Assembly (NCBI RefSeq): GCF_001660705.2
Contig: NZ_LYBV02000038.1
Span: 1 to 64,000, forward strand
Source: Saccharicrinis aurantiacus
GTDB taxonomy: Bacteria > Bacteroidota > Bacteroidia > Bacteroidales > Marinilabiliaceae
Reading direction: 5' to 3'
DNA length: 64,000 nt
The first letter of the stretch is position 1. Each line of letters opens with the position of its first letter. A program made the translations under genes and the position numbers. Of the stretch, positions 1 through 64,000 are shown one piece after another. The notes beneath the pieces were generated by a model. The model was not told where the DNA came from, searched no databases, and was given only the letters and a program-made list of their open reading frames with translations.

Positions 1-238
1 AGCTATCCCTTAAATCGGATATGCGTTTGTGCAATACGGCAAACTTCCCTTCGCATAAATTCAGTTCTTTTGCCAAGTGTTTAATGTCCTTTTCGAGTAG
101 GTCAGTTTTGGCTTCCACCGTTTCTTTGGTCGCATTCTTTGCCAGTGCATTTCTTATGATGTAAGACAAAACACCCACTATTAATGAGCTAAAGGCTGCT
201 ATGACTACCCAATAGAATTTTATGGTCATTTCTTCCAT
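1..238 (-). CDS. Membrane-anchored coiled-coil phage protein (left copy, partial)
   Basis: Partial gene: ATG on the minus strand at 238, and the frame stays open to the window edge (79 codons seen). It matches the complete copy at 5433-5765, with one visible change (Ile to Phe in the membrane segment). An N-terminal transmembrane helix is followed by a charged helical region. It starts two bases after the stop of the ATPase gene, as in the other copy. Its place before the holin-like and lysin genes in the right copy suggests a lysis or membrane role; the exact function is not known. Confidence 0.8.
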   Translation of the reverse strand, partial: MEEMTIKFYWVVIAAFSSLIVGVLSYIIRNALAKNATKETVEAKTDLLEKDIKHLAKELNLCEGKFAVLHKRISDLRDS

Positions 239-240
239 GA

Positions 241-792
241 TTAGAATATTTTAATGGTTTCGTTACTGCCGTTTGGAAAACGGTTTTTCTCCATGGTGGC
301 TGATTGATTTTCGATGTGCATAATGGCATCGCAATCATGCTCCCAGTCGCTTCCCCCTTTTGATGTACCATCACGATTGGCTTTAAAAACAAGCACAAAT
401 GATGTATTGGGGAATTGCCTCTTCAATGCTTTAAAATCATCAGGTTTAATACCTATGGTTTGGGTACTATCAAAGAATACCACATCGTATGCTCTAAATT
501 GCTTCGGATTATAATCCTCCACAAAATCGATGGGCTGCGTGATATTCAAACGCAATAACTTCTCTTGAAGCGAGGCTTTTACACCTTCTTCGTTGGAGAT
601 ATAAAGTACTTTAAGTTTGCTCTTCACCAGAACATTGGCCAGCAACATGGCTACGGAACTTTTGCCATTGAATCTCTTCCCATAAATCATCAGATAAAAC
701 GGACTATAAGGTTGCCCGAGCAGTTTACCAAACTTACCGCCAATGCGTAAAGTAGAAAACTTCATTTGAGCCAATTCACTTGCTGATACCAC
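241..792 (-). CDS. RecA-like P-loop ATPase (left copy), probably made by -1 frameshift
   Basis: This is the left copy of the 183-aa ATPase at 4879-5430, with one residue different. It has a P-loop (GKRFNGKS, residues 38-45) and a Walker B strand (VVFFD, 104-108), the arrangement of RecA/RadA-like ATPases. The listed start is a GTG with no visible ribosome-binding site. The same frame is open, without ATG, back to the GGGAAAG heptamer at 882-888, so the likely product is a fusion to the upstream 280-aa protein. The linker has two extra codons compared with the right copy but stays in frame, which supports its translation. Confidence 0.8.
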   Translation of the reverse strand: MVSASELAQMKFSTLRIGGKFGKLLGQPYSPFYLMIYGKRFNGKSSVAMLLANVLVKSKLKVLYISNEEGVKASLQEKLLRLNITQPIDFVEDYNPKQFRAYDVVFFDSTQTIGIKPDDFKALKRQFPNTSFVLVFKANRDGTSKGGSDWEHDCDAIMHIENQSATMEKNRFPNGSNETIKIF

Positions 793-832
793 TTGATCTG
801 GCGAAACTGAGATAGACTTATGCTGATTAGTT

Positions 833-888
833 GCCCTTACAATTGTACCACTACTTTTGGGCGATGGAGTAGTGGTGTTTACTTTCCC
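833..888 (-). promoter_or_regulatory. Programmed -1 frameshift signal (left copy)
   Basis: On the minus strand GGGAAAG (888-882) comes directly before the TAA of the 280-aa gene. A 5-nt spacer follows, then ACCACTACT (876-868) pairing with AGTAGTGGT (855-847). GCCC in the loop can pair with GGGC at 836-833 to form an H-type pseudoknot. The stem is identical to the right copy while the loop and downstream linker have changed. This is the pattern of a selected -1 frameshift element; GGGAAAG is also the slippery heptamer of the lambda G/GT tail genes. Confidence 0.75.
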
Positions 889-1721
889 AATCCGGCTATT
901 CCTTTTAGGCCATTTAGCTGGACACTTGTAACAAGTAATTTATCACTCTCCAGGTAATCGTTTAAATGCTTCTGCACCTTCTTAATCTGATCATATTCCT
1001 TTTCTGATTGCTTCACTTTCCCATTTTTCAGTGAATTGGTAATGGTAGTGAGTAGTCGTTGTGCTTTTTCCTTTGTGATGTTGCCATACAGATTTATAAA
1101 ACGTTTAATAAGTCCAACAGCCGGGGTAACGCCATAGTCATCCACAATATTTTTCAGCTTCGTGTAAATTGAAGTAGGAACTTCAAACTTACATGTGGCA
1201 TTCATCTCCTTATAAGTCTTAATCAAATCATTGCTGATGCTTTTTATCTCAGAAGCGTACTTACTCGTTTTTCGGATGGTTTTCTCAGTAGCTGCCTTCT
1301 GAATAACTTTATATAAAAGTGACACCTGACGTTCGGTAACGATCTTGTTATGAAAATTCAGGTAGCGCCTAATTACCTTTATTTCCATGGGGATTAAATC
1401 CACTTCAATGGCTTTTCGTTTGGCTTGTTTGAGCTGCCGAGTCGTTTTACCTGCTGTTGTCTTTTTCTTTGGTGCTTTAGATTTTGTGCTAACCTTTTTT
1501 GCAGGAGCTTTCTTTGGGGATGTACTCTTCTTAGGGGTATCTTTTAGATAAGGCTCCACAATCTTAAAATGATTATCCAACATCTCTTTGATATCCTTAT
1601 CTTCATTGTAAAAATCGGCAAATGAATCAAACTCCTTATGAGCTTCCTGGGCTACCTCTGGTAATTTCTTAAAATCGACTCCTTTAGTGGCTTCTTTGTA
1701 GTTCTTTATTGTAAGTTTCAT
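879..1721 (-). CDS. Lysine-rich 280-aa phage protein (left copy)
   Basis: Left copy of the gene at 3956-4798, differing at five residues. It has an acidic/helical N-terminus (1-60), a Lys/Pro/Ser/Thr-rich basic linker (about 61-105) and a helical C-terminal region (105-280). I recognise no family. The basic linker suggests nucleic-acid binding, by inference only. The gene ends on the frameshift heptamer that would fuse it to the ATPase. Start ATG at 1721 is the same as in the other copy. Confidence 0.85.
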   Translation of the reverse strand: MKLTIKNYKEATKGVDFKKLPEVAQEAHKEFDSFADFYNEDKDIKEMLDNHFKIVEPYLKDTPKKSTSPKKAPAKKVSTKSKAPKKKTTAGKTTRQLKQAKRKAIEVDLIPMEIKVIRRYLNFHNKIVTERQVSLLYKVIQKAATEKTIRKTSKYASEIKSISNDLIKTYKEMNATCKFEVPTSIYTKLKNIVDDYGVTPAVGLIKRFINLYGNITKEKAQRLLTTITNSLKNGKVKQSEKEYDQIKKVQKHLNDYLESDKLLVTSVQLNGLKGIAGLGK

Positions 1722-1755
1722 ATCTATCTGTATTACGTTTTAGTTCCTATTTTTC

Positions 1756-2217
1756 CTACTTGGCTAGTGCTTGCTTTTGTTTGATGCGGATGGCTTTGGC
1801 TCTAATCTTAGCAAGAGCTAATTTTCGATCTTTACCTACAATCACACCCTTATTTACACTGCCTTTCTCCGTCAAATCGATGTATTCATCTGCTCTTTGT
1901 TTGGTGAATGGCATAAAGGACTTTAGCTTAAATTGCACCTTTGCCGCTTCTATCAAATTGTCGAAACACTTATTGATGTAGGTGCGCTCCTTTCCCTGGG
2001 GGTAAACCGGATGGGCAAACATGCCTCCTGATACCAGGTAATTATTCTCCCGATTCTTTTCCTTCAACTTATCGTAGATGTAGCATTCAAAGCTTCTAGC
2101 AAACAGTTCAGCCGTATTCTTCCAATATGAGCCTTGTTGTTTCGAATAGTGGTACAAATAGCTATCGGTTGACTTTTTGCTGTTTGTATGCGCATCAGTA
2201 AAACTTATCAATGATTT
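1756..2217 (-). pseudogene. 3' fragment of an LPD1 polyvalent-protein gene (left copy)
   Basis: This encodes only the last ~153 residues of the protein at 2290-3921 (three substitutions in the aligned 151). An in-frame TAA (2220-2218) sits exactly at the edge of the arm, and the only possible start is a TTG at 2211. The HEWGH active-site region is missing. It is best read as the cut end of a second LPD1 gene joined to unrelated orientation at the duplication boundary. A short independent protein from the TTG cannot be excluded. Confidence 0.8.
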
Positions 2218-2225
2218 TTAAAATC
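2213..2225. repeat. Short palindrome at the duplication junction
   Basis: GATTTT-T-AAAATC forms a 6-bp inverted repeat with one central base. The left arm stops matching the right copy at 2217, inside this palindrome. Short inverted repeats are known seeds of fold-back inverted duplications; the link here is inferred. Confidence 0.5.
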
Positions 2226-2289
2226 AAAGATTCGCCAGTCATATCCAGCAAAGCCTTATCTAAATACCAAAGAATCGAGGGCACAGTAC

Positions 2290-3921
2290 GTGAAAATGGC
2301 AGAAACAATTCATCAGGTATTAAGCGAAGCTATTGTTATTGATGATTTGAAGAAGCTATATACCATAGCAACAAACGGACAAATTGTTCCAAGAACTGAT
2401 TTTACAATGCTCTTTGGTAAGAAACTACGTAATCTAATTTCTGTGCTTTACGGCTATTCGAGTGGTGTTGGTGTGGCAAAGAAAACACTCACTGAAGCTC
2501 GCCAATATTCAGGTGTAAGCAAAGAAACGGCTGCACCTCTTTACAAGAACCTAAAAACCTATTACGATAAGCTCATTGAAAAACAACAAAAGTGCATTGA
2601 TTCAGCAAAACAGATTATCTCATCGGCAGATTTAAAAAGTCATAAATACAGTGATCTGACTTTTAGAGGCGGTATGCTTTCAAGTATGAATAGTATTCCT
2701 GAATATGTGAAGTATGTGGAGTCGGTTTGTACTCGCTTTATCAATGATTATATAAAGGAATTTGATACCAAAAAGGAGCATTTCCCATACAAAGAATTCA
2801 AACCAGATTGGTCATGGTCAGATACTAATCAAAAAAGAAAATCAGAAGGCAATACAAAGCCAAAAATAGCAGCCATAACGCTTAGCTATATTAAGCGCAC
2901 TGGTGGTTTGTTTATTGAGAAAGCAGATGAACAGACTGTCATTCATAAACTGCATTTTAAATCGATAACTCTAGGAAACTACGTAAAGGACAATGAAGCC
3001 CAGGAGCACATACGACATTTTGTGGCATCCATCGTTGACTTATGCGAGATATTGGATATTGATTTAAGTATAAATCAAAAGCTGGCCATCGGTTTTGGAG
3101 CATTTGGACGAGGAGGAAAAGCCATGGCAACCTATTATCCAACTCGGCAATTGATTAACCTCACCAAACGCAATGGTGATGGTTCTGTGGCGCACGAATG
3201 GGGACACTTTTTCGATCACTTTTTGAATGAATTTGGTTTGAGTAGGTTATCCCTATTATCGGAAACCACTTATGATTTAATCCTAGAGAAATTTGGTCGA
3301 AATAGAACTTACCTGAATAACTCAAAGAAATCATTCCGTAAGGCTTATTTCATAAGCACCCTGGCATATATAATAGAAACTGGAGTCACACAGACACCAT
3401 TCCATAAAAGCATGGCAGCGTTGGTGAGTATGATGCGTTTTGGATACAATCATGAAGATAAATCATTGATAAGTTTTACTGATGCGCATACAAACAGCAA
3501 AAAGTCAACCGATAGCTATTTGTACCACTATTCGAAACAACAAGGCTCCTATTGGAAGAATACGGCTGAACTATTTGCCAGAAGATTTGAATGCTACATC
3601 TACGATAAACTGAAGGAAAAGAATCGGGAGAATAATTACCTGGTATCAGGAGGAATGTTTGCCCATCCAGTTTACCCCCAGGGAAAAGAGCGCACGTACA
3701 TCAATAAGTGTTTCGATAATTTGATAGAAGCAGCAAAGGTGCAATTTAAACTCAAGTCCTTTACGCCATTCACCAAGCAAAGAGCAGATGAATATATCGA
3801 TTTGACTGAAAAAGGTGGTGTAAACAAGGGTGTAATTGTCGGTAAAGATCGAAAATTAGCTCTTGCAAAGATAAGAGCCAAAGCCATCCGCATCAAACAA
3901 AAGCAAGCACTAGCCAAATAG
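2290..3921 (+). CDS. LPD1-domain polyvalent protein with HEWGH metalloprotease-like motif
   Basis: 543-aa protein. Residues ~222-320 match the large polyvalent protein-associated domain LPD1 of phages and mobile elements: an LGNYV segment, then GFGAFGRGGKAMATYYP, INLTK and HEWGHFFDH. HEWGH at 302-306 is an HExxH zinc-peptidase motif. Polyvalent proteins are thought to be injected with phage or plasmid DNA. The listed start is GTG (2290), with ATG at 2296. The frame stays open upstream to 2215, into the duplication junction, with protein-like codons and no ATG, so the gene may have lost its true 5' end there. The 280-aa gene follows after 34 bp, as part of one operon. Confidence is good for the domain and low for the biological role. 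Confidence 0.85.
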   Translation: MKMAETIHQVLSEAIVIDDLKKLYTIATNGQIVPRTDFTMLFGKKLRNLISVLYGYSSGVGVAKKTLTEARQYSGVSKETAAPLYKNLKTYYDKLIEKQQKCIDSAKQIISSADLKSHKYSDLTFRGGMLSSMNSIPEYVKYVESVCTRFINDYIKEFDTKKEHFPYKEFKPDWSWSDTNQKRKSEGNTKPKIAAITLSYIKRTGGLFIEKADEQTVIHKLHFKSITLGNYVKDNEAQEHIRHFVASIVDLCEILDIDLSINQKLAIGFGAFGRGGKAMATYYPTRQLINLTKRNGDGSVAHEWGHFFDHFLNEFGLSRLSLLSETTYDLILEKFGRNRTYLNNSKKSFRKAYFISTLAYIIETGVTQTPFHKSMAALVSMMRFGYNHEDKSLISFTDAHTNSKKSTDSYLYHYSKQQGSYWKNTAELFARRFECYIYDKLKEKNRENNYLVSGGMFAHPVYPQGKERTYINKCFDNLIEAAKVQFKLKSFTPFTKQRADEYIDLTEKGGVNKGVIVGKDRKLALAKIRAKAIRIKQKQALAK

Positions 3922-3955
3922 GAAAAATAGGAACTAAAACGTAATACAGATAGAT

Positions 3956-4798
3956 ATGAAACTTACAATAAAGAACTACAAAGAAGCTACCAAAAGCATT
4001 GATTTTAAGAAATTACCAGAGGTCGCTCAGGAAGCCCATAAGGAGTTTGATTCATTTGCCGATTTCTACAATGAGGATAAGGATATCAAAGAGATGTTGG
4101 ATAATCACTTTAAGATTGTGGAGCCTTATCTAAAAGATACCCCTAAGAAGAGTACATCCCCAAAGAAAGCACCTGCAAAAAAGGTTAGCACAAAATCTAA
4201 AGCACCAAAGAAAAAGACAACAGCAGGTAAAACGACTCGGCAGCCCAAACAGGCCCAACGAAAAGCCATTGAAGTGGATTTAATCCCCATGGAAATAAAG
4301 GTAATTAGGCGCTACCTGAATTTTCATAACAAGAGCGTTACCGAACGTCAGGTGTCACTTTTATATAAGGTCATTCAGAAGGCAGCTACTGAGAAAACCA
4401 TCCGAAAAACAAGTAAGTATGCCTCAGAGATTAAAAGTATCAGCAATGATTTGATTAAGACTTATAAGGAGATGAATGCTACCTGTAAGTTTGAAGTTCC
4501 TACTTCAATTTACACGAAGCTGAAAAATATTGTGGATGACTATGGCGTTACCCCGGCTGTTGGACTTATTAAACGTTTTATAAATCTGTATGGCAACATC
4601 ACAAAGGAAAAAGCACAACGACTACTCACGACCATTACCAATTCCCTGAAGAATGGAAAAGTAAAGCAATCTGAAAAGGAGTACGATCAGATTAAGAAGG
4701 TACAAAAGCATTTAAACGATTACCTGGAAAGTGATAAATTGCTAGTCACAAGCGTTCAACTCAATGGCCTAAAAGGAATAGCTGGATTGGGAAAGTAA
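3956..4798 (+). CDS. Lysine-rich 280-aa phage protein (right copy)
   Basis: Unrecognised 280-aa protein: acidic helical N-terminus, a basic Lys/Pro/Ser/Thr linker at about 61-105, and a helical Lys-rich C-terminal half. No membrane segments. Its last codons read GGA AAG TAA, preceded by G, making the slippery heptamer GGGAAAG at 4789-4795. A -1 slip there continues into the ATPase frame and gives a predicted 491-aa fusion (280 + 211). The paralogue at 879-1721 has the same ending. Differences between the copies are largely synonymous, so the protein is under purifying selection. A DNA-binding or packaging role is only a guess from its basic linker and phage context. Confidence 0.85.
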   Translation: MKLTIKNYKEATKSIDFKKLPEVAQEAHKEFDSFADFYNEDKDIKEMLDNHFKIVEPYLKDTPKKSTSPKKAPAKKVSTKSKAPKKKTTAGKTTRQPKQAQRKAIEVDLIPMEIKVIRRYLNFHNKSVTERQVSLLYKVIQKAATEKTIRKTSKYASEIKSISNDLIKTYKEMNATCKFEVPTSIYTKLKNIVDDYGVTPAVGLIKRFINLYGNITKEKAQRLLTTITNSLKNGKVKQSEKEYDQIKKVQKHLNDYLESDKLLVTSVQLNGLKGIAGLGK

Positions 4799-4844
4799 AC
4801 ACCACTACTGCGTCGCCCAAAAGTAGTGGTACAAGAACAAGGGC
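4789..4844 (+). promoter_or_regulatory. Programmed -1 frameshift signal (right copy)
   Basis: The parts in order are: GGGAAAG (4789-4795), phased G GGA AAG in the 280-aa frame; the TAA stop and AC as a 5-nt spacer; a 9-bp stem, ACCACTACT (4801-4809) with AGTAGTGGT (4822-4830); and GCCC in the loop (4815-4818), able to pair with GGGC (4841-4844) as a second pseudoknot stem. Slipping back one base reads GGG AAA GTA AAC, which is exactly the open frame of the ATPase. Spacer length and geometry match known -1 frameshift elements. Confidence 0.8.
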
Positions 4845-4878
4845 AGTAAATCAGTCTATCTCAGTTTCGCCAGATCAA

Positions 4879-5430
4879 GTGGTATCAGCTAGTGAATTGG
4901 CTCAAATGAAGTTTTCAACTTTACGCATTGGCGGTAAGTTTGGTAAACTACTAGGGCAACCTTACAGCCCATTTTATCTGATGATTTATGGTAAGCGATT
5001 CAATGGAAAAAGTTCGGTAGCCATGTTGCTGGCCAATGTTCTGGTGAAGAGCAAACTTAAAGTACTTTATATCTCCAACGAAGAAGGCGTAAAAGCCTCG
5101 CTTCAGGAAAAGTTATTGCGTTTGAATATCACGCAGCCTATTGATTTTGTGGAAGATTATAACCCGAAGCAATTTAGAGTATACGATGTGGTATTCTTTG
5201 ATAGTACCCAAACCATAGGTATTAAACCTGATGATTTTAAAGCATTGAAGAGGCAATTCCCCAATACATCATTTGTGCTTGTTTTTAAAGCCAATCGTGA
5301 TGGTACATCAAAAGGCGGAAGCGACTGGGAGCATGATTGTGATGCCATTATGCACATCGAAAATCAATCAGCTACCATGGAGAAAAACCGTTTTCCCAAC
5401 GGTAGTAACGAAACCATTAAAATATTCTAA
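4879..5430 (+). CDS. RecA-like P-loop ATPase (right copy), probably made by -1 frameshift
   Basis: 183 aa from a GTG codon. The frame is actually open from 4738 and most likely entered at 4795 by -1 frameshifting from the 280-aa gene. Walker A is GKRFNGKS (38-45); Walker B is VVFFD (104-108). The segment between has the strand-helix order of the RecA/RadA/DnaB core, but the protein is short and lacks a helicase DnaB N-domain. The upstream linker (4795-4878) is Thr/Ser/Pro-rich, like an interdomain tether. It ends 2 bp before the next gene. The role in the phage (DNA handling or packaging) is not known. Confidence 0.85.
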   Translation: MVSASELAQMKFSTLRIGGKFGKLLGQPYSPFYLMIYGKRFNGKSSVAMLLANVLVKSKLKVLYISNEEGVKASLQEKLLRLNITQPIDFVEDYNPKQFRVYDVVFFDSTQTIGIKPDDFKALKRQFPNTSFVLVFKANRDGTSKGGSDWEHDCDAIMHIENQSATMEKNRFPNGSNETIKIF

Positions 5431-5432
5431 TC

Positions 5433-5765
5433 ATGGAAGAAATGACCATAAAATTCTACTGGGTAGTCATAGCAGCCATTAGCTCATTAATCGTGGGTGT
5501 TTTGTCTTACATCATTAGAAATGCACTGGCAAAAAATGCGACTAAAGAAACGGTGGAGGCCAAAACAGACCTGCTTGAAAAGGACATAAAACACTTGGCA
5601 AAGGAACTGAATTTATGTGAAGGAAAGTTTGCCGTATTGCACAAACGCATATCCGATTTAAGGGATAGTTCCAAGGAAATATACGTGAGCAAGGAGCTAT
5701 TCCATCAAACCATAAAACAGCTTAACGAGAAGCTAGATACCATACTAAAATTTGTAGAGAAATGA
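5433..5765 (+). CDS. Membrane-anchored coiled-coil protein of the lysis region
   Basis: 110 aa: one N-terminal transmembrane helix (about 8-28), then a long charged helical region with heptad-like spacing (about 35-110). It overlaps the next gene by 4 bp and follows the ATPase stop by 2 bp, so it is translationally coupled. The form resembles small phage proteins found beside holins and endolysins (accessory lysis or spanin-like), but I cannot assign a named family. A partial second copy lies at 1-238. Confidence 0.75.
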   Translation: MEEMTIKFYWVVIAAISSLIVGVLSYIIRNALAKNATKETVEAKTDLLEKDIKHLAKELNLCEGKFAVLHKRISDLRDSSKEIYVSKELFHQTIKQLNEKLDTILKFVEK

Positions 5766-6172
5766 GAAAACTATTTTCAAAACTAAGCAACGCAGGAGTT
5801 GCAAGCACACTAAAAGAAGGAACAAAACTGATAGATGAAATTTTCACCACCAAGGAGGAAAAGCTCCAGGGTAAAATGGAACTTTTCAAAATGGCTGTTT
5901 CAGACCGAGACTCAGCACGAAATATGTATGCCAAAGACAACTGGTTACAAAAGACCTTTGCAATCTTCTTCCTGATTGCATGGTGTACTTTAACACTTGT
6001 GATGCTTAATTATTTCGTGTTTCAAACCATTGAATTACAAGATTGGCAAATTGCCTTTATAAGCAGTATCAATGGCGGCATATCCACCAAACTAAGCACG
6101 ATAATCGACTTCCTTTTTGGAGGTTCAATAAGTGGAGTAAATGATGTAAAACTGAAATCTAAACGATCATGA
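5762..6172 (+). CDS. Holin-like phage membrane protein
   Basis: 136 aa. An amphipathic, charged N-terminal half (including a DRDSARxMYxxDNW segment at about 49-63) leads to two hydrophobic stretches: about 67-90, and a Gly/Ile/Ser-rich one near 98-125. The layout, with soluble helix first, hydrophobic segments last and a basic tail, is that of the 3TM holin family of phages and gene-transfer agents. It sits directly before the GH108 endolysin, with a 4-bp overlap. It would form membrane lesions that let the endolysin reach peptidoglycan. Confidence 0.75.
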   Translation: MRKLFSKLSNAGVASTLKEGTKLIDEIFTTKEEKLQGKMELFKMAVSDRDSARNMYAKDNWLQKTFAIFFLIAWCTLTLVMLNYFVFQTIELQDWQIAFISSINGGISTKLSTIIDFLFGGSISGVNDVKLKSKRS

Positions 6173-6744
6173 AACATATAAAAACATTTGAGGAGCTCTT
6201 TGCTGGAGTTATCAAGCACGAAGGATATTATGCCAATGTAGAAGGCGACCGTGGTGGTGAAACTTATATGGGTGTTGCAAGAAATTTGCATCCTGATTGG
6301 AATGGCTGGAAGTATATTGATGCATATAAAGAGACCTATGGAAGTATTAAGAGGAATTTTAAAATAGATGTTCCGGAACTAACACAATTGGTTAAAGAAT
6401 TCTACAAAGCAGAGTTCTATCATCTATATAATATTGATAAAATTAAACATGGTTCCCTACAAGAAATCATCTTTGATTGGTGTGTCAATAGCGGCCATTG
6501 GGGAGCCAGAGGTGTTCAAAGAACTTTAAACCAGTTCTTCGATTATGAACTTAAAATGGATGGGATTATTGGTAAACAAACGTTAATGGCTATCGATAAA
6601 TGCCATACTCAAACAGTATTTGATGCTATAAAAATGGCTAGAATCAATTATTATCACACAATAGCCAAGCGAGGACAGAACTTTAAGTTTTTAAACGGGT
6701 GGTTGAAGAGGGTCAGTGAGATTAAATATGACAGTGATCTTTAA
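6169..6744 (+). CDS. GH108 endolysin (N-acetylmuramidase)
   Basis: 191 aa. The N-terminal half carries the GH108 signature: a KHEGYY segment with the expected catalytic Glu (E18), then GDRGGETYMGVA (26-37). The C-terminal part (about 115-185), with a DGIIGKQTLMAI segment, matches the small peptidoglycan-binding domain usually attached to GH108. There is no signal peptide, so export would depend on the holin upstream. It is the last phage gene seen; beyond it the chromosome resumes with a gene on the other strand. Confidence 0.9.
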   Translation: MKHIKTFEELFAGVIKHEGYYANVEGDRGGETYMGVARNLHPDWNGWKYIDAYKETYGSIKRNFKIDVPELTQLVKEFYKAEFYHLYNIDKIKHGSLQEIIFDWCVNSGHWGARGVQRTLNQFFDYELKMDGIIGKQTLMAIDKCHTQTVFDAIKMARINYYHTIAKRGQNFKFLNGWLKRVSEIKYDSDL

Positions 6745-6859
6745 GCTGAAAAAGATTATTAAACTTTTGAAGTTAGAGTAATAGATCACATCGAATAACA
6801 ATTGATATGAATTTAAATACTAATAGATTATTTTGGTGTGGCTTACTCTAGTATTAGAC

Positions 6860-7618
6860 TTAATACCCTAACCACTTTTTAAAATCAGTAGCTTTAAGTT
6901 TACTAATAACTATATCGACCTTAAAATTGCAGTTTGTTTTAATCTTAAGTTTACTGTTGAAATAATAACTAATGTGCTTTATAGCGTCACGGTGCAAGAT
7001 AAACTGACGGTTGGCTCTAAAAAAGTTTTTAGGGTCAAGTTCGTTCTCTATTTGATCGAGAGAGCTGTTGACTGTATATTCCTTATTATCGAAGGTTTGA
7101 CATTTAACAATTCCTAAATCGAGATGAAATGAAGCAATATCCCTAACAGATACCGGATATAATTTGTCTTTACTTCCCAACAAAAAAGTATTCTTATATT
7201 CCTTTTTGGCAGAAATGATCTCGTGATAAAAGGATTTAAATATATCTTTATAGAGCAATTTCGAGTTTTGCTGGTCGAACTTTTTTAGGGCAAACTCTAG
7301 CTCATCCTGTATCAAAGGTTTTAAAAGGTAATCAATTCCATTAACCTTAAATGCTTTTATAGCATACTGGTCAAACGCAGTAATAAAAATAATGGGAGTA
7401 TTGATGTGTATATGATTGAATATTTCGAAAGATAAGCCATCTGCCAAATGAATATCCATAAATATTAGGTCAATACCAGGATTAGTTCTGAAGAACTGGA
7501 TACTGTTCTTAACCGTATCTAACACATTCACTATCTCAACTGAAGGAACTAGTTGTTCGAGCATATTTTTAAGCTGCTCTTGCGCCCCCCATTCATCTTC
7601 AATTATTACTACTCTCAT
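6860..7618 (-). CDS. LytTR-type response regulator
   Basis: 252 aa. The receiver domain (1-120) has the acidic pocket E7/D8, phospho-acceptor D55 (FMDIH), T80 and K100 (YLLKP). A LytTR DNA-binding domain occupies about 150-250. It lies 2 bp after the partner kinase gene (7621-8664), so the two form a two-gene operon. LytTR proteins bind pairs of ~9-bp direct repeats about two helical turns apart. Such an array stands upstream of the next gene at 9395, which makes that gene a plausible target by inference. Confidence 0.92.
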   Translation of the reverse strand: MRVVIIEDEWGAQEQLKNMLEQLVPSVEIVNVLDTVKNSIQFFRTNPGIDLIFMDIHLADGLSFEIFNHIHINTPIIFITAFDQYAIKAFKVNGIDYLLKPLIQDELEFALKKFDQQNSKLLYKDIFKSFYHEIISAKKEYKNTFLLGSKDKLYPVSVRDIASFHLDLGIVKCQTFDNKEYTVNSSLDQIENELDPKNFFRANRQFILHRDAIKHISYYFNSKLKIKTNCNFKVDIVISKLKATDFKKWLGY

Positions 7619-7620
7619 AA

Positions 7621-8664
7621 TTACATTTTGATTGGAACTTTAACAGTGAAATTTTCATTCTTAATAATTTCTATATCTCTTTTCATAAGGATCATACATC
7701 TTTTTGAGAGACCTGAAATTCCATTTCCAGTGCTGGTAATACGGTTGCGTCTTTCCTGAAGAGGGTGAACTACACAGAGCATATCACCTTCAATATATAT
7801 TGACACAGTAAGTGGTTTCTCAGAAGAGATCTCATTATGCTTAACGGCGTTTTCTATTAATAGTTGAAGCGCCAATACAGGAATTAATGCAGTTTTATGT
7901 TCGTTAGATATATTTACCTCCACATTAAACTGAGAACCAAAGCGAATATTCATCAACTTTGTATAACTCTCAATAAAGAATAATTCATCTTCGATACTAA
8001 CTAGGTCGTGCTCCTTATTCTGCAGTATATACCTGTAAAGTCGCGATAGATGTGTTGTAAATAATGAAGCTTTATCTGCATCAATTTTAATGAGTGCATT
8101 TAATGTATTAAGAGAGTTAAACAAAAAGTGAGGATTTAAAAAATCGCGTACTTCTTTTAGTTCACTTTGTAGTTTTTCACTCTTGTATTTTTCCTTCTGG
8201 ATACGTTCTAAGTCACTTTGTTTCTGAAATTTTAATGTGCGAGATAGAATAACTAAAATCGAGATTACTACACTCCAACCAAATAAATATCTTGTAATAC
8301 CATCTCTGATACTCTCAGCAGATCCGAATGCATAATTCCCTAAAATAAAAATAAAAAATATACTTAATGCGATAAAAATGGTTCCTATAATTGATATGGC
8401 GGTAGGACTCTTATAATATAGATTGAAGGGTAAGTTTATTTTCAGGCGAAGATTAAAACTTAGTATAAACCAAGCTAATAGAAAGATCATTAATAAACTA
8501 TATATCCAAGGGAATAATAATTCTGAGAGCGGTACCTTATATGCCTTATTCAAAAATAAGTTAACACTATCTATTGTAATCGATAGGTTTATTAAAAATG
8601 AAAAGAGTAAAGAAATTACAATAATAGTTCGCTCCTTAATATTTTCTGCTATTAGTTTTTCCAC
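7621..8664 (-). CDS. LytS-like membrane sensor histidine kinase
   Basis: 347 aa. Four hydrophobic segments lie in residues 14-145, followed by a linker helix and a His_kinase (LytS/YehU-type) core. The phospho-acceptor is H179 in LNPHFLFNSLN. The ATPase domain has LLIENAVKH (N box) and GNGISGL (G box). There is no extracellular sensing domain of note, so it probably senses through its membrane part. It is co-transcribed with the LytTR regulator downstream. Confidence 0.92.
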   Translation of the reverse strand: MEKLIAENIKERTIIVISLLFSFLINLSITIDSVNLFLNKAYKVPLSELLFPWIYSLLMIFLLAWFILSFNLRLKINLPFNLYYKSPTAISIIGTIFIALSIFFIFILGNYAFGSAESIRDGITRYLFGWSVVISILVILSRTLKFQKQSDLERIQKEKYKSEKLQSELKEVRDFLNPHFLFNSLNTLNALIKIDADKASLFTTHLSRLYRYILQNKEHDLVSIEDELFFIESYTKLMNIRFGSQFNVEVNISNEHKTALIPVLALQLLIENAVKHNEISSEKPLTVSIYIEGDMLCVVHPLQERRNRITSTGNGISGLSKRCMILMKRDIEIIKNENFTVKVPIKM

Positions 8665-8802
8665 TGCTACTTATTAAAAGTTAGTTGAGATGAAGTTTTA
8701 TAATATAAAACCAAAAGTTATTGCGGTTCAATAACTATAACCACACAAATATATTTAATTAATAGTACTTGTGCTATGATCTTTGTAGTACAATAAACAA
8801 AA

Positions 8803-8830
8803 GAAACCGTATTACTAAAAATACAGTTTC
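8803..8830 (-). terminator. Terminator of the 176-aa outer-membrane protein gene
   Basis: GAAACCGTATT (8803-8813) pairs with AATACAGTTTC (8820-8830) with one mismatch across a 6-nt loop. Read on the minus strand, the hairpin is followed by CTTTTGTTT. It lies 35 bp after the stop of the gene at 8865-9395. Confidence 0.6.
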
Positions 8831-8864
8831 ATTTAGCTTAAATGCTTATTAATAGAGTTCTAAT

Positions 8865-9395
8865 CTAGAATCTTATACCGCAGCCTATTTGCACAGCATC
8901 ATTTCGTAAGCCATTATTAACATCAGTTAATCCCCACATATACTTTGCTTCTAAGCAAAAAATAAGTATTTCAAGACCTGCACCAGCATATACATTTGAA
9001 TCGTACCAATTGGCTTTATTATCATATGGACTTCCTTTTTCTGAGATTTTGAAATTCACCATGGCACCGCCAACTGCATATAATGGTCCTACTTTGAATT
9101 TAAGTCCTAATGGTACACCGATATAATTAAGCACATAATCATTATTCTCTATTTTGCCACCCATTTGCATATATTCTATTCCTGAATGAAAAAACATAAA
9201 AGGCAGCATTTTGGTGTCTCTAAAGGCACCAGCATAATAGCCATTTAACGACTGCCCTTGTTTGTGCGAATTAAGCATCAAACTTGAATTTTGATATCCT
9301 GCACGTACACCAAAATGTTTGTCTTGGGCCATTAAGTTAATTATACTTCCAAATAATAAAATGGTAATAAAAGCAACAACTAATAACTTCTTCAT
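8865..9395 (-). CDS. Small outer-membrane beta-barrel protein
   Basis: 176 aa with a signal peptide (1-23, ending MAQ) and alternating Gly/aromatic strands typical of the OMP beta-barrel family of Bacteroidota (PorT/OmpX-like size, about eight strands). It ends with a C-terminal aromatic residue (RF), as needed for barrel insertion. It stands alone, divergent from the efflux operon. Upstream are a TAcTTTTG -7 element and a 21-bp-period repeat array, which suggest control by an activator such as the neighbouring LytTR protein. Ligand unknown. Confidence 0.8.
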   Translation of the reverse strand: MKKLLVVAFITILLFGSIINLMAQDKHFGVRAGYQNSSLMLNSHKQGQSLNGYYAGAFRDTKMLPFMFFHSGIEYMQMGGKIENNDYVLNYIGVPLGLKFKVGPLYAVGGAMVNFKISEKGSPYDNKANWYDSNVYAGAGLEILIFCLEAKYMWGLTDVNNGLRNDAVQIGCGIRF

Positions 9396-9426
9396 AATTT
9401 ATAATCTTTGTTTAAATTGAACGCAA

Positions 9427-9434
9427 CAAAAGTA
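9427..9434 (-). promoter_or_regulatory. Candidate -7 promoter element for the outer-membrane protein gene
   Basis: Minus-strand TACTTTTG fits the Bacteroidota consensus TAnnTTTG. It lies 31 bp before the ATG at 9395. No TTTG is visible at the -33 position; instead the repeat array begins about 33 bp upstream, which suits an activator-dependent promoter. Confidence 0.45.
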
Positions 9435-9466
9435 GGCTGCCTTTATCCATAATTTATTTTTTTTTG

Positions 9467-9519
9467 TTGCGAAATGGCTTCGATTTATTGCGAAATGGAA
9501 GAATCTTTATCGTAAATGG
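9467..9519. promoter_or_regulatory. Three direct repeats with exact 21-bp period (candidate operator)
   Basis: TTGCGAAATGG occurs at 9467-9477 and 9488-9498, and a variant (ATCGTAAATGG) at 9509-9519, each 21 bp from the last. A fourth partial copy, TTGCGAAAC, lies at 9590-9598 next to the efflux-operon promoter. Spacing of two helical turns places all copies on one face of the DNA, as for LytTR activators. Whether the array serves the outer-membrane protein, the GbsR-led operon or both cannot be told from sequence. Confidence 0.65.
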
Positions 9520-9605
9520 AAATAATCTTGGAGGAGCTATCTCGCATTTGCAGTTACCTCTATTTTTAGCACTTAAAAAAGTTTCCTAGTTGCGAAACTA
9601 TTTTG

Positions 9606-9613
9606 TAGGTTTG
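9606..9613 (+). promoter_or_regulatory. Candidate -7 promoter element of the efflux operon
   Basis: TAGGTTTG matches TAnnTTTG and lies 16 bp before the ATG at 9630, implying a very short leader. A TTGCGAAA repeat (from 9590) lies just upstream and could be an operator for the regulator encoded first in the operon. Confidence 0.5.
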
Positions 9614-9629
9614 GCGTTTCTTTATCATT

Positions 9630-10073
9630 ATGAGTAACGAAAGTATATTAGATAGGTTTGCGGAAGCATACCGTATAGATGGCTTTCCACCATTGGCAGG
9701 AAAGATAATGGGTATATTTTATTCGTCTGACATAAAGTATTTTAGTTTTAGTGATTTAGTTAAGCTATCGAAAGCGACTAAAGGTTCAGTAAGTAAAACC
9801 TTAACACTCTTAATTGGCTTAAACCGTGTTGCGTTTATAAACTCTAAAGAGCGAAAAGGAAAGCGCTTGTTTTATCTTGATACCAAGGGAACCCGATTAT
9901 TTTTAGAATTGATTATTAATAATTATAAGAAACAAGATTTATTGTTAAAAGAGTGTTTGAATTTAAGGTCTGATGAGAATCTAGAAATGAATAAGTTTAT
10001 TAAGGATTCGCTTGATTTTAATGCAGATGTACTTAATCTGTTAGATGAAAAAATGAATAAATATTTTAATTAA
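9630..10073 (+). CDS. GbsR/MarR-family winged-helix regulator
   Basis: 147 aa. Residues ~10-90 form the winged helix of the GbsR branch of MarR proteins: FPPLAGKIMGIFYSSD, then FSFSDLVKLSKATKGSVSK as the recognition region, then a basic wing (SKERKGKRLF). A C-terminal helix would make the dimer interface. It is the first gene of the efflux operon, 2 bp before the TolC-like gene. In Bacteroidota this family commonly leads RND operons as a local repressor. The TTGCGAAA motif near its promoter is a candidate site. Confidence 0.85.
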   Translation: MSNESILDRFAEAYRIDGFPPLAGKIMGIFYSSDIKYFSFSDLVKLSKATKGSVSKTLTLLIGLNRVAFINSKERKGKRLFYLDTKGTRLFLELIINNYKKQDLLLKECLNLRSDENLEMNKFIKDSLDFNADVLNLLDEKMNKYFN

Positions 10074-10075
10074 TT

Positions 10076-12406
10076 ATGAAGCATATTATTATCTTATTTT
10101 TCTTCGCTATTCTATGTAATGTAGGCTTTGCGCAAAAACAACTTAGAATAGGAATTCTGGATGAGAAAATTAACTCGGAATCTGATTTGTATCTCGATCA
10201 ATTAAAAAAAGAGATTAACTCTCTGGTTGGAAAAGGGAGTAATGTTGTTTTTAACCAAGTGTTGTTTAATAACTACGACATTAACAAAGCTAAGGAGAAC
10301 TACAATCAGCTGATTGATTTACAATCTGATATTATTATTTCCTTCGGTGTTGTAAATACTATTATGTTGTATCAACAACAAAATTATATTAAACCTACTA
10401 TTATTGTTGGGGCAATTAATAACGATTTGGTTGATATACCACTAGGTCAATTAACTTCAGGCGTAAATAACTTAACTTACTTGGTCACTCCATTTTCTTA
10501 TAAGGAGGATTTAGATACATTTAAGGAACTTACCAACTTCCAGAATATTGGTATTTTTGTAGATCAATACCTACTAGATTTATTGCCCATTGAAGGCGTC
10601 TTTCAAGAGTATTTTAGGGAGCAAGCAAGCACGTACAAATTAATAGGATTAAATAAAGATAGCAATATTGAGAGTTTAGTTTCTGATATTGATGCTGCTT
10701 ATCTTGTTTCATACAATAGCATTAGCAATAATCAATTTGGAACTTTAATTGATTCTATCAATGCAAAGAAAATCCCTTCGCTTACAGGTTATGGGGTTAC
10801 TGATGTCGAAAGAGGAGTGTTAGCAAGCAATCAGCCTGAGGTTAATTTCACTCAAATTTTCAGAAGAATAGCACTTAATGTAGAAGAAATAAATGGTGGA
10901 GAAAATGCATCGAACTTACCATTACACATTAATTATAGTAAGCAATTATCTATCAACTCAAGTACAGCAAATCAAATTGGCTTTCCCATCAGAAATAGCA
11001 TGTTGGTTAAAGTTAATCTTATAGAAGGTGATAAAACAAGCTACGCAGATAACATCTATTCGATGATAGATATTATGAATGGAGTGGTGGACTCTAACTT
11101 GGGATTAGCTGCCGAACGACAAAATATTGAGCTTAGTAAACAGGATGTTAAAAGTTCCAAAAGTCAATATTTACCTGATTTAGGTGCCAATGTAAGTGCA
11201 GCATATGCTGATCCTGATTTGGCAGAAGCATCCAGCGGACAAAACCCAGAATTTTCAACTGCGGCTAATGTTAGTTTATCTCAGGTAATTTATTCAGAGC
11301 AAGCAAGTGCTAATATATCCATACAGAAAAATATTCTGGCTTCGCAAAAAGAGAGTTATAATGCTTCAGAGTTAGATGCCTTGCTTAATGCATCAATTTT
11401 GTATTACAATGCTTTAGTTTTAAAAACTAATTTAAGTATTCAGTCTTTTAATCTGAAACTTACAAAGCAAAATTTAGAAATAGCATTACAAAATTATGAA
11501 CTTGGTGAGTCTGGTCAATCTGATGTATTACGATTTAAAAGTCAGTTGGCGCAAAATACACAAAGTGTAATTGAGTCTCGAAATAGTTTAAGTCAAGCTT
11601 ATTTTGATATAAATCAACTGCTGAATAAACCTATTTCTGATCAGATAGAATTGAAGGATACATTGATTGGAAATGTATTAAATGACCAATCGAGTTATGC
11701 ATTTCTATTAAAGGCATTAGACGATCCATCACAACAACAAGTGTTAGTTAACTTCTTTATCGAAGAGGCAAAGCGCAATGTTCCTGAATTGAAGAATATA
11801 GACTATAATTTAGAAGCAGTTGAAAGAAACTTTCGCTTAAACGATAAAGGTAGATTTGTTCCAACATTAGCACTTCAAGGTCAGTATAATCATACCTTAA
11901 GTAAATCTGGTGCAGGGTCTACTACACCGGCTGGTTTTCCTGTAATTCCCGATGGTTTTTATAATGTTGGCGTAAGTTTATCTCTTCCTATTTTTCAGCA
12001 GAGTACAAGAAATATTAATCGACAATCTGCCTTGATTCAACAAGATCAGTTGAATATCCAAAAAGAAGATTTTGAACTGAGTATTGAAAAAAATATTAAT
12101 GCAATTGTATTAGATATTATTAATGAGATTACAAATATCGAGATTTCTAAAGTGGATTTAGAATTTGCAAAGAAGAGTTTAGAATTATCTCAGAATGAAT
12201 ACCAAAATGGAGTTATTCCTGTAATTCAACTCATCGATGCTCAGAATAATTATTTCCAGGCGCACATAGCTAATGCCACAGCACAATACAATTTCAGAAT
12301 TGTATCGATGAAGTTACAGCGTATGATAGGTAATTTCTTTGATATGAATTCGGAAGCTAAAAATGATGATTTTGTATTGCGAGCCAAGCAATTTATAATG
12401 GATTAA
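10076..12406 (+). CDS. TolC-family outer-membrane efflux protein fused to a periplasmic-binding domain
   Basis: 776 aa, nearly twice the usual TolC length. Signal peptide 1-20 (ending GFAQ). Residues ~22-315 look like a type I periplasmic-binding fold of the ABC_sub_bind family (RIGILDEK start, DIIISFGV, TIIVGAIN, IGIFVDQYL, IPSLTGYG). Residues ~330-770 hold two outer-membrane efflux (OEP) repeats with long coiled helices and Asn/Gln-rich strands. It is the exit duct for the adaptor and pump encoded downstream. The binding domain could sense or deliver a ligand at the channel; that is inference. A single unbroken frame shows a true fusion and not a sequencing error. Confidence 0.85.
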   Translation: MKHIIILFFFAILCNVGFAQKQLRIGILDEKINSESDLYLDQLKKEINSLVGKGSNVVFNQVLFNNYDINKAKENYNQLIDLQSDIIISFGVVNTIMLYQQQNYIKPTIIVGAINNDLVDIPLGQLTSGVNNLTYLVTPFSYKEDLDTFKELTNFQNIGIFVDQYLLDLLPIEGVFQEYFREQASTYKLIGLNKDSNIESLVSDIDAAYLVSYNSISNNQFGTLIDSINAKKIPSLTGYGVTDVERGVLASNQPEVNFTQIFRRIALNVEEINGGENASNLPLHINYSKQLSINSSTANQIGFPIRNSMLVKVNLIEGDKTSYADNIYSMIDIMNGVVDSNLGLAAERQNIELSKQDVKSSKSQYLPDLGANVSAAYADPDLAEASSGQNPEFSTAANVSLSQVIYSEQASANISIQKNILASQKESYNASELDALLNASILYYNALVLKTNLSIQSFNLKLTKQNLEIALQNYELGESGQSDVLRFKSQLAQNTQSVIESRNSLSQAYFDINQLLNKPISDQIELKDTLIGNVLNDQSSYAFLLKALDDPSQQQVLVNFFIEEAKRNVPELKNIDYNLEAVERNFRLNDKGRFVPTLALQGQYNHTLSKSGAGSTTPAGFPVIPDGFYNVGVSLSLPIFQQSTRNINRQSALIQQDQLNIQKEDFELSIEKNINAIVLDIINEITNIEISKVDLEFAKKSLELSQNEYQNGVIPVIQLIDAQNNYFQAHIANATAQYNFRIVSMKLQRMIGNFFDMNSEAKNDDFVLRAKQFIMD

Positions 12407-12425
12407 CAAACTCAAAAAAACGAAC

Positions 12426-13517
12426 ATGAAATATTTAAATCACACTCTTGCAATGCTTGTGCTAGTTATTATAATTAGTGCTTGTGGTAATAAAGAAAAA
12501 AAGAAAGAAGAAGTAATTAAACCTGTACGGTACGAAGTTGTAGCAAAAATGAATGCTCAAAAAGTTCGGAGTTATAGCGGAGTTGCTTCGGCTAGTAACA
12601 AAATTGAATTGAGTTTTAGAACCAGTGGTATTGTATCTGTATTGAAAGCGAAAATTGGGCAACGGGTCAAAAAAGGAGATTTATTGATGAGACTCGATAA
12701 TGTACAAGCACAACTTACCTACGAGCAGTCTATCTCTGCATTAAAAAGTGCTCAGTCGGCTATGAATACTGCTAAATCAAGCTTAGAGCGAAGTAAAGCC
12801 TTATATGAAAAGGGGAGCCACTCTTTAAGCGAGTACGAAACGGCTAAAAATAATTTTCAGAATGCTCTTGATAAATTTGAATCAGCAAAGCGCAAGAAGG
12901 ATATAGATCAATCTCAGATTAATTACGGTTATATATATGCGCCTAAAAGCGGAGTTTTAGCTGCTGTGGATATCAGTTTGAATGAGACTGTTGGATCAGG
13001 ACAAGTTGTTGCGATATTAAATGCAGGAGATGATGTGAACGTATTAGTTGGTTTACCTGAAAATGTAATTAATAACGTTGCACTTGGGATGACTACCGAA
13101 GTAGAATTTTCTTCGGTTACGGGTCGAACATTTACGGGTAGTGTGATAGAGGTATCTCCAATAGTCGATTCGAACACGTCCACTTTTCCCGTAAAAATAG
13201 ATATCAATAAGCCGATAGAATCTATTAAGCCCGGCATGGTTGCTAATGTTACATTTACTTATGGATCAGATTCTGATTCGGGTTCAAACCAATTAGTTGT
13301 GCCTGTTAAAGCTGTTGGCGAAGATGGTAATGGCAATTTTGTGATGTGTATACAAACTTCTGATAATAAAATTGGGATTGTAAAAAAACAAAACATTACG
13401 CTTGGTGAGTTAACAAATAATGGATTTATAGTCCTTAAAGGACTTGAAGAAGGTCAACTTATAGCAACTGCTGGCTTACAAACATTATTGAATAATCAGA
13501 AAGTAAAATTACAATAA
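12426..13517 (+). CDS. RND efflux periplasmic adaptor (membrane fusion lipoprotein)
   Basis: 363 aa. A lipobox (IISAC, Cys20) makes it a lipoprotein. Next come a barrel-sandwich half (about 45-80, with GQRVKKGDLLMRLD), a helical hairpin (90-150), the second half (165-200) and a beta-barrel region, in the order of HlyD/AcrA adaptors. It joins the inner-membrane RND pump (next gene, 21 bp) to the TolC-like protein (19 bp before). Length is normal for the family. Confidence 0.93.
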   Translation: MKYLNHTLAMLVLVIIISACGNKEKKKEEVIKPVRYEVVAKMNAQKVRSYSGVASASNKIELSFRTSGIVSVLKAKIGQRVKKGDLLMRLDNVQAQLTYEQSISALKSAQSAMNTAKSSLERSKALYEKGSHSLSEYETAKNNFQNALDKFESAKRKKDIDQSQINYGYIYAPKSGVLAAVDISLNETVGSGQVVAILNAGDDVNVLVGLPENVINNVALGMTTEVEFSSVTGRTFTGSVIEVSPIVDSNTSTFPVKIDINKPIESIKPGMVANVTFTYGSDSDSGSNQLVVPVKAVGEDGNGNFVMCIQTSDNKIGIVKKQNITLGELTNNGFIVLKGLEEGQLIATAGLQTLLNNQKVKLQ

Positions 13518-13538
13518 CTCTTATATAATTTACGCACT

Positions 13539-16500
13539 ATGAATTTTGCTAAATTCTCTATAGATAGAAACCGAGTTGTACTAAGTATCTTACTTGTTGT
13601 AATGGTAATGGGACTCGTTTTTTATCAATCACTATCACGCGATAGTATGCCTCCATATACAGTTCGGGTTGCATCTATCGTCTCTTCTTTCCCTGGCGCT
13701 AGTCCAGAGAGGGTTGAAGAATTGGTTACTGATAAAGTTGAAAAAATTGCTCAAGAACTTCCTGAATTAAAACAGATAACAAGCACATCTCGCACAGGGC
13801 TTTCTGTTGTAAATGTTGAGTTGAAGATGGAAGTTGCCCCTGATGAATTACAAGCTGTTTGGGATCGACTACGAAGGAAAATTGATGGTATTCAGGGTTT
13901 ACCAAATAATGTTTATCCACAATTGCGAGATGATGGGATTGGAGAAGTGTTTGGTATTGCCGTTGGTATAACCAGCGATGGTTTCTCGTATAAAGAAATG
14001 AAAGAGGAAGCTGACAAGTTACGAAATGACTTAATTAAACTTAATGATGCGGCTAAGGTTGAAATAAATGGCGCACAAGCGCAAAGAGTATTTATTAAGT
14101 TTGATAATGCGAAGCTTAAAAAATACGGACTAACATCAACTTCTTTACAGGGAATTATTAGTAGTACAAATATTCTGAATTCAGGAGGAGAGATTAGCAT
14201 TGAGGACGAGCGTATTATTTTGGAACCAACAGGTAGTTTTAATTCTGTTGAGGATATCAAAAATATGCTTATCCCAATTGGTCAATCAAATGCTGTAATA
14301 ACCTTAGGTGATATTACTAATGTAGAACCTGGTTATATTTATCCGGCAGAACAAATCGTGCGTATAAATGGTAGAGAGGGGTTATCCTTACACGTATCGC
14401 TTAAAGAAGGCCGTAATATTATAAAACTAGGCGAAGAGATTGACATTGTATTGGATCAATATAATAGTCGTTTACCAGTTGGGCTTACTGTTTCTAGATT
14501 AGCATCTATCGATACCTATATTGATGCTAAAATTAGTGATTTCATGACTAACTTACTTCAAGCAATAGGCATTGTGCTGGCTGTAATGTTAATCTTTCTT
14601 GGTTTCAGAACAGGAATGGTAATCGCAAGTTTAATACCTATTGTAACCATTACTACTTTAATGATAATGGGTTTAATTGACTTAGGATTAAATCAAATTA
14701 CATTGGCTGCTTTAATTATGGCACTCGGCATGATGGTTGATAACGCTATTGTAGTTGCCGAGTCTATAATGGTTAAAATGGAAGAAGGTATTGATGTAAA
14801 GCAAGCTGCAATAGAGTCAGCATCTGAATTGTTCAAACCCTTATTAATATCAACCTTAACAACATCAGCCGCCTTTTTAGCATTCTTTATGGCCGAGTCT
14901 GTGATGGGTGATATCATGGGGCCTATTTTTGTTGTTATTACAATAGCTTTGGTTTCATCATGGCTTATTTCTCTTAGTATAATAACATTGTTATGTGTAT
15001 TCTTTTTAAAGGTAAATAAGAACTCAAATAAGAAGAAAGGTTTCTTAGATCGTATGATTGATGGCATGAAGAATCAATATAGAGCTTTGATAATATGGTC
15101 TTTATCTTGGCGTAAGACTGTTTTGTTTGGTATTTTAGGTTTATTCTTTTTATCCCTTTTTGGCTTCGCATTTTTAGATGTGCTATTTTTTCCAGATAGT
15201 GATAGAAATATGATTACCATTGATGTTAACTTACCTCAGGGAACTAAAATTGAACGAACTTCGAAAACAGTATTTGCCATTGAGCAATTTATTAAAGATA
15301 GTTTATTAGTGAACGACAGTTCTTCTGATGGAATTACGGATTGGTCTAGTTATATTGGTAAAGGTCCATCTGCTTACGATTTAGGATATAATGCTGATGA
15401 AGCCAATTCTAACTATGCCCATATTATAGTAAACACCTCACATTTTTTAGCCAATTCTATGTTAGTTAATAAGCTTGATACGTATTGCTATAATAATTTT
15501 CCTAATGCTGACATTAAAGTAGGTTTATTAGGATCAGGCGGGGGAGGTACTCCAATTGAAATTAAAGTATCAGGTAACGATCCAGATAAATTAGCAAAAA
15601 TTTCTGCCATAATTAAGGAGAAGCTATTTTCAATAAATGGAACAAAAAATATTAAAGATGATTGGGGGCCCAAAGGGAAAAAGTTCGTAATTGAGATAAA
15701 TCAACGTAGGGCGCAGTTAGCAGGTGTAACCAATCAAGATATTGCAACATCTTTACAAACAGTTCTTGATGGATTTAATGCTGGTGAGTATCGTGAAGAT
15801 GATAAATCTATTCCTATTGTATTGCTTGGAGCAGATAGTAATGAACAGTCACTAGCTTCGCTCGAAACAATTAATGTATATGGTCAGAATTCAGGCAAAA
15901 GTGTTCCGCTTACTCAAGTGGCTAGGATAATTCCAAAGTGGCAATACACAAAAATTAAGCGCCTTAATTTAACCAAAACAATCAATGTGCAAAGTGAACT
16001 TACTGCAGATGGTAATGCCAATGAGATAACAACATTAATAACACCTTGGCTCGAAGATCAAAAGGAAAGCTGGGGTGAGGGGTATACTTATCAATTAGGT
16101 GGTGATGCTGCAAGTAGTGCTGAGAATATGGGTGCAGTAGCCAATTATTTACCTTTATCGGCATTCATTATTATTATGCTATTAATTATACAATTCAATT
16201 CATTCCGAAAAATGACCATGATTGTACTTACTATTCCAATGGGGATAATAGGAATGGTATTAGGCTTATTAATTTTTAATGTACCTTTTGGGTTTATGGC
16301 ATTTCTCGGTATCATATCTTTGGCTGGTATTGTAATTAACAATGCCATTGTACTTGTTGACAGAATAGAAATAGAAGAGAATGAAAATAAGCGCATTCCG
16401 CAAGATGCTATTATAACGGCCTGTTTGCAACGCTTTAGGCCTATTGTATTGGCAACCTTTACAACAGTATTAGGTTTAGTACCATTATATTTGGGTGGTG

Positions 16501-16640
16501 GCGCTATTTGGGAGCCAATGGCTGTAACTATTATGGTTGGACTTCTATTTGGTACAGTGGTTACCTTATTATTTATACCTACTTTCTATAGTGTGCTTTA
16601 TAGAATTAATTTCAAGGGATTTATATATAAGACATTATAA
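13539..16640 (+). CDS. RND-family efflux permease (AcrB-like)
   Basis: 1033 aa with two sets of six membrane segments and two large periplasmic loops, typical of the hydrophobe/amphiphile RND family. The TM4 proton-relay segment reads GMMVDNAIVV: the first Asp of the AcrB Asp-Asp pair is kept and the second is Asn, as in many Bacteroidota pumps. The repeat of this segment near the C-terminus (GIVINNAIVLVD) is conserved. It drives proton-coupled export of small molecules through the adaptor and TolC partner. Substrate cannot be told from sequence. Confidence 0.93.
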   Translation: MNFAKFSIDRNRVVLSILLVVMVMGLVFYQSLSRDSMPPYTVRVASIVSSFPGASPERVEELVTDKVEKIAQELPELKQITSTSRTGLSVVNVELKMEVAPDELQAVWDRLRRKIDGIQGLPNNVYPQLRDDGIGEVFGIAVGITSDGFSYKEMKEEADKLRNDLIKLNDAAKVEINGAQAQRVFIKFDNAKLKKYGLTSTSLQGIISSTNILNSGGEISIEDERIILEPTGSFNSVEDIKNMLIPIGQSNAVITLGDITNVEPGYIYPAEQIVRINGREGLSLHVSLKEGRNIIKLGEEIDIVLDQYNSRLPVGLTVSRLASIDTYIDAKISDFMTNLLQAIGIVLAVMLIFLGFRTGMVIASLIPIVTITTLMIMGLIDLGLNQITLAALIMALGMMVDNAIVVAESIMVKMEEGIDVKQAAIESASELFKPLLISTLTTSAAFLAFFMAESVMGDIMGPIFVVITIALVSSWLISLSIITLLCVFFLKVNKNSNKKKGFLDRMIDGMKNQYRALIIWSLSWRKTVLFGILGLFFLSLFGFAFLDVLFFPDSDRNMITIDVNLPQGTKIERTSKTVFAIEQFIKDSLLVNDSSSDGITDWSSYIGKGPSAYDLGYNADEANSNYAHIIVNTSHFLANSMLVNKLDTYCYNNFPNADIKVGLLGSGGGGTPIEIKVSGNDPDKLAKISAIIKEKLFSINGTKNIKDDWGPKGKKFVIEINQRRAQLAGVTNQDIATSLQTVLDGFNAGEYREDDKSIPIVLLGADSNEQSLASLETINVYGQNSGKSVPLTQVARIIPKWQYTKIKRLNLTKTINVQSELTADGNANEITTLITPWLEDQKESWGEGYTYQLGGDAASSAENMGAVANYLPLSAFIIIMLLIIQFNSFRKMTMIVLTIPMGIIGMVLGLLIFNVPFGFMAFLGIISLAGIVINNAIVLVDRIEIEENENKRIPQDAIITACLQRFRPIVLATFTTVLGLVPLYLGGGAIWEPMAVTIMVGLLFGTVVTLLFIPTFYSVLYRINFKGFIYKTL

Positions 16641-16651
16641 TAAATTAGATT

Positions 16652-17317
16652 TTGAAAAAGATATATAAATATAGGTTTGAGATTTTTCTAGTGAGCCAAA
16701 TTGTGATACTTTTTGGCTCTCTAGTAATACCAGCGAGTGTATTTTCGTTACTATCCCCATTCTTATTTTATCTAAATATACTTGCGGGGAGCTTATTTAT
16801 AGGTAATCCCAAACATGGCCAGCTTAAGGTATTTGCCATTGTACTATTAGCAATAGGAGGTGTATTTACCATTGCAAGTATTTATCCAGATATTCGGTCA
16901 TTTATCTACCTAAGAGTAATTGTTATGTTTGTGTTTTATGTAATAGTAACGTATTTCATAGTTAAACAAATCTGGGAAGCAGAAAAGGTTAATAAAAATG
17001 TAATTTTTGGGTTAATTAGCGGTTTTATTTCTTTGGGTTTAATAGGTTTTCTATTATTTATTAGTATCGAGATTATTCATCCCAATTCGTTTTCTGATTC
17101 GAATGTTGTTAACGGAATGTCTATTAATATCACAGAAAGGTTAATGTATTATAGTTACATCACACTTATGACAATAGGATATGGAGATATATTACCAGTT
17201 ACTCTTATTGCCCAAAAAGCGACTATATTAATTGGCTTATTGGGTCAGTTTTATCTAGTAATCATAACCGCCGTTGTTGTAGGAAAATTTGTTAACCAGA
17301 AGCAAATTGTATCTTAA
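16652..17317 (+). CDS. Two-pore-helix potassium channel subunit
   Basis: 221 aa from a TTG start 11 bp after the pump gene. About six hydrophobic segments; the final pore unit has the selectivity filter TIGYGD with flanking pore helix and inner helix (Ion_trans_2 type). There is no RCK or cyclic-nucleotide-binding domain. The N-terminal helices are not recognisable as a voltage sensor with regular Arg spacing. Its place between an RND pump and a nucleotide cyclase is unusual and suggests that ion balance is tied to the pump or to cAMP signalling (inference). Confidence 0.85.
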   Translation: MKKIYKYRFEIFLVSQIVILFGSLVIPASVFSLLSPFLFYLNILAGSLFIGNPKHGQLKVFAIVLLAIGGVFTIASIYPDIRSFIYLRVIVMFVFYVIVTYFIVKQIWEAEKVNKNVIFGLISGFISLGLIGFLLFISIEIIHPNSFSDSNVVNGMSINITERLMYYSYITLMTIGYGDILPVTLIAQKATILIGLLGQFYLVIITAVVVGKFVNQKQIVS

Positions 17318-17336
17318 AAGTAATAGATCTTAATAA

Positions 17337-18377
17337 ATGGGATATAAATATATACAAACGACCTATTTAGGCGGATGGTTTTTAGCCACAGTTATTTGGC
17401 ATATTGTTCGTATATCTAATTTAGAATCAGGTGAATATTTACATTCTCAACACATCATATTTTTTGCAATAACATGGCTTGTTCAGGGTTTTTTGTATGG
17501 AATATTATTTTATTTAATTACAAGTTATATAACAAAACGGGTTCGTTTCTATCAGTTATTGGGTATAGCACTTTTAACACAATTATTTGTTGCGCTCATA
17601 ATTATAGCGACTCTGTATCCTCTATTAAACGAGTTTGATATAGAAAAAATGCCTGATTCTTTCAGTAACTTCATGACATTACCAACAATAGTGTTGGGTA
17701 CAATGTACTCGTTAATCGTAAATACACTTATTTCAATTACAATGAGTGCAAAGCTCATTTTAGGACCAGGAGTATTGAAAAATATTATTGTAGGTAAATA
17801 CTATACACCCATTAAAGAAGAACACATTTTTATGTTTCTTGATCTTCAGGATTCAACTGCAATTGCTGAAAAACTGGGACATTTAAAGTTTAGTATATTT
17901 ATCCAAGACTGTTTTTATGAACTATCTGTGTTTAATAAACACAGAGGTATAATACATAAATATGTAGGTGATGAAGCTATAATTACTTGGCCAACAAAAT
18001 TGAAAACAAATCCTTTGTCTGCCATCAAGGCTTTTTACGAATTCTCTACTATTTTGAATAATAAATCAGTATATTTTAAAAATAAATATGGTGTACAGCC
18101 AGCATTTAAGGCAGGTTTGCATGTAGGTGATGTTACCGTTACCGAGATAGGAAAAGCCAAACGTGAAATTGCATTTTTAGGGGATACCGTTAACACTACA
18201 GCAAGGATTCAAGCAGAATGCAATCAACTAAAATCAGACTTATTAATATCAGGAAATATCCAAGAAAGAATTACTTTAAAGGATGATTATAATATCGAAG
18301 AAAAGGGTAGTTATATTCTTCGAGGCAAAAATGAACCCATTAAAATTTATGCTGTTAACCTAAAAAACGCTAATTGA
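17337..18377 (+). CDS. Membrane class III adenylate/guanylate cyclase
   Basis: 346 aa. Four to five transmembrane helices in residues 1-145, then a class III cyclase domain (about 158-345). Metal-binding Asp residues are in MFLDLQDST and KYVGDEAII; the transition-state Asn/Arg pair is in GDTVNTTARIQ, so the catalytic set looks complete. The substrate cannot be settled by eye. It starts 19 bp after the K+ channel gene and ends directly against the next start, so it is translated with the operon. Product would be cAMP or cGMP in the cytoplasm. Confidence 0.88.
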   Translation: MGYKYIQTTYLGGWFLATVIWHIVRISNLESGEYLHSQHIIFFAITWLVQGFLYGILFYLITSYITKRVRFYQLLGIALLTQLFVALIIIATLYPLLNEFDIEKMPDSFSNFMTLPTIVLGTMYSLIVNTLISITMSAKLILGPGVLKNIIVGKYYTPIKEEHIFMFLDLQDSTAIAEKLGHLKFSIFIQDCFYELSVFNKHRGIIHKYVGDEAIITWPTKLKTNPLSAIKAFYEFSTILNNKSVYFKNKYGVQPAFKAGLHVGDVTVTEIGKAKREIAFLGDTVNTTARIQAECNQLKSDLLISGNIQERITLKDDYNIEEKGSYILRGKNEPIKIYAVNLKNAN

Positions 18378-19034
18378 ATGATATATAAAATTACAAGTAG
18401 TATTTTATTAATTCTACTATGTTGGGGTACGATAAGTGCTCAAGAATCGGATTCAACTATATTTGCAAAAGGGCGTATTCTGTCAAGTTTATACGGAAAT
18501 ATATCCAACCAAAATGCAGATGTCAGCTCAGGAGGATCAATTAAAACTACAGGATATAGAATAGGTACAAAAAGTGGTGTGTTTATAAAAGATAGGTTGG
18601 CTATAGGTCTTAACTTCGAACTTTCGAGAACCGATTTTGATAAGAATGACTTTAAGTTAGACTCTGAGAATTTCTTGATTGGTCCTTGGAGTAGATTATA
18701 TTTTGCTAGAAATGGTTCTGTTTCTTTGTATGCGGAGATTACCCCACATTATACTGCAATTTATAATGAAAATATAGTTTACGATAGTGACAATTCTATT
18801 ATTTCAAACGAGGATGTTTACGGAAATGGCTTTGGAATTACCCCAGGACTTGGATTTATATACATAATAAATAATAGTGTAGGTTTTGGTATGTCTCTCT
18901 CTTATACAGCTTCAAGGATTTACTTACAAAGAGAAGATGATATTTTATTTAGTACCAGTAAAGATACTTACGATATATCCGAACTTCAATTTAGCTTTAA
19001 CTTTCACGTTTACTTAGATCAATTTTTCTTCTAA
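18378..19034 (+). CDS. Outer-membrane beta-barrel protein of the efflux operon
   Basis: 218 aa, signal peptide 1-21 (ending ISAQ), followed by regular amphipathic strands and a C-terminal run of aromatic residues (QFFF) typical of an outer-membrane barrel of 8-10 strands. No named family is clear. Its start touches the cyclase stop and its stop overlaps the next start by one base, so it is tightly coupled. Confidence 0.75.
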   Translation: MIYKITSSILLILLCWGTISAQESDSTIFAKGRILSSLYGNISNQNADVSSGGSIKTTGYRIGTKSGVFIKDRLAIGLNFELSRTDFDKNDFKLDSENFLIGPWSRLYFARNGSVSLYAEITPHYTAIYNENIVYDSDNSIISNEDVYGNGFGITPGLGFIYIINNSVGFGMSLSYTASRIYLQREDDILFSTSKDTYDISELQFSFNFHVYLDQFFF

Positions 19035-20152
19035 TGAAAAGAATATACTCTATAATAAGTCTCTTTATATCTCTCACAGTATTCTGTTATGGACAGGAAA
19101 ATGATGTTAAGAATACTGCAATACAAACAGATACCCTAGGTTATGAAAAAATAAGTACATTACTTGTACCAATCGCCTTTTATAGTCCAGAAACCAATTT
19201 TGCCTTCGGCGGTGGAGCTCAAATATTTTTCAAAACAGGTAAAAGTAATTCAGATGTTTTAAACTCTACAGTTTTAGCAAGTGCAATTTATACGCTGAAT
19301 AAACAGTTAATGATAGAAATTCAGCCACAAGTTTATTTTAACTATGAAAATTACTTTTTAGATACAAAATTCAGGTATAAGATATTCCCTAACTTATTTT
19401 GGGGTATAGGACCTAATAGCTCAGAAACACTTGAAGAAGATTATAATCAGACAGAAGTATCTTTGTCGGCCACGTTTGTAAAAAGTCTACCGAGTAATGT
19501 AAATTTTGGATTTTCTTTTAATTTCTCGGATTTCAATGTAACCGAAGTGCAAGAAGGAGGTATTCTTGATTCAAATCAGATAGAAGGATCATCAGGAGCA
19601 ACACTTGTGGGAATAGGAATTGTACTCAATAACGATAGTAGAGATAATAAATTCTCTCCTTTAGGTGGAGGATTCTATCAGTTTAGTACAAATTTCACGA
19701 GTAGAGTGTTGGGAAGTACGCATACTTTTAACTCTTATCATATCGATCTGAGAAAATATATTAATTTAGGTAATAAGAATATTTTGGCAATGCAATTATA
19801 CTCTCGCTTTACATTTGGTAACTCTCCTTTTCAAGCTAAGGCTTATTATGGGGGAGCTGATGTAGCTCGTGGCTATTTTAAGGGTAGATATATAGATGAC
19901 CATTTGTATGTACTACAGGCAGAGTACAGGTTACCTGTAGGCAAACGATGGGAATTGGCAGCCTTTGCTTTAACGGGTAATGTTGGTCATGATGAAAAAG
20001 GGCAAGGTTTATTTGATGACTTTAAAACTAGTTTTGGAGCAGGCCCGCGCTACTTTTTATACAAGAATAAACGAACCTTATTAAGGTTGGATATTGGTAT
20101 GAATAAAGATGGCGATGGCGGTATATATTTCGGTGTGAATGAGGCCTTTTAA
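19034..20152 (+). CDS. Omp85/BamA-like outer-membrane barrel without POTRA domains
   Basis: 372 aa. Signal peptide 1-20, then a barrel of the bacterial surface antigen (D15/BamA C-terminal) type. The loop-6 signature is seen as ARGYFKGRY (about 285), followed by YVLQAEYRLP. There is no POTRA region, so it is a short Omp85-like protein and not BamA itself. It ends in Phe, as barrels do. Last gene of the 10.5-kb operon, ending 12 bp from the convergent integrase gene. Confidence 0.8.
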   Translation: MKRIYSIISLFISLTVFCYGQENDVKNTAIQTDTLGYEKISTLLVPIAFYSPETNFAFGGGAQIFFKTGKSNSDVLNSTVLASAIYTLNKQLMIEIQPQVYFNYENYFLDTKFRYKIFPNLFWGIGPNSSETLEEDYNQTEVSLSATFVKSLPSNVNFGFSFNFSDFNVTEVQEGGILDSNQIEGSSGATLVGIGIVLNNDSRDNKFSPLGGGFYQFSTNFTSRVLGSTHTFNSYHIDLRKYINLGNKNILAMQLYSRFTFGNSPFQAKAYYGGADVARGYFKGRYIDDHLYVLQAEYRLPVGKRWELAAFALTGNVGHDEKGQGLFDDFKTSFGAGPRYFLYKNKRTLLRLDIGMNKDGDGGIYFGVNEAF

Positions 20153-20164
20153 AATAGATAATAA

Positions 20165-21412
20165 CTAATCACGAAATGCTGTTAAGTATTTAGCTACATC
20201 TTTTTTCATGTCATCTTCAAAGCTATCTAAATATAGCTCAGTAGTTTTTAAGTCATTATGACCAAGACTTTCACCAATAAACTCGGTAGAAATACCAGAT
20301 CGCTTTAAAACCGTTGAGAAACTATGCCTTGCAGTATAAGTGGTGATATGTTTTTCAATACCAATTTCGTTTGCAATATTCTTGATATGTCGGTTGATGC
20401 GTTTGATGCAATTATTTAAAGCACACCTAGTTTGATATGGAGATAGGTCATCTTTTAAAATATCGAAGATGTAATTGCTCGGAGAGCGATCTGTATTGGC
20501 CCATTTTTCAATTAGTCTACGTAATTCTTCAGTATATGGTACACTAATTGGTTTAGCATTTTTACTAGTCTTTAGTGTTTTATGTCTAATAAAGGTGATG
20601 AAATCTTTATTAATGTTTCTGAATTTGAGTCTAGCAATATCATTAATATTAGCTCCATTTAACAAGTAACTAAACAGCCATAAATCTCTTGCTTTATCTT
20701 GATCTGATAGATATTCACATTCAAAATTATATATCTTTTCAATCTCATTTATCTTGAGAGCTTTCTTAATATTTTGACCTTGAGGGATTTTATATCCTTT
20801 CATACCAAAAGGGTAGAGATCTCTGGGAATAGTCCCATCGTTATGTGCTATTTTAAATATGGAACGAACAGGAACCATGTAATTATGAACTGATGACATC
20901 GACAAATTTCTGTCGAGCATCCATCGTTCATATTTTTCTAATTCATTAACTGTTATCTCTCTAAAATCAAGTCGGGTAGTGGTATTAAAATATTTTTGTA
21001 ATGTTCTTTGTGCTGTCATATATTGAGCTCTACTGCACACTTGTCCATTATCTTCAAATTCTTTAATTCTTCTTTTAAAGAAGAATAGTATGTTGCTGAG
21101 ATCACCACCAGCAATACCAAATTTGGATTTGAATTGCTTAAATGAGAAATCATTCATAGATCCAATTATCTTTTGAGCTTTAGTTTCTATCATAGAGAAT
21201 TCTAATTGAATATCTTTATTTAAACCTCTTGGTTTAGGAGTGCGTACTTTCTCAAAATCGCTAGGAGTAAACTCATAAATACGATCTTTCGTATCAATGC
21301 TATAATACATTTGCTTGCGGTTATACGTAACTCTTAGCTTTGCCGGATGTTTACCATTTTTTTTCGTTTGGCTCTTGTAAAGAACTATTGATGTACTTAC
21401 TTTATTTCCCAT
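20165..21412 (-). CDS. Tyrosine recombinase (Bacteroidota mobile-element type)
   Basis: 415 aa. An N-terminal arm-binding domain (1-100) and a SAM-like core-binding domain (105-200) precede the catalytic domain (215-415). Visible catalytic residues are R362 (TARHSF), H385 (LGHND) and nucleophile Y394 (ELYLD). At the first Arg position (R box, FSYLLNGANI) there is N252 instead of Arg. Loss of this Arg is known in CTnDOT-type integrases, so the enzyme may still work. No other mobile-element genes are beside it. Its start codon lies in an inverted repeat, which suggests self-regulation or integration sites. Confidence 0.88.
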   Translation of the reverse strand: MGNKVSTSIVLYKSQTKKNGKHPAKLRVTYNRKQMYYSIDTKDRIYEFTPSDFEKVRTPKPRGLNKDIQLEFSMIETKAQKIIGSMNDFSFKQFKSKFGIAGGDLSNILFFFKRRIKEFEDNGQVCSRAQYMTAQRTLQKYFNTTTRLDFREITVNELEKYERWMLDRNLSMSSVHNYMVPVRSIFKIAHNDGTIPRDLYPFGMKGYKIPQGQNIKKALKINEIEKIYNFECEYLSDQDKARDLWLFSYLLNGANINDIARLKFRNINKDFITFIRHKTLKTSKNAKPISVPYTEELRRLIEKWANTDRSPSNYIFDILKDDLSPYQTRCALNNCIKRINRHIKNIANEIGIEKHITTYTARHSFSTVLKRSGISTEFIGESLGHNDLKTTELYLDSFEDDMKKDVAKYLTAFRD

Positions 21413-21446
21413 ACAATATGTTTTTTATTTATTACTATATTGTATG
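21410..21446. repeat. Inverted repeat covering the integrase start codon
   Basis: CATACAATAT (21410-21419) and ATATTGTATG (21437-21446) are perfect inverted copies 17 bp apart. The first includes the integrase ATG (minus strand). It could be an autoregulatory operator or a recombinase-binding site. Confidence 0.6.
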
Positions 21447-21865
21447 ATCTTGAAATCTTAAGGAATTACGATCGTATACTTTATATATACATTCTATCAT
21501 ACAAATACTATCCAAATATAGTATTATATGGTACTATATCAAACAAAATAAAATTACAAAATACTGTAATAGAGCTAAATAGCACTATATGGTAATAAAT
21601 AGAATATATAGTATAATGAATAAAGTTCATAGGCTGTGAGTATAGATTTGGGAGTTAAGTTCGTTTAATAAAATCGCCGAAACTTTTGTTTCGGCTAGTT
21701 AAAAGAATAATTTTATAGCCTAAACAAAAGCTTCGGCTTGGAGGGATTTTGTAGGTTTAGCTTTTTTAAATCAGCCTACAGCCTTTATAACCAATTTAAA
21801 GAACCGCAGTGCATTAGAAACAGATAATGAATGCTTATTAAATTGATTAAGGTTCGTTAATATTT
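21413..21865. other. Repeat-rich AT stretch upstream of the integrase
   Basis: No gene was found. The stretch holds several repeats: AATACTAT (21505-21512) inverted against ATAGTATT (21519-21526); ACTATAT at 21434-21440, 21534-21540 and 21585-21591; a hairpin GCCGAAAC/GTTTCGGC (21675-21694) with a TTTT loop; and AAGC-TTCG-GCTT near 21728. The first set looks like recombinase arm/core sites; the last two could be terminators or a transposon end. No target duplication was established. Confidence 0.45.
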
Positions 21866-22504
21866 ATGGACTTAAAAATGTGCAAAATTACAATGAGAAT
21901 CACTTACCTTTTACTTCTAACATTAATATTGTTCGGTTGTACAGATAATAGATATCTCAAAATTGAGGTCGCTGCTATTCAGGATATATCAAATGACTAC
22001 ATTAAAATTAAACATAGACGAAAATGGCTAAAGCCGCCACCTCCATCAACTGATAATGATGAAATCCAAATAGATTTTGAGACAAGTGAAGACCAAGATG
22101 AATATAAAGTCTTTTTGTCTGATGCTCTAATTCCAATTTCACAAGTGAAAGAAGATAACCAATGGATGTTTGATAAACTATATGAAACTCCAAAGTTTGA
22201 CAGCATCTTTAATTCAATAACTAATTCTGAGAGATTTGGAAAATTAGGATATAAAGAATACGAGAAAAAGAATGTGACTTTCAACGAACCATATCAACAA
22301 TTTGTGGATAGAAAAAAGGAAGTTGGACAGTATGAAGAATATTTGATTTTAGGTTTCTCACGTGTCTGTTTTAATGAAGACTATACATATGGATTAGTCG
22401 TTATTGATTATAAATATGGCTGGCCAAATGGAACAGGAGGTGGTTTTCATCGACCATACCTGATTAAAATAGAAAACGACAAGTGGAAAGTAATAGAAGA
22501 ATAA
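21866..22504 (+). CDS. Lipoprotein of unknown function
   Basis: 212 aa with a lipobox (LILFGC) after an N-terminal hydrophobic segment. M1 is followed by other possible starts (M5, M10), the later ones giving a more usual signal length. The rest is soluble, rich in Lys, Asp and aromatic residues, with an acidic stretch (about 70-85). No family recognised. It lies alone between the integrase and a GC-richer inverted-repeat element, so it may be acquired cargo. Confidence 0.7.
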   Translation: MDLKMCKITMRITYLLLLTLILFGCTDNRYLKIEVAAIQDISNDYIKIKHRRKWLKPPPPSTDNDEIQIDFETSEDQDEYKVFLSDALIPISQVKEDNQWMFDKLYETPKFDSIFNSITNSERFGKLGYKEYEKKNVTFNEPYQQFVDRKKEVGQYEEYLILGFSRVCFNEDYTYGLVVIDYKYGWPNGTGGGFHRPYLIKIENDKWKVIEE

Positions 22505-22846
22505 AAAACTGGCTATAATCGAGTAGAGCGGCGCCCCTAGGCACTTAGCCTAGCGTAGACCCTCTCACAACGCCTTACGCACGGGTAGCTTCGTATGTCT
22601 TTTTCGCATAAAGCTTTACCAGAGCTTTCTTCTCAAGCCTATACGGCGTTTCTTTACATTATGGGGAGTGCGTAAGAATATAAATAAGTAGGGGCAGAGC
22701 AACAATAAAGAGTGAGTTAACGTAGCCTAGTATCTGCAATAGTAGAATAATCTATCTGGCGATAAATCATGTACGTTCAACGAAAAAGATTTATTAAGTG
22801 TATCGATTACATTTTATTTGTTTCATGATTTTGTAAAACCTTAAAT
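22505..22846. other. GC-richer intergenic element with nested inverted repeats
   Basis: No gene. Composition from about 22525 to 22700 is clearly richer in G and C than its surroundings. GCCCCTA (22533-22539) is inverted at 22689-22695 (TAGGGGC), and CTTACGCAC (22574-22582) at 22668-22676 (GTGCGTAAG), so the two pairs nest. TAGCCTAG also occurs at 22546-22553 and again near 22723. It looks like a non-coding repeat, a folded RNA or the remnant of a small mobile element. Confidence 0.45.
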
Positions 22847-23521
22847 TTGAAAATTATGAATACGAAAAGAAACATTTTTTTTGCAACACTTGTATTAATC
22901 ACAATTATTTCAAGCTGCACCGTTTTGTCATTTTATCCAATATACACAGAAGATGTATTGATTAAAAATGATGCGATTCTCGGAAAATGGGAAACTATAG
23001 AAGAGTCATTCCCAAATGATGAAAACAACGATACTTTAGTATGGGAAATAGCTTTTAATAAAGAGCGTTGGATTAAAAAGCTTAATACACCGTTTGACAG
23101 AGGCGAGAAAAAAGTGATAAATGAATATGCATATTCTTTATATCTATCCCGAAAATCCACTCCTGAAAAGAGGTCTGAATTTCAATTACATTTAATCAAT
23201 TTAGCTGGTAAAACATTTATTGATTTCTACCCTGAGCAATGGGAATCTGATAATAATATTCTTGGTTTTCATTTAATTGGCGTTCATACTTTTGCAAAAG
23301 TTGATATTATGCAGGATAGTTTAATCATTAACTGGTTTGATTCTGATTGGTTTGCGCAAAAATTAGAAGAAAAGAAAATTCGTATAAAACATGAAAAGAA
23401 TAGTTCAAATATTTTATTAACCGCTCAACCAAAAGAATTGCAGAAGTTTGTTGTAAAGTATGCAGATGATAAAAATGCTTTTGATTATGACTCTCAATTT
23501 GTATTAAAACCACACAAATGA
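22847..23521 (+). CDS. Lipoprotein encoded with a LytS/LytTR pair
   Basis: 224 aa with lipobox IISSC. The mature part is soluble, with beta-rich segments (GKWETIEES, LTAQPKELQKF) that recall small lipocalin-like lipoproteins; I do not assign a family. Its stop overlaps the start of the histidine kinase gene by four bases (ATGA), so the three proteins are made together. It could present a signal to the kinase (inference). Confidence 0.75.
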   Translation: MKIMNTKRNIFFATLVLITIISSCTVLSFYPIYTEDVLIKNDAILGKWETIEESFPNDENNDTLVWEIAFNKERWIKKLNTPFDRGEKKVINEYAYSLYLSRKSTPEKRSEFQLHLINLAGKTFIDFYPEQWESDNNILGFHLIGVHTFAKVDIMQDSLIINWFDSDWFAQKLEEKKIRIKHEKNSSNILLTAQPKELQKFVVKYADDKNAFDYDSQFVLKPHK

Positions 23522-24552
23522 AAAATAGATATAACATAAAACTGAATAGGGCATTGTTTCATGCCCTGTTTTGGTCTGTTTCAATTCTAGTATTTGCATT
23601 TATCTTTCGTTTGTCTGAAACTGTGGATGAACTAGATCTTATATATTCTATATTATTTCATTGTTCAATTATCATATGCGTTTATTCAAATTTTCGAGGA
23701 ATAAAAAAACTCGTTAATAAAGGCAGGTATCTTAGCTATTCTATTTTTTCTATATTAAACATTGTTATTACAACTATATTAAACCTATATACATTTAATG
23801 TTTTAGTCGACCATATATTGCCTGATTACTATTTTGTATCTCAGTTTAACTATATCGAAATTGGTATAATAACTTTATTGTACTTAACTGTAACTTCAGC
23901 AATTAAATTATCTAAATCGTGGTTCGAATTACAACGTATAAACCAATTAGTTACTGAAACAAAAAAAGAAAAGATAGATAGTGAATTACAAAATTTGAAA
24001 TCTCAGCTGAATCCACATTTTTTATTCAATAGTCTGAATGTTATATATTCTCTAACATTGAATAATGATAAAGCAACATCGGAAGTTGTATTAAAGCTGT
24101 CAGATATTCTCAGGTATGTAATATACGATTCAACAAAGAAAAATGTTCCGCTTAGTTCTGAGCTTTCGCTGCTAAAAAATTATATCGATTTACAGAAATT
24201 TAGGATTGAAGACGATGTTACTATAAACTTAACAAACGAGATAGAATATGATGCGAAGGTTTCCCCATTAATATTTTTAACTCTGTTAGAAAATAGTTTC
24301 AAGCATGGTATAAAAAACGATATTGAGGATGGTTTTATAAATATTTATTTGTGTTCTAATAACAAAAAGATAATCTTTAAAATAGAAAATAATAAATCAG
24401 AAATAGAACACAATACACAAAAGCCAACTGGTGTAGGCCTTAAAAATATAAGAAAGAGGTTAGCTCTTGAATACCCCGATAAACATAAGTTAATATTTGA
24501 GGAGAAGAGCAATAAGTTTATAGTTTATTTAGAGATTGAGCATGAAGGTTAA
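23518..24552 (+). CDS. LytS-like membrane sensor histidine kinase (second pair)
   Basis: 344 aa. Four hydrophobic segments within residues 12-130, then a His_kinase core with H167 in LNPHFLFNSLN, N box TLLENSFKHG and G box GVGLKNIRKR. It overlaps the lipoprotein gene before it by 4 bp and the regulator after it by 11 bp. The extra-membrane loops are too short for a sensor domain, so the lipoprotein may supply input. Confidence 0.92.
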   Translation: MKNRYNIKLNRALFHALFWSVSILVFAFIFRLSETVDELDLIYSILFHCSIIICVYSNFRGIKKLVNKGRYLSYSIFSILNIVITTILNLYTFNVLVDHILPDYYFVSQFNYIEIGIITLLYLTVTSAIKLSKSWFELQRINQLVTETKKEKIDSELQNLKSQLNPHFLFNSLNVIYSLTLNNDKATSEVVLKLSDILRYVIYDSTKKNVPLSSELSLLKNYIDLQKFRIEDDVTINLTNEIEYDAKVSPLIFLTLLENSFKHGIKNDIEDGFINIYLCSNNKKIIFKIENNKSEIEHNTQKPTGVGLKNIRKRLALEYPDKHKLIFEEKSNKFIVYLEIEHEG

Positions 24553-25225
24553 TTGTATAATAGTTGATGACGAACCCGCATCAAGAGACTTATTAAAAAG
24601 ATACATAGCTGATACAGATATTCTGAATTTGGTAGCAGAATGTAAAAATGCAATAGAAGCAAATGAAGTATTGAAAAATGAGAGTATTCATTTAATGTTT
24701 CTGGATATAAATATGCCCAAGGTTACAGGGATACAATTGCTTAAGTCACTAACAATTCCTCCTAAAGTGATATTTTCCACAGCCTATGCAGAATATGCAA
24801 TTGATGGATTTGAGCTTGATGCCGTTGATTATCTTTTGAAACCCTTTCCGTTTGAAAGGTTTTTGAAAGCTGTAAATAAATACTTGGATATTGCAGAAAA
24901 AGAAACACCTGTTGAAAATAGAACTATATTATTGAAGTCAGAAAAGAAATTATATAGAATCCCTATTCTAGATATTGATTTTATAGAAGCAATTGGAGAC
25001 TATGTAAAAGTTGTTTTTAGAGAACAAACGATAACAGTTCATAGTACATTTCAGGATTTATTAGAGCAAATTTCTTACCCTTCCTTTATTCGTATCCATC
25101 GTTCATTTGCTATATCAATTAATAATTTCGAATATATAGACGGTAATCAGATTATTGTAAAAGGAAATACCTTACCAATTGGGAAAGCATTTCGAAAAGG
25201 CTTAATGGATAAAATTGAAATTTAA
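24542..25225 (+). CDS. LytTR-type response regulator (second pair)
   Basis: 227 aa from ATG 24542 (a TTG 6 bp earlier is less likely). Receiver domain 1-118 with D9/D10, phospho-acceptor D55 (FLDIN) and K in YLLKPFP; LytTR domain about 132-227 with a RIHRSFAI segment. It overlaps the kinase gene by 11 bp. DNA targets are unknown. Confidence 0.92.
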   Translation: MKVNCIIVDDEPASRDLLKRYIADTDILNLVAECKNAIEANEVLKNESIHLMFLDINMPKVTGIQLLKSLTIPPKVIFSTAYAEYAIDGFELDAVDYLLKPFPFERFLKAVNKYLDIAEKETPVENRTILLKSEKKLYRIPILDIDFIEAIGDYVKVVFREQTITVHSTFQDLLEQISYPSFIRIHRSFAISINNFEYIDGNQIIVKGNTLPIGKAFRKGLMDKIEI

Positions 25226-25530
25226 TAAAGCTCAGTCCTAACCCTATAATGCCAAACCATACCATACCATCTCTCAAGCCTTCTAGGGATAGGGGCACCA
25301 ATTTTATTTCTAGAAAAATATATTTTGCTGAACATAGCAGAAGTTCTGCTGTTATCATACCCGAGTTAGGTATCCTCACTGATGCGTAAATAGCCATTAA
25401 AATTCAGTATACGGAACATAGAGTAGTTTTTGTATGCAAAGTTGTGCTGCTTATACAAAACAGAGTGATGTGATAACTCATAAAGGAATCTAATTTTATG
25501 ATAATGTTTGCAAAACAAATACAAGAAAAC

Positions 25531-27057
25531 ATGAACGGTATGAAAAAATATGTCTTTTTAATCTCTTTGCTTCTGTGCAAGATTGGTACAGCACAAGTTT
25601 CAGATAGCTTAAGCCTTTATCGAACAGATTTTAAAGACGTTTCGGGTGAAAATACCGTTTCAGTAACCAGTTATGAAAAAAATGGCAAGCATTATATATA
25701 TGCCGGAGGCTTTGGAGATATTGATGTTTTTAGTTTAAACGCCCAAGGAAAATTAAGTCATGTTGAAAGTCAGGAGCAATACAAAAAGAAAGGGCCGGCA
25801 AGGGGTATGGTGGCTGACAACATTAATGGAAACGACTTTTTATTTGTGGCTAATAAGCACGGCGATGCCATAGAAGTATACAAAATATTAGAAGATGGAG
25901 CCTTGGAGCAGGTATTTATGATACACGATACCGAGGAAATACATATTGGAATTGGTATTACATTGCAGGTGGTGCACATGAAAAATGCTTCTTATCTTTT
26001 TGCAGGAGGTTTAGAAAAAACACCGGGTCTCAGTTGTTTTAAAATTCATGAGGATGGTAAGCTCTCTCATGTGCAATCCATGAAGGATGATGACAAGATA
26101 CATACGGATGGCATCATTGGTATGTTTGTTCATAAAATAGGAGGAAAGACCTTTTTATATACCGGAGGATTTCAAGATAATGGCATCAGTAGTTTTAGAG
26201 TGTATGAAAATGGTAAGTTCAAGAACATTAATAATATAAGCGATAATACAAGCGACAGGTATTTAACCGGAACATATCCGGTTACAGGAGCGCAGATAGG
26301 TAGCAACTACTATGTTATTGTAGGGCATAGGCATCATAAATACTATAAACGAAGTGGTTTTATTAAAAACACGGATTTTGTATATCATGGCGATGCGGTT
26401 TCTGTATTTAAAGTGAATAAGAAGGGCGAACTTGTTCCACACTCCGTGTTGATTGACGATGAAAACACAAAACTACAAGGCCAAACAAGAATTGAAGTTA
26501 TTTCGGTAAACAATAAAGAGGCTATAATTGCTGTTGGTACCAGAGATGATGCCAGTATTCAGTTGTGTAAGTTAAATGAGCAAGGCATACTTAGTCCCAT
26601 TAATTATTTAGAAGCAGGCTTTCCTATTTATTATGGTTTGCACGCGCTAAAAATTGACGATGCGTACTTCCTCATAGCAGGTTCTTTCGAATTTGGAGTA
26701 AGAAAAATAGCGGCTTACAAAGTTGGTATAGAAGATCCAAGTAATTCAAGTAAAGTATTAAAGCATGTAGTTGGATTCAAATTCAAGGCGGATGCCAATC
26801 AGGAAGAGATTGATGAAGCACTGGAAAGTTTTGTAAATCTTAAAAATAAAATTCCTGAAATCAGCAAACTAGAGTGGGGTATAAATAATAGTACCGAAGG
26901 GCTTAGCAAAGGTTTTGATTATTGTTTTACAATTACTTTTAACGATGTGCATGGCAGAGAAATTTATGTGTTCCATAAAGCACATTTAGCAGCAGGCAAA
27001 AAAATAGTGCCATTATTAGATGATGTTTTCGTTATGGATTATTGGACTGAGGAATAA
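25531..27057 (+). CDS. Secreted beta-propeller protein with C-terminal Dabb domain
   Basis: 508 aa from ATG 25531, chosen because a signal peptide (ending GTAQ) follows it; an in-frame ATG exists at 25498. The body has repeated blades of the form YIYAGGFGDIDVF, FLFVANKHGDAIEVY and LYTGGFQDNGISSF, like the lactonase-type seven-bladed propeller. Residues ~410-505 match the Dabb (stress-responsive A/B barrel) domain: HVVGFKFK at its start, EWGIN, then LLDDVFVMDY at its end. Dabb domains are usually small cytoplasmic dimers, so the exported fusion is unusual. No enzymatic role can be assigned. Confidence 0.8.
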   Translation: MNGMKKYVFLISLLLCKIGTAQVSDSLSLYRTDFKDVSGENTVSVTSYEKNGKHYIYAGGFGDIDVFSLNAQGKLSHVESQEQYKKKGPARGMVADNINGNDFLFVANKHGDAIEVYKILEDGALEQVFMIHDTEEIHIGIGITLQVVHMKNASYLFAGGLEKTPGLSCFKIHEDGKLSHVQSMKDDDKIHTDGIIGMFVHKIGGKTFLYTGGFQDNGISSFRVYENGKFKNINNISDNTSDRYLTGTYPVTGAQIGSNYYVIVGHRHHKYYKRSGFIKNTDFVYHGDAVSVFKVNKKGELVPHSVLIDDENTKLQGQTRIEVISVNNKEAIIAVGTRDDASIQLCKLNEQGILSPINYLEAGFPIYYGLHALKIDDAYFLIAGSFEFGVRKIAAYKVGIEDPSNSSKVLKHVVGFKFKADANQEEIDEALESFVNLKNKIPEISKLEWGINNSTEGLSKGFDYCFTITFNDVHGREIYVFHKAHLAAGKKIVPLLDDVFVMDYWTEE

Positions 27058-27095
27058 TCAGGACAACGAAATTGTAATTATCAAGTTATTCAAAA

Positions 27096-27121
27096 AGTAG
27101 TGCGTTAAATCTCGCACTACT
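27096..27121 (-). terminator. Terminator of the UPF0126 gene
   Basis: AGTAGTGCG (27096-27104) pairs with CGCACTACT (27113-27121) across an 8-nt loop. On the minus strand it is followed by TTTTTG. It lies 14 bp after the stop at 27135, between convergent genes. Confidence 0.7.
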
Positions 27122-27134
27122 CTAATATAAACCA

Positions 27135-27752
27135 TTAATCTTTTTGTGCTGTAGTAACAGTGGGCAAGCTTAAATTAAACTTTATAGCCAGTAAGCGAAC
27201 TATAATAATAGTAGAAATTGTAATAGATTCTGTTACTATTAAATTCACATTTAATTTCGCTAATATTAAATATACTATCGATCCGGCAATACAGGCTGTT
27301 GCATAAATTTCTTTATGAAATATGATGGGTACATCGTTACAAAGTGTATCTCTAATTACTCCACCCACTACCGCAGAGGAAAGTCCCATTATAATAGCAA
27401 CAGGTTCCGTTAAACCAAATTCAAGTCCTTTTTCCAAGCCAATTATTGTAAAGGCTCCAATTCCTAAAGTATCAAAAAGGAAGAGAGTATTTTTTAGCTT
27501 AATAATATAGCGATGAAAAACAAAGGTAAAGAGGATGGCACTTAGTATCAAAATAAAATAAGTATTGCCCTGTATCCAAGTAACTGGCGTATTACCCAAA
27601 AGTACATCACGTGTTGTACCGCCACCTATGGCAGTTACAAAGCCAATAAAGGCAGCTCCAAATAAATCCAGTCTTTTTTCCGAAGCTGATAAAGTGCCAC
27701 TAATTGCAAAGGCACATGTTCCTGCGTAATCCGCCAAAGTTAAGAAATCCAT
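27135..27752 (-). CDS. UPF0126/TRIC-type membrane channel or transporter
   Basis: 205 aa from the ATG at 27752, which gives the family's usual start (MDFLTLADYAG); an in-frame ATG at 27800 adds 16 residues. Six to seven membrane helices in two repeats, each with the family signatures: AIGGGTTRDVLLG in the first and VVGGVIRDTL in the second. Members are trimeric (TRIC-like) cation channels or glycine transporters. Monocistronic. Substrate not decidable here. Confidence 0.88.
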   Translation of the reverse strand: MDFLTLADYAGTCAFAISGTLSASEKRLDLFGAAFIGFVTAIGGGTTRDVLLGNTPVTWIQGNTYFILILSAILFTFVFHRYIIKLKNTLFLFDTLGIGAFTIIGLEKGLEFGLTEPVAIIMGLSSAVVGGVIRDTLCNDVPIIFHKEIYATACIAGSIVYLILAKLNVNLIVTESITISTIIIVRLLAIKFNLSLPTVTTAQKD

Positions 27753-28044
27753 TACTTCCGTTATTTCCGCGCAAAAATAGTAATTGAGATGGAAATTCAA
27801 CCATTATTTTAAGAAATATGAAAATAAATAAGTAAGTGCTTAAAAAGTAATAGGATGGATTGATTTGTAGGTAAATAGAACGGAGTATTCATTGGTATGA
27901 TATAATGAATATTCTGTTTTTAGATTGTTGATAGATTTTCTTTACTCATCTGCAAAATATCATACAAAGAAAAAACTAGAGAATCTAAAGTAGGATAATG
28001 ATTTATAAAAAGGAGCACAAGATTAAAACACCTCTTCGTTATTC

Positions 28045-28752
28045 TTACTTTAAAAACTTGTCATCTAAAAAAGATTGAAATTCGGCTTTGTATTGTTCGC
28101 TAACCGGTATGTAAGTTTTGTCGAATACAATGCGCATTCGCTCTACCATATTTACTTTGTTTAGGTTTACAATAAAGGAACGATGCACTCGCATAAAATC
28201 TTTAGAAGGTAAATGCTCAACCAACTTTTTTATACTCATAAGTGCCATTAGTGGCGTATCATTATCTAAAAATATACGAACATACTCGCGCATGCCTTCA
28301 ATATATTTAATATCTCGATAGTTGATGCGTACCAATTTATATTCTGATTTAATAAATAAGTATTCGTCGTTGTGCTCTATAGTTTCTTCTTGTGGTTTAA
28401 AGTACAGTTCTTGTGCCTTTGATGCAGCCTTTAAAAATTCGGAGTACGCTATGGGTTTTAATAAATAATCAACTGCATTTACCTTAAAGCCATCAAAAGC
28501 GTATTCGCTGTAGGCAGTGGTGAATATTACTTTAGGTGGATTATTTAAAGATTTTACGAATTCCATTCCATTAATATCCGGCATATTAATGTCAACAAAC
28601 ATTAGGTCTACCTCATTATTTTGTAAAAAAGGTAAGGCTTCTATGGCACTATCAAAATCAGCAACTAAACTAAGAAACCCTGTTTTATTTATGTAGGCAA
28701 GCATTTGTTTAAGAGCTAATGGTTCATCATCTATAGCAATACATTTTATCAT
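28045..28752 (-). CDS. LytTR-type response regulator (third pair)
   Basis: 235 aa. Receiver with D8/D9, phospho-acceptor D54 (FVDIN), K in YLLKP; LytTR DNA-binding domain about 135-232 (MRVHRSFIV). Its start overlaps the end of the kinase gene by 4 bp. The CotH/polyphosphate operon lies next upstream on the same strand and is a possible target (inference). Confidence 0.92.
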   Translation of the reverse strand: MIKCIAIDDEPLALKQMLAYINKTGFLSLVADFDSAIEALPFLQNNEVDLMFVDINMPDINGMEFVKSLNNPPKVIFTTAYSEYAFDGFKVNAVDYLLKPIAYSEFLKAASKAQELYFKPQEETIEHNDEYLFIKSEYKLVRINYRDIKYIEGMREYVRIFLDNDTPLMALMSIKKLVEHLPSKDFMRVHRSFIVNLNKVNMVERMRIVFDKTYIPVSEQYKAEFQSFLDDKFLK

Positions 28753-29864
28753 AGGGGTAATTTTAAGTTTATGCAGTAATAATTAGGAGTGTCTTCGGTG
28801 GTTAAAGTGTATTTATTTTTATATAGTAAATCAAGTCGTTTACGGGAGTTCTCAACCCCAATGCCTGACTCTTCAGTTTGGCTGCTCTTTTTATGGTTTG
28901 AATTCTTAATATTAAAGCAGAGTACTTTACCTTCAATTGTAATATCAATATGAATAAAGGAAGCCTCGCGGTAACTTACGCCATGCTTAAATGCATTCTC
29001 TAAATAGGATGTAAATAATAAAGGTGGAATATTAGTGTCGGGAACATCTTGTGGTAAGGACATTTTTATTTCAACCTTAGATGAATACCTAAGACGCATT
29101 AAATCAACATAATTGGTAATAAATCCAATTTCTTTTGATAATGGAATATTATCTGCCTCAGAATCGTATAAAAGATGTCGCATTAAGTGAGATAAGCGAA
29201 TTACAGAACCTTTAGCCTCTTCGGTATCAATATCAATTAACGAATGGATATTATTAAGCATATTCATAAAGAAATGCGGACTAACTTGATTGCGTAGAAA
29301 TGCTAGTTCGTTTTGTACGCTTTCTTTTTCTATTTTATCTCGCTCTTTCTCAAGTTTAATCCATCTAAAAACAGTTCGTAATCCTGTATCAAAACCTAGA
29401 ATTAAGATGGCCAATAAAAATGCGTTTGTTTGCGGAGGTAAAGGATTTGGTCGTCTATTGGGGTTTTCATTACGAGGGTGTGGTGGACGTTGCATATTAT
29501 CACGCATATGCGGAGGTACATTGTGTCGTGGCCTTGGTACGCTAATACTTTGGGGTTCCCCTTCAGGAGGAAATTTAGCAATTTGGTTACTTACCAAAAC
29601 AAAAACTACAGAGGTTAATAGGGCTCCTATAAAGTACCACCACTTGTTAGTCCTGAAAAATAAATAGGGAACAAGTATAAAATGGTTGAATAGGGTTAAA
29701 ACTAAAAAAGGCAATAATTTAAGCCAACTATGCAATAAGTGATCCCAACTAATAGTTTGGTCATCAGCTGTAAATATAACAGGTCCAGCGAGTATAATTA
29801 ACCAAATAAAGGCTAGTACTATTAACTCAGTATATATAAGAGATGTGTTTTTTAACTTTCTCAT
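28749..29864 (-). CDS. LytS-like sensor histidine kinase with proline-rich periplasmic loop
   Basis: 371 aa. Membrane helices near 12-32, 50-70 and 78-95 are followed by a Pro/Arg/Asn-rich segment (99-146) and another helix (148-165). The His_kinase core has H197 (VSPHFFMNMLNN), N box YLENAFKHG and G box GIGVENSRKR. The Pro-rich stretch between membrane helices is not part of the family and may be a sensing loop outside the membrane. Translationally coupled to its regulator. Confidence 0.9.
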   Translation of the reverse strand: MRKLKNTSLIYTELIVLAFIWLIILAGPVIFTADDQTISWDHLLHSWLKLLPFLVLTLFNHFILVPYLFFRTNKWWYFIGALLTSVVFVLVSNQIAKFPPEGEPQSISVPRPRHNVPPHMRDNMQRPPHPRNENPNRRPNPLPPQTNAFLLAILILGFDTGLRTVFRWIKLEKERDKIEKESVQNELAFLRNQVSPHFFMNMLNNIHSLIDIDTEEAKGSVIRLSHLMRHLLYDSEADNIPLSKEIGFITNYVDLMRLRYSSKVEIKMSLPQDVPDTNIPPLLFTSYLENAFKHGVSYREASFIHIDITIEGKVLCFNIKNSNHKKSSQTEESGIGVENSRKRLDLLYKNKYTLTTEDTPNYYCINLKLPL

Positions 29865-29989
29865 GTTTGCAAATATAGGTTATGATTTAGAATAGTTGGT
29901 GATTTTTTAGTTTGAAGTCAGTAGAGAATATTAAATAACTCTCTACTAACTACAAACAGATAAACTACATGATAACTATATGTGTGTTA

Positions 29990-31414
29990 TTATTGTAAAT
30001 AGTTAATTACGGCATTGTTACGTTCTGTTACATGTGCTTTTAGTTCGTCTACCGCAGCATCGAAATTTGAATCAGAGCCAATATATGTATAGCCAGAGCG
30101 TTCGTTATAAGCGAATTCTTTCAGTAAGTTGTAATAACTATCGTAAATGCTACTTAGCTCTGAAGGAATAAATACGGTATTTATAAACTCGTTTAAATAA
30201 TTTTCATAAATAGTATTGTATTCAGGTATTGCAATTAGGTACGATATTAAGGGCCAAGAACTACCAACTTCGCTCATAGAAAAACTTAGTGCACCACCAT
30301 TTTTACCATATTGTAAGGCTTCATTATTGTCCCAAGGTATCCAATTTAATAGGTTTGTGTTGTGATTATTGTATAAATAAAAGTTATGAGTCATTCTGCC
30401 ATAAGTATCCCAGTTTTGTATTACAGTGTTGGCAGCAAGCCACTTTAAGAAAACATCAACGTCTAATACATTCTCGAGGTTTGTTTTCCAAGTTTCTGTA
30501 TTTGAAGTTCTATCGCTGCTATTTATTACATCATATAAAGCTTTTACATCTGAATAATCGTTAAGGTCTTCATTGTTCTTTTTAACCATTTCATCATCAT
30601 TGTATGTGCCATTTGCAAAGCTGGCAGCAGTGCCATCGGGCTTATATAAATTGCCACTATCATCACCCGTTTGTGTGGCGATTACTGTGTTGCTAACTTC
30701 TTCAATAATGGTATATAATCCGTAATATTCAGGACCCGAGCCATTATCAACATACAGTTCGCAAAAGCTTGTTTGTGCAGCTATTAATCCGAACTTACGA
30801 AATAAATCAGCAGCAACTTTATCGCGCATCAGCGAAGCATCATTATAATTGTTATTTATGTGGAGTTTTTTAAAGCCATAAAAACGTTGATTCTTTATGG
30901 TTGGATAATCATCTTCAAATTCATCAAAATCAAGTTTAAACGATAATTTTCCATTGCCCGATTGGTAAGCTGATTGTAAGCTAGAGTTTCCTTTAAAACG
31001 AACCCCTACATGGTACCATTCAGTATTGTTATATTTAAAAGAACAAGGTACCCAAACCGGATCATAATCAGATGTTGCCAAGTTGTTGCCTCCGCCACCA
31101 GGACCGCCACCACCAGGACCACTTGTGCTACCAAGGTTAGCAGCTAAGTCGCTTTGCATAGTAGACCAATTACTGCTACTAATGATTATATCAAAACGTT
31201 TTACGGTATCTTGAGCAAAAACAACATCATAGTTTAATGCAGCACTATTGCTATGTGTTTCTACTGTCCAATCGCTGTAATCAGGATTATCAGCAGGATT
31301 AGTAACAGATTCTTCAGTGTCATCATCATTATTTTCATTCAGCGCATCTTCGTCTCTACATCCCATCAGAATTACTCCGATTATTAGTAGAATAAAAAAC
31401 TTGTATTTAATCAT
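29990..31414 (-). CDS. CotH-family kinase-like lipoprotein
   Basis: 474 aa. Lipobox ILMGC (Cys19), acidic Asp/Glu-rich linker, a Gly/Pro-rich insert (about 98-110), then a CotH domain (about 115-430). Visible marks are GVRFKGNSSL, LMRDKVAADLFR, YGLYTIIEEV, the HNFYLYNN segment and the metal-binding WDNNEAL. CotH proteins are atypical protein kinases that modify surface proteins. Last gene of the operon with DUF2490, DUF4956 and VTC-domain genes, so it likely acts at the cell surface together with a polyphosphate system. Confidence 0.88.
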   Translation of the reverse strand: MIKYKFFILLIIGVILMGCRDEDALNENNDDDTEESVTNPADNPDYSDWTVETHSNSAALNYDVVFAQDTVKRFDIIISSSNWSTMQSDLAANLGSTSGPGGGGPGGGGNNLATSDYDPVWVPCSFKYNNTEWYHVGVRFKGNSSLQSAYQSGNGKLSFKLDFDEFEDDYPTIKNQRFYGFKKLHINNNYNDASLMRDKVAADLFRKFGLIAAQTSFCELYVDNGSGPEYYGLYTIIEEVSNTVIATQTGDDSGNLYKPDGTAASFANGTYNDDEMVKKNNEDLNDYSDVKALYDVINSSDRTSNTETWKTNLENVLDVDVFLKWLAANTVIQNWDTYGRMTHNFYLYNNHNTNLLNWIPWDNNEALQYGKNGGALSFSMSEVGSSWPLISYLIAIPEYNTIYENYLNEFINTVFIPSELSSIYDSYYNLLKEFAYNERSGYTYIGSDSNFDAAVDELKAHVTERNNAVINYLQ

Positions 31415-31432
31415 ATCGTTATTTTTTAGATT

Positions 31433-32101
31433 TTAGAATTTTAGCTTATATCCAACATACATAATATGTTTGTTCTCTAATTTCTGTTGGTAGTAATCTA
31501 GTTTATAAGCGAGGCTAATGGCATTTTTTTTATTTATTTTATATTCCGATCCTAAAGAATATCTTACCTTATAAAGATGGTTTTCACTTATTTCATGAAA
31601 TATTTCAGCTCCTGCAAAAGGGGTGAATTTTGATTTTTTGATATTGTAATCTATACTAGCCTTATATCGTATAAACTCGCCTTGTGCATTATCTTCAGAA
31701 TAGTTGGTATAACGTAACCTCACCTTAGGAGTCCAGCGGTTAATTTTATATTTGTATGAGGCATCAAACGCATAGCGTTGTAAATATTCGGTGTCTTTTG
31801 TAGTGCGCTGGTTAGCTATAAAGCGATAACTTGCACCAAGCGATAATCTTTTAATAGGAGTATAAACTGTTTTAAGTTCAAGTATGTACTTGTCAATGGA
31901 ATACGAATCGTCGAATCTTAATTCTGGAATGGCCAGTAATTTCCATTTATCAGTTAGTTTATAACTCATTTTAAATTCAGTACGGGTTTGAAAAGTATTT
32001 TCTACCTCTTGTGCATTTGCCTGTGATAGCCCCGTAGTAATAAGGATAAAAAGCAAATAAACACGAATGATGTTTTTGTATAGATTATTGTTTTTGTGCA
32101 T
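31433..32101 (-). CDS. DUF2490 outer-membrane barrel protein
   Basis: 222 aa. Signal peptide (ending ANAQ), then strands typical of DUF2490: WKLLAIPELRF, YRFIANQR, KVRLRYTNY, FTPFAGAEIFHE. The C-terminal GYKLKF ends on Phe as barrels do. Lies 2 bp after the DUF4956 gene and 18 bp before CotH, thus in one operon. Function unknown; probably the outer-membrane part of the CotH/VTC system. Confidence 0.82.
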   Translation of the reverse strand: MHKNNNLYKNIIRVYLLFILITTGLSQANAQEVENTFQTRTEFKMSYKLTDKWKLLAIPELRFDDSYSIDKYILELKTVYTPIKRLSLGASYRFIANQRTTKDTEYLQRYAFDASYKYKINRWTPKVRLRYTNYSEDNAQGEFIRYKASIDYNIKKSKFTPFAGAEIFHEISENHLYKVRYSLGSEYKINKKNAISLAYKLDYYQQKLENKHIMYVGYKLKF

Positions 32102-32103
32102 GT

Positions 32104-32775
32104 TTAAATAGATTTACTAGGTGTATTAACATTATAGTAAAGGGTTATATCAGCCACATCTCTGAGGAAATCAATTTTATTAATCTCGAAACGGGTTATT
32201 TCAATACCAGTTCTGGCTTTCATATCCTCAACTAGCTCATCGTGCTTTAAGCGATGTATCTTATCAATGTGTTCATAGATGAGTTGTACAGATGCTTCTT
32301 GTTTTATAGCCAATCTTTTTTCGAGGAACCATAAGCCATAAACAATGGCCAAGTTGGTTAATACAAGCTCAGAATAACTTACTTTTTTATTAGATAGTGC
32401 ATTAATAACCGATACACCAATTACGATAAACAGATAAGTCATTTCCTTTATGGGGATGGCGTCTGTTCTGTATCGCAGTATCCCAAAAATTGCGAATAAA
32501 CCTAAGGCGAAACCAAGCTCTAACTTTACACTACTAAGTAAAAAACAGAGCAGAAATACAATTACACCTATTACAATAAAACTGAAGTAAAAATCTTTTC
32601 TTCGGCTGTTTTTGGCGTACATAAAATGTACAATAATAAAGAGTAGTGCGGTATTGATAATTAATCTGAGTAATAGCTCGGTAAAATCGCTAACATTAAT
32701 AAGTTTTATACCTAATAAGCGGATGCTATCTTCCCATTCAGGTGCAGAAACCCCTGCTAATAATTGTTGTATCAT
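32104..32775 (-). CDS. DUF4956 membrane protein
   Basis: 223 aa with about four membrane helices in residues 30-150, including the conserved GLFAIFGILRYRTDAIPIKEMTYLF region (described by its RYRTD and KEMTYLF motifs at about 105-125), and a cytoplasmic C-terminal domain. DUF4956 genes often neighbour VTC-domain and CotH genes, as here. It is thought to help place or move the polyphosphate product; that is inference. Confidence 0.85.
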   Translation of the reverse strand: MIQQLLAGVSAPEWEDSIRLLGIKLINVSDFTELLLRLIINTALLFIIVHFMYAKNSRRKDFYFSFIVIGVIVFLLCFLLSSVKLELGFALGLFAIFGILRYRTDAIPIKEMTYLFIVIGVSVINALSNKKVSYSELVLTNLAIVYGLWFLEKRLAIKQEASVQLIYEHIDKIHRLKHDELVEDMKARTGIEITRFEINKIDFLRDVADITLYYNVNTPSKSI

Positions 32776-32815
32776 GTATTTAATAAATTAGTGTGTTGTT
32801 ATTGTTTAGGCTTAA

Positions 32816-33559
32816 CTAGGCTGGTGTACACAATGTTTTGTTAACCTTTCTAATGGTGTGTTTAAACGAATTGTTTTTAATATTAGAACTACTCATTGCT
32901 CTGCCAATGCAATATTTACTAAAACCCGATTTTTTAATACCCATTTTTAGCAAATACTCTCTAAGAGGCGAAGAACTTGGTAAGCCATCTGTTTTTATTT
33001 CAATAATGGCGAGCTTATCAAGTTCTAATACTTGTTTGTCGGTATAAAAATGCAAATCCATATCTATGGTACATCTTTCATCTAGGTTTTTACTTACCAA
33101 AGTGATGCGGCTGAATCTGTTTTGGATACTTGGGCTCAATTCATCGCTTGTAAATGGGCAATTTTCATCTAAAAATAGGGCCTCTTCATTTGTGAAGTTT
33201 TCAACATCTGCAGAAGACGGAATGCGACTTTTTACCGTACGTCCTTTGTTACTTTTTTTCTTAATTTCAAGAAAAGAAATGCCACTCTCCAAGTAAGTTC
33301 GGTGTCTTATTTTAAATCGATTCAACTTACCATTATGGTGCGCTATATACATGCTGTTTAAAGCAGTATCGTAATAAGTGGTAGAGTAGGAGAGCACCTT
33401 CTTCTCGTTGATTTCGAGTACATAATAGAATTCACGTGCCCAATCCAGAATTTTAGGTAAAGCATTGGTATGAAACCAATACTTTGTATCTACTCTATTC
33501 ATGAGCTTTACCTTATCAATATCTTTTAGATATATGGTGTCAATTAAATCTAGATTCAT
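32816..33559 (-). CDS. VTC-domain polyphosphate polymerase-like protein
   Basis: 247 aa. The tunnel-fold VTC domain of polyphosphate polymerases is seen through the basic residues that line it: NRVDTKYWF near the start, the RFKIRHRTY segment (about 79-87), LEIKKKSNKGRTVKSR (about 97-112) and late Glu/Lys strands (AIIEIKTDG). It would make or bind polyphosphate on the cytoplasmic side. Operon order is Spy-like, VTC, DUF4956, DUF2490, CotH. Length is normal for bacterial single-domain VTC proteins. Confidence 0.85.
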   Translation of the reverse strand: MNLDLIDTIYLKDIDKVKLMNRVDTKYWFHTNALPKILDWAREFYYVLEINEKKVLSYSTTYYDTALNSMYIAHHNGKLNRFKIRHRTYLESGISFLEIKKKSNKGRTVKSRIPSSADVENFTNEEALFLDENCPFTSDELSPSIQNRFSRITLVSKNLDERCTIDMDLHFYTDKQVLELDKLAIIEIKTDGLPSSSPLREYLLKMGIKKSGFSKYCIGRAMSSSNIKNNSFKHTIRKVNKTLCTPA

Positions 33560-33578
33560 AGCTTAGGATTTAATGTTT

Positions 33579-33977
33579 TTATCTACGTGCTCTTTTTTTA
33601 CCTTGTCTTTGTTCCTTTTGTTTTTTTAGGTAAGCGGTATATTCTTCTTTTTGAGTTTCAGTTAATAAAGCTTTTACGTCAGTTTCAAGTGAGTTTTTAA
33701 GCGCTTCCATTTCACTTCTGTCAGGTCTTCCAGCTTCCTGTTTTTCAGCCACAAGCTTGAAATGTTCATTGTAAATTTGATTAATAGCTTCATTTTGTTC
33801 TTCGTTTAAAGAAAGCTCTTTTGACATTTCATCAACCATCTTATTTACTTGTTCCTCTGTAGGAATTGGTGGTGGACCTTGTTGTTCGCGACCCTGTGGT
33901 TGTGCTGTTACTACATTCCCTATTAATAATGCAACTAATGCAATTAATATTCTCGCTTTTACATTTACCTTTTTCAT
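33579..33977 (-). CDS. Spy/CpxP-like periplasmic helical protein
   Basis: 132 aa. Signal peptide 1-25 (ending VTAQ), a Pro/Gln/Gly-rich segment, then long charged helices with an LTETQ motif (LTxxQ of Spy/CpxP) and a strongly basic tail. Such proteins act as periplasmic chaperones or stress sensors. First gene of the CotH operon, 19 bp before the VTC gene. Confidence 0.78.
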   Translation of the reverse strand: MKKVNVKARILIALVALLIGNVVTAQPQGREQQGPPPIPTEEQVNKMVDEMSKELSLNEEQNEAINQIYNEHFKLVAEKQEAGRPDRSEMEALKNSLETDVKALLTETQKEEYTAYLKKQKEQRQGKKRARR

Positions 33978-34336
33978 ACTCTTTGTTTTTTAATGTTGTT
34001 AAGAATAGCCTACAGCTCAATTGTTATTTATGAGCTGTAGGACTATTCAACCATCCTAACCCTAACTATCGTTGTTTAAGGTAAATGTATTAGAAGCGCC
34101 TGTGATTGTGAAATGTAATCTATCAACGAGCTGATTTTATCTACAAAGTATTATTATTACTCTACTATTTTTTTTGTTGGTCAGAGTGTTTTTAGAAGAT
34201 TTACTACGAATTGTGTAATTCACCCCCTTCTTAATCATATTTATTTGCGCCACATCTTCAGTAAATTGAGCTATTATTGTTGTACTAACATGAGTTCGAT
34301 TTAAATAAGAAGCCTAGCTAATTAAAATATAATTCA
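33978..34336. other. Divergent intergenic region with a strong hairpin
   Basis: Lies between the CotH operon (minus) and the ThuA operon (plus). CCTACAGCTCA (34009-34019) pairs with TGAGCTGTAGG (34031-34041) and extends by AATAG/CTATT with one bulge. It falls in the leader of the CotH operon, 31 bp before the Spy-like ATG, and could be a repressor site or RNA control element. A tandem CCTAACCCTAAC follows at about 34054. I see no clear TAnnTTTG promoter and no gene. Confidence 0.5.
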
Positions 34337-35296
34337 ATGAAGAAAATTCTTATCTCAGCATGCTGCTTATTTGCACTAATATTAAGTGTAAATGCAAAAC
34401 TTAAGGTATTGATAATTGATGGACAAAATAATCATGCTGTTTGGCCAAAATCAACTATCATGATGAAACAATATCTTGAGGAATCAGGATTATTTAAAGT
34501 TGATGTGTATCGTAGTAAATATACTTGGAAAGGCGATAGAGAAAAACAATATTTAGCTTTGGCTAAAGCCGGAGCAACAGAAAATCTGAAAGATCCTAAA
34601 TCAGACCCTAATTTTATACCCAACTTTAAGAAATACGATGTAGTGGTATCTAACTTTGGTTGGAAGGCAGCTCCGTGGCCCGAAGCTACACAAAAAGCCT
34701 TGGAGGATTACTTGAGCAATGGAGGAGGATTTGTTTCGGTGCATGCTGCTGATAATAGTTTTCCTGAGTGGAAAGAATACAACCAAATGATTGGTTTAGG
34801 AGGATGGGGTGGTCGCAACGAAAAGGATGGACCTTATGTGTATTATAATAATGAGGGTGAGTTGATTAGAGACACATCGCCAGGAGGTTGTGGAGCACAC
34901 GGACCACAAGGTCATTTCCCGATAACTGTTCGGAATTCAAATCATCCTATTACCAAAGGAATGCCAACGGTTTGGCTCACTGCAAAAGACGAGTGCTATG
35001 CTAAGTTAAGAGGGCCTGCTGAAAATATGACAATATTGGCTACAGGAAAAGATCAAAATCCGAACCCACCAACAAATAGGCACGAACCAATATTAATGGT
35101 TTTAGATTATGGAGAAGGTCGTGTATTTCATACTACGTTGGGGCACGATGATTATTCATTTGAGGGTGTTGGTTTTATTGTATCTTTTTTACGAGGTACT
35201 GAATGGGCGGCTAGCGGTAAAGTAACTCAAGGCTTACCTAATGATTTTCCAACAGCAGAGGAGTCTTCTTCCAGAAAATTTATCTTAAAGAAGTAA
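34337..35296 (+). CDS. Secreted ThuA-domain protein
   Basis: 319 aa. Signal peptide 1-20, then a ThuA (trehalose-utilisation, class I glutamine amidotransferase-like) fold: KVLIIDGQNNHAVW at the start, YDVVVSNFGW, and FVSVHAADNSF in the middle, then TLGHDDYSF near the end. The nucleophile Cys of true amidotransferases is not seen at the elbow (VHAAD), as in other ThuA proteins. Usually found with DUF1080 proteins in secreted sugar metabolism, as here (next gene, 44 bp on). Confidence 0.9.
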   Translation: MKKILISACCLFALILSVNAKLKVLIIDGQNNHAVWPKSTIMMKQYLEESGLFKVDVYRSKYTWKGDREKQYLALAKAGATENLKDPKSDPNFIPNFKKYDVVVSNFGWKAAPWPEATQKALEDYLSNGGGFVSVHAADNSFPEWKEYNQMIGLGGWGGRNEKDGPYVYYNNEGELIRDTSPGGCGAHGPQGHFPITVRNSNHPITKGMPTVWLTAKDECYAKLRGPAENMTILATGKDQNPNPPTNRHEPILMVLDYGEGRVFHTTLGHDDYSFEGVGFIVSFLRGTEWAASGKVTQGLPNDFPTAEESSSRKFILKK

Positions 35297-35340
35297 TCCT
35301 ATTATATTGATGTATTAAAAACCTTAATAAATAAAAATCT

Positions 35341-36216
35341 ATGAAACAAAGGTCAAGTATTGTCTTTCTTGTGGCATGTGTATTGTTGGCTACAAGTGCG
35401 TTTGCTCAAAAGCAAACACCAAAGAAATATCCATCTAAAAAAGTAAAATCAAAAGATTGGGAACAATTGTTAGATGAAGATTTAACTAAATGGGAAGTAT
35501 GGACTGGTGTTCCAGATAATTCAGTTACTAATTTACCCGCGAGCTATAAAAAAGATGCGAATGGAGATAACAAAGCACCAATTGGTTTGGGTGATCCATT
35601 GGATATTTACACCCTAACAAAGGATGCAGACGGAGAGTATGTGTTAAATATCTCAGGATTGGTATATGCTGGCTTAACTAGTAAAAAATCGTACTCAAAC
35701 TATCACTTAACTCTGTTATTTAAATGGGGCGAAAAGAAGTATGCACCACGTTTAGATAAATTACGCGATAATGGTTTGTTATACCATTGTTATGGTGATC
35801 ATGGTGCCTTTTGGGATGTATGGAAATCGTGTTTAGAGTCTCAGATTCAAGAAGGTGATTTTGGCGATTTATTTACTTTGGCTGGCACTAAAGCAAAGGT
35901 GAAAATAAATAGTAATAAACGATGGGATCCTGTTAATGGTGAGGTAAGTACCGGAGGTAAAAGATCAATTGATACAGAAAGCCCCCATGGAGAATGGACT
36001 AGAGTAGATTTATATGTTTTTGGCGATAAAGCCATACATGTAACCAACGGAAAAGTTGTTCTTGCTCTATGGGATGCCAAAGATCATAAAGGAAATAAAC
36101 TTGATGCCGGACAAATACAAATCCAATCAGAAGGAGCAGAAGCTTACGTCAAGGATATTTGCATTAGACCAATCAGTAAGTTTCCAAAAAAGTTACTAAA
36201 GGCATCAGGATTGTAA
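35341..36216 (+). CDS. Secreted DUF1080 (3-keto-disaccharide hydrolase family) protein
   Basis: 291 aa. Signal peptide 1-22 (ending AFAQ), then a jelly-roll DUF1080 domain: WEQLLDEDLTKWEVW at the start, SNYHLTLLFKWGEKK, NGLLYHCYGDHG, and IQIQSEGAEAYVKDICIRP at the end. The family shares the concanavalin-like lectin fold and includes 3-keto-glycoside hydrolases. Forms an operon with the ThuA gene before it. Confidence 0.88.
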   Translation: MKQRSSIVFLVACVLLATSAFAQKQTPKKYPSKKVKSKDWEQLLDEDLTKWEVWTGVPDNSVTNLPASYKKDANGDNKAPIGLGDPLDIYTLTKDADGEYVLNISGLVYAGLTSKKSYSNYHLTLLFKWGEKKYAPRLDKLRDNGLLYHCYGDHGAFWDVWKSCLESQIQEGDFGDLFTLAGTKAKVKINSNKRWDPVNGEVSTGGKRSIDTESPHGEWTRVDLYVFGDKAIHVTNGKVVLALWDAKDHKGNKLDAGQIQIQSEGAEAYVKDICIRPISKFPKKLLKASGL

Positions 36217-36242
36217 TCTGTATGTATATATAGATAGAATGT

Positions 36243-36279
36243 AGCCCGTATTTATTCTTTGTGATAGTACGGGCTTTTT
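36243..36279 (+). terminator. Terminator of the ThuA-DUF1080 operon
   Basis: AGCCCGTA (36243-36250) pairs with TACGGGCT (36268-36275), followed by a T run. Lies 27 bp after the DUF1080 stop. Confidence 0.8.
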
Positions 36280-36280
36280 A

Positions 36281-36787
36281 CTACTTAAAGCTCACTTCAT
36301 AATATTTAACAAGCATTTCATCAAGCTCTTCGACTTCGGCAAGTAATTTCTCCTGACTGAGAGATAAAGCAATGTTAGATTTATTTTTACGAAATAGCTT
36401 CTTTAACTCAAACATCTGAAAGTAAAAAGATTTGGAATGGAGCTTAATATCTAAGGAAGCAATATGTTCTGTTATAAGTGCCGTTTTTTGCTTCACGGCA
36501 GCAACTACATCTACGGCTTCTTCAAAAGTCAATTCCTTTTTAGCAGCAGATTTTAAAAGACCGCACTCATACTTGCCACACTCTATAGGACGTTCTGCGT
36601 ATACTTTGCATCCATTACAGCCAAATTGTTTACAAGGTTGAAGAAATATGCCCTGCTGACCTTCTTCTTCCACTTCAATTATCTTTCTAACTGCAGGTAT
36701 TTCTTCTGTATGAAGTTGTACAAAACCGATTAAAGTCCCATCGCAACAGATTCCACAAGACAAACATATACGCATTGATTCACTCAT
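36281..36787 (-). CDS. YkgJ-family cysteine-cluster protein
   Basis: 168 aa from ATG 36787 (an in-frame ATG at 36820 adds 11 residues). N-terminal CLSCGICCDG and then CKQFGCNGC and CGKYECG give the Cys pattern of the YkgJ zinc- or iron-sulfur-binding family. The second half is helical. No signal peptide; cytoplasmic. Single gene, convergent with the ThuA operon. Function of the family is unsettled. Confidence 0.8.
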   Translation of the reverse strand: MSESMRICLSCGICCDGTLIGFVQLHTEEIPAVRKIIEVEEEGQQGIFLQPCKQFGCNGCKVYAERPIECGKYECGLLKSAAKKELTFEEAVDVVAAVKQKTALITEHIASLDIKLHSKSFYFQMFELKKLFRKNKSNIALSLSQEKLLAEVEELDEMLVKYYEVSFK

Positions 36788-36931
36788 GATATCTGATTTT
36801 TCAAGTATAGTAATTAGCACTCTTGCTAATTATTTTGCGAAAGTAGCAAAAAGGAGGTCATTTCTACCTTAAAGAGAAACTAATATCAATAATTATCTAT
36901 GTGGCGAGTGGTATGCGCTGCTTATAAAAGC

Positions 36932-36971
36932 AATAGAGCCATTTCGTAAATATATTTGAAACAGCTCTATT
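36932..36971 (-). terminator. Terminator of the GH5 gene
   Basis: AATAGAGC (36932-36939) pairs with GCTCTATT (36964-36971); the loop holds a second small pairing TTTC/GAAA. On the minus strand a TTTTAT run follows. It starts 11 bp after the GH5 stop at 36982. Confidence 0.65.
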
Positions 36972-36981
36972 TATCATTTTA

Positions 36982-39780
36982 CTATTTTCTAATTAGTGTT
37001 TTTGTTTCGACTGAATTTTCTGTTTGAATTTTCATTAAGAAAATAGAACCATATTCGTTTAAATGTATACTATTTTGTTTTGAGAGGTCTTGTCCCTCGA
37101 TTGATTGTATTAAAGAGCCACGAACATCAAATATCTGTACTTTCAGAATTTGTTTCGGATTTGATAGTTCAAGAGTAAAGTTTTCATCAAATGGCATTGG
37201 GTAAACACTAACGTTTATTTTCTCCTCAATAGATTTCCCTTGTGCACTTTTCAACGATTGAGCTTCAAAATGACCCCAGTCAACGTTGCTTTTGTAATGA
37301 ATAAGCCATTTGCCCTCTTTAGGAGTAGGGAAGCTATTACTCCAATTATTAGTATAATCTTGGCCGTTTATAGATAAACCTTCAAGGTTCCAGCTATTAA
37401 TAAACGAAGGGAGTTCTGATATTTCCCAACAGAATTCACCTTTTCCGTTTTGCGTAAAAGGTACTGTTTTAACTTCAGGATTAGTACAGTCGGCAGTATT
37501 TTCTTCTTTTACAGTAACTGTACATTCTGCCGTGTAAGCCCCATCTATAGTTTTTACCATAATTGTTGTTGTACCAACGCCTATTGCGCTAACAGTTCCA
37601 TTGTTTATTGTTGCTATTGCAGAGTCATTGCTAGTCCAACTAACAGACTTATTACTGGCATTAGAAGGAGAGGTGGTTTCAATGAGTGTTGCATTTTCAC
37701 CGACATTAAGATTTAGTAAATTTAAATTGAGACTTATTCCTGTTACAGGAACATTAACCTGCGGTATCTCAACCGTTATTACACTAGTTGCTGAAAAATT
37801 TCCATCTGCAGTTGTGGCTGTTACTATAGCTGAACCATTTGATATGGCGGTAACAACACCAGTTGAGTTAACTGTGGCAACCGAATTATTACTAGATACC
37901 CAATTTATATTTTTATTGCTTGCATTATCAGGAGCAATTGTTGCCGATAAAGTCTGTGTAGCTCCTGCAGAATCAAGGGTAAGAGAATCAGGCATTAGCT
38001 TAATCCCAGAAACAGGAATGTTTGTATTTCCTGATGATACAAATTCGAACCAATTGATATTAAATAAGCCTACTTCTATATCGAACCTTAAAAGTTGTGG
38101 TCCAGCTTCTAATAAAAATTCTTGAGTTGTAATAGTTGTAAATATATCCCAGTCTTCAGTATTAGGAATATTTTCTGAAGTAATCGTTTCTCCATTGATG
38201 AGGACATTTAGTTTTCCTGTATTGTTAGTAGATGCAACTCTTAAATCTAAGGTATAATAACCTGCAATAGGTGGATTTATACAATATTCCATCCAATCAC
38301 CAGGATCTATCCAACCTACGGTCAATCCACCTTCAGAAGTTGGACCTGTTTGAATACCAAACATTGCTATATAATCTTCAGCTTCTACTTTCCCAAATAT
38401 ATTACAGCTTAACTGCTCATAGTTTGCTGTAACTTCCACATCTTGGTTAGGCATGAGTATGCTTGTATTTCGTGCATATTTATCTGTAATAAATGCAGTA
38501 TCACCTGTCCAAGAGTTAAAAATATATCCATCGTCAGGAGAGGAAGCATTTATTCCAATAAGTCTACCTTCTTGATAAGTACCACTGGGAGTACCTCCAT
38601 TTACTGTAAGTTTATAACTCTCCCCATTCAGATTGTCTGCAGCAACAATATTGCTTACAATATTTGGGTAATCCCAAGTTAAAGCCTGTCGGTTAAGTTG
38701 TTTGAAATTTCCACCATCATCCCATACTATTGGCATTATTCCTCTAGCGAGAGCGGCCTTTGCATAATAATCTGCATGAACCTCACGATCAGCGGTATTA
38801 TTTTTATTAATAGATCCCCACTCACCCATAATTACAGCGTGACCATTAGCTATAAATTTGTCATAGATCTTTTGTAATTCATCATCTAGCTCTGATTTCT
38901 CTGATGAGCTACCCCATGTTGTTACTGATCCAGCTTCTTTGTTAAGGGCAAAGTTGTATGGGAAATAACTATGTAATGATACGATAACCCGATCATCATT
39001 ATTAGGTATTACAAAGCTGTTAATAGCATTGTAAGAGGTGCTTGCGCCAACAGTAGTACACATAATAAAACGAGAAGCATTATTCCCTCCTGAAGCGCGA
39101 ATGATGTCAACAGCAGATTTATTAAGTGCGTTTACAACTTCTCGTACTTCTTCGGTACCACCATTCCATTCATCTTGTCCACCATGAACACGAGGTTCAT
39201 TTAAGGTTTCAAAAATTAAATAGTCACCATAGTCTTTAAATCGTTCAGAAACTTGAGTCCAAATAGCTTCTAACTGTGCAGTAACAGCAGCTTGGTTAGC
39301 ATAGGTGGGAACTAACCAATCACCTTCCTCATGATGAGTGTTTATTATCACATACATATCGTTAGCAAAACAATAATTGGCAATTTCTTCAACTCGGTCC
39401 ATCCATTCAGTATCTATGGTGTAATCTGGTGCAGAACCCTGATGTTGAAACCATGTAATTGGTATTCGAATTGTTTTAAAGCCCAAACGACTAACCTCGT
39501 CTATCATAGCTTTAGTTGTGTATGGGTTCCCCCAAGCAGTTTCAGTGGCTAGTCCTGAGTTTCCCAAGGCATCCAGTGTATTACCTAAGTTCCATCCAAC
39601 TCCCATATCATCAGTTAGCTCCATAGAAGTTATATTCCGCATCCCTGTTTTAGCTGTATTGGCCCTCAGTGTGGTAAAGAACATGAAAATTAGTAAGGTA
39701 AAGAGTGCGGTTTTAAGAACGGCCTTCTTTTTTAAAAAATGTGAATTTGTGGGTTTAAATTCTTGATTGTTTTTGTTCAT
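36982..39780 (-). CDS. T9SS-exported GH5 cellulase with CBM6 and Big_2 domains
   Basis: 932 aa. N-terminal signal-anchor-like segment (20-40), then a GH5 catalytic domain (about 48-380): GVGWNLGNTLD, the NTHHEE loop, acid/base E195 (LNEP) and nucleophile E320 (VIMGEWGS). Next are an InlB/Flg_new-like repeat (389-455), a CBM6-like domain (463-585, VEAEDY and GDWMEYC), two Big_2 immunoglobulin-like repeats (about 590-675 and 680-760), a domain of unknown type (763-850, CWEISELPSFINSW) and a type A T9SS sorting tail (about 860-932, VYPMPFDENFTL). Predicted extracellular endo-beta-glucanase or mannanase. No SusC/D pair nearby. Confidence 0.92.
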   Translation of the reverse strand: MNKNNQEFKPTNSHFLKKKAVLKTALFTLLIFMFFTTLRANTAKTGMRNITSMELTDDMGVGWNLGNTLDALGNSGLATETAWGNPYTTKAMIDEVSRLGFKTIRIPITWFQHQGSAPDYTIDTEWMDRVEEIANYCFANDMYVIINTHHEEGDWLVPTYANQAAVTAQLEAIWTQVSERFKDYGDYLIFETLNEPRVHGGQDEWNGGTEEVREVVNALNKSAVDIIRASGGNNASRFIMCTTVGASTSYNAINSFVIPNNDDRVIVSLHSYFPYNFALNKEAGSVTTWGSSSEKSELDDELQKIYDKFIANGHAVIMGEWGSINKNNTADREVHADYYAKAALARGIMPIVWDDGGNFKQLNRQALTWDYPNIVSNIVAADNLNGESYKLTVNGGTPSGTYQEGRLIGINASSPDDGYIFNSWTGDTAFITDKYARNTSILMPNQDVEVTANYEQLSCNIFGKVEAEDYIAMFGIQTGPTSEGGLTVGWIDPGDWMEYCINPPIAGYYTLDLRVASTNNTGKLNVLINGETITSENIPNTEDWDIFTTITTQEFLLEAGPQLLRFDIEVGLFNINWFEFVSSGNTNIPVSGIKLMPDSLTLDSAGATQTLSATIAPDNASNKNINWVSSNNSVATVNSTGVVTAISNGSAIVTATTADGNFSATSVITVEIPQVNVPVTGISLNLNLLNLNVGENATLIETTSPSNASNKSVSWTSNDSAIATINNGTVSAIGVGTTTIMVKTIDGAYTAECTVTVKEENTADCTNPEVKTVPFTQNGKGEFCWEISELPSFINSWNLEGLSINGQDYTNNWSNSFPTPKEGKWLIHYKSNVDWGHFEAQSLKSAQGKSIEEKINVSVYPMPFDENFTLELSNPKQILKVQIFDVRGSLIQSIEGQDLSKQNSIHLNEYGSIFLMKIQTENSVETKTLIRK

Positions 39781-40283
39781 AATTTTTCTGATTTAAGCCT
39801 TGTCGTATATAACAAAAGCGATGTGTGTATTAATTGATAGTAAAATGATTTTTTGGTTGAAGGTTAGGATAAGAAGATATTTTGGTTAATAAAAAGATTG
39901 TATATGCTTGATTTATTATTAAATATATAAAATATAACGTTAATAACAGATGGGTAGTGGAGATAATATTGTTACGGAGGAGTTTAAAATATATGCTTGT
40001 ATGGTTATATGTGAAGCCTCAAAAAATCATTGTACTGTAATGTGGTTTTGAGCACTCACACATATGCAAAACTACACTCAACCTTTCGTAATTTGTGGTT
40101 TGAAAACTATTATGAAATACTTTTGTGTAAGCTACGCAAGGGGATGAACATGTCCATACCTATATACTTGGGGTTTATGTAGAAAAAATAATTACCTATT
40201 ATTTTTAGAAAGAACTATGAACTACCAAGTTAATGGTATGCTAGTTTTAATATAACAGATGAGAATATTGTTTAATAAAGAGT
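39781..40283. other. Gene-free stretch upstream of the GH5 gene
   Basis: I see no gene here. There is an AT-only hairpin, AAAAATAAT (40184-40192) against ATTATTTTT (40198-40206), and a minus-strand TAGTTTTG (40073-40066) that fits TAnnTTTG but lacks a clear -33 partner. It separates two unrelated minus-strand genes. Confidence 0.4.
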
Positions 40284-41732
40284 TTATTCTGTAATAGTTG
40301 AGTTTTCAAGTATTAAGTTTTCAATATACCTAAGTATTGTGGCAATCAGGTTACTTCTATTTCTGGCTTTCTTTTCAAAATAATTCAGAGTATCTCTCTC
40401 TAGTTTTTGCCCATTAATAAAAACAATTTGTGGTTGCTTTAAAGCCGATAAGTCAGTTAAGGGGTTATCTTCTAATAGAAGCAAGTTAGCCACCTTACCA
40501 ATTTCTATACTTCCCATGTTATTCATCATCTTATGAACCTTTGAAGCATTAAGAGTAGCTGTTTTCAGCACTTCATAATTTGTTAGTCCAGCCTCTTTGT
40601 AAAAGGCTAACTCTTGATGAATGGAGGCACCAGGTATAGTTACACCAATACCTGCATCAGTACCACAAATAATATTGACACCTGCAGCGTTAAGTTTTTG
40701 AATTATTAATAGATGAAAATCATGTTGGTTTTTAATTCGATCAACAGTTGTTGCATCTTCTTGTTTAGATGTTTGCCAACGTTCAAATTGAGACTTGCTA
40801 TCCATTAACTGAATGGAAGGGTTCATTAATTCAACATCCTCAGATGATAATATATCCTCATCAATCAGCATATTATATATATTATAAAATGCCATAAGTG
40901 TAGGACAGAATGAAGTATGTGGTGAGTTCCGAAAATCAGTCACAATCTGATTTAAGCTTAAAGTATCTAATTGATAGTTTAATGCTCTCTGAACAATATC
41001 TTCGGCATGCTCAATGGATAAAATCTGTGGATTAAAATGGTAGGAGTAGGGTACTTTTTGCGAGACATGCGCTATAATATCCATATTAGAGATACTAGCT
41101 TGTTTAATTATTGCAGCAAAAATATCCTCAGGTAAGCCATAATAGGTTTTTATAAAATCATACCCGCGTTCTTTATAGGAAATTACTTTTTGCATGCCCT
41201 CCTTTGGGTTTGATAGGTTTAAGTTATCATCGCCAATAAACTCAGGTCCAGTAAGCTTTGGCCCTGAAGTGTAAAACGATGGTGCTAATATTTCGTTATT
41301 ATTAATAGCACTCTTTATTCTTAAGTGCATTGGCATTCCCCATACATTTCTGATGGCTGTAACCCCGTTTGATAGATATAAGCCAAGTTCGTATCTATCC
41401 CAAAGGTGCACATGCATATCAATTAGTCCAGGCATTAAGTATGCGCCTTTAGCATTCACAACTTCAATATCAGAAACGGTTATGATATCGTCAATAGCTG
41501 TAATTATCCCATCCTTTATATATACCATTTTATTATTTAAGGTGGTATCCTCAGACATGGGGATGATATTTGCATTGACGATTAGAAATGACTTGTTATC
41601 GGCAATTTCAGACTTCTCTGTTTCAAGGTATTTTGTTCCCAAAGTATCAGTGAATAGTATTACCACAACAGCAATAAATAGTATTCCCATGAATATGAGA
41701 ACAATAGATAGCAATCGTTTTAGTATTTTCAT
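40284..41732 (-). CDS. Membrane-anchored amidohydrolase
   Basis: 482 aa. One N-terminal membrane helix (8-30), then an amidohydrolase (TIM-barrel) with the metal motif HVH in GLIDMHVHLWDR (about 108-110), a later His in IAHVSQK, another in SIEHAED, and Asp in CGTDAGI. The C-terminal NLLLLEDNPLTDL is the usual beta-sandwich closing segment. It resembles imidazolonepropionase-like or prolidase-type secreted amidohydrolases. Substrate unknown. Monocistronic. Confidence 0.88.
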   Translation of the reverse strand: MKILKRLLSIVLIFMGILFIAVVVILFTDTLGTKYLETEKSEIADNKSFLIVNANIIPMSEDTTLNNKMVYIKDGIITAIDDIITVSDIEVVNAKGAYLMPGLIDMHVHLWDRYELGLYLSNGVTAIRNVWGMPMHLRIKSAINNNEILAPSFYTSGPKLTGPEFIGDDNLNLSNPKEGMQKVISYKERGYDFIKTYYGLPEDIFAAIIKQASISNMDIIAHVSQKVPYSYHFNPQILSIEHAEDIVQRALNYQLDTLSLNQIVTDFRNSPHTSFCPTLMAFYNIYNMLIDEDILSSEDVELMNPSIQLMDSKSQFERWQTSKQEDATTVDRIKNQHDFHLLIIQKLNAAGVNIICGTDAGIGVTIPGASIHQELAFYKEAGLTNYEVLKTATLNASKVHKMMNNMGSIEIGKVANLLLLEDNPLTDLSALKQPQIVFINGQKLERDTLNYFEKKARNRSNLIATILRYIENLILENSTITE

Positions 41733-41904
41733 TTCTTGCGATTAAAGTGGAAAGTGAGACTTAGTATGTTCAACATCTTGATTAGACCATGGTTCACGAT
41801 TTAAATAAGCAGTGATAATGCTTGCATTCTGGTAAATTATATGGCTTTTTGTTCTGATGGTTTAGTAATTAAAGCTTCTCATTAAAGAAGATATCTATAG
41901 AGTT

Positions 41905-41926
41905 TGCCCAGTAGTTTAACTGGGCA
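41905..41926. other. Hairpin downstream of the NTF2-like gene
   Basis: TGCCCAG (41905-41911) pairs with CTGGGCA (41920-41926), 18 bp after the stop at 41944. The T run lies on the plus-strand side, so it is not a classical terminator for the minus-strand gene. Confidence 0.35.
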
Positions 41927-41943
41927 TTTTATTAATTCACATG

Positions 41944-42714
41944 CTAAAATTTACCTGTATTCACCCATTCTTCACGTGGTGATATTTCCTCTATATTATC
42001 CCAGTGTTCTACAATTTTACTGTTTTCAATTCTATAAATATCAAAAACACAATGCTCTTTTCTGTCAATTGTTACTTTTGATAAAGAAACTACATGGTCG
42101 CCTTGTCCTATTACATTGAAAACAAAATTATAGTATACCTCATGCTCAGTAATATATTCAGAAAAAGCATCAACGCCATTATCAATAAAAGGATTGTGTT
42201 GAATAAGGCCTTCTGTTGAGATATACTTATTGAGGGAATTAAGATTTCCATTCTGAAACACATCCACAATGTAATTACGAATTAAAGCTTTGTTTTCTTC
42301 AGTTTTATCTAAGTCCTTTAACTCAAAATTACCTAATACCATGTCGTTTCCCGAGGCGGTTTCAGATGGTGCTTTGTATGCAGCTATAGAATCCCAATGT
42401 TCAATAGTTTTGTCTTCAGAATCCATGTCAAATAAATCAGTGGTAATCCATTTGGCAACTCCATTATCAATATCCTGATAAGCATGAACGAACACATAAT
42501 TGCCATCTTCAATACCTCTTATTATTTGGATATCACGAATCTTTGTCCGTTTCAAAAAGCCCATAAAAAACTCCTTAAAACCATCAGCTCCATCTCGTAC
42601 ACCTGTACTATGTTGTGTGTATCTATCTCCGGTGTACATGTCAACGGCTTCCAATTGCCCTTTTCTTATTCCTTCGAGGTAGAGTTTCTTTACATTCTCT
42701 AATTTTTTTCCCAT
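41944..42714 (-). CDS. Double SnoaL/NTF2-like protein
   Basis: 256 aa with no signal peptide. Two tandem NTF2/SnoaL folds (about 5-120 and 130-250). Each has the pattern of these small enzymes or binding proteins: DMYTGDRYTQHS with a late EHWDSIAAY in the first, and STEGLIQHNPF with VEHWDNIEEI in the second. The His-Asp-Trp positions are repeated. Often annotated as polyketide-cyclase-like; a detoxifying or small-molecule role is likely but unproven. Confidence 0.82.
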   Translation of the reverse strand: MGKKLENVKKLYLEGIRKGQLEAVDMYTGDRYTQHSTGVRDGADGFKEFFMGFLKRTKIRDIQIIRGIEDGNYVFVHAYQDIDNGVAKWITTDLFDMDSEDKTIEHWDSIAAYKAPSETASGNDMVLGNFELKDLDKTEENKALIRNYIVDVFQNGNLNSLNKYISTEGLIQHNPFIDNGVDAFSEYITEHEVYYNFVFNVIGQGDHVVSLSKVTIDRKEHCVFDIYRIENSKIVEHWDNIEEISPREEWVNTGKF

Positions 42715-42846
42715 TCTATTAAATATTTATAATTAGTACCGGGGTAAGAATAATAAGCCAGGCAATTAATACCGAACTCTTATATAACCTTAATCATAAT
42801 TTACAAAATTTTATTATATGGTTAAAGTGGATTTACCTTATTAAAA

Positions 42847-44040
42847 TCAATTCTTTTGTAATATCTTTTTTAGCAGAATTCTTCTTTTTGAATGTACTGG
42901 GAAAAGTATTTGATTAATGGGCATTCTCATTTTTCTTTTGAGTTGTTTTATTGTATTTGCATCCAGACTGTTATTCAATTCAGCATGTTCAATAATATAT
43001 CGCCATGGGCTAGCTTTTCCTCTGTTCTTAATTTTTAGTATTCGTAAATCCTCTGCTAATTTTAAATCAGTATACAGATCTGGTTTTGTTTTATGCAGCA
43101 GCATATGAAAAATTACCTTTGTTCGTATGCATTTTTCACAAATGCCGCAATTAGCTCCCTTATGATCACCTTCCCAACAAACCCTTAAATTTTTAATCCC
43201 ATTGTCCCAATCTTTAATATATTCAGATTTCTCAACTCTGTCGTAAGCTGCACCGTCATGAACAATTGTAAAGTCTCCTGAACTTAATAGGTGATCAGTT
43301 ATTGGATTTGATCCCCAAGGAATAGTTAAGTTTTTATAAGGTCCAGAGCTTCCCACAATACAAATGCCAAAACATTTTTTAAGTACCGATAAGGCTGAAA
43401 CTAATCCACAGGCATGTGTATGTTCCCAATTGTATTTGGTTACCTCTCTGAAATTTGTTTTAATGGGTATTACATTTAACTTAAGCTCTGACAGTGTGTT
43501 CTCAGCTGAATGTAATGCTTTATTGAAAGAATCTTGATCATGAATAGGGATGTCAAATCCATGAATAAATGCGCATGATGTGATTACATGTGAGTCATCT
43601 CTACCTTTATTTTTATGACTTTTCCATACAGAAAAAGTAGCATCTACACCTCCAGAATAGGCGCTTATACAATTAGAATTTATTAAATTATCGTCTCGAA
43701 TTTCGTCAGCGCTAATACTAATATTACTAAGTAAATCTGGTTGCCACCTTACCCAGCATTCAATATATTCCTTAAGATTGATAAGTAATTGTTTTGATAT
43801 TGACCCTTCAATAATTATATCTCTTTTTTCAGCCATTGCATCAAATATAAGGGCTACTAGATAATTATCGCAATCATTGTATTTAGCCAACTCTATTCCT
43901 TGTGGTACCTCATAGAATAATTCTTTAGCATTTTCCAGGCGACCAGAATTGTATCGTTCAAAAATGCAATATCTTTTTTGTGCATTATCTATATCAATAA
44001 TAGGTTGAGGTTTAATAACTAAGTTAAGTTTATCAATCAT
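42847..44040 (-). CDS. QueC-like PP-loop ATP pyrophosphatase, paralogue 1
   Basis: 397 aa. An N-terminal beta-rich region (1-115) is followed by a PP-loop domain: AYSGGVDATFS (about 126-136) is the ATP-pyrophosphatase loop. A zinc-site-like CWEGDHKGANCGICEKC (about 291-307) is the four-Cys pattern of 7-cyano-7-deazaguanine synthase. It is longer than QueC (about 220 aa), so it is a relative and not QueC itself. Distant QueC relatives occur in defence systems (QatC, Cap9), but their partner genes are absent here. Expected chemistry is adenylation of an acid followed by amide or nitrile formation. Close paralogue directly upstream on the same strand. Confidence 0.75.
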   Translation of the reverse strand: MIDKLNLVIKPQPIIDIDNAQKRYCIFERYNSGRLENAKELFYEVPQGIELAKYNDCDNYLVALIFDAMAEKRDIIIEGSISKQLLINLKEYIECWVRWQPDLLSNISISADEIRDDNLINSNCISAYSGGVDATFSVWKSHKNKGRDDSHVITSCAFIHGFDIPIHDQDSFNKALHSAENTLSELKLNVIPIKTNFREVTKYNWEHTHACGLVSALSVLKKCFGICIVGSSGPYKNLTIPWGSNPITDHLLSSGDFTIVHDGAAYDRVEKSEYIKDWDNGIKNLRVCWEGDHKGANCGICEKCIRTKVIFHMLLHKTKPDLYTDLKLAEDLRILKIKNRGKASPWRYIIEHAELNNSLDANTIKQLKRKMRMPINQILFPVHSKRRILLKKILQKN

Positions 44041-44231
44041 AATTTGAATATGTTTTACTTGAATTTTTATAATGCATCATTATCTAAATTTCTAATCAAG
44101 CTTCAATTTAGGTTGTCCATAATTATGATGTGTGTTCTTTTTATAGAATATAACTTATTATTGATGAATGTTTAATTCTCAACAGATTAATTGTTGAATT
44201 AATATTGAAATTATGCCTTAAAAGAGAAGGT

Positions 44232-45467
44232 TTAGTTAATTTGAGTTTTCTTTTGTTGAGAAAATAAGGAGTATTTATTTCCATTTATTATTCCTTTTAG
44301 CAAAATTCTTCTTTTTGAATGTATTGGGAAAAGAATTTGATTAATAGGCTTTCTTAATTTACGTTTAATTTGATTGATGATTTTACTATCCAGGGAATTA
44401 TTTAATTTGGCATAATTTATAATTTGTCTCCATTCACTTTTTAATACTGTACTTCTAAAATTCAAGGTCTTTATATTTTCTAATAATCTTAAATTAGAAA
44501 AGTTATCAGGTTTAGAATCTTTATTTAGCATTTGAAAAATCACATTTGTTCGTAAACACTTTTCGCAAATACCGCAGTTGGTGCCCTTATGATCTCCTTC
44601 CCAACAAACTCTGAGATTTTTAACGCCATTTTTCCAATCTAATATATAGCTGGATTTTTCAATTCGGTTATGGCTTGCTCCGTCATGGATGATTTTAAAA
44701 TCGTAAGAACTTAATAAGTGATCAGTTATTGGATTTGATCCCCATGGTAAGATTAACGCATCATAAGGGTCTGAACTTCCTATAATACATTTGCCAAAAT
44801 TTTTCTTAAGAACAGATAAGCTCGATATTATTCCACACGCATGTGTATATTCCCAATTAAATTTATTGATCAGTCTGAAATTAGTTTTAATAGGAATTAA
44901 GCTAACACTAAGTTCTGATAGTGTATTCTTAGCAGATTTAAAAGCTTGATTAAACGAATAATCATCCTCTAAAGGAATATCAACACCATGTATGAAAGCG
45001 CATGTTGTGATATTATAAGAGTCTTTGCGATTCTTATTTTTATAACTTTTCCATATTGAAAAAGTTGCGTCTACTCCACCTGAATAGGCACTTAAGCAAT
45101 TCGAGTTCTTTGGGCCTTTAAATCTAACTTCCTGAGCTTTAATATCAACAATGTTAAGCGCATTAGGTAACCATTTTACCCAACATTCAATATATTCTTT
45201 AGCATTTATAAGTAACTGTTTTGATACGGAACCTTCAATAATAATATCCCTTTTTTCAGACATCGCCTCAAAAAGGATAGCTATTAGGTAGTTGTCACAA
45301 TCATCATAATCAGCTAGTTCTATTCCAATTGGCACCTCGTAGAATAGTTCTTTTGAACTTTCTAAATAGTCTGAATTATATCGTTCTAGAATACAATATC
45401 TTTTTTGGAGATTATTGTGTTTAACAATTGGCTTTGGTTTAATAATTAATACTAGCTTATTAATCAT
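44232..45467 (-). CDS. QueC-like PP-loop ATP pyrophosphatase, paralogue 2
   Basis: 411 aa, colinear with the previous protein over its whole length and sharing its motifs: SAYSGGVDATFS, WGSNPITDHLLSS, VCWEGDHKGTNCGICEKC and the C-terminal MPINQILFP-like tail (KPINQILFPIHSKRR). It carries an extra 14 or so C-terminal residues. The pair is separated by 191 bp and has diverged widely, which suggests two specialised enzymes and not a recent copy. Reaction unknown. Confidence 0.75.
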   Translation of the reverse strand: MINKLVLIIKPKPIVKHNNLQKRYCILERYNSDYLESSKELFYEVPIGIELADYDDCDNYLIAILFEAMSEKRDIIIEGSVSKQLLINAKEYIECWVKWLPNALNIVDIKAQEVRFKGPKNSNCLSAYSGGVDATFSIWKSYKNKNRKDSYNITTCAFIHGVDIPLEDDYSFNQAFKSAKNTLSELSVSLIPIKTNFRLINKFNWEYTHACGIISSLSVLKKNFGKCIIGSSDPYDALILPWGSNPITDHLLSSYDFKIIHDGASHNRIEKSSYILDWKNGVKNLRVCWEGDHKGTNCGICEKCLRTNVIFQMLNKDSKPDNFSNLRLLENIKTLNFRSTVLKSEWRQIINYAKLNNSLDSKIINQIKRKLRKPINQILFPIHSKRRILLKGIINGNKYSLFSQQKKTQIN

Positions 45468-45788
45468 AAATCGGAGCTTAAATTTTAAGTAATGAAGTGA
45501 TACTTGCCATAATCACATTTAATTTACAATGGATTATTGTAAAAGTCCATTTACATATCAAATTTAAATTTTCACGTTCTATGTTCGAAGTATAATAAGG
45601 ATAGTAGTTTAGCTAATGTAGCTTTATCGCTTAAAGATATAACTATAAACGGGATATGTATTTTAAGGAATAGAATGAAACACTTGATTATAATGTGATA
45701 AATCAACTATTTCCCGTGTATGTGTAAAGAAAAGCAGAACATCGCTGATGATTTGATAAGGAGCTATGAAATTATTTGTCCAACAATC
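45468..45788. other. Gene-free stretch between QueC-like and mevalonate genes
   Basis: No gene, repeat or clear promoter seen. It is AT-rich and separates two minus-strand groups. The mevalonate operon presumably ends here; no strong terminator hairpin is visible by eye. Confidence 0.35.
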
Positions 45789-46739
45789 TTAAAATTCTCG
45801 ATAAACTGGTATAACCTCAAGTCCTTTTGCACTGAGCTTTTTCTTTACTTTGGAGTAATTTCGGGTAAAGCCTAGTAGGTAGCCACCTCCACCTGATCCG
45901 CATAGTTTTAAAAGGTAATCATCTTGCTTCAAGCCTTTTTCCCATATTTGGATAAATTCCGAAGGAATCATTTCCTTTAGATAGTTGAGTTGAAATTTAG
46001 ATAGTTGTTTTACATTTTTGAAGAAGTGGTTTAAGTCACCACTTAATAGTGATTGTATACATTTGTTTGTAGTGGGAATTAACTCTTCTTTTAGCAGTTT
46101 AGAGAACGAAGGGTTTAGGCACTTTTGCATAAATAAATCGACTAATGGAGCTGTTTTTCCAACCTGATTGGTGTTTACAATAAAAACAGCATCATCAGAT
46201 TCAATGTTTTTACGAGATATCCCGATGCTTTGTATGTTTTGTTGATCCTCAATAAATAAAGGGTGATTTAAATAGCAAATTAGGGGATCAATACCCGAAC
46301 TTTTACCATGAAAGAAGGACTCTAGTTTTGAGAAATGTTTTTTAAGTTCTTGGGTTTCCTCATTTGTTAAGCCCGCTTTTGATTTAATCGGATTTATTCC
46401 ATACTCTTTGTATATGGCAGCCACTAATGCACCACTACTGCCCAATCCGTATCCTTCAGGAATTGAAGATTCAAAATATAAACCGTTCTCCACATCCTTT
46501 ATAAAAGTTCTTGTGTTGATAATATCAGTAGCATTTTCATCTAAATATTTAGCATACAATTTAAGATGCTCGTTTGAATTATGAGCAAAGTTTAAATCGG
46601 TATAACTATCCTTTTTTATAAAACTCAAGGAGCCATTAAAATGACTATAAGGGATGGTTAATCCGTTTGAATTTAATAGAATTGAATACTCTCCAAAAAG
46701 GAGCACTTTAGCATGAAATATATTGTTACTAATAGACAT
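45789..46739 (-). CDS. Mevalonate kinase-like GHMP kinase
   Basis: 316 aa. GHMP fold with KVLLFGEYSIL (start), the ATP-binding GYGLGSSGALVAA (about 96-108), a GKSSGIDPL segment and a C-terminal LCGSGGGGYLLG. It phosphorylates mevalonate with ATP. Last gene of the mevalonate group, 79 bp after the decarboxylase gene. Assignment as mevalonate kinase, and the other kinase as phosphomevalonate kinase, rests on resemblance and order. Confidence 0.82.
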   Translation of the reverse strand: MSISNNIFHAKVLLFGEYSILLNSNGLTIPYSHFNGSLSFIKKDSYTDLNFAHNSNEHLKLYAKYLDENATDIINTRTFIKDVENGLYFESSIPEGYGLGSSGALVAAIYKEYGINPIKSKAGLTNEETQELKKHFSKLESFFHGKSSGIDPLICYLNHPLFIEDQQNIQSIGISRKNIESDDAVFIVNTNQVGKTAPLVDLFMQKCLNPSFSKLLKEELIPTTNKCIQSLLSGDLNHFFKNVKQLSKFQLNYLKEMIPSEFIQIWEKGLKQDDYLLKLCGSGGGGYLLGFTRNYSKVKKKLSAKGLEVIPVYREF

Positions 46740-46818
46740 ATATTATTTTCGTTTGTAATCTTCTTTCTAAAAAGATTCCGTCTTAGTTTCTCAAGTTAAT
46801 GTTGAGGCGCTTTGTTTA

Positions 46819-47868
46819 CTAATTTATCTTTGGTCCCAAGCCAATGTAATCGTGAATTACAGTATTATCGCTACAAAACTTTCGTAAGTCACCATCGATA
46901 AACTCCTGTACTTGCTTTTTGTTCGATTCAGGATACAAAACATGAATATTAGGACCCGCATCAATGGTGAAACAGAGGTCTATATTTGTTTCAAGCCTGA
47001 AATCTCTAATCTTATTAATAATAGCTAAGGAATTTGGTTCCAGTAAGCAATAGGATGGGGTAGAGCTCATCATTAAGCCATGCAAGCTGAGTGCTTCAAG
47101 TTCTGTAATTTCTGTAAAACTTGTCCAATTGCCCTGCTCAATTGCTTCTGTAATTAATTTCATGTTAGCATGCGCTTGCCTGATGCGTCCTTCCTTGTAT
47201 GGATGATTCTCCATCAATTGATGACCAACAGTACTACTCACACTTTTTTCCTTTTTACTGACTAATAGAATCGAATCATGAATGTTTTGAAAATTTGGAT
47301 GTGTTTTTGTTTTCAAAGGCTGTGCATACTTATTGCTACTACCATTAATGATGGGAGTTTCGCCCCAAGTATTCCATGCTCCATAAACAGATCGACACGC
47401 ACTACCAGAACCCAAACGAGCCATCTCAGAAATAATAGGCATACTAAGTTTTTCTCCAGTAATTTGAGTGTGAATTTCGGCTAATGCTATTGCTAAAGCT
47501 GCATAACTACTTGCTGATGATGCGATGCCACTTGAATGCGGGAATGTATTAGAGCTTTGTATGTTTAAATAGAAACTCTTTAGCCAAGGCAATTTGTTTT
47601 CTATTCTATTAAAAAAGGTAACAAGCTTTTTCTCAAATGCTTTATTGGTTTTGTTTTCGAAAGCAAAATCGTACGAGAAAATATCCTGTAAAGGAATACG
47701 CTTGTATTGAATTGATGTTTGGGTAATGGCGTTATTTAGCGAAAAACTAATGGAAGGATTTTCCGGTATTTGAATATCCTTTTTTCCCCAATATTTTACA
47801 ATGGCAATATTTGATGGAGCAGATACACTAACTCTTCCTTCTATTTTTATATAATTAGTTTTAGTCAT
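46819..47868 (-). CDS. mvaD: Diphosphomevalonate decarboxylase
   Basis: 349 aa from the ATG at 47868, which overlaps the stop of the previous kinase gene; a longer frame begins at 47907. Signatures of the family are APSNIAIVKYWGK (near residue 17), SSGIASSASSYAALA and the catalytic Asp in TIDAGPN. It makes isopentenyl diphosphate from mevalonate 5-diphosphate, with loss of CO2. Closely linked to HMG-CoA reductase, two kinases and the isomerase. Confidence 0.93.
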   Translation of the reverse strand: MTKTNYIKIEGRVSVSAPSNIAIVKYWGKKDIQIPENPSISFSLNNAITQTSIQYKRIPLQDIFSYDFAFENKTNKAFEKKLVTFFNRIENKLPWLKSFYLNIQSSNTFPHSSGIASSASSYAALAIALAEIHTQITGEKLSMPIISEMARLGSGSACRSVYGAWNTWGETPIINGSSNKYAQPLKTKTHPNFQNIHDSILLVSKKEKSVSSTVGHQLMENHPYKEGRIRQAHANMKLITEAIEQGNWTSFTEITELEALSLHGLMMSSTPSYCLLEPNSLAIINKIRDFRLETNIDLCFTIDAGPNIHVLYPESNKKQVQEFIDGDLRKFCSDNTVIHDYIGLGPKIN

Positions 47869-48793
47869 TCTGTAATATGATTTGGTCGTAATTGAATATA
47901 ATTTCAAAGCCTTTATCGGTAAAATAATTTCTTACATATGCTTCATTTTCGTAGGTGGCTGCCAAAAAGAAATCTCCTCCCCAGGCACCTAAGGATTTTG
48001 TTGTCCCTCTGAAATCAGAGAAAAACTGTTTTCCCAAGGGCTTTTGATCAATTAATTCGCCAATGGTATCTTCATGCAACTTAATCAGCTTAATAAAATC
48101 ATCAATATTATTAGTAACTGAGATAAGGTCGCTTAATTGGCTTACCGATGTAATTGTTCTATTTTGAATGGGCTTATCAATAAATTTTGAAATAGCTTTT
48201 TGCGAACTTACTTTTTTGCCCGAATAGATAAAAAAGAGTTGGTTTTTAAAGCTTGGCGAAAATTGAACTGCTTTAAAAAACGGCTTTTTATTATTTAATT
48301 CGTAAAATATAGGACTATCTATTCCTGCATTTGCTACATCATATCCTGATCCATTGAAGGTCTTCAATTGCAATTCATAAGCATCTATATTAAAATATTG
48401 CGATAAGTTATAAATGAGGGTAGAGCTGCTTCCTAGTCCCCATGCCGTATCAAAATCTATAGTTGTAATGAATTTTTTTCCTCCAAGGCCAGAAGCGTTA
48501 ATTGTACTTTGAATTAAGCACTGCTTTAAAATGGCTTGTAAACGTTCTGCAAATTGATTGTCTGTAGTTTCAATTATTTTTAACGATTTATCTAGCTCTA
48601 CTTTGTGCCATAAACCATCTAAATTATAACTCTCCCATAAAATGGTTTCACCGTTATGTGTATATACCTCCAAATCTTGTCCGTATTTGGTGGGAAGAGA
48701 TAATCCTTTAGCTCCTTTTAGTATCAGATATTCGCCTGATAGCAATAGTTTGCCGTTTCCCCTAGATTTAAAAATTGCCTCTTGTTTTTCCAT
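47861..48793 (-). CDS. GHMP kinase, probable phosphomevalonate kinase
   Basis: 310 aa. GKLLLSGEYLIL at the start, the ATP loop WGLGSSSTLIY (about 117-127), the GSGYDVANAG segment and a C-terminal GAWGGDFFLA. The GxGYDVA motif recalls the GxDVA of phosphomevalonate kinases. It follows HMG-CoA reductase by 1 bp and overlaps MvaD. Fills the only missing kinase step of the pathway, so phosphomevalonate kinase is the best reading. Confidence 0.78.
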   Translation of the reverse strand: MEKQEAIFKSRGNGKLLLSGEYLILKGAKGLSLPTKYGQDLEVYTHNGETILWESYNLDGLWHKVELDKSLKIIETTDNQFAERLQAILKQCLIQSTINASGLGGKKFITTIDFDTAWGLGSSSTLIYNLSQYFNIDAYELQLKTFNGSGYDVANAGIDSPIFYELNNKKPFFKAVQFSPSFKNQLFFIYSGKKVSSQKAISKFIDKPIQNRTITSVSQLSDLISVTNNIDDFIKLIKLHEDTIGELIDQKPLGKQFFSDFRGTTKSLGAWGGDFFLAATYENEAYVRNYFTDKGFEIIFNYDQIILQND

Positions 48794-48794
48794 C

Positions 48795-50093
48795 TTAGGA
48801 ACGAATTTTAGCTATAAATGATTTTACAGCCGAGTGGCTGATCGTATTTGAATTAAAATGATTCTCGGCTTCTTCTTTTTCTTGTGCGTTGCAAGCAAAT
48901 TCTTCAAGTATATTAGATAGGTGCATTTTCATATGTCCTTTTTGAATACCACTGGTAACCAAGGCTGCAATTGCAGAAAAATTATTGGCCATACCAGCAG
49001 CAGCCATTATTTGCATTAGCTCATGAGCATTTGGCGACTGAAGTAATTCTAATGCATTTTTTGCCATTGGATGCAGTTTAGTTAATCCTCCAACAGTTCC
49101 AACAGCCAAAGGAACTCGTAATGTATATTTAAAGTTGTTTTTATCCAGCGTAATTTCAGTTAAGCCCAAATATTTTCCATTTTGCGCAGCATAGGCATGA
49201 ACACCAGCTTCAATAGCACGAAAATCATTACCTGTAGCCAATACTACAGCATCAATTCCATTCATAATACCCTTATTATGCGTTACTGCACGGTGCGTAT
49301 TGGTATTGGCAATATCTACTGCATTTTTAAAGCGTAAGGCAAAATCTGCAGCAGAATAGCTTCCTGCATAGGGTGCTAATTCATCAATACTGCATTCAAC
49401 TGTGCATTCGACTAGGCACTCGGGCGTATAGTTTGATAAGATGGCCATGATTATTTGAGTAGATGTATCATCGCCAGAATTGAAATGCGTGGATACAAAT
49501 TCTTTCAGAGCTTCACCCATTGCCTCAAGGCAGGAGTTAATAAAATTGGCGCCCATTGAATCTTTGGTCTCAAAATCTACCAAAAGACAAAACAGATTAT
49601 TATCATCCGTATTTTCTTTAAGTAAATTCATACCTAATATACCACCACCGCGTTTTTCCATGCTGGCAGTAATGTCCTTAACTGAATTGATTAAGAAATC
49701 CTCGATTTCAGATTTATGAAGAATGAGTTCTTCATAAGCAATGTCTGTTTTGAAGAAGAGTTGACCTGCTTTTTTAGAAGATATTACTTTGGTTCGAAAG
49801 CCACCCCTTGAACTCCAAAATTTGGCAGCCTTAGATGCTGCAGCAACAACAGAACTTTCTTCAATAACCATTGGTATTGCATACTCTTTGTTATTGATTA
49901 CAAAGCTCGGAGCAACACCAAAAGGCATGTAAAAGTTGCTGATTGTATTCTCAGAAAATTGATTGTATTTTTCCTGTAAATCAGGATGAATATGCTGCGT
50001 TATAGTTTTATTAAAGTCGGAAGATAAACCATAAGCTGCGGTAAGCTCCTGTACTTTTTGTTTAGCTGATAGTTTTGAGAATCCTTTTATCAT
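48795..50093 (-). CDS. mvaA: Class II HMG-CoA reductase
   Basis: 432 aa. Class II signatures: EESSVVAAASKAAKFW (about 78-93), DSMGANFINSC, GNDFRAIEAGVHAYA, then TVGGLTKLHP near 325. This length without a membrane domain is that of bacterial soluble HMG-CoA reductases. It reduces HMG-CoA to mevalonate. In this run it stands directly downstream of genes that would produce HMG-CoA from leucine. Confidence 0.94.
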   Translation of the reverse strand: MIKGFSKLSAKQKVQELTAAYGLSSDFNKTITQHIHPDLQEKYNQFSENTISNFYMPFGVAPSFVINNKEYAIPMVIEESSVVAAASKAAKFWSSRGGFRTKVISSKKAGQLFFKTDIAYEELILHKSEIEDFLINSVKDITASMEKRGGGILGMNLLKENTDDNNLFCLLVDFETKDSMGANFINSCLEAMGEALKEFVSTHFNSGDDTSTQIIMAILSNYTPECLVECTVECSIDELAPYAGSYSAADFALRFKNAVDIANTNTHRAVTHNKGIMNGIDAVVLATGNDFRAIEAGVHAYAAQNGKYLGLTEITLDKNNFKYTLRVPLAVGTVGGLTKLHPMAKNALELLQSPNAHELMQIMAAAGMANNFSAIAALVTSGIQKGHMKMHLSNILEEFACNAQEKEEAENHFNSNTISHSAVKSFIAKIRS

Positions 50094-50141
50094 TATTCTA
50101 GTAATTAGCTAGTTGTTGATAGTTATTTCTTCTTGTAAGTA

Positions 50142-51131
50142 TTATTGTCTGACTCTTAAAAAATGACTTGCCAATTTATAGCCTTCTACCAATTCACTCA
50201 CAAATTCATCAAGATCATCGAAATCAATGATGGCATGTTTTAAGAACTCAGAACCCATTCCAATTACTGCAGGAAGCTTACTTATTTGCGTTAGATAATA
50301 TCCATCCAATACATTGTTAATGCCGCCTGAAATAATAAGTTGTTTGCATTTAGGTTCTATTTCTTCCAGTATATGATTTACCATTAAGGTCATTTCTTCA
50401 GCAGTATGGCCCACATACGAAAAGCTATCTGATTGTTCGTAAATATTTGTATTGCGAAGCTGCTCAAGTTTGGTAAAATTAGTTCCTCCAAAGGCACCAA
50501 ATTCAATAGCTTCAATATCTAACTGTAGTAAAGCTTTCAGACTTTCGTATCCCATTCCTTGACCAACTTCTTTTACAATAATAGGAATATTGAGCTTGCT
50601 GATTAGCTTTTTTATAGTTTCAATGGGCGCATATTTAAAGCGGTCGCCTTCTGGCTGAAAGGCTTCTTGCAATGGGTTGATATGAATAATTAATCCATCG
50701 GCTTTAAGTGTATCATTTAGATGGAGTATTTTATCTGTTTCATCATTATCAATCAGCTGTTCTAATTGTGCAATTCCTAGGTTGGTATAAAAGGGCTGCT
50801 CATCACCAATTAGCGAACGTACATTGAAATCCGATAGGTTTCTATCAGAATCGAGTAAAGATCGGCACGAGCCTAAGCCCATTCCTAAACCATACTTTTG
50901 AGCTACTTTAGCTAAATTTCTATTGATTTCATTGGCATGTTTAGTGCCTCCCGTCATTGAGGAAATCCAAAACGGGTGTTGCATTGTTTTGCCTAAAAAT
51001 TTAATGGGCGATGTTTCTCCGTTTGGATGCGCCGCCAATAAAGGTTCGTAACTAAAACGCTGATCGTTTTCAGAGTTACTTAAGTTTGCTTTAAAAGCTA
51101 ATGCTATATGGTCTTTCTTTCTATCTTCCAT
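50142..51131 (-). CDS. fni: Type 2 isopentenyl-diphosphate delta-isomerase
   Basis: 329 aa, FMN-dependent TIM barrel. RKKDHIALAF near the start, SSMTGGTKHA (about 58-67), GSCRSLL, IVKEVGQGMG (184-193), then a GGTNFTKLE segment and SGGINNV for FMN phosphate binding. Interconverts IPP and DMAPP. First gene of the mevalonate part; 121 bp separate it from the acyl-CoA dehydrogenase gene. Confidence 0.93.
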   Translation of the reverse strand: MEDRKKDHIALAFKANLSNSENDQRFSYEPLLAAHPNGETSPIKFLGKTMQHPFWISSMTGGTKHANEINRNLAKVAQKYGLGMGLGSCRSLLDSDRNLSDFNVRSLIGDEQPFYTNLGIAQLEQLIDNDETDKILHLNDTLKADGLIIHINPLQEAFQPEGDRFKYAPIETIKKLISKLNIPIIVKEVGQGMGYESLKALLQLDIEAIEFGAFGGTNFTKLEQLRNTNIYEQSDSFSYVGHTAEEMTLMVNHILEEIEPKCKQLIISGGINNVLDGYYLTQISKLPAVIGMGSEFLKHAIIDFDDLDEFVSELVEGYKLASHFLRVRQ

Positions 51132-51252
51132 GGTTAATTATAGTATCTAGACATTAGATTAAGGTTGTATCCTTACAAGGAAATGTATAGAATTTATTAT
51201 GTTGCAAAATAATAAAATTAATATCAGCTAATGTCTAGATCAAAAATGAATC

Positions 51253-52398
51253 TTAAACACCAAGGTGCCTTGAAATAACTAATTTCAATATTTCACTTGT
51301 TCCTTCCCCAATTCTTAATATACGATGATCGCGATAAAAACGCTCAATATCTGCACCTTGGAATAAGCCTGCTCCTGCAAATATCTGTACTCCTTCGTCG
51401 GATACATTTTTAGCCACTTCGGAACAATATAATTTGGCCATAGCAGCTTCTTTGCCGAAAGGCTGTCCGTTATCCTTCAACCAACAAGCTTTGTATAATA
51501 AATTACGAGCCAATTCTATTTGTAAATCCATATCGGCAAGTTTAAACTGCACTGCTTGAAAGTTGTGAATAGCCTTTCCGAATTGCTGTCTCTCTTTTGA
51601 ATAGGCAAGCGCTAATTCAAACGCACCCTGAGCCAAACCTAATCCCATGGCAGCTATGGATAAGCGTCCTGAATCTAAAGTTTTTAGCATTTGAGATAAG
51701 CCTTTGTCTTGTTCGCCTAATAAATCATTATCGCTAACGAGACATTTATCGATTTTAATTTCCGCTGTATCAGAAGCGCGCCACATCATTTTGCCTAGAG
51801 TTCTTTTGGTAGAGAACCCACTAGTATTTCTATCTAAAATAAAGGTAGAGTAGGAGGCTTTTCCATTTTTTTCGCCAGTTTGCGCTAAAACTGTGATGCC
51901 AGCCATCATTTCGCTACTACCATTTGTAATGTAGCGTTTGGTGCCATTAAGCTCCCAACCTTCAGCGGTTTTAGTGGCGCTGGTTTCAACACCTCTAGCA
52001 TCAGAACCTGCATTTTCTTCGGTTAATCCAAAAGCCCACAACTTGTCACCATTTAATAGCGATGGCAATAGTTTTTGCTTTTGTTCTTCGGTTCCATAAT
52101 TATAAATGGGCGATACACCCAAAGAGTTATGTGCAGCCATAGTTGCAGCCTGAGAGCCATCAACTCTAGCTATTTCTTCAACAGCAATTATATAAGATTG
52201 TGTATCTAATCCTTGTCCACCATATTTTTTATCAAGGTCAATGCCATATAAGCCTGCTTGACCCATTTTTTGCGACAGTTCAGTTGAGAATATTTCATTG
52301 GTATCGAGTTCTGCAGCAAGAGGTTTTATTTCTTGTTCGGCAAAAGATCTTACTTTTTGTCTGAATGCTTCTTTTTCTTCTGAGTAATATGGATTCAT
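51253..52398 (-). CDS. liuA: Acyl-CoA dehydrogenase of the leucine-degradation run
   Basis: 381 aa. The N-terminal helical domain, FAD-contacting FGLTEENAGSDA (about 124-135) and YITNGS are standard. The catalytic base appears at the MCAD position (IGEGTSEI, late Glu), while the IVD position reads LDSGRL, with Gly where isovaleryl-CoA dehydrogenases have Glu. Context calls for isovaleryl-CoA, but these residues fit a short- or branched-chain enzyme, so the symbol is tentative. Last of the four leu genes. Confidence 0.8.
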   Translation of the reverse strand: MNPYYSEEKEAFRQKVRSFAEQEIKPLAAELDTNEIFSTELSQKMGQAGLYGIDLDKKYGGQGLDTQSYIIAVEEIARVDGSQAATMAAHNSLGVSPIYNYGTEEQKQKLLPSLLNGDKLWAFGLTEENAGSDARGVETSATKTAEGWELNGTKRYITNGSSEMMAGITVLAQTGEKNGKASYSTFILDRNTSGFSTKRTLGKMMWRASDTAEIKIDKCLVSDNDLLGEQDKGLSQMLKTLDSGRLSIAAMGLGLAQGAFELALAYSKERQQFGKAIHNFQAVQFKLADMDLQIELARNLLYKACWLKDNGQPFGKEAAMAKLYCSEVAKNVSDEGVQIFAGAGLFQGADIERFYRDHRILRIGEGTSEILKLVISRHLGV

Positions 52399-52447
52399 TA
52401 ATTTGTGCTTTTTAATATCGTTAGTGTGATTATATATGTCTGAATTT

Positions 52448-54406
52448 CTATTCGGTTTCTACTAATATTTGATCCAATTGAACCTGATCATTTACAGTAA
52501 TATTGATGTTTGTAATTGTGGTATCTTTCCATGCAAGAAGATTATTTTCGGTTTTCATAGCTTCTAAAATCATTAGTGTATCACCTTTTTTTATCTGATC
52601 ACCTTCGTTAACCAATATCTCAATTATTTTTCCTGGTATAGGCGCTTTCAACGATTTTATAGTATTAGTACCATTGGCACTAATTCGTTTTATCCGTTCA
52701 GGCTTGTCGATAATCAGATGTTTTTCTCCTTTATATTGCAAGTAAAATGCCCCTTCTTCGCTAATAAAATAATTCAACTTAGCGAATACATCATCTATAA
52801 TAAAACTTAGCTCATTTTGTTCAATTTGAATATTAGTAACCGAAAGCGGATTGCTATCTTCAAATTTAAAGCTTAAACCAGTTTTGTGGTGATCAAGCAA
52901 AGTGGAAGGTACTTGTGCACTATCCATATTCAATACTGCTTTAGCATATTGTCTCCAATAACCAAGAGAATGCCATGTTGAGGAAGGTGTGCTGCTTGGT
53001 CTGTTTTTTAATGCCCAATATGCTGCGGTTAATACGGTTTTTGTATCAGTTGACAGTTTTTTATTGTTTGATAAAAGTGCTGTTTTTAGTTTGCAGAATG
53101 CCGTTGAGATATTAGCATTTATATAATCTTCATCATTAATTATATTGATTAAGTACTCTCTATTTGTGGTAACTCCAAACAGGGCGTATTCGTTTAAAAA
53201 CTTTTGCAATATTGCAATGCTTTCCAATCTGGTATTGCCTTTAGCAATTACCTTTTTAAGGAGCGGATCAAAATTAGGATTAAGGTTTTCTGTTGCTTGT
53301 GCACCACCATCGATTCTGATATTATTATGATGCGGAATATGTGTAGTTAGTATTCTACCGAAAGAAGGTTTAAAATTATCTTCGGGGTTTTCGGCATAAA
53401 TACGTGCTTCTATGGCATGTCCGCAAACGGCAAGTTGATTTTGGTTGAATGGCAGCGCTTTGCCTTCGGCAATTCTAATTTGTTGCTCAACAATATCAAT
53501 ACCTGTGATAACCTCAGTAACTGGATGTTCTACCTGAATTCTTGTGTTCATTTCAAGAAAGTAGTGCTCCCTATTATTGGCTAATAAAAATTCGATGGTA
53601 CCTGCATTTTTGTATGAGATGCTTTTAGCGAGCTTAATGGCATCGGCATAAAGCTTGGATTTTAGTTCCTCGCTTAAGTTTGGAGCTGGGGCTTCTTCAA
53701 TTATTTTTTGATGGCGCCTTTGTATCGAACATTCGCGCTCATATAGGTGCAAGGTATTACCGTGTTCATCAGCCAATATTTGCACTTCGATATGACGTGG
53801 ATTTTCAATGTATTGTTCGATATATACTTCATTGCTTCCAAAGTATCGTAACGATTCTTCTCCTGCACGCTTTATCTCAGAAGGGAGATCATCTAAATTG
53901 CGAACAATTCTCATTCCTTTTCCGCCACCACCCATGGCAGCTTTGATTACAAGCGGTAATTTTAATTCACCGGCCTGTGATATCATTTCATCAATAGTAC
54001 CACTTATCTTTTTAAGTAGTGGCACTTTGTTTTGTGCAGCTATTGTATTGGCTCTGTTTTTATTACCCATTAACTGAATGGCTTCAGGAGAAGGGCCTAT
54101 AAAAATGATATTATTATCGATACAGTGTTGGGCAAAAGTTGAGTTTTCAGATAAGAAGCCATATCCAGGATGAATGGCATCTGCGTCATATTGTTTTGCA
54201 ATAGCTACAATTTGTTCTATATCGAGGTAACTCGATTGCAAATCATTGCCACGCAGTAAGGCCTTAAAGTTGGCTTTCTGTATGTGCAAGGCATGGTCTT
54301 CTTGCTGCGTATATATAGCAACAGTTTCAATGCCTAATTTATGCGCTGTTTTAATAATGCGAACAGCAATCTCTCCTCTGTTCGCAATCAGTATTCGTTT
54401 TATCAT
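52448..54406 (-). CDS. liuD: 3-methylcrotonyl-CoA carboxylase alpha (biotin) subunit
   Basis: 652 aa. Biotin carboxylase domain (1-445): ILIANRGEIAVRI, GGGGKGMRIV (ATP loop), EVYIEQYIE, MNTRIQVEHPVTE; then a linker and a C-terminal biotinyl domain (about 577-652) with biotin acceptor K618 in LEAMKTEN. Length and architecture match MCC alpha. Carboxylates biotin with ATP and bicarbonate for transfer by the beta subunit (last gene of this list). Single intact frame. Confidence 0.9.
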   Translation of the reverse strand: MIKRILIANRGEIAVRIIKTAHKLGIETVAIYTQQEDHALHIQKANFKALLRGNDLQSSYLDIEQIVAIAKQYDADAIHPGYGFLSENSTFAQHCIDNNIIFIGPSPEAIQLMGNKNRANTIAAQNKVPLLKKISGTIDEMISQAGELKLPLVIKAAMGGGGKGMRIVRNLDDLPSEIKRAGEESLRYFGSNEVYIEQYIENPRHIEVQILADEHGNTLHLYERECSIQRRHQKIIEEAPAPNLSEELKSKLYADAIKLAKSISYKNAGTIEFLLANNREHYFLEMNTRIQVEHPVTEVITGIDIVEQQIRIAEGKALPFNQNQLAVCGHAIEARIYAENPEDNFKPSFGRILTTHIPHHNNIRIDGGAQATENLNPNFDPLLKKVIAKGNTRLESIAILQKFLNEYALFGVTTNREYLINIINDEDYINANISTAFCKLKTALLSNNKKLSTDTKTVLTAAYWALKNRPSSTPSSTWHSLGYWRQYAKAVLNMDSAQVPSTLLDHHKTGLSFKFEDSNPLSVTNIQIEQNELSFIIDDVFAKLNYFISEEGAFYLQYKGEKHLIIDKPERIKRISANGTNTIKSLKAPIPGKIIEILVNEGDQIKKGDTLMILEAMKTENNLLAWKDTTITNINITVNDQVQLDQILVETE

Positions 54407-54427
54407 AATGATAATTTACGTGAGTTC

Positions 54428-55219
54428 TTAATTTGAGTTAGATTCAATCCAGTAGGGTTTTCTTTTCTCTAAAAAAGCTTTAACTCCTTCTTGTCCTTCG
54501 CTCGAAGTTCGTGCTCCGGCAATAAGTCTGGCGCAAAAAAGATGTGCTGTTTCTTCTTCTACATTTTCCTCAAGGCGATGAATCAAATCTTTGGTTTGAA
54601 TAATTGCTGCAGGTGCTGCCTGTGCAATAGATTGAGCAATTCTTATGGTAGTTTCTCGTAGGCTATTTTTTTCAGTTATAAAATGCACCAAACCTTCGTT
54701 TAAGGCTTCTTCAGCAGTAAATGGGTCGGGTATTAAAAGACGTTTACGGGTGTTGCTACTTCCCATTTTTGTTAGAATATAAGGTGCAATAGTTGCCGGA
54801 ATGAGTCCTAGTTTGATTTCAGGAAAACCAAAAACAGCATCTTTATCAGCTATTACAATATCAGAACATGCCATTATTCCTACAGCGCCACCAAATGCAG
54901 ATTTCTGCACCTCGCATAAAACTGGTTTAGGGAATTTATGTATCAGATTGAAGAGTGTAGTAAACAATTTAGCATCGTTAATATTGCGTGTTTTATCTTG
55001 CACAACACCTTGTTTCATCCACTCTAAATCGGCACCAGCGCAAAATGTTTCGCCTTCACCATAGAGTACTAAAACTCGGATATCTCTATTGGCTTTGCTG
55101 GTTTCTAAAGTCTCAATTATTTCTTCAATTAATACTCTATTTAAAGCATTGCGTTTTTCTGGTCGGTTAAGACCTAAATAAGCAATTTTGTTTTCAATAG
55201 AAAAAGTGATCGTTTGCAT
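54428..55219 (-). CDS. liuC: Methylglutaconyl-CoA hydratase
   Basis: 263 aa, crotonase fold. Oxyanion-hole segments FCAGADLEWMK (about 60-70) and AFGGAVGIMACSD, followed by FGFPEIKLGLIPATIAPYI, the form typical of the leucine-pathway hydratase. It adds water to 3-methylglutaconyl-CoA to give HMG-CoA. Lies 21 bp before the MCC alpha gene and 41 bp after MCC beta. Confidence 0.88.
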   Translation of the reverse strand: MQTITFSIENKIAYLGLNRPEKRNALNRVLIEEIIETLETSKANRDIRVLVLYGEGETFCAGADLEWMKQGVVQDKTRNINDAKLFTTLFNLIHKFPKPVLCEVQKSAFGGAVGIMACSDIVIADKDAVFGFPEIKLGLIPATIAPYILTKMGSSNTRKRLLIPDPFTAEEALNEGLVHFITEKNSLRETTIRIAQSIAQAAPAAIIQTKDLIHRLEENVEEETAHLFCARLIAGARTSSEGQEGVKAFLEKRKPYWIESNSN

Positions 55220-55260
55220 ATATATCTGTTTTAAGGTTTCTATTATGTACAGGTAATCTT

Positions 55261-56844
55261 TTACATTCTAAAAATACCGTAATTAGATTTTTTATTGGGT
55301 TTGTTTTGGCTGATACTTAAACCAATACTTAATACCAACCTCGTATCTTTAGGATCAATAATTCCATCATCCCACAAACGACTAGTGGCATAATAGGGAG
55401 ATGCTTGAGATTGATAACTCTCTACGGTTTGCTCTTTAAGTTTTGCAATATCTTCTTCAGAAATTTCTTTACCTAGCGCTTTGGCTTGATCCTTTTTTAC
55501 GGTAGCTAATACTTCTGCTGCTTGTTGCGGCCCCATTACCGAAATACTAGAATTGGGCCAAGAGAATAACAAACGAGGGTTGAAGGCTCTTCCGCCCATG
55601 GCATAGTTTCCGGCACCATAACTACCACCAATCATTATGGTAAAGAAAGGTACTTCAGAATTGGCCAAGGCGTTTACCATTTTAGCACCATCTTTGGCAA
55701 TTCCTCTTCGTTCATACTCTTTACCAACCATAAAGCCGGTAATGTTTTGAAGAAATACCATTGGTATATTGCGAGAATTACAGAGTTGTATAAAATGTGC
55801 CCCTTTTTGTGCAGACTCTGAAAAAAGAATGCCATTATTAGCAAGTATACCAACATTATAGCCGTTAATATGGGCAAACCCTGTAACGAGGGTAGTTCCG
55901 TAATTGGCTTTAAACTCATCAAACTTGCTTTCGTCAACAATAAAACCGATAAGTTTTTTAACATCTTTCACAGAGCTTCCTGGTTCTGGAATTTCCGAGT
56001 ACATATCGTTAATATCTGTCAGAGGGGCTTTGGCTTCTTGCTGTTGCCTACTATTATTTTTAGTTTGTGGTAAAGTTTTAAAAATAGTACGGCAAATTTC
56101 TATGGCATGATGATCGTCGTCTGCTAAGTGATCAGCAACTCCTGATTCAGTAGTGTGTAATAATCCACCACCTAATTCTTCAGGACTAACTTCTTCTCCG
56201 GTTGCGGCTTTTACTAATGGAGGACCGCCTAAGAATATGGTACCCTGGTTTTTTACTATAATTGTTTCATCGCTCATGGCCGGAATATATGCACCACCTG
56301 CAGTACACGATCCCATTACAATACTAATTTGTGGAATGCCCTTTCCGGATAAACGCGCTTGATTATAGAAAATGCGTCCAAAGTCATTCTTGTCAGGAAA
56401 TACGTTGGCTTGTTCAGGTAAAAAAATACCGCCTGAGTCTACCAAATAAACACAAGCTAGGTTATTTTCTTCAGCAATTTCTTGGGCTCTGAGATGTTTC
56501 TTTATGGTTTCTTTTATGTAGGTGCCACCTTTGGTTGTGGCATCGTTAGCTATAATAATGCTCTCTATTCCGTTGATAATTCCTATGCCAGTAATTATAC
56601 CCGCTGAGGGAAATTGATTGTCATATTGATCAAAGGCAGCAAGGGCTGATAATTCGATAAAAGGGGTTCCTTCATCTACTAATAAATCAATACGTTCGCG
56701 GGCCAATAATTTGGCTCTGCTTTTATGACGTGCCTTTTGTTTAGCATTTTGCTGATGTATTGTATTGAGAGTCTCCTTAAACGCATCCACTTTTTGCAGA
56801 ATTGTGTTTAATTGAGTGTCGTTATCGATTTTTTTTATACTCAT
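55261..56844 (-). CDS. liuB: 3-methylcrotonyl-CoA carboxylase beta (carboxyltransferase) subunit
   Basis: 527 aa, the normal MCC beta length. Twin crotonase-like carboxyltransferase halves: [34 protein letters not shown] in the first half; [26 protein letters not shown] and [12 protein letters not shown] in the second. Transfers the carboxyl group from biotin to 3-methylcrotonyl-CoA. First gene of the nine-gene run; upstream 290 bp hold the presumed promoter, not identified by eye. Confidence 0.92.
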
Positions 56845-57134
56845 TATATTAATAGTTCGTTAGTTTTCAGTCAGATGTTAGTAGTTAATATACTTTCAGA
56901 ATCTTTGCTAACTATTGTTATTATATAAGATTAATACCTCTAATAGTGATAAACTAACCGTTGATGCAGAAAAATGTTTGATGGTAGTTCTATTGAATCT
57001 ATATAAATGCTATTCACAGCTTGGTTTTATATTTTTGCTGGATAAATTTTGCCGCTGACTACCAGCTAAAAACGAATGAACTGACTTAATAATTTGAAAG
57101 ACAAAATAAGTTTTACTTCATTTGCACACTTAGA

Positions 57135-58211
57135 TTGAAGCATATGGATATTCGAATTTTACTTAAAAAATTATTACCCGGCTTAGCGCCTTTACTCGTT
57201 TTTATATTAGCCGATAGTATTTGGGGTACTGAAGTGGGTTTAATTGTAGCAATAGCCTTTGGAGGTATTGAAATAGTTTACAGCCTAATAAAGGGTAAAA
57301 AGCCCGATAAGTTTGTATTGTTTGATGTGGGTCTATTGGTTCTTATGGGATTGGTATCCATAGTGTTAGAAAGTGATGTGTTTTTTAAACTTAAACCAGG
57401 TATTATTGGCTTATTATTTTGTGCGATATTGGGCATATCAGCCTATGGCAAACAAAATATCATGATGATGATGGCCGGGCGATATATGAAGGGTATGCAG
57501 TTTAGTGCTTGGCAGCAATATGAAATGCTAAAAAGTATTAGAACAATATTTTGGTTGGTTTTGGGGCACACCTTATTTGTTTTTGCAGCTGCCTTATTTA
57601 TGAGTAATGCTGTTTGGGTAGCCATAAGTGGACCCGGATTTTATGCACTGTTTGGTGTATTTTTTGCGTTTGAGTGGTACCGAAAGAAACAACAAGGAGC
57701 CAAGTATGGGAGAGAGGAGTGGTTACCTATTGTGAATGAAGCGGGTGCTGTTGAAGGTAAAATGCCCAGAAGTGTGGCGCATTCAGGATCAAAGATATTA
57801 CACCCTGTAGTGCATTTACAGGTTTTTAATAGCAGAGGAGATTTGTTTTTGCAAAAGCGAGCGATGAATAAATTAGTAGCACCTGGCAAATGGGATACCG
57901 CGGTTGGGGGACATGTTGCCGATGGTGAATCTATTGATTTATCGCTACAGCGAGAAGCTAGTGAAGAGATTGGGCTAAAACAATTTCAGGCCGAACCTTT
58001 TAAAACTTATGTGTGGGAAACGGATATGGAAAGAGAACTTGTGTTTGCTTTTACTTGCATTAGCGATGAAGCTCTGAGTTGTTCGCCCGATGAAGTTAGT
58101 GAAGGTAGGTTTTGGACTATCGAAGAGATTGAAGAAAACCTCAACTCAGGCATATTTACTGAGAACTTTGTGCATGAGTTTCCGATGCTGATGAAATGTA
58201 TTAGTAGGTAG
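57135..58211 (+). CDS. YciB-like membrane domain fused to a Nudix hydrolase domain
   Basis: 358 aa. Residues 1-195 hold five to six membrane helices with the look of the YciB/IspZ septation family (LAPLLVFILADSIWG; AYGKQNIMMMMAGRYMKG). Residues ~205-355 form a Nudix domain with the complete box G-x5-E-x7-REASEEIGL (about 262-284) and an IDI1/YfcD-like surrounding (LFLQKRAMNKLVAPGKWD). Such a fused protein could handle a nucleotide- or prenyl-linked diphosphate at the membrane; this is inference. Alone in its transcription unit, divergent from the leucine/mevalonate run. Confidence 0.8.
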   Translation: MKHMDIRILLKKLLPGLAPLLVFILADSIWGTEVGLIVAIAFGGIEIVYSLIKGKKPDKFVLFDVGLLVLMGLVSIVLESDVFFKLKPGIIGLLFCAILGISAYGKQNIMMMMAGRYMKGMQFSAWQQYEMLKSIRTIFWLVLGHTLFVFAAALFMSNAVWVAISGPGFYALFGVFFAFEWYRKKQQGAKYGREEWLPIVNEAGAVEGKMPRSVAHSGSKILHPVVHLQVFNSRGDLFLQKRAMNKLVAPGKWDTAVGGHVADGESIDLSLQREASEEIGLKQFQAEPFKTYVWETDMERELVFAFTCISDEALSCSPDEVSEGRFWTIEEIEENLNSGIFTENFVHEFPMLMKCISR

Positions 58212-58244
58212 TGTATTGAAGAAGAATACCATTAGGTTTTTAAC

Positions 58245-58310
58245 TATAAATAAATATAAATAGAAAAGGGTATCTAGCTAGATACCCTTTTCTATTTATA
58301 TTTATTTATA
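58245..58310. terminator. 66-bp perfect palindrome between convergent genes
   Basis: Arms 58245-58277 and 58278-58310 are exact reverse complements with no loop (centre TCTAG|CTAGA). The GC core AAAAGGGTATC is flanked by AT-rich arms. It lies between the convergent genes ending at 58211 and 58314, so it probably serves as a bidirectional terminator; the transcript forms a hairpin followed by a U-rich arm on either strand. Confidence 0.8.
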
Positions 58311-58313
58311 TGC

Positions 58314-58529
58314 TTAGTTATAGTAAGCAATCAACTTATTACCATCATACAAATCAATACGATGATTTGTGTTCTCATCAGCTCTCAAGTTAAAGCCAGG
58401 TTTTCGTTTCGATAGAAACTGATTCAGGCGTTTAATTGCCATTGTTGGACTTTTAGATATAAAATTATCTAATGCAATTAAAAATGAGATCTGGTTGTTT
58501 TTAGCTTTTGATGTGATTCGTAAGTTCAT
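58314..58529 (-). CDS. Small basic protein of unknown function
   Basis: 71 aa, basic, no signal peptide or membrane segment. Predicted helix (about 12-45, with TMAIKRLNQFLSKRKPGF) and a C-terminal strand pair (HRIDLYDGNKLIAYY). I do not recognise the family. Its own strand and terminator support it as a real gene; low-level confidence remains since it is short. Confidence 0.55.
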   Translation of the reverse strand: MNLRITSKAKNNQISFLIALDNFISKSPTMAIKRLNQFLSKRKPGFNLRADENTNHRIDLYDGNKLIAYYN

Positions 58530-59139
58530 AATCCTACAGTTTTAAAATTCTAATGTTTAGTCAGAATTGATTGCACATATTAAAATCATTATGGTTAGTA
58601 TAATTACTTATACTTATTAGTTATTGAAAAGGTTTTACTTTTAACCCTTATATTTTTATGATAATCAAAAATAATGCCAAAATAAATTACAACATGACAG
58701 AAGTCATTATATATGTGTGATTTTGCTCATTCATATTGAAATCAGTGTATTTCATTGGTGTTAATTAATTTTAAAAAAAATGGTAGTTCCTCTAGATATT
58801 CCCCAAAAGTCACAAAATTGTAGCTGTTCTTACTAAAAATGTAAACGTGGAATCAGGGTTATATTAGTCAAAATTGTTTAATTAGATTGTTAATTATCTA
58901 ATATTAAGTTAAAAGTTAATATAAAACTAGAGAGGGTTTTTATTTACAAAGAGAGAATTTAGTAAAATAAGAATCTGCCATGCTAAAGCTATGCTCATAC
59001 AGTCAGTATGATATGGTTTACAAAAGAATATATTTACTGAAAAGTACAGGGTTTAGATTCGCTAGTTCAATTGTAAATGAGTAAGAGTGTTAATTTGTGT
59101 TATTGAATAATATAACTGTATAACATTAAATAACACAAG
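58530..59139. other. Gene-free region ahead of the secreted-protein array
   Basis: No gene over 600 bp of AT-rich DNA. The only notable signal is the motif GTGTTAATTTGTGTTA at 59087-59102, shared with the promoters of two later genes in the array. Confidence 0.5.
59087..59102 (+). promoter_or_regulatory. Shared promoter motif, copy 1
   Basis: GTGTTAATTTGTGTTA, 53 bp before the ATG at 59140. Nearly the same sequence occurs before the genes at 61074 and 62935; it contains a TTTG that could be the -33 element. Confidence 0.5.
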
Positions 59140-59697
59140 ATGAAGTTTATTAAAACAACAATTGTTGCCGTAATTATGGCATTTTCATTAAACGCTACAG
59201 CGCAAGATAATTTATTAAATAGCGATGTATATACCTTTGAGAATCCAGGTAAAGCATTATGGATACAGCACAAAGCAAATTGGGAGCTCACATCAGAGAA
59301 GGCATTTGAAGGTAAGCAAAGCTTAAAGTTTAACTGCGATGATTTATCTACAGTTAAAGGTAGTAATATGGCTGCGCAAATAGGAAATACTGGAAATAAG
59401 CCAAATGATGGTACAGTAAAATTAGATCCAGGTACCTACACAATTTCAATGATGGTTTGGCTTGGCGAAAATGCACCACTTTCGTTTGGTACTAACTTGG
59501 CAGCAAGTGGCTCTTCACCTTTTGTTCAACTTTCATGGAAACTTAAAAAAACCGTAAAGGGAGAATGGGTAGAATTAACACAAAAGTTTACACTTGAAAA
59601 AGCGGTGTCAACAAAAATGGCCATTCAAGTTTCAACAAATCCTAAATGGGGTGGCGCAGGAGTATTATATATTGATGATATTAAAATAACTCAATAG
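59140..59697 (+). CDS. Secreted single-domain jelly-roll protein, array member 1
   Basis: 185 aa. Signal peptide 1-21 (ending ATAQ), then one domain (about 25-185) that begins VYTFENPGKALWI and ends GAGVLYIDDIKIT. Pattern (ETL/SLKF, WVELTQKF, YIDDI closing strand) is that of CBM4/9/CBM-like beta-sandwiches in Bacteroidota. The same fold heads the next genes. Likely binds a polysaccharide outside the cell; no sorting domain and no lipobox, so it may be periplasmic or released. Confidence 0.8.
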   Translation: MKFIKTTIVAVIMAFSLNATAQDNLLNSDVYTFENPGKALWIQHKANWELTSEKAFEGKQSLKFNCDDLSTVKGSNMAAQIGNTGNKPNDGTVKLDPGTYTISMMVWLGENAPLSFGTNLAASGSSPFVQLSWKLKKTVKGEWVELTQKFTLEKAVSTKMAIQVSTNPKWGGAGVLYIDDIKITQ

Positions 59698-59786
59698 AAA
59701 CTACATTTTTGAAGAGCCATGTTAAAGAGCAAATGTTTAACATGGTTACTTCGTTCAAAACAAAAACACCTACATACTACTATTAC

Positions 59787-60338
59787 ATGCGATTATTTAA
59801 AATTCAGTTTTGTCTATTTTTATTTATAGGCACAACAACTATACATGCACAAAACTTACTTGATGATGCCATTTATGGATTTGAAGAACCATCTAAATGG
59901 TTTATTCAATCAAAAGACTATTGGTCGTTTACAGATGAAAATGTTTTTGATGGAAATTTTAGTTTAAAATTTGATTGCGATGATTATTCAAATGTAAGTC
60001 AGAATATACAAATGCACTGTGGTGCAAAAGCAAATGCTGCAAAACGCGAGAAAGTTATATTGGAGCCAGGTGTATACAAAGTAACAGCATATGTTTGGAT
60101 AAATAAGACCTATCCCAAAAGTTTTGGCATCAAGTTTAAAGAATCTGAGAACTCTCCTTTTGTAAATTTGGTTTGGAAACTTTATTCAGCACCAAAAGAG
60201 CAGTGGGTTGAGCTGGCACAACGGTTGGTTGTTGAAGAGCCTATTAATTCATCCATGATAATTTCTGTTTCTCAGAATCCTAAATTTGGTGGTCCTGGAG
60301 TTTTTTATTTAGACAGGATCATGATTCAGAAAATGTAA
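59787..60338 (+). CDS. Secreted single-domain jelly-roll protein, array member 2
   Basis: 183 aa from ATG 59787, which is followed by a clean signal peptide (ending IHAQ); the longer frame from 59709 would put 26 residues before it. Paralogue of member 1: IYGFEEPSKWFIQ start, QWVELAQRL, closing GGPGVFYLDRIMI. The tight spacing suggests co-transcription with member 1. Confidence 0.8.
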   Translation: MRLFKIQFCLFLFIGTTTIHAQNLLDDAIYGFEEPSKWFIQSKDYWSFTDENVFDGNFSLKFDCDDYSNVSQNIQMHCGAKANAAKREKVILEPGVYKVTAYVWINKTYPKSFGIKFKESENSPFVNLVWKLYSAPKEQWVELAQRLVVEEPINSSMIISVSQNPKFGGPGVFYLDRIMIQKM

Positions 60339-60496
60339 GTTTATTACTAAAAGTAGATCACTCATACACTCTAGCACAATGTTTGTACTCCTTAGCTCAC
60401 ATAAGGTAATCTTAGGTTGTAATTTTAAAATGTAAAAATAATTATTGAGCCAGCTTTATAGTTGAGGTTCTTACATATTTATAAAAATAATAAGAG

Positions 60497-60841
60497 ATGA
60501 GGAGTATTTTGAGAGTAGCGTTATTGGCGATTGTTTTAACATTAGGAATGAGTAATGTATTTGCTCAAGAATTGAAACCAAAAATGCAGGCAAAACTAGA
60601 TGGAGAAGTAAATGAGATGGTTGAGGTTATGGGATTAGATACTGACCAAAAAACTAAAGTTTACGAAATTAAAAAAGAACAATACATTCAGCGTGCAGCT
60701 GCTTACGATGAGCTAGGAAAAGGTACGGATGAGTTTAAAGCTAAAGTAAAAGAAGTAAATAAAGCTTCTATGACAAAAATTAAAGAAGTGTGTAGTAAAG
60801 AACAAATGAATAAACTTTACGCACATAAGAAGAAGAAATAA
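60497..60841 (+). CDS. Small secreted helical protein (DUF4890-like)
   Basis: 114 aa. Signal peptide 1-24 (ending VFAQ), then a charged helical protein with repeating Lys/Glu and a final KKKK tail. It resembles the small Spy-like/DUF4890 exported proteins also seen at 33579-33977. A clear terminator follows. Role unknown, perhaps chaperone-like. Confidence 0.7.
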   Translation: MRSILRVALLAIVLTLGMSNVFAQELKPKMQAKLDGEVNEMVEVMGLDTDQKTKVYEIKKEQYIQRAAAYDELGKGTDEFKAKVKEVNKASMTKIKEVCSKEQMNKLYAHKKKK

Positions 60842-60864
60842 ACCGCTTTTTTGCATTAGTTATT

Positions 60865-60894
60865 AAAGTCAGCACATAAGTGCTGACTTTTTTT
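60865..60894 (+). terminator. Rho-independent terminator
   Basis: AAAGTCAGCAC (60865-60875) pairs with GTGCTGACTTT (60880-60890) across ATAA, followed by a T run to 60894. Ends the transcript of the 114-aa gene. Confidence 0.9.
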
Positions 60895-61004
60895 GTTTGT
60901 AGATGTTATTGTCTGTTTGATAGTGAATTATATTGAGTGATAATTTCGAGTTTATCACGGAGTACAAGATTGTTATTGTACCGAACAAGCAGAAAATAGG
61001 AAAT

Positions 61005-61020
61005 CTGTTAATTAGTGTTA
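61005..61020 (+). promoter_or_regulatory. Shared promoter motif, copy 2
   Basis: CTGTTAATTAGTGTTA, 69 bp before the ATG at 61074. Two mismatches from copy 1. Confidence 0.4.
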
Positions 61021-61073
61021 TCAAATATTGATAAATAATATTTACACAAACTACTTACATAAAATTTACAATT

Positions 61074-62693
61074 ATGAAAAAACAATTACACTTTTATTTA
61101 ATAGCTATCATGCTAACATTTGGGTTTAATGTTGGTGCTCAGGTAATGGATGCAGATTATTTTAACTTTAAAACTAGTGCCACATCAGATTGGTCATATA
61201 CCAATAGTGGAGTGATTACCTTTGCTGAAGTCAGTGAGGATATAGCAACGGCATCATCTGGTAAGTGTATGAAGTTTGAAGTAAAGCACGATATGACTTC
61301 AGATGATAAGAAACAAGTTGCTACATCTAACCTTAATAAAGGTGGTACTTTAACACTTGTAGAAGGGAAAACTTATAAACTGTCATTAAGAGTTTTCTTA
61401 GGGGAAGGTGCAGATAAAGCCTATTTTTCTAAAGTTAGTTGCGCTATGAAGAAAAGCTCTGGAGGTACTGGCTATATGAACTTTCCTGCATTAAATGTAA
61501 CATCATCTAGAGGTGTATGGCAGGAATTGGAGAGTAGCTTCACATATGCAGGTACGGATAATGAGGTTGATCAGGAAGTAAGTTCAACACTAGTTATTAA
61601 TTTAAACCAAACAACATTAACCGGTTCTGAGGATGGTTTGATGTACATTGATGACATCCTTATTGAGGAAGTTATTCCAGATGAGACAGTTACATTTTTA
61701 ATTCAAGATACTGAGGGTAACCCAATAGAGAGTGCCAATGTTACTATTAATGGTGAAACCTTATCTAGTCCTAAGTCTACAGATGATGTTCCAACTACAG
61801 GTATAGTGGAATTTAATGTACCACAAGGAACGTATACTGTTGCTATTGCTCGTAATGCTTACGACCTTAATATTATTGAAGATTTTGTAGTGTCTGATAA
61901 CATGCCACAAGAAGTTGTTACCCTGCAAGCAGGAAAATCTGCCCAAATAATTGTTGAAGCAAAAGACGCAACTGGCGATGTATTAAAAGGTGCTATGGTT
62001 ATATCTAAGGATAAGAATGGTGTTGAAGTTTATGTCAAGGAAACCAATAACGGTGCCGGAAGAGTGTGGATAGGTGGTTTAGGTGAAGATACATACACTT
62101 ACGAACTTTTTGGAACCAATACTTTATCAGGTACAGTTGACTTTACTGCAACTAACAGAACTGTTCGAGTACAGGAAAGCATGTATAATGTAAACCTAGC
62201 AGTTATTAATTATGATTCGGGTATTGATATTAAAACAGCAATTGTTTCATTAACTGATGGAGCAGGTAATGATGTTTCATTAACGCAAGTTGATGCCGAA
62301 TTTTATCACAATGGAGATGCTTTAACTCCGGGAACATTCTCGTATACAGTTAATGCCGATGGTTTTAATGAAGCAACAGGTTCTTTTGTCTTAGCTGATA
62401 TGAATAATATCGACCTCCGCTACATTAAATTAGAGGAAACATCTACTAATATTAGTAATCCAAGCGATTTTGATCATGCAGTTTATCCAAACCCTGCAAC
62501 ATCTGTTGTAAATGTTGCAACGCCTGCGGGAAGTGTTGTTTCGTTCTATTCAATTTCGGGTAATAAAGCAAAAGTTATTAATACTACTTCTGAGCTAACA
62601 TCAATTAGTGTTACTGATTTGGCTAAGGGCTTATACATTGTAGAAATAGTGAGCGAAGGTTCTAAAATAATTGAGAAGATTCAGATACAATAA
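61074..62693 (+). CDS. Secreted multidomain protein with T9SS sorting tail, array member 3
   Basis: 539 aa. Signal peptide 1-22 (ending VGAQ), the same jelly-roll domain as members 1 and 2 (about 25-200, closing GLMYIDDILIEE), then three Ig/carboxypeptidase-regulatory-like repeats (about 205-285, 290-370, 375-455; e.g. VTFLIQDTEGNPIESANVT), and a type A T9SS tail (about 468-539, VYPNPATSVVNV to IIEKIQIQ). It is exported to the cell surface or medium. A strong terminator follows. No catalytic residues recognised. Confidence 0.85.
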   Translation: MKKQLHFYLIAIMLTFGFNVGAQVMDADYFNFKTSATSDWSYTNSGVITFAEVSEDIATASSGKCMKFEVKHDMTSDDKKQVATSNLNKGGTLTLVEGKTYKLSLRVFLGEGADKAYFSKVSCAMKKSSGGTGYMNFPALNVTSSRGVWQELESSFTYAGTDNEVDQEVSSTLVINLNQTTLTGSEDGLMYIDDILIEEVIPDETVTFLIQDTEGNPIESANVTINGETLSSPKSTDDVPTTGIVEFNVPQGTYTVAIARNAYDLNIIEDFVVSDNMPQEVVTLQAGKSAQIIVEAKDATGDVLKGAMVISKDKNGVEVYVKETNNGAGRVWIGGLGEDTYTYELFGTNTLSGTVDFTATNRTVRVQESMYNVNLAVINYDSGIDIKTAIVSLTDGAGNDVSLTQVDAEFYHNGDALTPGTFSYTVNADGFNEATGSFVLADMNNIDLRYIKLEETSTNISNPSDFDHAVYPNPATSVVNVATPAGSVVSFYSISGNKAKVINTTSELTSISVTDLAKGLYIVEIVSEGSKIIEKIQIQ

Positions 62694-62714
62694 AAATACA
62701 TTGAATAAATATTT

Positions 62715-62751
62715 AAAAGCTGATAAGAGCCACTCTTATCAGCTTTTTTTG
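62715..62751 (+). terminator. Rho-independent terminator
   Basis: AAAAGCTGATAAGAG (62715-62729) pairs perfectly with CTCTTATCAGCTTTT (62733-62747) across CCA, followed by T residues. Ends the 539-aa gene. Confidence 0.9.
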
Positions 62752-62887
62752 TTTGTGTTTTGCTTGGTAAAAGGAAATGATTGTTAATGTCTTTTGCTTG
62801 TAAGTTATAGGTTGTGAGTAGTGTATAAGTGTGATTATTCTTAAGTACACGGTATTTATTCAGCTATACATATTAACAAAATATCAA

Positions 62888-62902
62888 GTGTTAATTTGTG
62901 TA
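62888..62902 (+). promoter_or_regulatory. Shared promoter motif, copy 3
   Basis: GTGTTAATTTGTGTA, 47 bp before the ATG at 62935, identical to copy 1 over its first 14 bases. Confidence 0.5.
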
Positions 62903-62934
62903 TAAACGTAAGTTGAATAAGTAAAAATTACACT

Positions 62935-64000
62935 ATGAACAAACAATTACAATTAGTAATGGCAATGGCATTATTGTTACTTTCAGTAAATACTAATGCG
63001 CAATATTTGCAATCAGATTATTATGGATTTGAAGATGCAGATATTAATGGAGATGGATCAAACTTAGCTTTTGGATGGTGGATTACGGCTGATGCTAATA
63101 ACCATATGATACAAAGTAATGAGTTTGCATCAGAAGGTACTTATAGTTTAAAAATTGGGTCAGATGATTATTCGCTTAATGCAGATAAGGAGTGGCGTGC
63201 TGACTGCGGTGCTACAGCAAAAATAGGCTCAGAACCAAGTGTAACAATTCCAGGAGATTATGTGTTATCTTTCAAGGTTTATATACCATCTGGAGACAAT
63301 ACCATTGTAGATAAAATAAAAACTATTTATTCTGACCCTAAGGATAATTATGATGATGGTGTTACAAATGTATGGGCGCAAACGCAATGGGATTTATCAA
63401 GTGTTACTGTTCGTGATGCTTGGGTTACGCTTAGAGCAACTATAAATATACCAACAGTAGGTACAAAAGCAGAAAAACCAAAGCAGATACAGCTTCGTGT
63501 CTTAGGAGATTATCGTCCAAATTCAGGAGCAGGTTATATATATATTGATGATATAAAACTTGAAGATCCAATTGACACTGATAATCCTGATTTTATTATG
63601 GATTACTCTTATTTTGGTTTTGAGTATGGGCCAGATTCTTGGTGGATTAATGAAAAACACAGAACTCATGCAATGCTAAGTACTGATGAAGTAGCTACTG
63701 GAGCTTATGCTTTGGAGGTGATTGCAGATCCTGACTTTGCAGAAGATACAAAATTGCCTGTCTCTTCAACTTCAGGAAAAGGAGGTTACTTTAAGGTAAT
63801 TAGCGGGTCTTATTATGCTGCATCTTTAAAAGTATTTGTAGAGAGTAATAAAACGTATTTTAGCGAATTCTTAACCAACGTGAAAGCAGCCTCTGGATCT
63901 GGTTATCAAACTATAAAGTGGGAAGTGCCTAGTGATATAGCAAGAGATGAGTGGGTTGAGTTAACACAGTTGGTGTACTATAATCCTGATGATGTAGTAG
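62935..64000 (+). CDS. Secreted jelly-roll protein, array member 4 (partial)
   Basis: ATG at 62935 with signal peptide (ending TNAQ), then open to the window edge (355 codons seen). Two domains of the array type: the first (about 25-208) runs from YYGFEDADIN to GAGYIYIDDIKLED; the second begins YFGFEYGPDSWWIN (about 225) and is cut by the edge after EWVELTQLV. It is longer than members 1 and 2, so more domains or a sorting tail probably follow. Confidence 0.9.
   Translation, partial: MNKQLQLVMAMALLLLSVNTNAQYLQSDYYGFEDADINGDGSNLAFGWWITADANNHMIQSNEFASEGTYSLKIGSDDYSLNADKEWRADCGATAKIGSEPSVTIPGDYVLSFKVYIPSGDNTIVDKIKTIYSDPKDNYDDGVTNVWAQTQWDLSSVTVRDAWVTLRATINIPTVGTKAEKPKQIQLRVLGDYRPNSGAGYIYIDDIKLEDPIDTDNPDFIMDYSYFGFEYGPDSWWINEKHRTHAMLSTDEVATGAYALEVIADPDFAEDTKLPVSSTSGKGGYFKVISGSYYAASLKVFVESNKTYFSEFLTNVKAASGSGYQTIKWEVPSDIARDEWVELTQLVYYNPDDVV

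Follow-up and report, generated by a model that had tools for sequence, protein, structure and literature searches.

Gene A and the RadA-like ATPase frame that follows it are very probably linked by a programmed −1 ribosomal frameshift, which would yield both the A protein and an A–linker–RadA-like ATPase fusion. The features concerned, all within the window (the whole 64,000-nucleotide stretch of Saccharicrinis aurantiacus DNA analysed here), are collected in Table 1.

The predicted frameshift signal and its two copies in the window

Gene A ended in ...TTG GGA AAG TAA, and the ATPase frame was −1 relative to it. The original prediction of a GGGAAAG in phase just before a stop codon, followed by a 5-nt spacer, a 9-bp stem and possibly a second stem of 4 bp, was confirmed, each element being found at the position given for it. 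It also held that a −1 slip leads into the ATPase frame through an open Ser/Thr/Pro-rich linker and gives a fusion of about 491 aa; the lengths agreed (280 + 211 = 491 aa), and the linker was free of stops in the ATPase frame in all 38 homologues described below.

Table 1. Positions in the window of the putative frameshift module, its inverted second copy and the adjacent genes
Feature	Position	Strand	Remarks
Gene A	3956–4798	+	280 aa; zero-frame product terminates at the frameshift signal
Slippery heptamer G_GGA_AAG	4789–4795	+	In phase with gene A
Zero-frame stop TAA	4796–4798	+	Abuts the heptamer; TAA in 38/38 homologues
Spacer TAAAC	4796–4800	+	5 nt
Stem 1, 5' arm	4801–4809	+	Pairs with 4822–4830
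Stem 1, 3' arm	4822–4830	+	Pairs with 4801–4809
Stem 2 (pseudoknot), 5' arm GCCC in the stem-1 loop	4815–4818	+	
Stem 2 (pseudoknot), 3' arm GGGC	4841–4844	+	
Ser/Thr/Pro-rich linker, −1 frame only	4795–4878	+	Open in 38/38 homologues
RadA/Sms-like P-loop ATPase, MEKNRFP motif	4879–5430	+	Would be entered by −1 slip
Upstream gene, LPD1 (polyvalent-protein) domain	2290–3921	+	Context
Downstream coiled-coil protein, holin-like protein, GH108 lysozyme	5433–6744	+	Context
Gene A of the inverted second copy	879–1721	−	Heptamer 882–888, TAA 879–881
Stem 1 (876–868/855–847) and stem 2 (862–859/836–833), second copy	833–876	−	
Linker and ATPase of the second copy	241–882	−	Linker longer by 6 bases, in frame

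We propose that ribosomes ending gene A would arrive at G_GGA_AAG and be held there by the stem or pseudoknot 5 nt downstream, and that tRNA-Gly(UCC) and tRNA-Lys(UUU) would slip from GGA/AAG to GGG/AAA. The ribosomes that shift, a minority, would then read on through GTA AAC ... to produce the A–linker–RadA-like ATPase (491 aa), while the others would stop at TAA and release A (280 aa). The purpose may be a set ratio, with a few RadA-like recombination motors carried by A.

The decoding capacity of the host was in keeping with this scheme. The sole tRNA-Lys among the 68 tRNA matches listed had the anticodon UUU (ARAGORN, 150 of 495 candidates scored), which suits the slip; this tRNA set is incomplete, given the fraction of candidates scored, an assembly in 69 contigs and the lack of any tRNA-Ile among the matches. 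With this set, AAG is read by the UUU tRNA-Lys, whose anticodon is a full match to AAA once the slip has occurred. For glycine, the anticodons UCC and GCC were among the matches listed; GGA is read by UCC, which can pair with GGG by wobble. The tRNA search also revealed seven tandem tRNA-Asp(GTC) genes elsewhere in the host genome (L185, G000:C9:51916–52780).

The module was present twice in the window, the inverted copy (3–2217) being 94–95% identical. Correspondingly, GGGAAAGTAA occurred twice against 0.24 expected, a count reached by 2 of 100 shuffles, and both occurrences were this signal because the module has its inverted copy there. The inverted duplication, 3–2217 (−) and 3460–5668 (+), lies at the left end of contig C32 and is joined inside two LPD1 gene fragments. 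The two copies diverge by 5–6% and therefore do not represent a palindromic assembly of a single copy; a mis-join of repeat copies is a possible origin of the arrangement. The host genome contained five close copies of the module, and a pattern made of the heptamer, TAA and the start of the stem matched at exactly these five, with zero matches in the host genome for the reversed control pattern.

Conservation of the signal among close homologues

Matches to the ATPase were found in 30 of 71 genomes of the family (E 1e-4) and 33 of 393 of the order (E 1e-8). At E 1e-15 the class gave 48 matching genomes and the phylum 4, out of 395 each; the draws overlapped across ranks. In close relatives (about 58–100% identity) a short open frame held the ATPase alone, and in most of the distant relatives fetched it lay in one long frame, preceded by 168–519 residues. 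Carriers of the close relatives included Carboxylicivirga, Plebeiobacterium, Breznakibacter, Gaoshiqia and other Bacteroidales; close relatives with the same signal were also found on two plasmids of Persicobacter psychrovividus (Cytophagales). Two IMG/VR contigs of approximately 45 kb contained the module, as found by the DNA pattern and then by alignments. A third pattern match there (L169) was unrelated and was rejected, another contig (L177) held a weak gene A relative (32%), and an IMG/VR search with short peptides of a single protein gave no match. In the phage collection, ATPase relatives were only weak (24–35% identity).

The set of assessable, distinct close homologues comprised 38 sequences. 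Entry required that a gene 90 codons or longer end in −1 geometry before the ATPase; since the rule used geometry only, that geometry was part of the selection and the heptamer and stem were not. Left out were L010 and L043 (contig ends), L064 (upstream gene lost) and G009:C139 (partial, at a contig end), and removal of L129 (34% identity, with the split but no heptamer) took the number from 39 rows to 38. The homologue alignment called for by the original prediction showed that the heptamer with its TAA, the following stem and the open linker were kept throughout these 38. A shifty heptamer followed by TAA was present in every one: GGGAAAG in 36, GGAAAAG in L053 and AAAAAAG in L118. The X_XXY_YYZ pattern in the zero frame was matched by 37 of the 38, L053 matching in the second half only. 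The viral contig L168 was a 39th sequence agreeing with the signal. The linker varied from 21 to 78 codons, and it was the ATPase frame that stayed free of stops in 38/38, the other two frames having stops in 25 and 38 sequences. Judged on this comparison, the signal is not a product of chance.

The folding energy of the 9-bp stem in the window was −12.6 kcal/mol (z −1.5), and 14 of 200 shuffles folded equally well or better. Because it is weak against shuffles, the window hairpin is no more than suggestive on its own and the homologue comparison carries the weight. A stimulatory RNA structure is expected about 5–9 nt downstream of a slippery site; here the stem started 5 nt past the heptamer, or 3–4 nt where extra outer pairs formed (6 of 34 folded sequences). 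Among 30 distinct 69-nt signal sequences, seven with another stem register (L040, L041, L044, L045, L046, L118 and L170) were kept outside the pair count. The 13 pairs (nine in stem 1, four in stem 2) were formed in 98.7% of cells across the 23 in-register sequences, a count that leans to the main register as those seven were left out; slid structures gave 23–50%. Compensatory double changes occurred at 4 of the 13 pairs, which 1 of 500 shuffles reached. They were G-C/A-U, A-U/G-C and U-A/C-G in stem 1 and C-G/U-A in stem 2. Neither the paired percentage nor the covariation score was reached by any of 500 shuffles. Four of five shuffle measures were thus above chance (at most 1 in 500 as high), and the fifth, further pair types, was not (497/500 as high). 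The seven other-register sequences, folded singly, formed an equivalent stem 5 nt past the heptamer, and in the Persicobacter stem an A-U pair was again swapped for G-C.

Stem 2 was paired in 98.9% of cells in the 23 in-register rows and reached 6–7 bp in much of the Carboxylicivirga/Plebeiobacterium group. Taken alone, its covariation consisted of a single compensatory pair (18 of 500 shuffles), and in L118 and L170 it was not above chance. From these patterns we read stem 2 as a putative pseudoknot in most members and as a plain hairpin in some.

The two frames might also arise through transcript slippage, the polymerase realigning on the template. The homologue L118, with six A's in its AAAAAAG, would suit such realignment, but the runs in GGGAAAG are of at most three bases, and the conserved downstream structure and its spacing fit slipping by the ribosome; we consider a polymerase origin exceedingly improbable.

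Codon usage along the module pointed to a constraint on the RNA. Across 619 sequence pairs with ATPase DNA identity below 85%, the same-codon fraction averaged 0.48 (411 usable columns). Only nine of these columns had a fraction of 1.0, and six of the nine were codons of the heptamer or stem (GGA, AAG, GTA, ACC, ACT and AGT in the window). Three further stem codons varied synonymously, with fractions of 0.69, 0.91 and 0.47, the last because of the compensated outer pair. In the 14 columns from GTA on, synonymous differences per codon pair fell to 0.107, the end of gene A having 0.386 and the ATPase 0.368; non-synonymous differences were not reduced (0.397, compared with 0.320 and 0.275, respectively). 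Synonymous change is suppressed at the signal while the amino acids are free to vary, and therefore it is the RNA and not the protein that is constrained.

Alternatively, the ATPase could have a start of its own, at GTG 4879 or ATG 4906, perhaps coupled to the gene A stop, with the heptamer incidental. It had been claimed that the ATPase frame has no ATG and only a weak GTG, which is true upstream of GTG 4879; there is, however, an ATG at 4906. The GTG was a GTG in only 13 of 38 homologues, and is therefore not a conserved start. The ATG was an ATG in all 38, and the Persicobacter pPP10 record has the ATPase as a gene in its own right, beginning at the equivalent codon inside its domain, which illustrates how annotation can split such a fusion. 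This codon lies, however, nine codons inside the conserved ATPase domain, and its persistence is explained by protein conservation, Met having a single codon; being conserved within the domain, it may give rise to a minor, truncated ATPase beside the fusion. The original prediction had named unfused ATPases without the heptamer as the refuting case, and such sequences were found among distant relatives only. Of the 19 unfused rows checked outside the 38, 17 lacked the heptamer, L168 had it and L064 was truncated; the 17, which speak for the separate-gene reading, were all distant and included free-standing ATPases with their own ATG. A separate start leaves unexplained the stop-free linker in 38/38, the invariant heptamer codons and the compensated stem, and we regard it as very unlikely compared with the programmed frameshift.

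Gene A, the ATPase and their hard-fused relatives

The ATPase appears to be RadA/Sms-like. It has Walker A (GKRFNGKS), Walker B (VVFFDS) and MEKNRFP motifs; the ATPase motifs were intact in the 16 aligned proteins of the programmed ribosomal frameshift (PRF) clade, which all had KNRFP, and several fused relatives had KNRFG. The KNRFG motif has been described as RadA-specific and required for branch migration (PMC4786428). The best NCBIfam model was TIGR00416 (RadA/Sms), with E-values of 0.011 (window) and 8e-7 (fused relative L068), both far below the cut-off and covering part of the core only. No zinc finger or Lon-like C-terminal domain was matched in the ATPase, which stops just past the motif. 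It matched PHROG 6891 ("ATPase") with E 2e-24 and a Sak4-like family with E 0.002. The structural model of the ATPase resembled RadA 8rxc in Foldseek (probability 1.00, TM 0.44–0.47), and its best viral fold match was a DnaB-like helicase; at a pLDDT of 59 these fold matches are no more than supportive. A search of PDB sequences with the ATPase profile returned weak nucleoporin matches only, taken as chance, and zero Rfam families were found in the window at the gathering score. Compared with RadA/Sms of E. coli and S. pneumoniae, the protein has a KNRF motif and a predicted P-loop RecA-like core but is below the family cut-off, has no matched zinc finger or Lon-like domain, and is joined to gene A.

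Gene A was predicted to be helical, with a basic middle rich in Lys, Ala and Pro (histone H1-like), and its product probably binds DNA and self-associates. An AlphaFold2 model built from 16 sequences was set aside, its pLDDT of 50 being too poor for a structure search. Between 4280 and 4740, gene A may contain an internal repeat, the MPMEIKVIRRYLNFHNK region resembling the VTPAVGLIKRFINLYGN region (second hhalign alignment, probability 44%).

In 44 of 51 relatives with a long frame, the gene A profile matched the part before the ATPase (E 1.6e-46 to 1.8e-5); the other seven (L088, L089, L091, L096, L134, L152 and L166) had another N-terminus with no gene-A part. An alignment of 20 fused relatives matched gene A over 283 columns, through its last residue (E 3e-36). 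The host genome itself has a distant hard-fused relative on contig C20 (L039/L006, G000:C20:261203–265754), a 618-aa open frame with 29% identity in the ATPase and an E-value of 1.6e-46 for the gene-A part.

A stop and a frame change between parts that are fused in so many relatives could be read as a decayed gene or a sequencing error. The same frame change, with a shifty heptamer and TAA, was nevertheless present in 38/38 homologues, including named strains and Cytophagales plasmids, and the ATPase motifs were intact in the 16 aligned proteins; decay or error thus has almost no chance of accounting for the split, and a programmed frameshift remains our reading of it.

On a tree of 108 ATPases, built by a quick method with SH-aLRT support only and with long branches present, the PRF and fused rows were one change apart, in either direction. 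To count as "fused", a row needed an open stretch of 150 residues or more ahead of the ATPase; the gene-A part was checked afterwards. The four changes counted for the PRF group resulted from the labelling of L168, which bears the signal, as "short", and from unassessable rows. Five fused-form genomes were searched, alongside the genome of the window, for a gene A standing apart from the ATPase; no clear example appeared in the five, which gave only the fused genes and two weak extra matches in other frames (G037 and G057). The ratio of A to fusion is therefore not needed in those genomes.

Two other arrangements were observed. In L123 and L079 (G417:C47) the upstream gene ends in eight A's before TAA and the ATPase is in a +1-direction frame, which may reflect transcript slippage or a homopolymer error. 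In L129 (reverse complement, about position 2980 of G138:C136) gene A and the ATPase are split by a TGA with −1 geometry and no slippery heptamer; the sequence sits within the fused group.

Known frameshift systems and the mobile element

GGGAAAG is the heptamer of the lambda G/GT frameshift, and −1 frameshifts in bacteria are usually found in tail chaperones, IS transposases and dnaX. The present signal is a probable, conserved −1 frameshift beyond these usual places, in Bacteroidota. As for lambda gpG and gpGT, the same heptamer would give two products, a short one and a longer one whose C-terminal domain is translated in the −1 frame. The differences are several: neither gene A nor the ATPase had a tail-chaperone match in PHROGs or Pfam; genes for LPD1, holin-like and lysozyme proteins are their neighbours, where a lambda-type chaperone would stand before the tape measure gene; the C-terminal addition is a RadA-like ATPase; there is no gap between heptamer and stop; the stem/pseudoknot is conserved; and hard-fused relatives exist. 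G_GGA_AAG is highly shift-prone in E. coli, and the gpG:gpGT ratio in lambda is 30:1 (PMC5009743). By analogy, the ratio of A to fusion may matter here as well. We tentatively suggest, giving it rather less than an even chance, that a lineage of approximately 45-kb Bacteroidota elements (possibly unusual or tailless phages) gained the frameshift signal, turning a hard-fused DNA-binding protein/RadA-like motor into a ratio-controlled pair with few motor subunits in a mostly motor-less complex, as gpGT among gpG. The existence of hard-fused relatives, including one in this very genome, offers a natural comparison that makes the role of a frameshift-set ratio testable for a recombination-type ATPase.

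Split-by-frameshift and fused forms of one protein are known for magnesium chelatase and a cyclic-nucleotide phosphodiesterase (PMC3711429); the present case is alike in this respect and concerns a different gene family, in a mobile element. Programmed frameshifts have also been inferred in the reverse transcriptase gene of the gut phage Quimbyvirus (PMC8008677). SMS/RadA domains have been described in polyvalent proteins of Bacteroidetes conjugative elements or plasmids, with a suggested role on incoming DNA, in a study which also covers LPD1 and strawberry-notch ATPases (Iyer et al. 2017, PMC5512222). The RadA-like ATPase in Bacteroidetes is shared with that system, and LPD1 and strawberry-notch are likewise near the present module; the word "frameshift" had 0 occurrences in the main text of the study. 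The full texts searched (including PMC3711429, PMC10885494, PMC8008677, PMC5009743 and PMC5512222), a set with most subscription papers and recoded-gene databases outside its scope, gave no account of frameshifting that adds a RadA-like ATPase. On sequence grounds, the module is apparently a real and conserved case of the standard −1 mechanism, new for this gene pair.

Around the module, here or in relatives, were genes for a strawberry-notch helicase, an LPD1 protein, a DnaG-type primase, methylases and a tyrosine integrase, together with lysis-related neighbours (a transglycosylase/endolysin-like protein, a holin-like protein, and a lysozyme or amidase). Of the neighbouring genes scanned, not all of them against both libraries, none was recognisable as a capsid, terminase, portal or conjugation gene, and the label "phage" is therefore unproven. 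With its lysis-type cassette and its presence in IMG/VR contigs, the element of approximately 45 kb is likely, though unproven, to be a phage, yet it also occurs on a plasmid. This 53-kb circular Persicobacter plasmid, pPP10 (L170, NZ_AP025302.1), has a similar gene set plus ParA/ParB, replication proteins and an amidase, and is possibly a phage-plasmid.

A neighbouring protein of approximately 280 aa was strongly conserved (L136:4290–5132, L138:1313–2155, L135:13585–14430 and L170:1986–2828). Its N-terminus is first acidic and then Arg-rich. It had no match in PHROGs or in phage records, and PDB sequences gave E 0.26 or worse; it is a candidate virion or DNA-binding protein. The protein was common to PRF- and fused-type genomes; in G036, G037, G038 and G054 it shared a contig with the fused gene, and in G057 the two were on separate contigs. 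Both forms therefore sit in related elements. Variable, defence-like cargo was observed in related elements (L174:17064–18474 and L137:5047–16312), comprising Abi_alpha, DUF6946, type I restriction-modification and a GmrSD-type nuclease.
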